Below, piece by piece: positions 1-34,651 of a stretch of DNA of 34,651 nt. The position numbers and the translations under genes were made by a program. Origin of the DNA: Erysipelotrichaceae bacterium (GTDB lineage: Bacteria > Bacillota_I > Bacilli_A > Erysipelotrichales > Erysipelotrichaceae); contig JAFZDT010000118.1 in assembly GCA_017561055.1 (NCBI GenBank), forward strand, positions 1 to 34,651. The letters are read 5' to 3'. Below the pieces are notes generated by a model. It did no database searches and was not told the origin of the DNA. It saw only the letters and a list, made by a program, of their open reading frames with translations. Numbering within the stretch: the first letter of the stretch is position 1; each line of letters begins with the position of its first letter.

Positions 1-176
1 ATACCTATAAGTAAGGCTATAATGCTTTTTGTTGCTGACATAATATGAACACAATCATCTTCCTTATAATTATTCCAAGTATCCGAATATACTTTTTGAT
101 TATCTTTATATGCAACAACCTGACATATATTAGGTTGTTTTTCTTCTATAAATTTATGCAATTCTTGCTTTTTCAT
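1..176 (-). CDS. Serine hydrolase (beta-lactamase class C-like), N-terminal part only
   Basis: Partial gene running off the left edge; 58 codons are visible. It starts at the ATG complementary to 174-176, with an AGGAG ribosome site about nine bases upstream. The visible peptide begins MKKQELHKFIEEKQPNI and contains SATKS near residues 49-53. That is the SxxK serine-lysine motif of the beta-lactamase class C / penicillin-binding-protein-like serine hydrolases, placed after a short N-terminal strand region as is usual for the family. Substrate cannot be told. It is divergent from the YwaF-type gene that follows, with about 200 bases between them. Confidence 0.75.
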   Translation of the reverse strand, partial: MKKQELHKFIEEKQPNICQVVAYKDNQKVYSDTWNNYKEDDCVHIMSATKSIIALLIG

Positions 177-381
177 AAATCACAGCTCCTCTACAAATTC
201 TAATTTATCGAAATAATATGTAAATAGTATATCACTTATTGTTTTATATGATTAGAAATATATTTTTATACGATACTATTCATATTATATATGCAATTGT
301 AGAAGATTGTTATGTAAAGTTTTTTTGTGTTATTAAATATAATTAATAAATATAATGTTATAATTTATTTGGTGATTGACT

Positions 382-1140
382 ATGAAAGAATTTATGAGTT
401 ATTTTTTTGGTGTGGGAACGGAAATTGAATTTGAAATATTTACATTAGCTCATTTTTTGCCAATTGTAATTATGTTTGTGCTAATTTATTTAATATATCG
501 ATATAAGGATACACTTCGTGATTCTAAAATGGATATGAGTATTCGATATATTATTGCATTTACTTTAATTATTTCTGAAATGTCGTATTATTGGAGACTT
601 GTAGGTATGCCTTCATTAGGTCCTAATCCGGTTGAACATTTGCCTATTGCTGTTTGTGGATGGGTAGCTATATTTTGTAGTTTTATGGTTATTGGTAAAT
701 CACAAACATTGTTTGATATTTCATACTTTTGGTTGTTTGCTGGATCTGTTTTTGCGTTATTAACGCCTGCTGTTATATCGTATACTGGTCCAACGAGATT
801 TCGTTATTATCAATTTTGGATTGAACATATTGGAGGATTTATTGCGATTTTCTATATGATGTTTGTTCATAAAATGCGTCCTACAATGCAATCGATGGTG
901 AAATCGTATGTGGCTTTGGTAATTATGGCTATTATTGCATATAATGCGAATCAGATAATTGGATCTGGAGCGAATTATTTGTATATGGCTCGTCCTGAAG
1001 CGGCTCCATCTATTTTAGATATATTGCCACCAAATTTTGTGTTAAGACTAATCATTATGGCTTTTGCGATAACTGTATTATTTGGTGTGGCATATTTACC
1101 ATGGTATCTTAAGGATAAAAAGGAAGTTGTTAGTCATTGA
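382..1140 (+). CDS. YwaF-type (TIGR02206-like) integral membrane protein, copy 1
   Basis: A 252-residue protein made almost wholly of hydrophobic helices, about six to seven. It opens with a short amphipathic segment followed by AHFLPIVIMF, and carries the mid-protein signature HLPIAVCGW, which resembles the LPLHLC motif of the YwaF/TIGR02206 family. The family has no established biochemical role. The start is the ATG at 382, not the TTG two codons earlier, because GGTGA lies six bases upstream. A paralogue follows after 83 bases. An inverted repeat that overlaps the stop codon may separate or modulate the two. Family call good, function unknown. Confidence 0.75.
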   Translation: MKEFMSYFFGVGTEIEFEIFTLAHFLPIVIMFVLIYLIYRYKDTLRDSKMDMSIRYIIAFTLIISEMSYYWRLVGMPSLGPNPVEHLPIAVCGWVAIFCSFMVIGKSQTLFDISYFWLFAGSVFALLTPAVISYTGPTRFRYYQFWIEHIGGFIAIFYMMFVHKMRPTMQSMVKSYVALVIMAIIAYNANQIIGSGANYLYMARPEAAPSILDILPPNFVLRLIIMAFAITVLFGVAYLPWYLKDKKEVVSH

Positions 1141-1154
1141 TTAACAACTTTTAT
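1124..1154 (+). terminator. Stop-overlapping hairpin, weak terminator
   Basis: AAGTTGTTA (1124-1132) pairs perfectly with TAACAACTT (1142-1150) across a nine-base loop. Only a short T-rich tail follows. The stem includes the end of the first YwaF-type gene. It may cause partial termination before the second copy. Confidence 0.4.
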
Positions 1155-1223
1155 TGTGTAAATTTGATAAGTCAAATGTATCAAATCATGATATAGTATT
1201 GCTAATTGATGAGGTAAGATTTT

Positions 1224-1952
1224 ATGAAGTATTTTTTAGAAACTACAGATACAATGGTTGAGGGATTTGGATTTTCTTACTTTGGACCATTGCATTTATG
1301 TTGGATAGCCATTTTTGTGGCATTTACTGTTTATTTATGTTTAATCTATCGTAAGGCAGATGAAGCAAAAAGAAGTAAGATGCGTAAGATTTTGGCTGCG
1401 GCCATTGTTGCGAATGAATTATGGAAGATGTTCTGGTTAACGGTTGGTGGTAATTATACTTGGGATTATTTACCATTGCATTTGTGTAGTATTAATATTT
1501 TTATTATTGCATACCATGCTTTTGTGAAGCCTAATAAAACATTGGATAATTTCTTGTATGGAGTATGTATTCCAGGTGCTTTAGCGGCTTTATTGGCTCC
1601 AACATGGGTGAAATTACCACTAGTAAATTTTATGCATTTGCATAGTTTTACGGTTCATATTTGTTTAGCGGCATATCCAATTATGTTAGTAGCCGGTGGT
1701 GATATTCAACCAGATATTAAACAAGTTCCGAAGTGTATTTTGTTTACAGCATGTATGGCTGTTCCAATTTATCTAGTAAATGTATTGTTAGATACAAACT
1801 TTATGTTTATGATGCGTGCTGATGCAGGGAATCCATTAAAACTATTTGAGCCATTAGGACATCATTTATTTGGTGTGCCAATCATTTATGCTGGTGTTGT
1901 AGTAGTTTTATATGGTCCAATTTATTTATTGAAAAGATTAAAAAAATCATAA
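1224..1952 (+). CDS. YwaF-type (TIGR02206-like) integral membrane protein, copy 2
   Basis: A 242-residue multi-pass membrane protein with the clear family signature YLPLHLCSINIF at about residues 82-93 and a His-rich segment HLHSFTVHIC further on. It is a diverged paralogue of the preceding gene: same length and same helix layout, with the Leu-Pro-Leu-His-Leu-Cys core better preserved here. A GAGG ribosome site precedes the ATG. The gene ends in a strong terminator. The family is found in Bacillota, and no substrate or enzymatic role is established. Two adjacent copies suggest a paired or heteromeric membrane unit (inference). Confidence 0.8.
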   Translation: MKYFLETTDTMVEGFGFSYFGPLHLCWIAIFVAFTVYLCLIYRKADEAKRSKMRKILAAAIVANELWKMFWLTVGGNYTWDYLPLHLCSINIFIIAYHAFVKPNKTLDNFLYGVCIPGALAALLAPTWVKLPLVNFMHLHSFTVHICLAAYPIMLVAGGDIQPDIKQVPKCILFTACMAVPIYLVNVLLDTNFMFMMRADAGNPLKLFEPLGHHLFGVPIIYAGVVVVLYGPIYLLKRLKKS

Positions 1953-1979
1953 GAAGTTCTCATTGAACTTCTTTTTTTC
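1951..1979 (+). terminator. Intrinsic terminator after the YwaF-type pair
   Basis: AAGAAGTTC pairs with GAACTTCTT around a five-base loop and is followed by a run of T. Confidence 0.85.
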
Positions 1980-2012
1980 TATGCTATACTAATAAAAATT
2001 GTAGGTGAGAAT

Positions 2013-4463
2013 ATGGCTTATTTTGGGAAATTTTATTTAGATAAAGAAAAAGACATTGTAGTCGAGTTAGATATACAAGACAGTAGATTATTCTATACTA
2101 TGTATACGATTAATCATCATTCTAAAAATTTAATTATGAATCTTGCAAAGATTACAGCACAAGAAGCAATGTGGCTAAATGATAAATATGTCATTCAAGG
2201 GGAAATACCTAGTTATATTAAAGGAGATGGACAAAAAGTTTTTATCTTCCGTTTACAAGGTACTAAGCTTGCGAATATTTATTTAGATGGAACAATTGAA
2301 GTAAATTCGGTGATTCCAGCAATCGCAAAAACCTTGATGAGCCAAACTAAAGATTATCAATATTCTTTTAGAGATACCTTAATTAAATCTTATATTCCAG
2401 AACATGTTAAATTATCTACAGATTTACATACGCATGGTAATGCCAACTTGGATGCGGATGTTTTAATTGCTTTGGCAATTAAACATCAAATTCGTTATCC
2501 ATTGTATTATATTAAGAAACTACATTTAGAAATTACTGAAAAACAACAAGAATATTTAAATAGACAAAGAGAACAAGTTAAATTGTCATTGGATACAAGT
2601 GGTTTAACTGGTAAGTATATTGAACGTAAAATTGATGATTATACGTTTATTAATTTTGCGGATTTAATTCTAAATCATCCAAATCCTACGGAAAATATTA
2701 ATAAGATTCGTAAATCATTGATGATTCTAAAAGATTCTCAAGCAGTGTTTACGAATTTAGAAAAACTGTATTTGTATCGTTATGTATTTACTAAAGGAGT
2801 ACCTGCTGATTATAAAATTGAAATTACGAATCTATCCAATATTGAAGATTTAGATATTCGTATGTATCTTGTAAGAATGTTGAAGGATATGGAAAATGCG
2901 AATTATGCAAATAATACATTGTATGAAGATACATTATTATGGATTGGTAGAGAATATCAAAGAAGACATATTCGTTATGTAGAAATTAGTGATACTACTT
3001 TAGTGAAAAAGGATATATCGAATGCGAAGATGCTTGCACAAATTCATCGTATTTTACCGTTTGTAAAAGAAGAAACAGGTGTGGATATTCGTTTTTTAGC
3101 TGCGATTCGTCGTATTCCTTTAACATTAGTAAAAGAAAATATTGTATCGAATAACTATTTGACGGAAGCTATGCAAGCATTACATGTGGTATGCAAAGAT
3201 CCATATGTTGTGGGTAGTGATTTCGTTGGTGAAGAAATCAATGATATTGAAGAATTACGTGAAGTCATTGAAGAAATTGTGCAAAAGGTTTGTAGTCAAG
3301 ATGAGAATTGGACATTACGTATTCATGCTGGTGAAAATGATTCCTTAAAGAGTAATATGGCTAAGAGTATTCAACTTGTTGAACAAGCATTGTTACCAAA
3401 TCAAAAATATCCATATATGCGTATTGGGCATGGTGTATATTGTGCAAGTTTAAAAAGTAAACAAGGAAAAGAATTGTTAGAGAAGATTCGTGCATATGGA
3501 ATGGTACTAGAATTCCAGTTAACGAGTAATGTTCGTTTGAATAATATTATTGACTTAAAACAACATCCATTAAAAACATATTTAAAACAAGGTATTTCTT
3601 GTGTTATGGGTACTGATGGTTGTGGATTATATGGTACGGATGGAATTCATGAACAATTAGCATTAATTAACTTAATGAAAGTGTCTGATGAAGAATTTAA
3701 GAAGATTCGTGCTGTGGAAAATGAGATTATAGAACGACAAGCATTGAATTTTGATAAGAAGATGGTTGTGTATCAAGATGTGGATGATATTGAGAAATAT
3801 TATCAAGAAGCTTTACAACAAGAATTTGATATTCATGATGTTAAGTTTGCGATTTCGAAAGTACCTTCTTATCCGGTTTGCAAGCCAAAAGTTGTTGAGT
3901 TGCCTTGGGATAAGTATCCAATTGTACTTGCAGGTGGAAGCTTTTCAAATGTGAATACATCTAAGGTATCTGAAAGTGAACAACAGTTATTAAGGTCTTT
4001 GATGGAACAATTGGATCCGAATAAAGTGTTCTTTGTAGTTGGTCATAAATTAACGGGTCAAGAAGGATTCTTGGTAAAAGAGAATACGAAGTTTGATATT
4101 TATAGTATTGTGCCATCATTAATGAATGAGAACCAACTTAAAAAATTATATAAAGCAAATATCAAAGGAATTCGTATTTCTACAGAATCACAAGAAATGG
4201 GTATTTATAAAAGTTTTAACTATGAAATCTTTGAACGTAGAAATTGTGCATTATTAGCCTTTGATGGAAATTCTGCAGTGGCCAATTTGGTGCAAGAAGC
4301 TCGTAATGGTAAGGGGCGTTGTTGGATTTTTATATATCCTAAGAGTAAGATGTTAAAGGCGAAAGCAACATCTTTACAAGGGTATGTTACAATGAATGCA
4401 ACGAGTGAAGAAGTAATAGAAAAGATTGAAGAGATTCAAGATAATATTGGAACAAAATTATAG
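2013..4463 (+). CDS. Adenosine-deaminase-like amidohydrolase fused to a C-terminal Rossmann/SLOG-like domain
   Basis: An 816-residue protein, more than twice the length of ordinary adenosine deaminase (about 340). Residues 1-130 are an N-terminal extension of unknown type. Residues 135-580 carry the deaminase landmarks in order: DLHTHGN (137-143, metal-binding HxH), GSDFVGEE (401-408), HAGEN (438-442, catalytic Glu), IGHG (471-474, metal His), LTSN (503-506) and GTDG (533-536). The usual TDD is therefore TDG: the metal Asp is kept but the next Asp, which contacts the purine in classical enzymes, is missing. Residues about 636-800 form a separate domain that starts PIVLAGGSFS, continues KVFFVVGHK, and has CALLAFDGNSAV before a basic end; this alternating strand/helix pattern resembles a nucleotide-binding SLOG/LOG or DprA-like fold (inference). 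AGGTGAG precedes the ATG. The gene stands alone between terminators. Deaminase relationship is firm; substrate is open. Confidence 0.75.
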   Translation: MAYFGKFYLDKEKDIVVELDIQDSRLFYTMYTINHHSKNLIMNLAKITAQEAMWLNDKYVIQGEIPSYIKGDGQKVFIFRLQGTKLANIYLDGTIEVNSVIPAIAKTLMSQTKDYQYSFRDTLIKSYIPEHVKLSTDLHTHGNANLDADVLIALAIKHQIRYPLYYIKKLHLEITEKQQEYLNRQREQVKLSLDTSGLTGKYIERKIDDYTFINFADLILNHPNPTENINKIRKSLMILKDSQAVFTNLEKLYLYRYVFTKGVPADYKIEITNLSNIEDLDIRMYLVRMLKDMENANYANNTLYEDTLLWIGREYQRRHIRYVEISDTTLVKKDISNAKMLAQIHRILPFVKEETGVDIRFLAAIRRIPLTLVKENIVSNNYLTEAMQALHVVCKDPYVVGSDFVGEEINDIEELREVIEEIVQKVCSQDENWTLRIHAGENDSLKSNMAKSIQLVEQALLPNQKYPYMRIGHGVYCASLKSKQGKELLEKIRAYGMVLEFQLTSNVRLNNIIDLKQHPLKTYLKQGISCVMGTDGCGLYGTDGIHEQLALINLMKVSDEEFKKIRAVENEIIERQALNFDKKMVVYQDVDDIEKYYQEALQQEFDIHDVKFAISKVPSYPVCKPKVVELPWDKYPIVLAGGSFSNVNTSKVSESEQQLLRSLMEQLDPNKVFFVVGHKLTGQEGFLVKENTKFDIYSIVPSLMNENQLKKLYKANIKGIRISTESQEMGIYKSFNYEIFERRNCALLAFDGNSAVANLVQEARNGKGRCWIFIYPKSKMLKAKATSLQGYVTMNATSEEVIEKIEEIQDNIGTKL

Positions 4464-4490
4464 AAATGGGAAGCATAAGCTTCCCATTTT
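4463..4490. terminator. Bidirectional terminator between convergent genes
   Basis: An eleven-base perfect stem, AAATGGGAAGC with GCTTCCCATTT, and an ATAA loop. A T-rich run follows on the plus strand, and the other strand ends in a short T stretch. It serves both the deaminase-like gene and the convergent YhhN gene. Confidence 0.85.
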
Positions 4491-5155
4491 CATCTTTTAA
4501 CAATATGATACAGCGAATGTGCTAATAAAGTTTGTGCTGGCCAATACGTATAAGAACATAAAATCCATACTAAACGAGATGGTGTTCCAAATAAATCAAT
4601 AGCTAACATGATATCTGAAAAATAGAATAAGAGACTTCCAGTCATAATGAAGATAAAACCAATTGTTTTGTGTTTTTGATAATTACAAATGGCTTTACTT
4701 AACATAATTGAAATAATGATTCCATAACCAATTAACGCGAAACGTAAAGCATTTGGTACGGTGATAAAAGGTGTTCCTATTATGATAAATGTTGCGAAAC
4801 AAGATATTGGAAGTATAAAATAGAATTCTTTTTTTGAGAATGGTTCTATTGTATAATAAGCTGCTAAATAGAGTATGTGTCCCAACGCAAAGAATAGCAC
4901 ACCAAAGATAAAGTTAATTCCTAATAAGATATCTGCTAACATACCAAAGAATAAGCCAGTAAAGATTAGTAGAATAAATTTCTTGTTTGTGTAATTTGTT
5001 TTATAAGCATAGAAAACATTTACTAGTCCTAATAAGACAAACCAAGAACTGGTTACTCCTTTTAGCCATAATCCGCCAAAGATGTCATAGATGACTAAAC
5101 ATGCGATGGAGCAAATACATAATAAGATATTTGTATATAAGTATTTTTTATTCAT
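4490..5155 (-). CDS. YhhN/TMEM86-family membrane protein (lysoplasmalogenase-like)
   Basis: A 221-residue protein with about eight hydrophobic helices. Two acidic motifs inside membrane segments mark the YhhN family: GMLADILLGINF near residue 72 and FYFSDIMLAIDLF near residue 180. Animal TMEM86B of this family hydrolyses lysoplasmalogen vinyl ethers, and plasmalogens occur in anaerobic Bacillota, so a lipid role is plausible but not shown. AAGGGGA lies upstream of the ATG. A possible promoter (TAGACA, 16 bases, TATACT) overlaps the terminator of the helicase gene upstream on the same strand, so the gene is probably transcribed on its own. Confidence 0.75.
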   Translation of the reverse strand: MNKKYLYTNILLCICSIACLVIYDIFGGLWLKGVTSSWFVLLGLVNVFYAYKTNYTNKKFILLIFTGLFFGMLADILLGINFIFGVLFFALGHILYLAAYYTIEPFSKKEFYFILPISCFATFIIIGTPFITVPNALRFALIGYGIIISIMLSKAICNYQKHKTIGFIFIMTGSLLFYFSDIMLAIDLFGTPSRLVWILCSYTYWPAQTLLAHSLYHIVKR

Positions 5156-5183
5156 AAGATTTCCCCTTTAGTAAATTATAGTA

Positions 5184-5214
5184 TAAAAAAAGAAAATAGT
5201 TTGTCTATTTTCTT
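5184..5214 (-). terminator. Intrinsic terminator of the helicase gene
   Basis: On the minus strand AGAAAATAG pairs with CTATTTTCT around ACAAA and is followed by a run of seven T. The stem includes the stop codon. Confidence 0.85.
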
Positions 5215-6791
5215 CTTTTCTTTAATTCTTCTTTAATAACTACTGGCACATTGTTAATGGTTTTCTTGTGCATGCTACGAATGATTTGTAGAGCATAGTC
5301 TTTTGGAACTTCTACAAAGGATTCTGTTTTTCTTACTTCAATTTTACCAATGTAGTTATTTGAGATTTTTGCTTCTTCAGCAATTGCGGCTACAATATGA
5401 TTTGGAGCAACGCCATCATTTCTTCCTACAGATAATTGTAGTTTGGTTGTACCATTTCTAAATACTTTTTTGCGTACGGCTTCGCTATCATCAATTTCTA
5501 GATTATTTAAATCAGGTAATTGGTAGAGTTGAGCAATTAATCCATACATGATTTGATTGTCATCTAATCCTCTTTGACGTAGTGCTTTTAATACATTCCA
5601 GATTTCTTTATCGTTAGCTTCTTGAGCAAGAATCTTTTGGTACATTTGTTCAAAGTAGATTTCTTTAATTTCTCCACTAGATGGTAATTCACCTTTAGGA
5701 ATGTCGTATTTAATATATTTACATAATTGTTGTAACTGTAGTTTTTCTTTACTACCAGAAATTAAAGTACATGCTTGACCATTTCTACCAATACGTCCTG
5801 TTCTACCAATGCGGTGTACATAGAATTCTTGTTCTTGCGGTAAGTCATAGTTAATAACTAAGTCTACATTATCAATATCTAAACCTCTAGCTGCTACATC
5901 TGTTGCAACAAGTACTGTGGCTTGTTGTGTTTTGAATTGTTCCATAACACGAGAACGTACACTTTGTTTCATATCTCCATGAATTGCCACAACTGGTAAG
6001 TTTGTTTTTGATAGTTCTTCACTAACTTCATCAACTGATTTTTTGGTATTACAGAAAATCATAGTCAGTTTTGCTGGGTATACTTTCATTAAGACTTGTA
6101 GTACATCTACTTTTCTTGCTTTATGTACTTCAAAATATAACTGATCAATTGTATGTACAGTTTTTTGTTTTTCTTTGATTTCGATGTGTACTGGTTTGTT
6201 TTGATAGTATTTCGCAATTTCTAGAATTTCTTTTGGCATTGTTGCTGAGAACATGAGTGTTTGATGTTCTTGTTTGATTTCTTCTAAAATACTTTCAATA
6301 TCTTCTTTGAATCCCATATTTAACATTTCATCAGCTTCATCTAATACTACATGATTGATGAAGTTTAGTTTTAATGTTTTTCTTCTTAAGTGATCTAAAA
6401 TTCTTCCTGGTGTACCAATGATAATACTACATCCTTTTTTTAGCATTTTAATTTGATAATCAATTGGATAGCCTCCAAAGATTGGTACGCATTTAATGCC
6501 TTCTTTGTATTTGCTGAATTTACGCAATTCATCTGTAACTTGAATAACAAGTTCTCTTGTTGGACAGATAATTAATGCTTGTGGCATTTTATATGTAGGA
6601 TTTAACATTTCTACAAGTGGTAAACCATAGGCTGCAGTTTTCCCTGTTCCTGTATGTGAACGACCTAAAACATCTTTTCCTTCCATTATTACAGGAATGG
6701 TTTGTGCTTGGATGTTTGTTGGTGTATGATATTCCATATCTTCGATAGCTCTTAATATTTCTTGTGAGAATTGAAACGATGTAAATGACAT
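5205..6791 (-). CDS. DEAD-box RNA helicase with DbpA-type C-terminal RNA-binding domain
   Basis: A 528-residue ATP-dependent RNA helicase. The motifs appear in order: Q-motif region at the start (FTSFQFSQEIL), SHTGTGKT (Walker A), PTRELV, TPGR, DEAD with DEMLNMGF, SAT, a second RecA lobe with CNTKKSVDEV, ATDVAARGLD and HRIGRTGR. The last 75 residues or so (QLSVGRNDGV to PVVIKEEL) match the DbpA RNA-recognition domain found in DbpA/YxiN and DeaD/CsdA, which act on rRNA and in ribosome assembly, often in the cold. I chose the ATG at 6791 because AGGAG sits just upstream; ATG codons further up lie before or inside that ribosome site. A terminator-like hairpin lies in the leader. Whether it is the DbpA or the DeaD/CshA orthologue is not settled. 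Confidence 0.92.
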   Translation of the reverse strand: MSFTSFQFSQEILRAIEDMEYHTPTNIQAQTIPVIMEGKDVLGRSHTGTGKTAAYGLPLVEMLNPTYKMPQALIICPTRELVIQVTDELRKFSKYKEGIKCVPIFGGYPIDYQIKMLKKGCSIIIGTPGRILDHLRRKTLKLNFINHVVLDEADEMLNMGFKEDIESILEEIKQEHQTLMFSATMPKEILEIAKYYQNKPVHIEIKEKQKTVHTIDQLYFEVHKARKVDVLQVLMKVYPAKLTMIFCNTKKSVDEVSEELSKTNLPVVAIHGDMKQSVRSRVMEQFKTQQATVLVATDVAARGLDIDNVDLVINYDLPQEQEFYVHRIGRTGRIGRNGQACTLISGSKEKLQLQQLCKYIKYDIPKGELPSSGEIKEIYFEQMYQKILAQEANDKEIWNVLKALRQRGLDDNQIMYGLIAQLYQLPDLNNLEIDDSEAVRKKVFRNGTTKLQLSVGRNDGVAPNHIVAAIAEEAKISNNYIGKIEVRKTESFVEVPKDYALQIIRSMHKKTINNVPVVIKEELKKRRK

Positions 6792-6810
6792 AAATAATTC
6801 TCCTTTCATC

Positions 6811-6831
6811 AAAAAAGGGGACTAAACCCCT
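6811..6831 (-). terminator. Terminator-like hairpin in the helicase leader (possible attenuator)
   Basis: On the minus strand AGGGG, loop TTTAGT, CCCCT and then a run of T form a short GC-rich intrinsic-terminator shape. It ends 19 bases before the helicase start codon and only a few bases before its ribosome site. No minus-strand gene lies upstream that would need terminating. It could be an attenuator or a 5'-end stabilising stem. Confidence 0.5.
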
Positions 6832-6841
6832 CAACAATATA

Positions 6842-6869
6842 ATCATACCATAAAAAAATTTTTATTATA
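6842..6869 (-). promoter_or_regulatory. Possible promoter of the helicase gene
   Basis: On the minus strand TATGAT (6842-6847) lies 17 bases after TTATAA. TATAAT (6864-6869) is an alternative -10. The -35 matches are poor. If TATGAT is used, the transcript begins almost at the leader hairpin. Confidence 0.3.
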
Positions 6870-6894
6870 AGAGTGTTCTTTTATTTATTTGTTG

Positions 6895-7212
6895 GTATTA
6901 TATAGACATAGAAAGGAAGTAGACAAAGAACTACATAGGTAAGTACCAATGGACGAAATATATTTAGTGGAATCTGTAGTAATTTGTGCTACAGATTCAT
7001 CAGAAGTCTTCTAAAAATCAAGAATTGAAAAACATATTGTTAAAGACAAAGATGAAATAAGAATAGAGAGGAATTTGGTTATAGAAGTCTTGATAGGAAG
7101 ACGGATAACTACACAAATTTACATATATCAACAGATGATGTAGATTATACAAAAATATTAAAATTGAATATTAAAATTGAAGAGGGTATTGAGTTATCCT
7201 CTTTTTCTTTTT
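6895..7212 (+). other. Non-coding or decayed-gene region with hairpin and terminator
   Basis: About 450 bases (6832-7280) carry no convincing gene. A possible reading frame opens at the ATG at 6949, after AGGTAAG, and stops after 21 codons at 7014. The same frame continues without a start as KSRIEKHIVKDKDEIRIERN to about 7100, and a different frame then reads DNYTNLHISTDDVDYTKIL up to a stop at 7213. This looks like a remnant broken by a stop and a frameshift, or alternatively a structured RNA. A perfect ten-base hairpin (6970-6979 with 6989-6998) lies within the first frame. The region closes with its own terminator, so it is probably transcribed. Confidence 0.35.
7181..7212 (+). terminator. 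Intrinsic terminator before carD-like gene
   Basis: AGAGGGTA pairs with TATCCTCT (one G-T pair) around TTGAGT and is followed by TTTTCTTTTT. No intact gene lies upstream on this strand, so it must end the transcript of the unexplained 6895-7180 stretch. Confidence 0.75.
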
Positions 7213-7280
7213 GAAAATATTTCTTATGAAGAAATTTTTAAATGGTTAAAATTAAATAGAAAATATGGAGGTGTGTTTTT

Positions 7281-7778
7281 ATGTTTAAGGTAAATGATTA
7301 TGTTGTGAAGGCGAATCATGGTGTATGTCAAATTATAGATATTGTTCATTTAGATATGCCAAGTATTGATAAGAAAAGGGAGTATTTTTTCTTGGTTCCG
7401 GTTGATGATAGAAGTATGAAAGTATATGTTCCTGTAGATATGGCTGATCAAAATTTGCGTTATGCAATGGATGATAAACAGGCTTTGCAGTGTATTGAGA
7501 GTATGAAGAGTATTGATAGTGCATGGATTCAAAATGATAAGCAAAGAGAGTCTTTTTATAAGGATGCATTAAGGAGTTGTGATCCTACACAATTGATTGC
7601 GATAATTAAGAATATGTTTGAGCGTAAGCAAGATCGTCTTGCGAGTGGTAAATCCGCTATTGTGGTTGATGATAAGTATTTTAAGTTGGCTGAGGAACAG
7701 TTATTTTCGGAATTGGCTTTTGCATTGGGTATAAAAAAAGAAGAAATGTTAAGTTTTATTCAAATGAAAATAGAATAG
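7281..7778 (+). CDS. CarD/CdnL-family transcription regulator
   Basis: A 165-residue protein. The N-terminal 60 or so residues (FKVNDYVVKANHGVCQI, followed by YFFLVPVDDRSMKVYVPVD) are the CarD/TRCF RNA-polymerase-interaction domain, a Tudor-like fold that binds the polymerase beta subunit. The rest is a helical domain, as in CarD/CdnL, where it contacts promoter DNA and stabilises open complexes. GGAGGTG stands eight bases before the ATG. The length matches the family. A separate promoter follows before the ECF genes, so it is probably its own unit, but its proximity leaves open some role in their expression. Confidence 0.85.
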   Translation: MFKVNDYVVKANHGVCQIIDIVHLDMPSIDKKREYFFLVPVDDRSMKVYVPVDMADQNLRYAMDDKQALQCIESMKSIDSAWIQNDKQRESFYKDALRSCDPTQLIAIIKNMFERKQDRLASGKSAIVVDDKYFKLAEEQLFSELAFALGIKKEEMLSFIQMKIE

Positions 7779-7784
7779 AATTAT

Positions 7785-7812
7785 TGTGAAAATAGGGTAA
7801 ATATGCTACAAT
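7785..7812 (+). promoter_or_regulatory. Promoter of the ECF-peptidase-SAM hydrolase operon
   Basis: TTGTGA (7785-7790) and TACAAT (7807-7812) are separated by 16 bases. The predicted start lies about 25 bases before the first gene. No riboswitch or T-box is seen in the short leader. Confidence 0.6.
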
Positions 7813-7842
7813 CCATGTGTATTTTATAGGGAGGAATTGAAA

Positions 7843-8388
7843 ATGAAATTTAACACAAAGACAATTGTTGGAATTGCAATTGGAGCTGCTTTATTTGGTG
7901 TGTTAATGGTTTACGGTGGTATCCGTGTTACAACTAATACATCTTTAACTAGTGCAATGGTTGTTACTGTTGTAGTAGGTGCTTTATTTGGTCCTATTCC
8001 TGCTGCTTTAGCTGCTGGTGTAGGTAACTGTATCGCTGACTTAATCGGTGGTTGGGGATTCTGGTTTGACTGGTCAATCGGAAACTTAGTATTAGGTTTA
8101 TTTGTTGGTTTATTACCTGTTTATGGTGCTAAAATTAACGAAGGTGTTTTCACAGTTAAACATGCAGTAATTTACTCTGTATTATGTATTTTAGGTAACA
8201 TCATTGGTTTCGGTCTTGTTACTCCAGTTTTAACAACAGTATTCTATTCAAGTGAATTAACAATTACTTGGATTCAAGCTTGGAGTGCTATCGTTTCTAA
8301 CGCTACAGTATTAATCGTAGTTGGTGTTCCAGTATTATTTGCATTAGCAAAACGTAACGCTCGTGGTACAAATTTAACTAAAGAATAA
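7843..8388 (+). CDS. ECF transporter S component, UPF0397 type
   Basis: A 181-residue membrane protein with about five to six helices. The opening KFNTKTIVGIAIGAALFGVL and the GALFGPIPAALAAGVGN / WGFWFDWSIGNLVLGLFVGL segments match the UPF0397 (ECF-ribofla_trS) family of substrate-binding S components. The start is the ATG at 7843, after GGGAGGA; a TTG two codons upstream lies too close to that site. Its stop overlaps the ATPase start by one base, so the two are translationally coupled. In this family the S protein selects the substrate. UPF0397 members have been annotated as riboflavin-related, but the substrate here is unknown and the neighbours suggest something linked to peptides or S-adenosyl compounds (inference). 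Confidence 0.85.
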   Translation: MKFNTKTIVGIAIGAALFGVLMVYGGIRVTTNTSLTSAMVVTVVVGALFGPIPAALAAGVGNCIADLIGGWGFWFDWSIGNLVLGLFVGLLPVYGAKINEGVFTVKHAVIYSVLCILGNIIGFGLVTPVLTTVFYSSELTITWIQAWSAIVSNATVLIVVGVPVLFALAKRNARGTNLTKE

Positions 8389-10082
8389 TGACTGCGGTCA
8401 TTGAATTTAAAGATTTTTCATTCCGCTATCAGTCTCAACAAGAGCCTACTTTGCATGATATCAATTTAACGATTCATCAAGGTGAAAAGGTTTTGATTTT
8501 GGGACCTAGCGGAAGTGGGAAGTCCACTTTAGGGTGCTGTATCAATGGCTTAATTCCATTTTCATATAATGGAGAAATTAAAGGATCTTGTAAAGTTGTT
8601 GGTATTGAGACTAAAAATGCCAACATTTTTACTATTTCGCAACATGTAGGTACAGTACAACAAGATACAGATGCTCAATTTGTTGGGTTATCTGTTGGTG
8701 AAGATATTGCCTTTTCATTGGAAAATAATGCAACACCACGAGACATTATGCTTGAAAAGGTAGATGCAGCAGCGAAAACTGTAGATATGTCTGACTTCTT
8801 AATGAATGTACCATTTAATCTTTCTGGTGGTCAAAAACAGAAGGTAGCTTTAGGTGGTATTTTACATGATGAAGAAGAAATTTTATTGTTCGATGAACCT
8901 TTGGCGGCGTTAGACCCAGCTATGGGGATGACGGCTGTTGATTTGATTGATAAAATTCATAAAAATCAAAATAAAACAATTATTATTATTGAACATCGTT
9001 TAGAAGATGTTTTATATCGTAAAGTTGATCGTATCATTTTAATGAATGAAGGTCGTATTGCGATGGATACTACTCCTGATGAATTATTACGTAGTAATTT
9101 ATTGAAGGAAAGTGGTATTCGTGAACCTCTCTATATTTCTGCATTAAAAAATGCTGGAGTTGTTTTTGATGCGGATGAACATTTAGATAGTGTTGATGAA
9201 TTGGATATTGAAAAGTATCGTCCATTTGTGGAAAAGCATTTTGAAAAATTAAATACGAATCGTGTACTTGAAAAAGGTGAAGAATTGATTCGTGTGAAGG
9301 ATGTGGATTTTTATTATGGTTCACGTCAAGTATTGAAGAATGTATCGTTTACGATTCATAAGGGTGAACGTATTTCAATTATTGGTAAAAATGGTGCTGG
9401 TAAAACAACGATTGCTCGTTTGTTGTGTGGTATTGTTCGTCCTAAGAATGGTGAAGTGTATATTAAAGGTCAAAACTATTTGCATTTATCAATTCGTGAA
9501 ATTGGTCGTTTGATTGGGTATGTTATGCAAAATCCAAATCAAATGTTGGTTAAAGATATGATTCGTGATGAAATTGCTTTAGCTCTTACTTTAAATGAGT
9601 ATGATCAAGCATTTATTGATGAGAGAGTTGAATTAACATTACGTATGACTGGTTTGTATGAAATGCGTAATTGGCCAGTTTCTGTATTGAGTTATGGTCA
9701 ACGTAAGCGTGTTACGATTGCCTCTATTTTGGCTTTACAACCAGATGTCATTATTTTAGATGAACCTACTGCTGGTCAGGATTATCATCACTATACAGAA
9801 ATCATGAAGTTTATTGAGGATATCAATAAAAATTATGATGTTACAATTTTATTTATTACGCATGATATGCACTTAGCGATTGAGTATACAGATCGTTCAA
9901 TTGTATTTGCGGATGGTGAATGTATTGCGGATGATTTAGTGTATAAAGTATTGTCAAATGATGAAGTTATTTCTAGAGCAAACTTAAAACACACATCATT
10001 GGTGCATATTGCAAATCGTTTGGGTATTGATCCTGAGGAGTATATTCATCACTTTATTGAAATTGAAAGAGGGGTGTTATAG
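8388..10082 (+). CDS. ECF transporter fused double ATPase (EcfA1-EcfA2 in one chain)
   Basis: A 564-residue protein with two complete ABC ATPase domains. The first has GPSGSGKST at 39-47, LSGGQKQK and FDEPLAALDP. The second has GKNGAGKTT at 333-341, LSYGQRKR from 434 and ILDEPTAGQD. A linker of about 60 acidic residues joins them. Such fused energising subunits power S/T ECF complexes (YkoD-like). The second signature, LSYGQ instead of LSGGQ, is a usual variant in ECF ATPases. The start ATG shares its A with the S-component stop; the T component begins two bases after this stop. It acts at the inner face of the membrane. Confidence 0.93.
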   Translation: MTAVIEFKDFSFRYQSQQEPTLHDINLTIHQGEKVLILGPSGSGKSTLGCCINGLIPFSYNGEIKGSCKVVGIETKNANIFTISQHVGTVQQDTDAQFVGLSVGEDIAFSLENNATPRDIMLEKVDAAAKTVDMSDFLMNVPFNLSGGQKQKVALGGILHDEEEILLFDEPLAALDPAMGMTAVDLIDKIHKNQNKTIIIIEHRLEDVLYRKVDRIILMNEGRIAMDTTPDELLRSNLLKESGIREPLYISALKNAGVVFDADEHLDSVDELDIEKYRPFVEKHFEKLNTNRVLEKGEELIRVKDVDFYYGSRQVLKNVSFTIHKGERISIIGKNGAGKTTIARLLCGIVRPKNGEVYIKGQNYLHLSIREIGRLIGYVMQNPNQMLVKDMIRDEIALALTLNEYDQAFIDERVELTLRMTGLYEMRNWPVSVLSYGQRKRVTIASILALQPDVIILDEPTAGQDYHHYTEIMKFIEDINKNYDVTILFITHDMHLAIEYTDRSIVFADGECIADDLVYKVLSNDEVISRANLKHTSLVHIANRLGIDPEEYIHHFIEIERGVL

Positions 10083-10084
10083 TT

Positions 10085-10936
10085 ATGGATGAAAGATTGT
10101 TTATCAATTTGATTCCTGGTAATACTTTTCTAGATAAATTGCAAGGGAAGACAAAAGTACGTATTTTCTTAATTTGTATTGTGGCTTTAATTGCGACTTG
10201 GGATATGCGTGTGATTTTGCCTTTTGCATTATTAAGTATTGTAGGATTAATTTCTATTAAACCAAATTGGAAAAAGATGTGGGGAGTATTTGCATTTGTA
10301 ATTGCAATGAACTTGTTTAACTTGTTCTTGTTATATATTATTACTCCTGATTATGGTTTGAATGTTTGTGGCGCTTCTACAGTGTTATTTAAGTTTACTG
10401 ATTTTTATGTGGTTACTGCAGAAACATTGTGGTATTTCTTAGTACGTTTTACAAAGTTAATGGGGTCATTTATTGTGTCATTGACATTTATTCAATGTAT
10501 TACACCAAGTGAAATGGCTGCTGGTTTAAATTCTGTTGGTGTTCCATATAAGATTTGTACAATTTTCTCTTTAGCGTTCCGTTATATTCCTGATATTACG
10601 AAGGATTTTAATAATATCAAGATTTCTATGCAAGCTAGAGGTATGGAATTGGATCCTAAGAAGACAAGTTTGTGGGAACGTTTAAAACAAAATGTCATTA
10701 TTTTGGTTCCGTTAATCATTACTTCTTTTGATAGAGTTGGTAATATTGCCAATGCGATGGATTTACGTGGGTATGGTAAAGGTAAGTCTCGTACATATTA
10801 TTCTGAGCATGAAGAAACAAGTAATGATAAGAAGATGAAGTATTTCTATATGTTCTTATTGGCGGTTACAGTTGCGGTTATTGTATTGCGTATTGTGATG
10901 CCTGGGGAATTTGAGGTATGGACTCCATGGATTTAG
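10085..10936 (+). CDS. ECF transporter T component (EcfT)
   Basis: A 283-residue membrane protein of the CbiQ/EcfT family. Helices cluster in residues 25-125 and at the C-terminus, with a long cytoplasmic coupling region between. The two coupling motifs are visible: MQARGMELD near residue 180 and MDLRGYGKG near 228, matching the Ala-Arg-Gly and x-Arg-Gly helices that dock into the ATPase grooves. It completes a full, dedicated transporter with the two preceding genes. Its end overlaps the following M20 peptidase gene by up to 19 bases, so all belong to one transcript. Confidence 0.92.
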   Translation: MDERLFINLIPGNTFLDKLQGKTKVRIFLICIVALIATWDMRVILPFALLSIVGLISIKPNWKKMWGVFAFVIAMNLFNLFLLYIITPDYGLNVCGASTVLFKFTDFYVVTAETLWYFLVRFTKLMGSFIVSLTFIQCITPSEMAAGLNSVGVPYKICTIFSLAFRYIPDITKDFNNIKISMQARGMELDPKKTSLWERLKQNVIILVPLIITSFDRVGNIANAMDLRGYGKGKSRTYYSEHEETSNDKKMKYFYMFLLAVTVAVIVLRIVMPGEFEVWTPWI

Positions 10937-12270
10937 TGGATTATAAAAAAGTATTTGAAGATTCATTGGATGGTTTAGTGAAGTTATTGCAGATTCCTTC
11001 TGTATATGATGAGCGTACTGTTTGTGAATCGATGCCATATGGGCAAGGTGTTTATGATGCTTTGTGTTATATGAAAGAAATAGCTCTTAAAGATGGATTT
11101 GATGTAGTTGAATATGATAATCATGCGATTGCGATTCGTTATAGACAATCATCTAAACGAGTGGATATTGTGTCACATTTGGATGTAGTAGAACCTGGTA
11201 ATAATTGGTCATATGATCCGTTTGCGGCAACCATTGAAGATGGTAAGATGTATGCTAGGGGAACTCAAGATATGAAAACAAGTGCTTGGCTTTCCTATTT
11301 AGCATTAAAATTAATGAGAGATTTGCATCCTGAGATTGATTGTGAAGTTCGTATCGTTTTAGGATGTGATGAAGAACGTACAATGAATGATATGCGCTAT
11401 TATGTAGAAAAAGCGGGCAAGCCTGATTTTGCTTTTACGCCTGATGGATATTTCCCAATGGGTATTGGTGAAAAAGGTGCTTTGATGTGGCGTTTAAAAG
11501 GTGAGTATCGTGGACTAGTTGAAAAATTGGTTGGTGGTGTTCAATGTAATGTAATTGCGCCTAGTGCATATGCGATTGTTAGTGATTGTAGCTATCAAGA
11601 AAGAATTGAAAAATATTTAGTTGATAGTGGTATTCAAGGTGAAGTAAAAGTAGAAAATGATAAGTTGCGTATTGATGTAGTGGGTAAAGCTGCGCATTGT
11701 TCTAGACCGGATGATGGTCATAATGCGACTTGTGATTTGTTAGAAGTGTTGGGATATTGCTTAGAAGATGAGTGGTTCCAACAAATGGCTTCTTGTTTCT
11801 ATAGTCCATATGGTTTGGGTTGTGATTTGGATGTGGAAATTGAACCAATGGGCAAATTGACAATGAATTTAGGTGTATTACGTATTGAAGATGGTATGGT
11901 ATATGGTGAAGTAGATTCTCGTTATCCTTATGGCATTACATCTAAAGAGTTAACCAATCGTTTGCAAGCTTCTTGTCCATGTTTGATTTCATTGGATTAT
12001 GATGATATTCCAACATTATGTCAAATGGATGATCCATATGTGCAAGCGATGTTAAAAACCTATCGTGATTTGACGCAGGATATGAGTGAACCGATGATTT
12101 CTGGTGGTGTTTCTTATAGTAAAGTATTTGAACATTGCGTATCATTTGGATTGGGTAGAAAAGGTGAGCCGATGTTGGCGCATCAAGCCAATGAGTATAT
12201 TGAATTGGAAAAGATTCCAATGTATTTACAAATTTATTATGAGACAATCTTAGCGATTGCGAAAGTGTAG
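10918..12270 (+). CDS. M20-family metallopeptidase (Sapep/PepV-like dipeptidase)
   Basis: A 450-residue two-domain zinc or manganese peptidase. Metal and catalytic residues appear in order: SHLDVV (H87, D89), GTQDMK (D118), CDEE (D151, E152-E153), PDGYFP, and HQANEY near the C-terminus. The inserted dimerisation/lid domain contains GKAAHCSRPDDGHNAT, which is typical of the M20 family. Length and the long lid suggest the PepV/Sapep dipeptidases rather than ArgE or DapE. The ATG at 10918 has GGGGA about eight bases upstream; the ATG at 10927 is an alternative with GAGG ten bases upstream. Its position after the transporter genes suggests it cleaves the imported compound (inference). Confidence 0.85.
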   Translation: MDSMDLVDYKKVFEDSLDGLVKLLQIPSVYDERTVCESMPYGQGVYDALCYMKEIALKDGFDVVEYDNHAIAIRYRQSSKRVDIVSHLDVVEPGNNWSYDPFAATIEDGKMYARGTQDMKTSAWLSYLALKLMRDLHPEIDCEVRIVLGCDEERTMNDMRYYVEKAGKPDFAFTPDGYFPMGIGEKGALMWRLKGEYRGLVEKLVGGVQCNVIAPSAYAIVSDCSYQERIEKYLVDSGIQGEVKVENDKLRIDVVGKAAHCSRPDDGHNATCDLLEVLGYCLEDEWFQQMASCFYSPYGLGCDLDVEIEPMGKLTMNLGVLRIEDGMVYGEVDSRYPYGITSKELTNRLQASCPCLISLDYDDIPTLCQMDDPYVQAMLKTYRDLTQDMSEPMISGGVSYSKVFEHCVSFGLGRKGEPMLAHQANEYIELEKIPMYLQIYYETILAIAKV

Positions 12271-12282
12271 GGGGAAATTAGT

Positions 12283-13134
12283 ATGAAACCTTTTGTTGTT
12301 ATTCAAACAGACTTTTCATTAACTTGGAGTGCTGTAAGCTCTATGAAGGGTGTAATGAAAATTGTAGATCCAACATTACAAATTGAGGATATTACACATG
12401 ATATTAAGAACTTTAGTCCATGGGAAGCGAGTATGTCTTTAAATACAGTTGAACCATATTGGCCTAAAGGAACAGTTTTTGTATCTGTTGTAGATCCAGG
12501 TGTTGGTACAAGTCGTAAGGCTAGTGTTGCTTTATTGGAAAATGGAAATTATGTGGTTACACCAGATAATGGTGCGTTAACACATTTATTGCATCGTGTA
12601 GGTGTTAAGGAAATTCGTGAAATTGATGAAACTGTGAATCGTTTTAAAGCGCAAGAAGAAGTTTCAGTATTCCATGGGCGTGATTTATTTGGATATTGTG
12701 CTGCGAAATTAGCGGCTGGCTTGATTACTTTTGAAGAAGTTGGTCCTGCTTATCCAGTAAGTGATATTGTAGAGTGTGAAGAATATTATATTAAACCTGT
12801 ATTAGGTGATTGCCATGCGCAAGGGTTTATTCAATCTGGTTTAAAACACTTCGGTGGTGTGCAAATGAATATTACAAACGAAGAATGGAAGAAATGTGGT
12901 TTCCAATTGGGTGATACAGTTGCGATTCGTATTACGCATGATGGAGAAGGTGTTTTCCATGAAAATGTTTTATATCATGAATCTTTTGGTTATGTTAAGA
13001 AAGGGGATCCAATTCTTTATTGTGGAAGTAGTCAATACTTATGCTTAGACTGTAATATGGATAATTTTATGGCTGTTTATGGTATTGATAGTGGTAAAGA
13101 ATGGGAAATTGAATTTACTAAAGTAGGTAGATAA
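12283..13134 (+). CDS. SAM hydrolase / SAM hydroxide adenosyltransferase family (DUF62), paralogue A
   Basis: A 283-residue protein of the DUF62 family, whose characterised members split S-adenosylmethionine into adenosine and methionine using a water held by an Asp-Arg-His triad. All three are here: D71 (VVDPGVG), R78 (SRK) and H131 (FHGRD). The Thr-Pro-Asp-Asn-Gly motif TPDNG is at 93-97. The N-terminal motif is unusual: TDFSLTWSAV replaces the TDFGLVDGAV seen in paralogue B, so the conserved Gly and Asp-Gly of that loop are gone. It begins 12 bases after the peptidase gene and ends two bases before paralogue B. Full length, so not obviously decayed; changed substrate or a hetero-oligomer is possible. 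Confidence 0.88.
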   Translation: MKPFVVIQTDFSLTWSAVSSMKGVMKIVDPTLQIEDITHDIKNFSPWEASMSLNTVEPYWPKGTVFVSVVDPGVGTSRKASVALLENGNYVVTPDNGALTHLLHRVGVKEIREIDETVNRFKAQEEVSVFHGRDLFGYCAAKLAAGLITFEEVGPAYPVSDIVECEEYYIKPVLGDCHAQGFIQSGLKHFGGVQMNITNEEWKKCGFQLGDTVAIRITHDGEGVFHENVLYHESFGYVKKGDPILYCGSSQYLCLDCNMDNFMAVYGIDSGKEWEIEFTKVGR

Positions 13135-13135
13135 T

Positions 13136-13978
13136 ATGACTAAGTTATTAGTGTTTCAAAGTGATTTTGGATTAGTTGATGGTGCTGTAGCGGCTATGTA
13201 TGGTGTAGCACTAGGTGTTGATACAGATATTAAAGTTTATGATTTAACTCATAATATTCCACCATTTAACATTTGGGAAGCTTCTTATCGTTTGATTCAA
13301 ACTGTGCCTTATTGGCCTGAAGGATCTGTGTTTGTATCTGTAGTAGACCCAGGTGTTGGTTCTAGTCGTAAAAGTGTGGTTGCCAAAACAAAGCAAGGAC
13401 AGTATATCGTGTCTCCAGATAATGGTACATTAACACATGTAAAACGTTTGATTGGAATTGAAGAAGTTCGTGAAATTGATGAAGCGAAATGTCGTAGAGA
13501 GAATTCTGAGAATTCATACACATTCCATGGGCGTGATGTTTATGCGTATACTGGAGCGCAATTAGCTAGTGGTAAGTTATCTTTTGAAGAAGTTGGTCAC
13601 TTATTACCAGTTGAAGATGTTGTAGAATTTGATGATATTTCAGCTACTTTAGAAGATGGTGTAATTAAAGGTTCTATTGATATTCTTGATGTTCGTTTTG
13701 GTAGTTTGTGGACGAATATTTCTAGAGCGATGTTTGAAGAATTACATATTCAACCACGTGATTTGGTGGAATTGTCTATTTATAATGGTTCTGTTCGTAT
13801 TTATCAAAATCGTGTAACTTATGGTAATACGTTTGCGGATGTTAATGTTGGGGAAATTATTTGTTATGTGAATTCTATGGATCATATGGCAATTGCGATT
13901 AACCAAGGTAACTTTGCGAAAGCGTATAATGTGGGAACACAACAACCATGGCGAATTGAATTTAGAAAAGTAAATTAA
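13136..13978 (+). CDS. SAM hydrolase / SAM hydroxide adenosyltransferase family (DUF62), paralogue B
   Basis: A 280-residue DUF62 enzyme with the canonical N-terminal motif SDFGLVDGAVAAMYGV, the triad D71, R78 and H131 at exactly the same residue numbers as paralogue A, and SPDNG at 93-97. It is expected to cleave S-adenosylmethionine or a related adenosyl compound in the cytoplasm, releasing adenosine and methionine. It starts one base after the TAG stop of paralogue A (TAGATAATATG context), so it is co-translated. A terminator follows directly. Of the two paralogues this is the one I expect to be catalytically standard. Confidence 0.9.
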   Translation: MTKLLVFQSDFGLVDGAVAAMYGVALGVDTDIKVYDLTHNIPPFNIWEASYRLIQTVPYWPEGSVFVSVVDPGVGSSRKSVVAKTKQGQYIVSPDNGTLTHVKRLIGIEEVREIDEAKCRRENSENSYTFHGRDVYAYTGAQLASGKLSFEEVGHLLPVEDVVEFDDISATLEDGVIKGSIDILDVRFGSLWTNISRAMFEELHIQPRDLVELSIYNGSVRIYQNRVTYGNTFADVNVGEIICYVNSMDHMAIAINQGNFAKAYNVGTQQPWRIEFRKVN

Positions 13979-13995
13979 CAAGAGTTGTGAAAATG

Positions 13996-14036
13996 AAAAA
14001 GATATGCTATTTTGATGATGGTATATCTTTTTATTT
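13996..14036 (+). terminator. Terminator of the ECF operon, just before deoR-like gene
   Basis: AAAAAGATATGC pairs with GTATATCTTTTT (one G-T pair) around a 13-base loop and is followed by a T-rich tail. It ends at the ribosome site of the next gene, so the regulator is expressed by read-through or from a promoter not recognised here. Confidence 0.75.
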
Positions 14037-14046
14037 TGGAGGAGTT

Positions 14047-14814
14047 ATGCAAAGTGTTGAACGCAGAATGAAAATATTTGAAATTCTTAAAGAGAAAAAA
14101 GTAATTCAAGTTGTAGATTTGGCGAGTGTATTTCATGTTTCGAATATGACGATTCGTAGAGACTTAGCGAAATTAGAAGAACAAGGTGTTTTAACTACGC
14201 ATTATGGTGGCGCTACATTGAATGAAGGTGTTTCTAGTGAACCTTCGTTTCAATTGAAGAGTGGACAATCACAAAAGTACAAAGAAATGATTGCGAAGGA
14301 AGCGGCTTTTTTGGTGAATGATGGTGATTCTATTTTTGTGGATTGTGGAACGACAACGATGGAGTTAGTGAAATATCTTCAAAACAAAAAGATTACGATT
14401 GTTACAAACTCTTGGAGAGTTTTATCGGAAATTAAGGATTTTTCTAAAATAAAAGTGATTATGGCACCTGGTGAATATGATGTAATTAGTGAAGGTGTAT
14501 TGAGTAGTTCTACAATTTCTTTTATCCAACAATATCGTGTGGATAAAGCGTTTATTTCGACACAAGGGGTTGATGAACATTTTGATGTTTGTGTACCTAT
14601 GGATTATGATGCGCAAGTCAAAAGAAGTATTATGAATTGTGCGAAACATGCGATTCTTTTAGTCGATCATACAAAGTTTAATCAAAGTTATTTTGCGAAA
14701 CATGGAAACTTAAAGGATTTTGATGTGGTGATTACGGATTGTGGTATGGATGATGCAACGTTTAATCAAATAAAGAATTGTGGTATTTCAATTGTTAAAG
14801 CAAATAGGGAGTAA
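14047..14814 (+). CDS. DeoR-family transcriptional regulator
   Basis: A 255-residue repressor. The N-terminal winged helix reads RRMKIFEILKEKKVIQVVDL and then VSNMTIRRDLAKLEEQG, the DeoR signature helix. The C-terminal DeoRC sugar-phosphate-type sensor domain contains FVDCGTTTMELVKYL and IVTNS. Members normally sense a phosphorylated sugar or related metabolite. I place the start at the ATG at 14047, with GGAGGAG three to nine bases upstream; the open frame extends upstream only through the preceding terminator hairpin. It lies directly before the glycyl radical enzyme gene, with candidate operators in between, so it probably controls that operon (inference). Confidence 0.9.
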   Translation: MQSVERRMKIFEILKEKKVIQVVDLASVFHVSNMTIRRDLAKLEEQGVLTTHYGGATLNEGVSSEPSFQLKSGQSQKYKEMIAKEAAFLVNDGDSIFVDCGTTTMELVKYLQNKKITIVTNSWRVLSEIKDFSKIKVIMAPGEYDVISEGVLSSSTISFIQQYRVDKAFISTQGVDEHFDVCVPMDYDAQVKRSIMNCAKHAILLVDHTKFNQSYFAKHGNLKDFDVVITDCGMDDATFNQIKNCGISIVKANRE

Positions 14815-14827
14815 TCCCTATTTTTTT
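14802..14827 (+). terminator. Intrinsic terminator of the DeoR-family gene
   Basis: AAATAGGGA pairs with TCCCTATTT around GTAA and continues into a run of T. The stop codon lies in the loop. Confidence 0.85.
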
Positions 14828-14839
14828 GATTATAAAAGA

Positions 14840-14920
14840 ACATGAACGAACATATTCAAATGATTATTTATAAGAGATTGTTGATTAATTTGTAAAAATG
14901 ATGTTCATTTGTTTTGAATA
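14840..14920. promoter_or_regulatory. Candidate DeoR-type operators before the glycyl radical enzyme
   Basis: Two related AT-rich sites face each other: one at 14840-14863 (ACATGAACGAACATATTC and following) and one at 14899-14920 (TGATGTTCATTTGTTTTG and following). They share inverted CAAATGA / TCATTTG and GAACAT / ATGTTC words. Repeated TTCATTTG-like words are common in DeoR-family operators. They lie just upstream of the promoter. Confidence 0.35.
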
Positions 14921-14938
14921 ACACAGACAATTGTTGTT

Positions 14939-14967
14939 TTGAAATGACGAAATGTTTACAATAAAAT
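14939..14967 (+). promoter_or_regulatory. Promoter of the glycyl radical enzyme operon
   Basis: TTGAAA (14939-14944) and TAAAAT (14962-14967) are 17 bases apart. The start codon follows 20 bases after the -10, with GGAGG between. Confidence 0.6.
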
Positions 14968-14986
14968 TGTAATTGGAGGTAATTGT

Positions 14987-17410
14987 ATGTACGGATTATT
15001 GAGTTTTGTGCCAAGAAATGAAGATTGTGATTTTGAAAGAATCGAACGTGCAAGAAATCGTATGTATCATAGGGTGGCTACTATTTGTCCTCAACGTGCT
15101 GAAATTATTACGGAGTCATTTAAAAAGAGTGAAGGTGAATCCTATGTGCTTCGTCGTGCGAAAGCATTTAGAGATATTTTAGAGCAAATGGATATCTATA
15201 TTGAAGAAGATATGTTAATTGTGGGGAATCAAGCAAGTTGTAATTTTGCGGCACCAGTATTTCCTGAGTATTCAATTGATTGGGTGATTGAAGAGTTGGA
15301 TGAATTTAGCAAGCGTAGTGGAGATCGTTTTGAAATTAGTGAAGAAACGAAAGAACGTTTGCGTAAGATAGCTCCTTATTGGTATGGGAAAACGCATAAA
15401 GATGAAGTGCTAAGCAATTTACCTAAAGAAAATCGTTTGGCTGAAAAGCAAAGTATTCTACATCGTGGTGGTATTTCGATGTCTGGTGATGGACATATTA
15501 TTCCAAATCATGACTTTGTGTTGGAAGTTGGATTTAGTGGAATGCGTAAGATTGCGCAGGAACATTTAGAGCATGATAAAGAATTAAATGATGAACAAAG
15601 AGATTTTTATCAAGCTAGTATAATTGCAATGTCTGGTGCGATTACGTATTGCGAACGTTTTGCGAAATTGGCTAAAGAAAAAGCAAGTATCGAAACAAAT
15701 ATCGATCGAAAAGTGGAGTTGGAAACGATTGCTAGAATGTTTGCGAATTTAGCAAATGGGAAAGCGACTACATTTTTAGAAGCTGTTGAACTTGTGTATT
15801 TAGTACATTTATTAATGATGATTGAAAGTAATGGTCATAGTTTCTCTTTTGGTCGCTTTGATCAATATATTTGGCCTTATTATGAAAAAGAAATTGAAAG
15901 TGGCACTTTAACCAAAGAAAAAGCATTAGAAATTATTAGTCATTTCTTTATTATGACCAATAGTTTAAATAAGATTCGTCCTTGGGATCATACACAATAT
16001 AGTTGTGGATATCCTTTGTATTCAAGTTTAATGATTGGTGGTATAAAACCAGATGGTACGGATGGCACAAATGATCTTTCCTATTTATGTTTGGAAGCTA
16101 TGTCATTGACTGGATTGCCTGAACCTAATTTATGTGCTAGATTCCATGAACATACTTCACATGAATTTATGAAAGATGTGGCGCGATTAATTCGTAAAGG
16201 ATTTGGTATGCCTTCTATTTTCTGTGATGAAGTATGTATTCCAGCAATGATGACACTAGGCTTATCGGAAGAAATTGCACGTGATTATGCGTCTATGGGT
16301 TGCGTAGAAACGGCTATTCCTGGTAGATGGGGACATCGTGCAACGGGTATGACCTATGTGAATTTTGGTAAGATTATGGAACTTGTAATGCATAACGGAC
16401 AAGATCCGGATTCGAAAGTACAATTGGTGAAATTGAATGGACAAGAGGGTAGTAAGATTACGTATCAAAGCTATGAAGAAGTATATCAAGCTTGGGAAAC
16501 ATTATTGGAATATTATACAAATTTAGCTGTTGCTTGTGATTTGGTATGTGATCGTTCTTTAAAGAAACATGATGCGGATGCTTTTGCCTCTTGTACAGTA
16601 AATGATTGTTTAGCTAGAGGGATGACTTTGAAAAATGGTGGTTGTGAATTTGACTTTGTGTCTAGTTCGAATATTGGACCATCGGTAGTTGGTGATAGTT
16701 TAGCGGCAATTAAGAAGTTAGTTTTTGATGATAAAGTATTAACATTGGATGAATTACAACATGCATGTGATACGAATTTTGAAGGACTAGAAGGTGCTAG
16801 AATTCGTAAATTGTGTCGTAAAGCTCCTAAGTTTGGTAACGATGATGATTATGTAGATGAAATTACAGCAAATGTATATGAATCCTATTTGAAATTATTG
16901 CCAAAATTAAAGACAGATCGTGAAGGTAAAGGGCCAATTGGTTGTACCTATACGATGTCTACGTCTAATATTACATCCTATGTACCAAATGGTTTTGATG
17001 TGGGTGCAACGCCGGATGGTCGTTTGGCTACTAAACCATTGAATGAAGGTTGTTCACCATGCTTATCTGCGGATAAAAATGGACCAACAGCAGTTATGAA
17101 TTCGGTATCTAAATTACCAAATTATAAAATGGCTGGTGGACAGTTATTGAATATGCGTTTTTCTCCAGGGGCATTAGCAGGAGAAGATAATTTAGAAAAG
17201 TTTACTTGTTTTATGGAAATGGGTAGAAAGAAAAACATCTTCCATAATCAATTCAATATTGTAGATTCTAAGACATTATTAGCAGCTAAAGAACATCCTG
17301 AAGATTATCCGGATTTAATGGTAAGAGTAGCTGGATATTGTGCATTGTTCTCTACATTAATGCCAGAAGCACAAGATGCAATTATTGCTAGAACGGAATT
17401 AGAATGGTAA
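14987..17410 (+). CDS. Glycyl radical enzyme, PFL2/dehydratase-like, substrate unassigned
   Basis: An 807-residue glycyl radical enzyme. The radical site is RVAGYC with the glycine at G783, 25 residues from the C-terminus, followed by the family's usual C-terminal loop. The thiyl-radical cysteine is C439 in MGCVETAIPG, and E441 two residues later is the Glu found in the dehydratase/lyase branch (glycerol and propanediol dehydratases, choline lyase), not the Cys-Cys pair of pyruvate formate-lyase. The threonine after the Glu and the context IPGRWGHRATG differ from the GCVEP of those named enzymes. So this is a dehydratase- or lyase-type member of a less described group. The enzyme is oxygen-sensitive and implies an anaerobe. 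The next gene encodes its activase and overlaps by seven bases. Confidence 0.88.
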   Translation: MYGLLSFVPRNEDCDFERIERARNRMYHRVATICPQRAEIITESFKKSEGESYVLRRAKAFRDILEQMDIYIEEDMLIVGNQASCNFAAPVFPEYSIDWVIEELDEFSKRSGDRFEISEETKERLRKIAPYWYGKTHKDEVLSNLPKENRLAEKQSILHRGGISMSGDGHIIPNHDFVLEVGFSGMRKIAQEHLEHDKELNDEQRDFYQASIIAMSGAITYCERFAKLAKEKASIETNIDRKVELETIARMFANLANGKATTFLEAVELVYLVHLLMMIESNGHSFSFGRFDQYIWPYYEKEIESGTLTKEKALEIISHFFIMTNSLNKIRPWDHTQYSCGYPLYSSLMIGGIKPDGTDGTNDLSYLCLEAMSLTGLPEPNLCARFHEHTSHEFMKDVARLIRKGFGMPSIFCDEVCIPAMMTLGLSEEIARDYASMGCVETAIPGRWGHRATGMTYVNFGKIMELVMHNGQDPDSKVQLVKLNGQEGSKITYQSYEEVYQAWETLLEYYTNLAVACDLVCDRSLKKHDADAFASCTVNDCLARGMTLKNGGCEFDFVSSSNIGPSVVGDSLAAIKKLVFDDKVLTLDELQHACDTNFEGLEGARIRKLCRKAPKFGNDDDYVDEITANVYESYLKLLPKLKTDREGKGPIGCTYTMSTSNITSYVPNGFDVGATPDGRLATKPLNEGCSPCLSADKNGPTAVMNSVSKLPNYKMAGGQLLNMRFSPGALAGEDNLEKFTCFMEMGRKKNIFHNQFNIVDSKTLLAAKEHPEDYPDLMVRVAGYCALFSTLMPEAQDAIIARTELEW

Positions 17411-18303
17411 AAGGATTGATTTCAAAAATACAACATTATTCAACGAAAGATGGTCCAGGTATTCGTACGACGGTATTTATGATGGGGTGTAATCTTCGTT
17501 GTTTGTGGTGTGCAAATCCAGAGAATTTAGAACATAGAAAGCAAGTTTTCTATTTTAAAGAACGTTGTATGCATTGTGGATTGTGTGTAAAGTATGCAAA
17601 TCATCAATCGATAACTTTTGATAAAGTAGGATGTAGAATTAATCGTGAATTGTGTGACAATTTAATGGACATGGTGGATTTATGTCCATATGATGCCTAT
17701 GAATTGGTTGGTAAAGAATATGAAGTAGATGAACTCGTTCAATTATTGTTGCGTGATAAAGAGTATTATGAGGCAAGCCAAGGTGGTGTTACTTTTAGTG
17801 GAGGAGAAGCTGCTTTACAAAGTGAGTTTTTAATTGAGGTATGTAAAAAGTTAAAAGAATATCATGTTCATGTTTGTTTAGATACAGCAGGACATATTCC
17901 AACTACAAAGTTGTTAGAATTAGTAGAATATGTGGATATGGTTTTATACGATGTAAAAGCGATGGATGAACAAATGCATCTAAAATGTACGGGTGTTTCA
18001 AATTCTTTGATTAAACAAAATTTTGAACGATTATCTCATATTCCAATGATTGTACGTATGGTCATTGTGCCAGGGTATAATGATGATATCGATGATGTGA
18101 AAGCAAGATTGGATTGGATTAGTAAACAAACGAATATTTTACAGGTAGATGTATTGAAGTATCATATTTTTGGTGTTGGTAAATATGATAAATTACAAAT
18201 GGAGTATCCGATTAAGGAAACGATTGTTTGTGATGATGCATATTTTGAAGCAATTAAAGAATATGGAGTATCTAAAGGATTAAAAATGACAATTGGAGGA
18301 TAG
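17404..18303 (+). CDS. Glycyl radical enzyme activase (radical SAM), reduced ferredoxin insert
   Basis: A 299-residue radical SAM enzyme that installs the glycyl radical on the preceding enzyme. The SAM-cluster cysteines are C29, C33 and C36 (GCNLRCLWC), and TFSGGEA is the SAM-binding GGE motif. Between them sits the ferredoxin-like insert typical of GRE activases. Cluster-I ligands are all present (C55, C58, C61 and C94 before Pro95). Of the cluster-II ligands only C84 remains: the other three expected positions are Ala65, Leu87 and Met90. C77 is an extra cysteine. The insert probably carries one [4Fe-4S] cluster instead of two. The start overlaps the enzyme's stop, giving coupled translation. 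A terminator follows. Confidence 0.9.
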   Translation: MVKGLISKIQHYSTKDGPGIRTTVFMMGCNLRCLWCANPENLEHRKQVFYFKERCMHCGLCVKYANHQSITFDKVGCRINRELCDNLMDMVDLCPYDAYELVGKEYEVDELVQLLLRDKEYYEASQGGVTFSGGEAALQSEFLIEVCKKLKEYHVHVCLDTAGHIPTTKLLELVEYVDMVLYDVKAMDEQMHLKCTGVSNSLIKQNFERLSHIPMIVRMVIVPGYNDDIDDVKARLDWISKQTNILQVDVLKYHIFGVGKYDKLQMEYPIKETIVCDDAYFEAIKEYGVSKGLKMTIGG

Positions 18304-18304
18304 G

Positions 18305-18333
18305 ACTGGGTATTAACAATGCCCAGTTTTTCT
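18305..18333 (+). terminator. Terminator of the glycyl radical operon
   Basis: ACTGGGT pairs with GCCCAGT (one T-G pair) around a nine-base loop, followed by TTTTTC. It separates the activase from the exporter gene. Confidence 0.75.
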
Positions 18334-18361
18334 TTTATAATGGTTTACAAGGTGATTCGTT

Positions 18362-19213
18362 ATGCAAAAGAAAGCAGTTATACATGTTATCCTATCAATG
18401 ATTCTGTGGGGTACCATTGGCATTTTTAGACGATATATAGATTTGTCATCAAGTCTTTTGGCGTTTGCTAGAGGAATTGTTGGAGCACTTTTCTTGTATG
18501 TCTTTTTGAAAATAAGAAAGTATAATTTGCCTAAGATTCAGAGTAAAAAACAAATTTGGTTACTCATTCTTTCTGGTGCTTTAATGGGATTGAATTGGTT
18601 ATGTTTGTTTGAGGCTTATAATTATACCAGTGTTGCGACTGCAACATTATGTTATTATATGCAACCGATTATGATTGTGTTAGTTTCTCCAGTATTGTTT
18701 AAAGAAAAATTAACTAGTAAGAAATTGCTCTGTGTAGCTGTAGCTTTATTGGGTATGGTTTTTGTGTCTGGTGTATTAGAAACACAAGTTGGTGGCTTTT
18801 TGGGAATTGTTTTAGGATTATTGGCTGCAGTATTGTATGGTATAGTGGTAATTATGAATAAATTTATAACTAATGTAGATAGTTATCAAAAAACGATGAT
18901 TCAATTGTTTTCTGCAGCGTTTATTATGATTCCGTATATGATCATTACTAGTGATACGATTGTTATATCTATGGATGTGGTATCTATTTTGATGTTGTTG
19001 ATTGTATGTATAGTGCATACCGGTATTGCCTATGCATTATATTTTGGTGCGATACCACATATAAAAACACAAACGGTAGCGTTGTTGAGTTATTTGGATC
19101 CTGTTGTTGCGATTCTATTATCAGCTATTGTTTTACAGGAACCATTAACTATTTTAGGAATAATTGGGGCTATTTGTATTTTGGGGTCTACCATTGTTTC
19201 TGAATGGGAATGA
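18362..19213 (+). CDS. EamA/DMT-superfamily transporter
   Basis: A 283-residue protein with about ten transmembrane helices in two EamA halves. The first half has ILWGTIGIFRRYI and, after the second helix, the LMGLNWLCLFEAYNYTS helix; the second half ends in TVALLSYLDPVVAILLSAIV, the typical EamA repeat motif with Leu-x-Pro in the ninth helix. Members export amino acids, nucleosides or other metabolites. AAGGTGA precedes the ATG. It follows the activase terminator, so any link to the glycyl radical pathway, such as product export, is only positional. Confidence 0.88.
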   Translation: MQKKAVIHVILSMILWGTIGIFRRYIDLSSSLLAFARGIVGALFLYVFLKIRKYNLPKIQSKKQIWLLILSGALMGLNWLCLFEAYNYTSVATATLCYYMQPIMIVLVSPVLFKEKLTSKKLLCVAVALLGMVFVSGVLETQVGGFLGIVLGLLAAVLYGIVVIMNKFITNVDSYQKTMIQLFSAAFIMIPYMIITSDTIVISMDVVSILMLLIVCIVHTGIAYALYFGAIPHIKTQTVALLSYLDPVVAILLSAIVLQEPLTILGIIGAICILGSTIVSEWE

Positions 19214-19262
19214 AATTTGTTTTCATAGATTTGTAAGGGATTACATTTTTTGAAATTTATGA

Positions 19263-19291
19263 TTGACAACACTTTTTTCAAAGAGTAATAT
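19263..19291 (+). promoter_or_regulatory. Promoter of the metNIQ operon
   Basis: Perfect TTGACA (19263-19268), a 17-base spacer and TAATAT (19286-19291). The T-box leader begins just downstream. Confidence 0.8.
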
Positions 19292-19297
19292 TAAAAC

Positions 19298-19566
19298 ATA
19301 TAAAAACATTGAAAAGAAGAGTATCTTCGTGAACATTTAAACAGAGAGTCCTAGAATTGGTGGAATAGGAAAAAGTAGTAACGTTGAGAAAATGGTCTTG
19401 GAGTTGTATTACTGAGGGTTTTGCTTTAGGTAATATCGGGTTTGCCCGTTATAGCAATAGGGTATAGTAGTTTTGTACTCGAAGAGGTCAATATAGTGAT
19501 ATATTGATAAATTAAGGTGGTAACGCGAAACAGTAGTCTCGTCCTTATATAGGATGAGATTTTTTT
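19298..19566 (+). promoter_or_regulatory. T-box leader, methionine specifier, upstream of metNIQ
   Basis: A tRNA-sensing leader of about 270 bases. Visible parts: AGTA near the 5' base of stem I (19320-19323), the AGAGAG and GGTG apical motifs, the T-box AAGGTGGTAACGCG (19514-19527), and a terminator at 19537-19566 (TCTCGTCCT with AGGATGAGA, then T). In the specifier loop GAAAATGG stands before TCTT (19396-19399), which pairs with AAGA (19314-19317). By alignment with the second T-box of this window the specifier triplet is ATG at 19392-19394, that is Met. TGGT in the T-box fits an A discriminator base. Uncharged tRNA-Met should allow transcription of the three genes that follow. Confidence 0.9.
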
Positions 19567-19585
19567 ATTAGATTGGAGGAGTTGG

Positions 19586-20608
19586 ATGATTGAATTAAAG
19601 AATGTGCACAAAGTATTCCAAGTGAAACAAACAGAAATTCATGCGGTTCATGGTGTGAATTTAACCATTCATGATGGTGAAATTTTTGGAATCATTGGTT
19701 ATAGTGGTGCAGGTAAAAGTACATTAATTCGTATTATCAATCAATTAGAAAGACAAAATGAAGGTGAAGTACTTATTGATGGTGAAGACATTAGTAAGTT
19801 AAGTAAAAAAGATTTGAGAAATCGTCGTATGAAGATGGGAATGATTTTCCAACACTTTAACTTATTGTGGTCTAGAACGGTTGCTGAAAATATTGAATTG
19901 CCATTAGAAATTGCGAAGGTAGATAAAGCAACTCGTAAGCATCGTGTAAAAGAATTGATTTCATTGGTTGGTTTAGAGGGAAGAGAAAATGCGTATCCTT
20001 CAGAACTTAGTGGTGGACAAAAACAAAGAGTAGGGATTGCTAGAGCATTAGCTAACAATCCAAGCATTCTTCTTTGTGATGAAGCAACAAGTGCGTTAGA
20101 CCCAGAAACAACACAATCTATTTTAGATTTATTAATTGAAATCAATAAGAAATTACATTTAACCATTGTCTTAATTACACACCAAATGGAAGTTGTTCAA
20201 AAGATTTGTCATCGCATTGCAGTTATGAGCGATGGTAAGGTTGTAGAACTAAATGATGTAAAATCGATTTTTGAAAAACCACAACATGAAGTAACGAAAC
20301 GTTTTATTCAAGATGTAAGTGGTAATGAAGATATGGAACGTATCAAAAAAGAATTGAAAGAGATGTATCCTTTCTCTCATATTCTTCGATTACAATTCTC
20401 TACGGATATTAGTAATCAACCGATTTTGGCAAATGTCATTCGTAAGACAAATTTAGATGTAAGTATTGTGAATTCAAATATTACACATAGTATGGCTGGT
20501 CCATTGGGAACGATGTATATCAATGTAACTGGTGGTAATGATAAAGATTATGAAGAGTTTATTCAATACTTAAGAGATGAAAAAGTGAAAGTAGAGGTGT
20601 TCCAATAA
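19586..20608 (+). CDS. metN: Methionine ABC transporter ATP-binding protein MetN
   Basis: A 340-residue ABC ATPase. Walker A is GYSGAGKST, the signature [15 protein letters not shown], and Walker B LLCDEATSALDP. The last 80 or so residues (SHILRLQFSTDIS onward, with HSMAGPLGTMYINV) form the NIL/ACT-like domain that binds methionine and inhibits transport in MetN. It is preceded by GGAGGAG and lies 20 bases after the T-box terminator, so the T-box decides its expression. The stop overlaps the metI start by one base. Confidence 0.96.
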   Translation: MIELKNVHKVFQVKQTEIHAVHGVNLTIHDGEIFGIIGYSGAGKSTLIRIINQLERQNEGEVLIDGEDISKLSKKDLRNRRMKMGMIFQHFNLLWSRTVAENIELPLEIAKVDKATRKHRVKELISLVGLEGRENAYPSELSGGQKQRVGIARALANNPSILLCDEATSALDPETTQSILDLLIEINKKLHLTIVLITHQMEVVQKICHRIAVMSDGKVVELNDVKSIFEKPQHEVTKRFIQDVSGNEDMERIKKELKEMYPFSHILRLQFSTDISNQPILANVIRKTNLDVSIVNSNITHSMAGPLGTMYINVTGGNDKDYEEFIQYLRDEKVKVEVFQ

Positions 20609-21273
20609 TGCTAGAATTCTTTAGTGCAGTGAATTGGGAACAAATGCTTACCTCTATTGAACAAACATTACTGATGACTTTGGTTCCATTAGTGATTGCG
20701 GTAGTGTTAGGTTTATTATTGGGTATTGTGTTGTATGTTACTCAAAAAGATGGTTTATGGGAACATGTAGTTATTTTTAGAATTTTGGATTTCTTAGTAA
20801 ACGTATTTAGAGCAATCCCATTTATTATTCTATTATTCATTATTGTTCCATTAACAAAATTATTGGTGGGTACAATGTTAGGTCCTGTGGCTGCTATTCC
20901 AGGATTAACGATTTGTGCAATACCATTCTTTGCTCGAATGTGTCAAATTGCTTTTAATGAAGTAAGTAATGGTACCATTGAAGCAAGTAAAGCTATGGGT
21001 GCTAGTAATTTTGAAATTATGTTTAAGGTAGTATTACCTGAGGCATCACCTGCTTTAGTATCAAGTGTAGCGATGTTAGCGATTAACTTGGTAGGATATA
21101 CAGCGATGGCTGGTGCTGTTGGTGGCGAAGGTTTAGGAAATCTTGCATATATGTATGGATTTGCTAGAAGAAATGATGCAGTATTATTTATTGCGACAGC
21201 AATCATTGTGGTGATTGTATTTGCAATTCAATTTGTTGGCGATATGGTCGCTAAAAAAGTCGATAAACGATAA
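20608..21273 (+). CDS. metI: Methionine ABC transporter permease MetI
   Basis: A 221-residue inner-membrane permease with five helices. The EAA coupling motif is EASKAMGASNFEIMFKVVLP near residues 129-148, which docks into MetN. The GEGLGNLAYMYGF segment near the C-terminus is typical of MetI. It is translationally coupled to metN through TAATG. Confidence 0.95.
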   Translation: MLEFFSAVNWEQMLTSIEQTLLMTLVPLVIAVVLGLLLGIVLYVTQKDGLWEHVVIFRILDFLVNVFRAIPFIILLFIIVPLTKLLVGTMLGPVAAIPGLTICAIPFFARMCQIAFNEVSNGTIEASKAMGASNFEIMFKVVLPEASPALVSSVAMLAINLVGYTAMAGAVGGEGLGNLAYMYGFARRNDAVLFIATAIIVVIVFAIQFVGDMVAKKVDKR

Positions 21274-21286
21274 GGAGATTAAAAAT

Positions 21287-22108
21287 ATGAAAAAATTAGT
21301 TGTAGTATTATTAAGTGTATTATTAGTGTTTGGTTTAGCTGCTTGTGGTGGTAATGAATCTAAAAATGATGAAAAGACAATTACAGTAGTTGCGACATTG
21401 GATCCTCATTCAAAAGTATTAGAATTTGCGAAAGATATTTTAGCTAAAGATGGATGGGATTTAAAAGTTACTGTAGTTGATGATTATTATATTCCTAATA
21501 AATCTGTAGATGGTGGTGACGCAGATGCGAACTATTTCCAACATGTTCCTTTCTTTGATGGTGAAGTTAGTGCAAATGGTTATGCTTTAGTAAATGCGGC
21601 TGGTATTCATATTGAACCTTTTGGTTTCTATTCTAAGACAATTACAAGTGTTGATGCATTACAAGATGGTGCTAAAGTAGTTATTTCTAACTCTGTAGCT
21701 GACCATGGTCGTATTTTATCTATTTTGGATAAAGCTGGTGTAATTACTTTAAAAGAGGGTGTGGATGCTTTGAATGCAACGACAGCTGATATTGCTAGCA
21801 ATCCTAAAAACTTAGTATTTACAGAAGTTAAACCTGAATTATTAACATTAGCATTTGAAAATAATGAAGGTGATTTAGTGGCTATTAATGGTAACTATGC
21901 AATTCAAGGTGGATTAAATCCTACGAAAGATGCTGTTATCTTAGAACAAGCTGATGCAACAAACCCTTATGTAAATATCCTTGCTTGTAGAGCTGGTGAA
22001 GAAAATAGTGAAAAAATCCAAGCATTAGTTAAAGTATTAAAATCTGATGAAGTTAGAAATTTCATTTTAAGTACTTATAGTGATGGTTCAGTAATTCCTG
22101 CTGAATAA
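21287..22108 (+). CDS. metQ: Methionine-binding lipoprotein MetQ (NlpA family)
   Basis: A 273-residue lipoprotein with signal peptide MKKLVVVLLSVLLVFGLAAC; the lipid-modified cysteine is C20 in the lipobox LAAC. Downstream it has the NlpA-family features VATLDPHSKVLEFAKDIL and DANYFQHVPFFD. It should deliver methionine, or a close analogue, to MetNI at the outer face of the membrane. The start ATG at 21287 has AAGGAGA upstream; the open frame begins earlier, inside metI, but those codons are not part of a lipoprotein. Confidence 0.95.
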   Translation: MKKLVVVLLSVLLVFGLAACGGNESKNDEKTITVVATLDPHSKVLEFAKDILAKDGWDLKVTVVDDYYIPNKSVDGGDADANYFQHVPFFDGEVSANGYALVNAAGIHIEPFGFYSKTITSVDALQDGAKVVISNSVADHGRILSILDKAGVITLKEGVDALNATTADIASNPKNLVFTEVKPELLTLAFENNEGDLVAINGNYAIQGGLNPTKDAVILEQADATNPYVNILACRAGEENSEKIQALVKVLKSDEVRNFILSTYSDGSVIPAE

Positions 22109-22156
22109 TGTGGAAAACTCATTGTAAAATGAGACAATGTTATCTATAAAATGTGT

Positions 22157-22162
22157 TATACT
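22157..22162 (+). promoter_or_regulatory. Possible promoter for a short antisense RNA
   Basis: The extended -10 TGTTATACT (TATACT at 22157-22162) has no good -35; TTGTAA with TATAAA just upstream is an alternative. A transcript from here would run through the 13-base hairpin at 22194-22230 and be about 60 bases long, antisense to the 3' part of the small gene on the other strand. Confidence 0.3.
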
Positions 22163-22164
22163 AT

Positions 22165-22344
22165 TTATGGATAATCTCCAAAACTGATTGAGAGAAACCC
22201 CAGTGCAACTTCGCAAAGCACTGGGGTTTCATTATGGGGAGCACAACCAACGCTATAATATGGTTTTAGTAATCGTATGCATTCTTTAAGTAAGACATAA
22301 TTTTGAATGAGTATGTCTATAAGAATGATGAGTTCAAAACCCAT
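22165..22344 (-). CDS. Small hydrophobic protein, candidate type I toxin-like
   Basis: A 59-residue frame starting at the ATG complementary to 22342-22344, behind a very good ribosome site (TAAAGGAGAA, seven bases upstream). It begins MGFELIILIDILIQNYVLLK, a short hydrophobic helix followed by KECIRLLKPYY, which recalls the small membrane toxins of Bacillota type I systems. The C-terminal part is encoded within the 13-base hairpin and is less protein-like. A possible promoter lies upstream on the minus strand (TTGTCA, 15 bases, TATAGT), with a leader of about 70 bases. No homologue is recognised with certainty. Confidence 0.35.
   Translation of the reverse strand: MGFELIILIDILIQNYVLLKECIRLLKPYYSVGCAPHNETPVLCEVALGFLSISFGDYP
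22194..22230. terminator. Thirteen-base perfect hairpin, probable terminator
   Basis: GAAACCCCAGTGC pairs perfectly with GCACTGGGGTTTC around an 11-base loop that contains TTCG. The T-run is short (TTTCATT), so termination strength is uncertain. It is the only strong hairpin after metQ and may end metNIQ, a short plus-strand RNA, or both. Confidence 0.6.
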
Positions 22345-22462
22345 GTTGATTTCTCCTTTAACTGATGAGTAGAAAACACTTATTCCTACCTCCCCTCACA
22401 AGTGCCTCTACTATATCTATTCGCAAAAAATGACAAAAATCCCTACCATGAATTGAAAGTAT

Positions 22463-22492
22463 TTGCAAAAAATGGGTATAGTTGAGTATAAT
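22463..22492 (+). promoter_or_regulatory. Promoter of tRNA-Leu
   Basis: TTGCAA (22463-22468), 18 bases, TATAAT (22487-22492). The mature tRNA begins 11 bases after the -10. Confidence 0.7.
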
Positions 22493-22502
22493 ATGTAGGC
22501 AT

Positions 22503-22588
22503 GCAGACGTGGTGGAATGGCAGACACGCTACTTTGAGGGGGTAGTGATCTTTTGATCGTGTGAGTTCAAGTCTCATCGTCTGCACCA
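22503..22588 (+). tRNA. tRNA-Leu (anticodon GAG)
   Basis: The acceptor GCAGACG pairs with CGTCTGC and CCA is encoded. The anticodon stem CTACT/GGTAG closes the loop TTGAGGG with anticodon GAG at 22536-22538. The long variable arm (GATC TTTT GATC) marks a class II tRNA. The T arm contains GTTCAAG. It reads CUU/CUC codons. Confidence 0.95.
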
Positions 22589-22599
22589 TGATTAAAGAT

Positions 22600-22628
22600 A
22601 GAAGTATTTGTGTGATACTTCTTTTTTT
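22600..22628 (+). terminator. Terminator of tRNA-Leu
   Basis: AGAAGTAT pairs with ATACTTCT around TTGTGTG and is followed by seven T. Confidence 0.85.
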
Positions 22629-22690
22629 ATGCAACAGCGAGTTGCTTTTCAGATGCTATGAATGAAGTTATACTATTTTTGGTGATGAAT

Positions 22691-23452
22691 ATGGAAACAA
22701 AGGATGTAATTTTATCTTTGCGTAATCAACTTGGATTATCGCAAGAAGAATTGGCGAAAGAAGTGTTTGTGACTCGTCAAGCTGTATCTCGATGGGAGAA
22801 TGGAGATACGATACCTAATGTGGAGACGTTGAAATTATTGTCTAAGGTATTTAATGTATCGATTCATACGATACTGGGTTCTCCAAGAAAGCTGATTTGT
22901 CAATGCTGTGGTATGCCATTGGATGATGCGATTATGAGTAAAGAAGTAAGTGGAGAATTAAATGAGGAGTATTGTAAATGGTGTTATCATGATGGTGAGT
23001 ATACGTATGATAGTATGGATGATTTGATTGATTATTGTACTTTACATATGGCAAATGAACAGTTTACTAGTGAACAAGTGCGTGAGTATATGCTAGGTGT
23101 GTTACCGAAACTGAATTATTGGAAACGCTATGCTTCATTGGATGAAAAGAAATTTGAGGAATTTAAACTTCAGTTGATGGATGAAATTAATGCATTAGAA
23201 ATAGAAGGTATGCCTAAAGTTACTTCATTGAATGCATTAATTGGTCAATATATAAATTTAAAGTATCGTTTGCCAAATGGACAAATGATTGCATTTTTAG
23301 ATGATGATACAACGTATTTAGGGAATCAATTGGAATGTATCTATGGTGGTAATCGTTGTTTTGGAATTGTGGCGAATATGGAGTTTATTTTGATATGTAG
23401 CTATGAAGAGAATGGTACAAATCCGGAGTTAATTTTGTATAAGCATAGATGA
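22691..23452 (+). CDS. XRE-family regulator with zinc-ribbon domain and unknown C-terminal domain
   Basis: A 253-residue protein in three parts. Residues 1-62 are a Cro/CI helix-turn-helix (LGLSQEELAKEVFVTRQAVS, then RWENG). Residues about 68-140 are a putative zinc-ribbon domain with CQCCGMPL, YCKWCYHDGEYTYDSMDD and a final LPKLNYWK, as in zf_ribbon_2 proteins. The remaining 100 or so residues, including LPNGQMIAFLDDDTTYLGNQ, match no family I know. The start at 22691 has GGTGA five bases upstream; earlier ATGs (22658, 22685) lie before or within the likely transcription start set by TATACT (22669-22674). Function is presumably gene regulation, possibly metal- or redox-responsive (inference). 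Confidence 0.8.
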   Translation: METKDVILSLRNQLGLSQEELAKEVFVTRQAVSRWENGDTIPNVETLKLLSKVFNVSIHTILGSPRKLICQCCGMPLDDAIMSKEVSGELNEEYCKWCYHDGEYTYDSMDDLIDYCTLHMANEQFTSEQVREYMLGVLPKLNYWKRYASLDEKKFEEFKLQLMDEINALEIEGMPKVTSLNALIGQYINLKYRLPNGQMIAFLDDDTTYLGNQLECIYGGNRCFGIVANMEFILICSYEENGTNPELILYKHR

Positions 23453-23478
23453 GAAGTATGATGAATACTTCTTTTTTT
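23452..23478 (+). terminator. Terminator of the XRE/zinc-ribbon gene
   Basis: AGAAGTAT pairs with ATACTTCT around GATGA and is followed by seven T. The stem is identical to that after tRNA-Leu. Confidence 0.85.
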
Positions 23479-23518
23479 ATGTTGAGAATGTTAAAATACT
23501 TATAGTGAGGTTTTAGTT

Positions 23519-24796
23519 ATGGAAGTTACTTGTTTAGAATATCAAACGTTTTTACAAATATTAAAAGAGGAATTAGTTCCAGCTATGGGATGTACAGAAC
23601 CGATTGCTTTGGCATATTGTGCCGCATTAGCTAGAAAGAATTTAGGATATTTACCAAATAAAGTATTAATTGAAGTAAGTGGAAATATTCTTAAAAATGT
23701 AAAAAGTGTTATTGTACCAAATACCAATGGGCAAAAGGGAATTGAAGCAGCGGTTGCGGCTGGTCTTTTGTATGGTAAACCAGAACTTGTTTTGCAAGTA
23801 ATTTCTGAAGTAACGGAAGAAGAAAAGGATGCTTTACCTGCTTATATGAAAAATACAGAATTTGTAGTGGAAACATGTAAGAGTGATGAAGTATTGGATA
23901 TTCGTATTACAGCTTATAATGATGACAATTCGGCTAAGGTTCGTATTGCGCGTAGTCATTCGTTTGTGACCTTAATTGAAAAGAATAATGAAGTGATTTA
24001 TGAACATGCATTATTGGAAGAAAAAAGAGCAGAACAATTGGATCGTAAGTGTTTAAGTGTTGAGAAGATTATTGATTTTGCGAATGTTGTAAATATTGAT
24101 GATGTAAAACCAACTTTGCAAAGACAAATTGATTTTAATAGTGCGATTGCTAGTGAGGGATTAAAAAATCCTTATGGTGCGAATGTTGGTAAGGTATTAT
24201 TAAATCATTATGGTAATGATGTCAGTATTCGTGCTAGAGCAATGGCTGCAGCGGGTTCTGATGCGCGTATGAGTGGTTGTGAATTGCCAGTTATTATTAA
24301 TTCTGGTAGTGGTAATCAAGGTATGACAGCTTCTTTACCGGTTATTGAATATGCGAAAGAATTGAAAGTATCGGATGAAGAATTGTATCGTGCATTAGTT
24401 GTATCAAATTTAATCACGATTCATTTAAAGACGGGGATTGGTCGATTAAGTGCGTATTGTGGTGTAGTAAGTGCTGGAGCTGGTGCGGCTAGTGGTATTG
24501 CTTATTTACATGGTGGAAGATATGATGCGATTGCTCATACGATTGTGAATGCTTTAGCGACGGTTTCAGGAATGATTTGTGATGGTGCTAAGCCTTCTTG
24601 TGCTGGTAAAATAGCATCTGCTGTAGAAGCAGGATTACTAGGATATCGTATGTATCTAGATGGTCAACAATTCTATGGTGGAGATGGTATTATTTCCAAA
24701 GGGGTTGAAAATACCATTGAGAATATTGGTCGTTTAGGTAGTGATGGAATGAAAGAAACAGATGAAGAGATTATTCGAATTATGCTGAATTGCTAG
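23519..24796 (+). CDS. UPF0597/CyuA-type L-cysteine desulfidase or L-serine dehydratase alpha-like enzyme
   Basis: A 425-residue protein of the YhaM/CyuA (UPF0597) family, related to the iron-sulfur L-serine dehydratase alpha chain. Hallmarks: VPAMGCTEPIALAYCAA near residues 19-35, NSGSGNQGMTASLPVIEYA, and GAKPSCAGKIASAVEAG near the C-terminus, with the cysteines expected to hold a [4Fe-4S] cluster. E. coli CyuA (YhaM) and archaeal relatives split cysteine to pyruvate, ammonia and sulfide; a serine substrate cannot be excluded. GTGAGG lies upstream of the ATG. It is a single-gene unit, and its sulfur role fits the nearby methionine transporter. Confidence 0.88.
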   Translation: MEVTCLEYQTFLQILKEELVPAMGCTEPIALAYCAALARKNLGYLPNKVLIEVSGNILKNVKSVIVPNTNGQKGIEAAVAAGLLYGKPELVLQVISEVTEEEKDALPAYMKNTEFVVETCKSDEVLDIRITAYNDDNSAKVRIARSHSFVTLIEKNNEVIYEHALLEEKRAEQLDRKCLSVEKIIDFANVVNIDDVKPTLQRQIDFNSAIASEGLKNPYGANVGKVLLNHYGNDVSIRARAMAAAGSDARMSGCELPVIINSGSGNQGMTASLPVIEYAKELKVSDEELYRALVVSNLITIHLKTGIGRLSAYCGVVSAGAGAASGIAYLHGGRYDAIAHTIVNALATVSGMICDGAKPSCAGKIASAVEAGLLGYRMYLDGQQFYGGDGIISKGVENTIENIGRLGSDGMKETDEEIIRIMLNC

Positions 24797-24820
24797 AAGA
24801 ATATCTCTTCTTTTGCTTTT
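24795..24820 (+). terminator. Weak terminator after the desulfidase gene
   Basis: AGAAGA pairs with TCTTCT around ATATC and is followed by TTTGCTTTT. The stem is short and AT-rich. Confidence 0.5.
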
Positions 24821-24865
24821 ATAACAAGAAAAGAATATAATAGACAATAGAAAGAGGGTATATAA

Positions 24866-26446
24866 ATGAATAAGAAGTATTTAGTTTATAGTACAATTAT
24901 TACACTTGTTTTAGCAGGGATTTATTATTATGTGGCATTGCCTCCAATGAACTGGCATAGTCCATATTTCTATTTTTCATTATTTTTAGCGATTGGATGT
25001 TTTATTTTATGTAACATTGTTTTATCAGGACATCCATTTCGTGAAATTAAAAAATCAGCATGGACCATTGGTGTCGTCGTTGTTGTATGTGCAATTTTTG
25101 TGGGTTCAGTAGCGATTTTTAGTCCATTTATTCGTGCGGATTTATATGCTAGTCGTATTACAGTTCGTGAAGATGGAGATTTTACGAGTGAAATTTCTGA
25201 AGTAGATTTTAAGGCTTTACCATTATTGGATAGAGAATCTACTGAAAAATTAGGGGATCGTGTTATGGGTCAAATGGCAGATATGGTTTCTCAATTCTAT
25301 GTATCAGACTTATATACACAAATTAATTATCAAGGGAATATTGCGCGTGTAACTCCATTAGAATATAACGGTTGGATTAAGTATTTTACTAACCGTACAA
25401 CAGGTGTTCCAGGATATATTAAAGTGAATTCAGTAACTGGTGAATCTACATTGGTTAAGTTAAATGAAGGTATGCGTTATATGCCTAGTGCGATGTTTAA
25501 TGAAAATTTATATCGTAAATTGCGTTTCGCAAATCCTACAGCTTTATTTGGAGAACCACAATTTGAATTAGATGAAACAGGAAAACCTTTCTGGGTAGTT
25601 CCTACTTATGATTATCGTGGAATTGGTATGTTACAGGATATTACTGGAGCTATTATTATGGATCCAGTAACTGGTGAATCGAATCGATATGAAGTTGGTG
25701 AAATTCCAACTTGGGTTGACCATGTATATGATGCATATTTAATTACAGAACAAGTTAATGACTGGGGATTGTATCGTGAAGGTTTCTTAAACTCATTGTT
25801 TGGACAAAAGAATGTTGTACAAACAACGGAAGGTTATAACTATTTAGCGATGAATGATGATGTTTATATGTATACGGGTATTACATCTGTATTAGCGGAT
25901 GAATCGAACTTGGGATTCATTTTAACAAATATGCGTACAAAGGAAACAACATTCTATTCTATCCCTGGTGCAGAAGAATTCTCTGCTATGGATAGTGCAG
26001 AAGGTCAAGTACAACAAATGGGTTACCAAGCTAGTTTCCCATTGTTAATTAACTTAAATGGTAAGCCAACATATTTATTATCATTAAAAGATAATGCTGG
26101 ATTAGTTAAGATGTATGCGTTTGTTGATGTAGTAGACTATCAAAAAGTAGTTGTAACAAATGCTAGTGAAGGTATTGAAAAAGCGGCTGAAAATTATTTA
26201 GGTGGTAAACTAAATGATGTTGAGATTAAAGATGAAGATTTAGAATTTGTAGATATTACAATTTCTAGTATTACTATGGCTACTTTAGAGGGTAATAGTT
26301 ATTACTATATTACTTCTAATGAAGGTAAGCGTTATAAAGTAAGCTTAGTTGTTAGTGATGAACTTCCTTTCTTACAAGAAGGTGATTCATTGACTGCTGG
26401 ATATATGAATGAAACTAGTGTGACTGAATTATTGGCTATTAAATAA
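24866..26446 (+). CDS. Large membrane-anchored protein of unknown function
   Basis: A 526-residue protein. Three hydrophobic helices lie at about 6-25, 35-53 and 67-90, and the remaining 430 residues are soluble and probably outside the cell. The soluble part contains two similar stretches, GYIKVNSVTGESTLVKLNEG (about 185) and GAIIMDPVTGESNRYEVGE (about 270), each followed by a hydrophilic helix. The pattern recalls PepSY-type repeats. The last 75 residues or so look like an OB-type beta domain (DITISSITMATLEGNSYYYI, then GDSLTAGY). I do not recognise a named family with confidence. It has AAAGAGGG before the ATG and stands alone before the T-box. Confidence 0.65.
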   Translation: MNKKYLVYSTIITLVLAGIYYYVALPPMNWHSPYFYFSLFLAIGCFILCNIVLSGHPFREIKKSAWTIGVVVVVCAIFVGSVAIFSPFIRADLYASRITVREDGDFTSEISEVDFKALPLLDRESTEKLGDRVMGQMADMVSQFYVSDLYTQINYQGNIARVTPLEYNGWIKYFTNRTTGVPGYIKVNSVTGESTLVKLNEGMRYMPSAMFNENLYRKLRFANPTALFGEPQFELDETGKPFWVVPTYDYRGIGMLQDITGAIIMDPVTGESNRYEVGEIPTWVDHVYDAYLITEQVNDWGLYREGFLNSLFGQKNVVQTTEGYNYLAMNDDVYMYTGITSVLADESNLGFILTNMRTKETTFYSIPGAEEFSAMDSAEGQVQQMGYQASFPLLINLNGKPTYLLSLKDNAGLVKMYAFVDVVDYQKVVVTNASEGIEKAAENYLGGKLNDVEIKDEDLEFVDITISSITMATLEGNSYYYITSNEGKRYKVSLVVSDELPFLQEGDSLTAGYMNETSVTELLAIK

Positions 26447-26480
26447 TTGTGAAAAGTTTCTGAAAAACGTGTGAAAACGA

Positions 26481-26509
26481 TTGACAAACCTCATGAATAG
26501 GCATATTCT
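26481..26509 (+). promoter_or_regulatory. Promoter of the T-box controlled ABC operon
   Basis: TTGACA (26481-26486), a 17-base spacer and TATTCT (26504-26509). Confidence 0.75.
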
Positions 26510-26515
26510 AATACC

Positions 26516-26745
26516 ATATTCAAAGAACAAGAGAGTAGCTTGATGAATTCTTTTAAAGCGAGTCGGGTTGGTGGAAGCCGATAAGAGGAAGTTGGGTGAA
26601 CCGCACTTGTTGGAAGTCTATTTGAACTTAGTAGGATGGACCGTAGATCTGCGTTAAAGATTTGAGGTGGTCAAATGTATAATTTGACAATTAGAGTGGT
26701 ACCGCGATAACATGTCGTCTCTATTTTTAGAGACGACATTTTTTA
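26516..26745 (+). promoter_or_regulatory. T-box leader with probable arginine (CGC) specifier
   Basis: Stem I base AACAAG (26526-26531) pairs with CTTGTT (26606-26611), with AGAGTAGC on the 5' side and GGTTGGTGGAAGCC at the apex. The T-box AGAGTGGTACCGCG is at 26693-26706. The terminator TGTCGTCTCT with AGAGACGACA, followed by T, is at 26712-26745. The specifier strand reads GAACCGCA directly before CTTG. Lined up with the Met T-box of this window (GAAAATGG before TCTT) the specifier is CGC at 26602-26604, an Arg codon followed by a purine as is usual. It should turn on the downstream transporter when arginine is short. Confidence 0.88.
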
Positions 26746-26763
26746 TTGGAAAGGAGGATACAT

Positions 26764-27603
26764 ATGAAGCGAAGTTGGGAAAAAGATTTACCAAGAAAAC
26801 AGTATCAAATGTTTAAAAAGATTGAACAATCACAACCTTGGTTTGAAGTATATGATCTTGGAAATCAAATCTATGCTATCTATGAACCCTATCAATTTCA
26901 AGAAGTGATTTCTTACGTAATTATGGGTGAAGAAAAAGCTATCTTGTGGGATACGGGTAATGGAATTGGTAATATGAAACAACTAGTGAATGAACTATGG
27001 AATAAAGAATTAATAGTTATCAATAGTCATAGTCATTTTGATCATATTGGTAGTAATTATCAATTTGATAAGGTATATGTATTCAATCATCCAACGATGA
27101 TACACATTATGGAACATGGTATTGAACAAGAAGTTTTGGATCAAAATTATGGTCCTGAAACCTATTCATACCAAAGTCCAATTGCGTATCAACCAATGAG
27201 TTATCGACGATGTGTGTATGAAACTTTTAATGAAGATGTTGAATTTGATCTAGGGCGACGACGATTTAAAGTCATTTATACACCAGGTCATTCAGCAGAT
27301 AGTATTATGTTAGTGAATGATGAAGAAAAATTGTTATTTACTGGGGATACCTATTATCCTGCACAACTATATTGTTTTACAGAAGGATTGTTTGATGATT
27401 ATGTTAAGACAATGGATAGTTTGGCTAGTAAATATAGTGAATATACATTAGTTACTTCTCATAATGAACCGATTCGAAATGGAAATACATTAATAGAAGT
27501 GGCTAACTTTTTTAAGAAAATACAAAATGATGAGATTGCATATAAACTGGTAGGTAATCTTAAAGAATATGAAGATGAAGAATTTAATTTATTAATGAAA
27601 TAG
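26764..27603 (+). CDS. MBL-fold metallohydrolase in the T-box operon
   Basis: A 279-residue metallo-beta-lactamase-fold protein. Metal ligands are visible: NSHSHFDHIG (HxHxDH), the later TPGHSADS histidine, the FTGDTYYP aspartate, and TSHNEPI near the C-terminus. This arrangement is that of the glyoxalase-II-like hydrolases that use two metals. Substrate unknown. The start ATG at 26764 has AAAGGAGGA upstream; a TTG 18 bases earlier overlaps that site and is not used. It is the first gene after the T-box and lies 14 bases before the binding protein gene, so it should be induced with the transporter. Confidence 0.85.
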   Translation: MKRSWEKDLPRKQYQMFKKIEQSQPWFEVYDLGNQIYAIYEPYQFQEVISYVIMGEEKAILWDTGNGIGNMKQLVNELWNKELIVINSHSHFDHIGSNYQFDKVYVFNHPTMIHIMEHGIEQEVLDQNYGPETYSYQSPIAYQPMSYRRCVYETFNEDVEFDLGRRRFKVIYTPGHSADSIMLVNDEEKLLFTGDTYYPAQLYCFTEGLFDDYVKTMDSLASKYSEYTLVTSHNEPIRNGNTLIEVANFFKKIQNDEIAYKLVGNLKEYEDEEFNLLMK

Positions 27604-27617
27604 AAAGAGGAACGTTT

Positions 27618-28397
27618 ATGAAAAAATTATTATCAATTTTATTAGTTGTTATGTGTTTATGTAGTTTAGTTGGTTGTGGTGGAAATAAGGAAGTTAACAC
27701 CTTTGAAGATGCATTGTTAAAAGATGGAGCAATTATTGTTGGTACATCTCCTGATTATCCTCCATTTGAAACATTGGATGCACAAGGAAATTTAATTGGG
27801 TTTGATATTGATATGATGAATGGTTTAGTTGCGTATATCAATCAACAACAAGGTACAAATATTACAGTAGAATTTAAACAAATGGATTTCAATAACATTA
27901 TTGGTGCTTTACAAGCTACACAAATCGATATTGGATTATCAGGATTTACTTATAACCCTGAAAGAGAATGTTGGTTCTCTACTCCTTATTTAAATTCTAA
28001 GCAAGTAATCATTACAAGAAATGATACTGGAATTACTACAGCTGCTGATTTGGCTGGCAAAAAAGTAGGTGCTGGTTTAGCTACAACTGGTGCAGATGCT
28101 GTTAGTGCTATTGAAGGTGCGGAATTAGTACAACCTGGTGATTATACAGTTATGTTCCAAGCATTAAAGGCTGGTCAATTAGATGCTATCGTTTGTGATG
28201 AAGCAGTTGGTGATAACTATGTAAAGGCTATGGGATTTGTTAAGTGTGAAGGTGCTTTAGTTGATGAAAGCATGTCAATTATTGCGAATAAGAATAACAC
28301 ATTAGTACAAGATGCTATTGATAAAGCGATTGCTGAATATATTACTACAGAAGAATACCAAAACTTATTAGTGAAATGGGAATTGGTTAGTGAATAA
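27618..28397 (+). CDS. Polar amino acid ABC transporter, substrate-binding lipoprotein
   Basis: A 259-residue family 3 extracellular binding protein. The signal peptide ends in the lipobox LVGC (C20). Mature features: GTSPDYPPFETLDAQGNLIG and FDIDMMNGL, the classical amino-acid pocket start, then GLSGFTYNPER and the hinge region AADLAGKKVGAGLATTGAD. The family binds Arg, Lys, His, Gln, Cys and similar. The Arg-type T-box upstream suggests arginine or another cationic amino acid (inference). GAGGAAC precedes the ATG. The stop overlaps the permease start by one base. Confidence 0.92.
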   Translation: MKKLLSILLVVMCLCSLVGCGGNKEVNTFEDALLKDGAIIVGTSPDYPPFETLDAQGNLIGFDIDMMNGLVAYINQQQGTNITVEFKQMDFNNIIGALQATQIDIGLSGFTYNPERECWFSTPYLNSKQVIITRNDTGITTAADLAGKKVGAGLATTGADAVSAIEGAELVQPGDYTVMFQALKAGQLDAIVCDEAVGDNYVKAMGFVKCEGALVDESMSIIANKNNTLVQDAIDKAIAEYITTEEYQNLLVKWELVSE

Positions 28398-29089
28398 TGA
28401 GTACATTAATTGAAAGTATATTGAAAATCTTTACTCCTGAAAACATTGCCTTTATGTTCGAAGGGGTAAAGATTTCCTTGCTAGTTGCGATATGTAGTTT
28501 ATTAATGGGGATTGTATTAGGTACAATTGCCGCAAGTTTCCGTATTAGTCGTAATCCTATTTTAAAAGGTATTGGTAGAGTTTATGTAGACTTAATTCGT
28601 GGTACGCCGATGTTATTGCAATTAAGTTTCATTTATTTGGGTGTTCCAATGATCTACCAAATGATTACGGGTAATTATTTAGGTATGGATGCTTTAGCTG
28701 TTGGTATTTTGGGTATTGGTATCAATAGTGGAGCGTATGTATGTGAATTGATTCGTGGCGCGATTAATTCGATTGATAAAGGACAATGGGAAGCAGGTAA
28801 GAGTTTAGGTTTAACACAAAATCAAATTTTGATGAAGATTATTCTTCCACAATCGTTTAAACGTATTATTCCACCACTTGCGAATGAATTTATTGTCTTA
28901 ATTAAAGACTCAAGTTTAGTAAGTACCATTGGTGTATATGATTTAATGCAAACAAGTAATATTTTAGGTGGTAAGTATTACAATTATTTTGTACCGATGA
29001 TTGGTGCGGCATTGGTATATTTAGTATTAACATTAGTGATTTCGCATTTTACAATGAAGTTAGAAAAGAGGTTGGCTGAAAGTGATTAA
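28397..29089 (+). CDS. Polar amino acid ABC transporter, permease
   Basis: A 230-residue HisM/GlnP-type inner-membrane permease with five helices. The EAA loop reads [20 protein letters not shown] and continues [14 protein letters not shown], and the [17 protein letters not shown] motif near residues 66-82 is typical for the His/Glu/Gln/Arg permease family. It is coupled to the binding-protein gene by TAATG and overlaps the ATPase start by eight bases. Confidence 0.93.
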
Positions 29090-29807
29090 GATTGAACATA
29101 TTTCCAAGCAGTTTCCTAATATTAAAGCCTTAGATGATGTATCTGTTCACATTCATCCAAATGAAATTATTTGCTTATTGGGACCTAGTGGTTCTGGTAA
29201 AAGTACATTGTGTCGTTGTATCAATGGTTTAGAAATTATTGATGAAGGGACAATTACGGTTAATGGTGAAGTGATTGATGGTAATAATGAAAAACAAATG
29301 TGTGCAGTTCGTACAAAGATGGGATTTGTTTTCCAACACTTTAATTTATTTCCACATTTAACTGTATTAGAAAATATGTTATTGGGACCAGTTGAAGTGC
29401 AAAAACGTAATAAAGATGAAGTGAAACAAGAAGCATTAGCTTTATTGGAACGTGTTGGCTTAAAAGAGAAAGCAAATGAGTATGTAAATAAATTGTCTGG
29501 TGGACAAAAACAACGTGTGGCGATTGTTCGTGCATTGTGTATGAAACCTGAAATTATGTTGTTTGATGAACCAACAAGTGCATTAGATCCTGAAATGGTT
29601 AAAGAAGTATTGGATGTTATGCGTGAATTGGCGAAAGAAAATATGACAATGGTTGTAGTTACGCATGAAATGAATTTTGCGAAAGAGGTTGCGACACGTA
29701 TTATCTTTATGGATGAAGGTAAGATTGTTGAAGAAAATAACCCAAAAGATTTCTTTGAGAATCCTACTCAACAACGTACAAAAGAATTTTTGGCGAAAGT
29801 ATTATAA
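29082..29807 (+). CDS. Polar amino acid ABC transporter, ATP-binding protein
   Basis: A 241-residue ATPase of the GlnQ/HisP type: [41 protein letters not shown] and [11 protein letters not shown]. It most likely starts at the GTG at 29082, inside the end of the permease gene, with GAGG 11 bases upstream. The length is that of the family, and no extra regulatory domain is present, unlike MetN. It closes the T-box operon before a terminator. Confidence 0.94.
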
Positions 29808-29825
29808 GACCGAAAGGTCTTTTTT
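29806..29825 (+). terminator. Terminator of the amino acid ABC operon
   Basis: AAGACC, loop GAAA, GGTCTT, followed by T. The stem overlaps the stop codon of the ATPase gene. Confidence 0.8.
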
Positions 29826-29830
29826 ACTTG

Positions 29831-29856
29831 AAAAAATCATCGATTACTCGATGATT
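29831..29856 (-). terminator. Terminator of the small membrane protein gene
   Basis: On the minus strand AATCATCGA pairs with TCGATGATT around GTAA and ends in a T-run. The stem reaches into the stop codon. Confidence 0.75.
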
Positions 29857-30121
29857 ATCTTCCGTATAATACATTTTTTTCTGCTTCAGATAATGGTTTA
29901 TCTTTTACAACATCTTTTTCATTATGGCGTTTAAATGACGCTTGTGAATTGTGTGGTAATGGACGTGTGTGATCTTCATGTCCAGTTCTAGAATAGGTAT
30001 TAACATGTGGTTTTCTTACCGTACGTATTGGTGGTTTTTTGTTGTTTTGTTGTTGTTTAGCAACGGTTAAACTATATGCAATGATAAAAATAATGAATAT
30101 TATATAAATAGTAAAAATCAT
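29855..30121 (-). CDS. Small membrane-anchored protein of unknown function
   Basis: An 88-residue protein. Residues 2-19 form a single hydrophobic helix (IFTIYIIFIIFIIAYSL); the rest is polar, low in structure and rich in Lys, Arg, His and Pro, ending in LSEAEKNVLYGR. The AAGGAGGA ribosome site, its own terminator and its place between two plus-strand genes support a real gene. The short acidic-then-basic C-terminal end looks like a conserved tag or interaction motif, but I know no family. It is divergent from the M18 aminopeptidase gene. Confidence 0.7.
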   Translation of the reverse strand: MIFTIYIIFIIFIIAYSLTVAKQQQNNKKPPIRTVRKPHVNTYSRTGHEDHTRPLPHNSQASFKRHNEKDVVKDKPLSEAEKNVLYGR

Positions 30122-30208
30122 AATACGTCCTCCTTGTTAAGTGTATTATATCATTTTTTTCTGAAAATAATGTATAATATAGAAAATAGTAAGAAAGTGG
30201 TGTTGAAT

Positions 30209-31501
30209 ATGAATATCAATGAACAAATGATTGCTTTTATTGAAAAGAGTCCTACGGCTTTTCATGCAGTACAAACAATTGTTGAAGAATTAGAAACAAA
30301 GGGATTTAAAGAACTTAAAGAAAAAGATACATGGAATTTAGAGAAGAATGGTAAGTACTATGTGACACGTAATCAATCTGGTGTATTAGCATTTGTTTTA
30401 CCTGAAAATGTAGATGCATTAAGTTTCCATATGGTAGCGAGTCATAGTGATTCTCCTACATTTAAATTAAAACCGAAAACAGTGATGGAACAAGAAGGGC
30501 ATTATGTGAAGTTGAATGTTGAAGGTTATGGCGGAATGATTATGAATACTTGGATGGATCGTCCATTATCTGTAGCTGGTAGAGTGATTGTGAAAACGGA
30601 TTCTGGTTTAGAAGCTCGTTTAGTGAATATTGATAAAGATTTCTGTATGATTCCTAATATGTCAATTCATCAAAATCGTAATGCCAATAGTGATATGAAA
30701 TATAATCCACAAGTGGATATGTTGCCGGTTGTTGGTTATGGTAAAGATGAAGGTAAGTTCATGCAAGAGATTGCCAAGAGTGCCAATTGTGAAGTTGAAC
30801 AAATTTTAAGTACAGACTTATATTTATACAATCGTCAAAAAGGTGTTATTTGGGGTGATGATAACTATGTGTCTATTGGTCATTTAGATGATTTACAATG
30901 TGCATTTACTTCTTTAGTAAGTTTTATGGAAGCATCTACTAAGGAACATGTGAATGTATATTGTTGTTTCGATAATGAAGAAGTGGGTAGTGGAACTCGT
31001 CAAGGGGCTCATTCTAATTTCTTGAGTGATACATTGTCTCGTATTTGTAAGGCGTTTAATCAAGATGTAGAAGTTTGTTTAGCTGGTAGTCTTTTAGTAA
31101 GTGCAGATAATGCGCATTCTGTACATCCAAATCATCCAGAATTAGCGGATCCAACAAACCGTGTACATATGAATGATGGTGTAGTTATTAAGTATAATGC
31201 TTCTCAAAGTTATACAACAGATGCTTTAAGTAGTGCAATTTTCATGGAAGCATGTAAACGTGCGGATGTGCCTTATCAACCTTTTACAAATCGTTCTGAC
31301 ACACGTGGTGGGGCTACATTAGGTATGATTAGTATTACCCATGTTTCTGTTCCTACTGTGGATATTGGGGCTGCTCAATGGGCAATGCATTCTGCTTATG
31401 AAACAGCTGGTTGTAAGGATACAGAATATTTAGTGAAGTCAATGAAGGAATTCTATGAAATGGAATTTGTCATTGATAATATGCAAGTAACATTTAAATA
31501 A
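30209..31501 (+). CDS. M18-family aspartyl-type aminopeptidase
   Basis: A 430-residue di-zinc aminopeptidase. Metal and catalytic motifs in order: SHSDSPTFKLKP (first His and bridging Asp region), GHLDDL, CCFDNEEVGSGTRQGAHS (catalytic Glu-Glu), DNAHSVHPNHPE and AMHSAYETAG (last His). These are the landmarks of family M18, which removes N-terminal Asp or Glu, or in some bacteria acts more broadly. I take the ATG at 30209; the frame is open further upstream, but a -10 (TATAAT near 30173) lies between, so the earlier ATGs would not be transcribed. It acts in cytoplasmic peptide degradation. Confidence 0.93.
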   Translation: MNINEQMIAFIEKSPTAFHAVQTIVEELETKGFKELKEKDTWNLEKNGKYYVTRNQSGVLAFVLPENVDALSFHMVASHSDSPTFKLKPKTVMEQEGHYVKLNVEGYGGMIMNTWMDRPLSVAGRVIVKTDSGLEARLVNIDKDFCMIPNMSIHQNRNANSDMKYNPQVDMLPVVGYGKDEGKFMQEIAKSANCEVEQILSTDLYLYNRQKGVIWGDDNYVSIGHLDDLQCAFTSLVSFMEASTKEHVNVYCCFDNEEVGSGTRQGAHSNFLSDTLSRICKAFNQDVEVCLAGSLLVSADNAHSVHPNHPELADPTNRVHMNDGVVIKYNASQSYTTDALSSAIFMEACKRADVPYQPFTNRSDTRGGATLGMISITHVSVPTVDIGAAQWAMHSAYETAGCKDTEYLVKSMKEFYEMEFVIDNMQVTFK

Positions 31502-31507
31502 AAAAAG

Positions 31508-31532
31508 AGGAGAATCGTTGGATTCTCCTTTA
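31508..31532. terminator. Terminator between convergent aminopeptidase and ATP-grasp genes
   Basis: AGGAGAATC pairs with GATTCTCCT around GTTG. T-rich flanks on both strands suggest use in both directions. Confidence 0.75.
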
Positions 31533-32546
31533 CTTTGGCATTTCGTCTTTTAAGATTTCGGTAAATTGTGGAAGTCTTCCAGTTTTTCCAACTAAATGGA
31601 AATGGTTTTGTGGAATATCATAACCTGGCATTGGATTTCCTTCAATTAATACAGGTCCATTTTTACTAATCGCAACATCCCATCCACAATAACGAACTTC
31701 TGGAGTTAGTAAAGCAACTTTCTTAATTAACTCAACAGCTTCCTTGTAACAAGGAATTTCAAAACCAACAAACTTGGTATTGGTATATGGATGGTATTCA
31801 TGAACACCATCTTGTTCGGTAAATCCTGGTTTGAAGATGATTCCATTTTCATCAATAGGAGCATAGAAACCACCACTACCAATGTTATCAATAGCTTTAG
31901 TTCCATCACTTGTACGAACTAATGTATATGGGATATGTACAACACCATCTTTAATTAAGCTAGTAATACGTAATGTATTAATCGATGTTGGATTTAAGAC
32001 ATTCATACCTTCATGTTGTACTAAGCATTCTTCTACAACATATTGTTTGTGTTCTAATAAAGAGTTATAGATAGCTTGTAAATCACTTGTGTCAGTGATT
32101 GTGATTTTTTCAATTCCTTTACCACTAAATGCATCCACTGGTTTTACAAATAAAACTGGATATTTTTTAGTAAATTCAACAAAATCATCATAGTTTGCTT
32201 TGCGTAAGTCTAACCAGCCTCTACCTAAATAGTCATTAAAGATTTCGTTAAATTTTAATTTATCATCAAAGTCATCTCTTCTTTGTTTATCATTTAACGT
32301 TTTGAATAGATAGTTACTAATTGGCATGGTCATAAAGGTTTTGCGTTCTTCTTTGTTACAGAATACAAAGCCAAATACATAATAATCTAAATAACCAACA
32401 TTATAGACAAATGCAGAATAGATCATATCAATTAAAATGATAAGTTTCATTTTCCCAGATTCTTTATGTACACGATCAATCATATCAAACATACGATCAA
32501 AGTTAATGTGACGTATGCGTTTTATTAATAGTTTAAATTTATTCAT
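31530..32546 (-). CDS. ATP-grasp enzyme, sugar-transfer-associated type
   Basis: A 338-residue protein. Residues 1-130 are a helical, weakly conserved N-terminal part. Residues about 130-330 are an ATP-grasp domain: LFVKPVDAFSGKGIEKI (ATP-binding Lys and Gly-rich loop), YVVEECLVQHEGM, SINTLRI, and WDVAISKNGPVLIEGNPMPG, in which Glu and Asn bind magnesium. This is the pattern of the sugar-transfer-associated ATP-grasp family (PF14397), often found near polysaccharide genes, although none is nearby here. The start at 32546 has GGTGA five bases upstream; an upstream extension of about 31 codons would run back towards tRNA-Arg and is unlikely. Substrate unknown. Confidence 0.8.
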   Translation of the reverse strand: MNKFKLLIKRIRHINFDRMFDMIDRVHKESGKMKLIILIDMIYSAFVYNVGYLDYYVFGFVFCNKEERKTFMTMPISNYLFKTLNDKQRRDDFDDKLKFNEIFNDYLGRGWLDLRKANYDDFVEFTKKYPVLFVKPVDAFSGKGIEKITITDTSDLQAIYNSLLEHKQYVVEECLVQHEGMNVLNPTSINTLRITSLIKDGVVHIPYTLVRTSDGTKAIDNIGSGGFYAPIDENGIIFKPGFTEQDGVHEYHPYTNTKFVGFEIPCYKEAVELIKKVALLTPEVRYCGWDVAISKNGPVLIEGNPMPGYDIPQNHFHLVGKTGRLPQFTEILKDEMPK

Positions 32547-32585
32547 TTCTATCACCATTAATAGGATACCAAATTTTATTGAAGT

Positions 32586-32614
32586 TTGAAATACAAAAGT
32601 AGTTGTGATAGGAT
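32586..32614 (+). promoter_or_regulatory. Probable promoter of tRNA-Arg
   Basis: TTGAAA (32586-32591), 17 bases, TAGGAT (32609-32614). The tRNA begins 11 bases after the -10. Confidence 0.55.
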
Positions 32615-32624
32615 AATTACAGCT

Positions 32625-32701
32625 GTGCCCATGGCGCAATTGGATAGCGCATTTGATTCCGATTCAAAAGGTTGCAGGTTCAAGTCCTGTTGGGTGCGCC
32701 A
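32625..32701 (+). tRNA. tRNA-Arg (anticodon CCG)
   Basis: The acceptor GTGCCCA pairs with TGGGTGC (two G-T pairs), followed by G and an encoded CCA. The D arm GCGC/GCGC has loop AATTGGATA. The anticodon stem TTTGA/TCAAA closes TTCCGAT, with anticodon CCG at 32659-32661. The T arm is GCAGG TTCAAGT CCTGT. It reads CGG. Confidence 0.95.
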
Positions 32702-32711
32702 ATAGATGATG

Positions 32712-32736
32712 AAGGATACATGAGTATCCTTTTTTG
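32712..32736 (+). terminator. Terminator of tRNA-Arg
   Basis: AAGGATAC pairs with GTATCCTT around ATGA and runs into TTTT. Confidence 0.85.
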
Positions 32737-32788
32737 TTTACTTGCTATAAATATGGTAATATGAATACAAGGATTTGGGTGATGGTTG

Positions 32789-33844
32789 ATGAGTGATAAG
32801 AAAAATAAAGTAAAAGTCAAAAATCTAATTCTTTCTACATTGGCCACTTTGTCTTTAGTTAGAATTGTAGGAAAACGTTTGAATAATCGTGTCAATGAAG
32901 CTGGTATCAACGAATCGATGTATATTGATGTTAATGGTACAAAACAGTGGATTCATATTTATGGAGAAGACAAAGATAATCCTGTTTTATTGTATTTACA
33001 TGGTGGGCCAGGTGCTTCAACAAGTCATATCGATTATGCTTTTACACGTAAGTGGGCGGATGTATATACTGTTGTTACTTGGGATCAACGGAATTGTGGT
33101 AAAAGTTATGATGTTAAACATAACGTCCCTTTAACAAAAAACTTATTTTTACAAGATGGTAAAGAAGTAACAGAGTTTGTTTTAAAGTATCTTTCAAAAG
33201 AGAAAATTACTATTTTGGGGCATTCATGGGGTAGTATGTATGGTGCAAATTTAGTGCTTGCATATCCTGAATATTATGAGTGTTTTATTGGAACGGGCCA
33301 ATGTGTTGATTTCTTAGAGAATGAAAAGGCATTTAAGGAAGAGGCATTGTTATGGGCAAAAGGTGATGAAGATTCCTTAGCATTGGTTAATACATTAACA
33401 CCGGATTATATGACGATGGAACATATTACTGTAAGAAATGCAATTATGAAGAAATATGGCTATGATATGATGGCTAATGGTTCAGATTATAATTTGTTTA
33501 TGACAGTACTATGTAATCCGAATTATTCTATTACTGATTGGATACAATATGTAAAAAGAGATATGGGTGCATATTTAGATTTCCTTATTTCTGAAGAGTT
33601 CTTATCATTTTCATTAATTGGTAGATATGATTATCAAGTTCCTTTTTATAATATAAATGGAGATAAAGATTATCAAACGAACTATAAATTGGCACAAAAG
33701 TATTTTGAAAAAATAAATGCACCATATAAACAAATGTTTATTATGGAAAATATGACACATGGCTTATTAGAGTCTGATTCTGAAGGGTTTTCTAAAATTC
33801 TTCATCAGATTGTGGAAATAGAGAAAAATAGAAAAAATATATAA
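32789..33844 (+). CDS. Alpha/beta hydrolase, proline iminopeptidase-like (S33)
   Basis: A 351-residue alpha/beta hydrolase. An N-terminal hydrophobic segment (NLILSTLATLSLVRIVG, about residues 12-28) may anchor it to the membrane. The oxyanion-hole motif LHGGPGAS and the nucleophile elbow GHSWGS define the proline-iminopeptidase-like S33 group. DQRNCGKS follows the HGGPG strand as in that group. The acid is probably in INGDKDYQ and the base His in MTHGLLE. The start at 32789 has GGTGATG upstream. Whether it cleaves peptides or esters is not decided by sequence. Confidence 0.85.
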   Translation: MSDKKNKVKVKNLILSTLATLSLVRIVGKRLNNRVNEAGINESMYIDVNGTKQWIHIYGEDKDNPVLLYLHGGPGASTSHIDYAFTRKWADVYTVVTWDQRNCGKSYDVKHNVPLTKNLFLQDGKEVTEFVLKYLSKEKITILGHSWGSMYGANLVLAYPEYYECFIGTGQCVDFLENEKAFKEEALLWAKGDEDSLALVNTLTPDYMTMEHITVRNAIMKKYGYDMMANGSDYNLFMTVLCNPNYSITDWIQYVKRDMGAYLDFLISEEFLSFSLIGRYDYQVPFYNINGDKDYQTNYKLAQKYFEKINAPYKQMFIMENMTHGLLESDSEGFSKILHQIVEIEKNRKNI

Positions 33845-33878
33845 TTATGTTACAATAAATAGGAATGGAGGATACCAT

Positions 33879-34651
33879 ATGAATACAGAACAACTAAAGA
33901 AAATAGTTTGTGATACCATTGATCAAAATAAAGATAAGATTTGTGAGATTGGTAATTCTATATATAAGAATCCAGAATTGGGATTTAAAGAGTATTTTGC
34001 TAGTAGTAAAGTGGAATCTGTGTTTCAAGAATTGGGATTGGAATATGAAAAGGATTTAGCAATTACGGGATTAAAGGCGAAATTAAATGATAAGACGAAT
34101 GTGAATGTTGCGGTGTTAGGTGAATTGGATGCGGTTGTGTGTCCTGCACATCCTGATGCGAATACAGATACAGGCGCTGCACATTGTTGTGGACATTTTG
34201 CTCAAATTGCAGGTATGCTTGGTTGTGCTATTGGATTACGTGCTATTAAAGATGAGTTAGATGGTAATGTAACGTTTATGGCGACTCCTGCTGAAGAGTG
34301 TGTGGAATTGGAATATCGTCAAGGAATTAAAGATGAGGGTAAGATTCAGTATTTTGGTGGAAAACAAGAATGGTTGCGTTTAGGTCATTTTGATGATGTG
34401 GATGTAGCGATGTTGATTCATGGTATGGATTCTAATCAAGAAAAGGCATTGAAAGCTTGTTCACATGGTGTAGGTTTTATTGCGAAAACAGTAAAGTTTA
34501 TTGGCAAAGAAGCACATGCGGGAATTTATCCTTGGGATGGTGTGAATGCTTTGGATGCGGCGACTTTGGCGTTGAGTGCGATTAATGCAATTCGTTCAAC
34601 ATTGAAGGAAAAAGATGTTGTTAAGATTCATCCAATTATGACTAAGGGTGG
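33879..34651 (+). CDS. M20-family amidohydrolase (AbgB/M20D-like), 3' end outside the window
   Basis: 257 codons are visible from the ATG at 33879 (GGAGGA upstream) to the right edge with no stop. The N-terminal metal-binding features are GELDAVVCPAHPDANTDTGA, HCCGHFAQ (normally HACGHD) and ATPAEECVE, with the catalytic Glu pair. The lid domain begins VKFIGKEAHAGIYPWDGVN, typical of M20D amidohydrolases that act on N-acyl or aminobenzoyl-glutamate-type amides. Cys replaces Ala before the His-binding loop. It is the second M20 enzyme of the window and belongs to a different subfamily from the one in the ECF operon. Confidence 0.88.
   Translation, partial: MNTEQLKKIVCDTIDQNKDKICEIGNSIYKNPELGFKEYFASSKVESVFQELGLEYEKDLAITGLKAKLNDKTNVNVAVLGELDAVVCPAHPDANTDTGAAHCCGHFAQIAGMLGCAIGLRAIKDELDGNVTFMATPAEECVELEYRQGIKDEGKIQYFGGKQEWLRLGHFDDVDVAMLIHGMDSNQEKALKACSHGVGFIAKTVKFIGKEAHAGIYPWDGVNALDAATLALSAINAIRSTLKEKDVVKIHPIMTKG

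What the first reader, a model, noticed from the sequence alone, without database searches (positions are those of the whole stretch)
2013..4463. Adenosine-deaminase-like enzyme joined to a Rossmann/SLOG-like domain
Visible: deaminase motifs at residues 137-536, an unassigned 130-residue N-terminal part and a C-terminal alpha/beta domain with GG and Asp-Gly-Asn-Ser elements. Known: SLOG/LOG domains bind nucleotide ligands and occur in nucleotide-signalling conflict systems, and large divergent adenosine deaminases act in RADAR phage defence. Inference: this could be a stand-alone nucleotide-sensing deaminase. No RdrA-like ATPase is adjacent, so it is not a standard RADAR locus.
Basis: partly seen in the sequence, partly recalled or inferred. 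Interest (0 to 1): 0.68.

Follow-up and report, generated by a model that had tools for sequence, protein, structure and literature searches.

The report
Deaminase fused to likely nucleotide sensor
Some gut bacteria carry a large single-gene enzyme that joins an adenosine-deaminase core, altered at the two spots that normally grip plain adenosine, to a domain that probably binds a nucleotide; it resembles known phage-defence deaminases in design, but its job is untested.

Summary
The ORF at 2013-4463 (+, 816 aa) is real and conserved: 30 aligned homologues (47-94% identical) share all three parts, so far only in two families of one order. The core is an ADA-fold deaminase with every metal and catalytic residue invariant, but the two aspartates by which canonical ADA grips adenosine are replaced (Asp19->Asn143, 30/31; Asp296->Gly536, 31/31). 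These are the positions changed in the ATP deaminase Cad1, so a phosphorylated substrate is more likely than adenosine. The C-terminal domain best matches YspA/DUF2493-type SLOG domains (profile probability about 76%, end to end), above nearly all controls but below LOG and DprA; one unrelated protein scored similarly. AlphaFold failed for lack of an admissible alignment. It is neither RADAR (no RdrA; no RdrB profile match, whereas true RdrB genes of the same order match) nor Cad1 (no CARF, no CRISPR). Neighbours are unrelated housekeeping genes, neither purine salvage nor defence islands. Most likely: a stand-alone, ligand-gated nucleotide deaminase, like Cad1 in principle but with another sensor. 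The mechanism is inferred; a defence role is unsupported.

The parts
2013..4463 (+). gene for the 816-aa three-domain deaminase
   Evidence: open frame; full-length homologues at 47-94% identity
2013..2411 (+). N-terminal domain, residues 1-133, unassigned; conserved FYLDxEKD, TPNH, KTLMSQTK
   Evidence: as conserved as the core, no Pfam or PDB match
2412..3689 (+). ADA-fold deaminase domain, residues 134-559, with family-specific insertions before residue 314
   Evidence: Pfam A_deaminase 3.1e-18 at 314-592; profile match to ADA 97%
2427..2444 (+). HTHGNA, residues 139-144: metal ligands H139 and H141; N143 at the place of ADA Asp19
   Evidence: H139/H141 31/31, N143 30/31
3324..3335 (+). HAGE, residues 438-441: metal ligand H438 and catalytic E441
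   Evidence: 31/31
3420..3434 (+). RIGHG, residues 470-474: catalytic H473
   Evidence: 31/31
3609..3620 (+). GTDG, residues 533-536: metal ligand D535; G536 at the place of ADA Asp296
   Evidence: D535 and G536 31/31
3894..4412 (+). C-terminal SLOG-like domain, residues 628-800
   Evidence: hhalign 76.5% to YspA/DUF2493-type SLOG over 112 columns
3933..3944 (+). GGSF loop, residues 641-644
   Evidence: S643 and F644 invariant, GG nearly so
4206..4214 (+). YKS motif, residues 732-734, at about the place of the SLOG RN motif
   Evidence: invariant
4263..4274 (+). DGNS loop, residues 751-754, at the place of the SLOG GGxGT loop
   Evidence: G752 invariant, N753/S754 nearly so, D751 variable
1951..1973 (+). 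terminator-like hairpin between the upstream gene and this one
   Evidence: 5 such sites found against 1.3 +/- 1.2 in shuffles
4463..4490 (.). terminator-like hairpin (both directions) after the stop codon

Best explanation
A single-gene, three-domain nucleotide deaminase. The central ADA-fold domain holds a metal (H139, H141, H438, D535) and uses Glu441 and His473 to replace an amino group by oxygen (sequence conservation shown; chemistry inferred from the family). Because both aspartates that anchor plain adenosine are replaced (Asn143, Gly536), the substrate is probably a phosphorylated adenine nucleotide (ATP, dATP or a related nucleotide) rather than adenosine (inferred by analogy with Cad1). 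The C-terminal SLOG-like domain probably binds a small nucleotide-type ligand and gates the deaminase, as CARF does in Cad1, with the N-terminal domain helping assembly or gating (inferred). It acts without a dedicated partner gene.
For: Deaminase family match and invariant catalytic set in 31 sequences. Asp19 and Asp296 replaced, the two substitutions that set the ATP deaminase TaqCad1 apart and are needed for its ATP activity (PMC12669630). The only defence-library match is the CARF_ADA model, 1.9e-8 through the deaminase core. C-domain matches SLOG at 76.5% end to end; the whole protein places the match at the C-terminus; non-SLOG profiles score below 4%; 0 of 400 shuffled profiles reach the score. 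Invariant residues sit in the loops where SLOG domains bind ligands. Invariant K169, R205, K332, R366, R367 and R508 could contact phosphates (role inferred). No conserved neighbour; terminator-like sites on both sides. The window's genome also has a separate ADA-family gene with an intact HVHFDGS motif, so plain adenosine is probably dealt with elsewhere.
Against: No structure. The SLOG match is below certainty: LOG and DprA score 95% against the same profile, one unrelated phosphoesterase scored 74%, and resampling the SLOG set gives 11-85%. SLOG signature residues (GSR, RN, GGxGT) are replaced. Some ordinary ADAs of the class have TDN instead of TDD, so the second substitution alone is not diagnostic. 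Gly at 296 and Asn at 19 are not the residues Cad1 has there. No ligand or signal synthase is known.
Confidence: 0.45

Rival explanations
1. A constitutive metabolic purine (nucleoside or nucleotide) deaminase of altered specificity, whose N- and C-terminal domains only build the oligomer or complete the active site; no sensing.
For: Housekeeping neighbourhoods, no phage or plasmid copies, substantial vertical inheritance (11 of 19 well-supported splits shared with RpoB).
Against: Patchy presence, with 6 well-supported conflicts with RpoB; no linkage to purine genes; strongly conserved loop motifs in the C-domain suggest ligand binding rather than mere packing.
Confidence: 0.3
2. A one-gene anti-phage effector: a phage-induced nucleotide signal binds the SLOG-like domain and the deaminase then converts ATP/dATP to ITP/dITP, stopping phage growth.
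For: Cad1 and RdrB do this with related deaminase domains (PMC11645235, PMC9994260); patchy distribution with some transfer; SLOG domains act as signal receptors in Thoeris ThsA (PMC11204291).
Against: No defence-island context, no partner or signal synthase nearby, no CRISPR, not on plasmids or phages.
Confidence: 0.15
3. A bifunctional enzyme: the ADA core deaminates a purine nucleotide and the SLOG-like domain then cleaves its N-glycosidic bond, as LOG-family nucleosidases do.
For: LOG enzymes are SLOG-fold nucleotide N-ribosidases (own knowledge); the two reactions would form a short pathway.
Against: No direct match to LOG (below 1%); by the alignment with DUF2493, the place of the LOG catalytic Glu holds invariant Asn758 (inference).
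Confidence: 0.05
4. A diverged member of RADAR (RdrB) or of Cad1.
For: As in RdrB (PMC9994260), there is an N-terminal extension and extra sequence between HxH and the third metal His; the CARF_ADA model matches the core.
Against: No RdrB model match, while true RdrBs of the same order match at 6e-24 or better; profile comparison with those RdrBs only 14%, over 60 columns; no CARF, no RdrA, no CRISPR.
Confidence: 0.03

Closest known systems
Cad1 / CAAD (CARF-fused adenosine deaminase of type III CRISPR, ATP to ITP)
   Same: Sensor-type Rossmannoid domain plus ADA-fold deaminase in one chain; the same two active-site aspartates replaced; PADLOC CARF_ADA model matches the core.
   Different: No CARF, no CRISPR; putative sensor at the C-terminus instead of the N-terminus; Asn/Gly instead of Gly/Asn at the two sites; 816 aa against about 600; extra N-terminal domain.
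RdrB of RADAR
   Same: ADA-fold deaminase of about 800 residues with an N-terminal extension and extra sequence splitting the catalytic motifs.
   Different: No RdrA ATPase; no RdrB profile match; the RdrBs of this order have YHVGE and NTDD, this family HAGE and GTDG; an additional C-terminal domain.
Canonical adenosine deaminase (Add, PF00962)
   Same: Fold, metal ligands, catalytic Glu and His, RIGHG and TSN motifs.
   Different: Asp19 and Asp296 replaced; two extra domains; scores far below the Add equivalog cut-offs.
SLOG superfamily, YspA/DUF2493 branch
   Same: End-to-end profile match of the C-terminal domain; glycine-rich loops in equivalent places.
   Different: Signature residues differ (GSR to GSF, RN to YKS, GGxGT to GNSAx); match below certainty.

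Membership tests
Adenosine deaminase family (PF00962) | profile match over curated cut-off | tested here: met
   66.4 bits against cut-off 27
Adenosine deaminase family (PF00962) | metal ligands and catalytic residues | tested here: met
   H139, H141, H438, E441, H473, D535 in 31/31
Canonical adenosine deaminase (Add) | Asp19 and Asp296 that bind adenosine | tested here: not met
   Asn143 30/31 and Gly536 31/31
Canonical adenosine deaminase (Add) | Add equivalog score | tested here: not met
   54 bits at best against a cut-off of 459
RADAR (RdrB) | RdrB profile match | tested here: not met
   no match up to E=10; positive controls from the same order match
RADAR (RdrB) | adjacent RdrA ATPase | tested here: not met
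   no conserved neighbour in 32 loci; none in the window
Cad1 | N-terminal CARF domain | tested here: not met
   only the deaminase part of the CARF_ADA model matches; N-domain matches no Pfam family
Cad1 | type III CRISPR locus | tested here: not met
   no CRISPR-like array in 548 kb of loci, no recurring Cas neighbour
Cad1 | Asp19 and Asp296 replaced | tested here: met
   both replaced, by other residues than in TaqCad1
Cad1 / RdrB | ATP-to-ITP deamination | not testable with these tools
   needs a purified protein
SLOG superfamily (C-terminal domain) | profile homology | tested here: inconclusive
   76.5%, end to end, above nearly all controls but below LOG/DprA, with one false positive at 74%
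SLOG superfamily (C-terminal domain) | RN and GGxGT signature motifs | tested here: not met
   replaced by conserved YKS and GNSAxAN
SLOG superfamily (C-terminal domain) | Rossmannoid fold in a confident model | tested here: inconclusive
   pLDDT 29 and 31 with only two admissible sequences

The most novel reading that the evidence does not exclude
A previously undescribed single-gene immune or stress switch in Erysipelotrichales: an unknown nucleotide signal binds a C-terminal SLOG-type domain and turns on a nucleotide deaminase that depletes ATP/dATP. It would be a CRISPR-independent counterpart of Cad1 with a different sensor.
Probability: 0.12. Interest if true: 0.85.

Novelty: new variant of a known kind. 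Interest (0 to 1): 0.5.

Why it matters
ATP-to-ITP deamination by RdrB and Cad1 is a recently recognised way of stopping phage growth, and both need a second component to switch them on. A one-gene, sensor-fused deaminase found in gut Erysipelotrichales would widen that theme, or would reveal a new regulated nucleotide-pool enzyme. The Asp19/Asp296 substitutions and the putative ligand domain make both halves of the hypothesis testable with one purified protein.

Tried and rejected
RADAR membership: rejected, with positive controls from the same order. Cad1 membership: rejected (no CARF, no CRISPR). Toprim for the C-domain: 7 of 27 members weakly matched Toprim_2 (best 0.0012), but hhalign aligned only 21 residues around the DGNS strand and D751 is not conserved; rejected. 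DprA, LOG and NDT gave no direct match to the C-domain. AlphaFold on the full length and on the C-domain with the two admissible sequences failed (pLDDT 29 and 31), so no fold search was run; the deeper homologue alignment was not submitted because its loci came from a tool that is not on the structure tool's list. Searches in phages, plasmids and viral contigs found only ordinary ADAs or nothing; a C-domain consensus found nothing significant. The genome-contig scan, run with one sequence, found only the closest relative, so phyla outside Bacilli remain unsurveyed. A first RpoB tree was spoiled by picking the longest ORF in GC-rich loci and was redone by homology. Promoter-like sites were no more frequent than in shuffles.

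Full report
What is there. The ORF at 2013-4463 on the + strand encodes 816 residues. Pfam recognises only the adenosine-deaminase core, residues 314-592, E=3.1e-18; NCBIfam equivalogs for adenosine deaminase hit far below their cut-offs, so it is not a standard Add. In PADLOC the only hit is the CARF_ADA model, 1.9e-8, through residues 311-554.

A real, conserved family. In an order-level sample of 196 genomes, 31 genomes besides the window's own carry a full-length relative (47-94% identical), all in the window's family and one neighbouring family. Thirty of these were aligned with the window's protein; all have the same three parts. Class- and phylum-level samples added full-length relatives only from the same two families. 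No full-length relative was found in the phage, plasmid or viral-contig collections. Other phyla could not be surveyed properly: the single genome-contig scan, run with one sequence, is insensitive. Against an RpoB tree of 29 genomes, 11 of 19 well-supported gene-tree splits agree and 6 conflict; patristic distances correlate at r=0.45, with 0 of 999 permutations as high. Inheritance is therefore mixed: vertical in shallow clades, with some transfer.

Context. Around 32 copies of the gene no neighbour recurs except in close relatives, apart from a patatin-like gene near five of them. Neighbours are diverse housekeeping genes; the recurring Pfam families (aldo/keto reductase, VanZ, FeoA, patatin and others) match at most three of 113 neighbour proteins from 22 loci, and none of the 25 listed is a purine-salvage family. 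PADLOC hits among these neighbours are mostly helicase-type models matched by one or two proteins, not a recurring system. No CRISPR-like array lies in 548 kb of loci. In the window the gene is bracketed by terminator-like hairpins at 1951-1973 and 4463-4490, so it is probably transcribed alone; in about half the other loci a same-strand gene follows within 50 bases, but a different one in different clades.

Deaminase core. All residues of ADA chemistry are invariant in 31 sequences: H139, H141, H438, E441, H473, D535. Two positions depart from canonical ADA. Asp19 of mouse ADA, which bonds the 5'- and 3'-hydroxyls of adenosine, corresponds by motif position to Asn143 (30/31); Asp296 corresponds to Gly536 (31/31). 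In TaqCad1, which deaminates ATP but lacks adenosine deamination activity, the same two positions are Gly264 and Asn549, and putting Asp back at 549, or at both, abolishes ATP deamination (PMC12669630). Ordinary single-domain ADAs of the same class keep the HLDG motif, though some have TDN at the second site. The window's genome also has its own 336-aa ADA-family gene with an intact HVHFDGS motif. A phosphorylated substrate is therefore the better bet; this is inference from analogy, not a measurement.

Not RADAR, not Cad1. The search for ADA relatives turned up RdrB genes in the same order (L078, L079, L080, L082), each matching a PADLOC RdrB model at 6e-24 or better and each with a large ORF directly upstream. 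The window's family matches neither RdrB model and aligns with those RdrBs over only 60 columns at 14% probability. Like RdrB it has an N-terminal extension and extra sequence between HxH and the third metal His (RdrB H152/H154, H498, H530, PMC9994260; here 139/141, 438, 473), but that alone is not membership. It lacks CARF and CRISPR, so it is not Cad1.

C-terminal domain. Pfam and PDB sequence searches find nothing significant. A profile of 27 members compared with 22 YspA/DUF2493-type SLOG sequences gives 76.5% probability over 112 columns, end to end. Yardsticks against the same SLOG profile: LOG 94.9% and DprA 95.2% (known SLOG members); NDT 1.6%, Toprim 0.2%, ADA 3.8%, RdrB 0.2%, the N-terminal domain 0.2%. 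None of 400 shuffled profiles reached the score, but one of 113 unrelated single proteins, a metallophosphoesterase, reached 74%. With the whole protein as query the match still falls on the C-terminus (47%); resampling the family keeps the full-domain register at 39-86%, while resampling the SLOG set gives 11-85%, mostly in the same register. I read this as a probable but unproven SLOG relationship. The signature RN and GGxGT motifs are replaced by an equally conserved set (YKS, GNSAxAN), so the ligand, if any, may be unusual, and no LOG-type catalytic Glu is apparent. AlphaFold could not help: only two near-identical sequences were admissible and both models had pLDDT about 30.

N-terminal domain. 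Residues 1-130 are as conserved as the core (34% of columns at least 90% conserved, against 37%) but match nothing.

Mechanism. Shown: family, domain layout, invariant catalytic set, loss of both adenosine-anchoring aspartates, stand-alone context, absence of RADAR and CRISPR features. Inferred: metal-dependent deamination of a phosphorylated purine; a ligand in the SLOG-like domain gating it. Speculative: a role in phage defence. Searches of the held literature found no description of a SLOG-deaminase fusion; most subscription papers are not held, so a prior mention cannot be excluded.

Noticed in passing
L078:3898-9833, L079:1-5362, L080:2705-7709, L082:2878-6826: RADAR-type loci in the same bacterial order: RdrB-matching genes, each directly preceded by a large ORF (presumably RdrA; one weakly matches PifA, one matches nothing in PADLOC).
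   Followed up: partly
L057, L058, L067, L068, L071 (cluster c1): A patatin-like phospholipase gene lies next to or two genes from the deaminase in 5 of 32 loci, in two different positions; patatins are effectors in some nucleotide-signalling defences, but here it may be chance.
   Followed up: no
window 376-1140 and 1224-1952: Two tandem, distinct TMEM164-like (TIGR02206-type) membrane proteins directly upstream of the deaminase gene.
   Followed up: no
window 12283-13134 and 13136-13978: Two tandem SAM hydroxide adenosyltransferase genes just downstream of ECF transporter genes and a peptidase, followed by a DeoR-type regulator.
   Followed up: no
window 19300-19549 and 26514-26725: Two T-box leaders: one upstream of NIL-type ABC transporter genes, one upstream of a metallo-beta-lactamase-fold gene followed by amino-acid-type ABC transporter genes.
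   Followed up: no
G000:C118 and G000:C164 (L187, L215): The window's assembly holds two rpoB pieces and is listed at 6.45% contamination; the window gene itself has a 94% identical copy in a same-genus genome with partly shared synteny, so the finding is not affected.
   Followed up: partly
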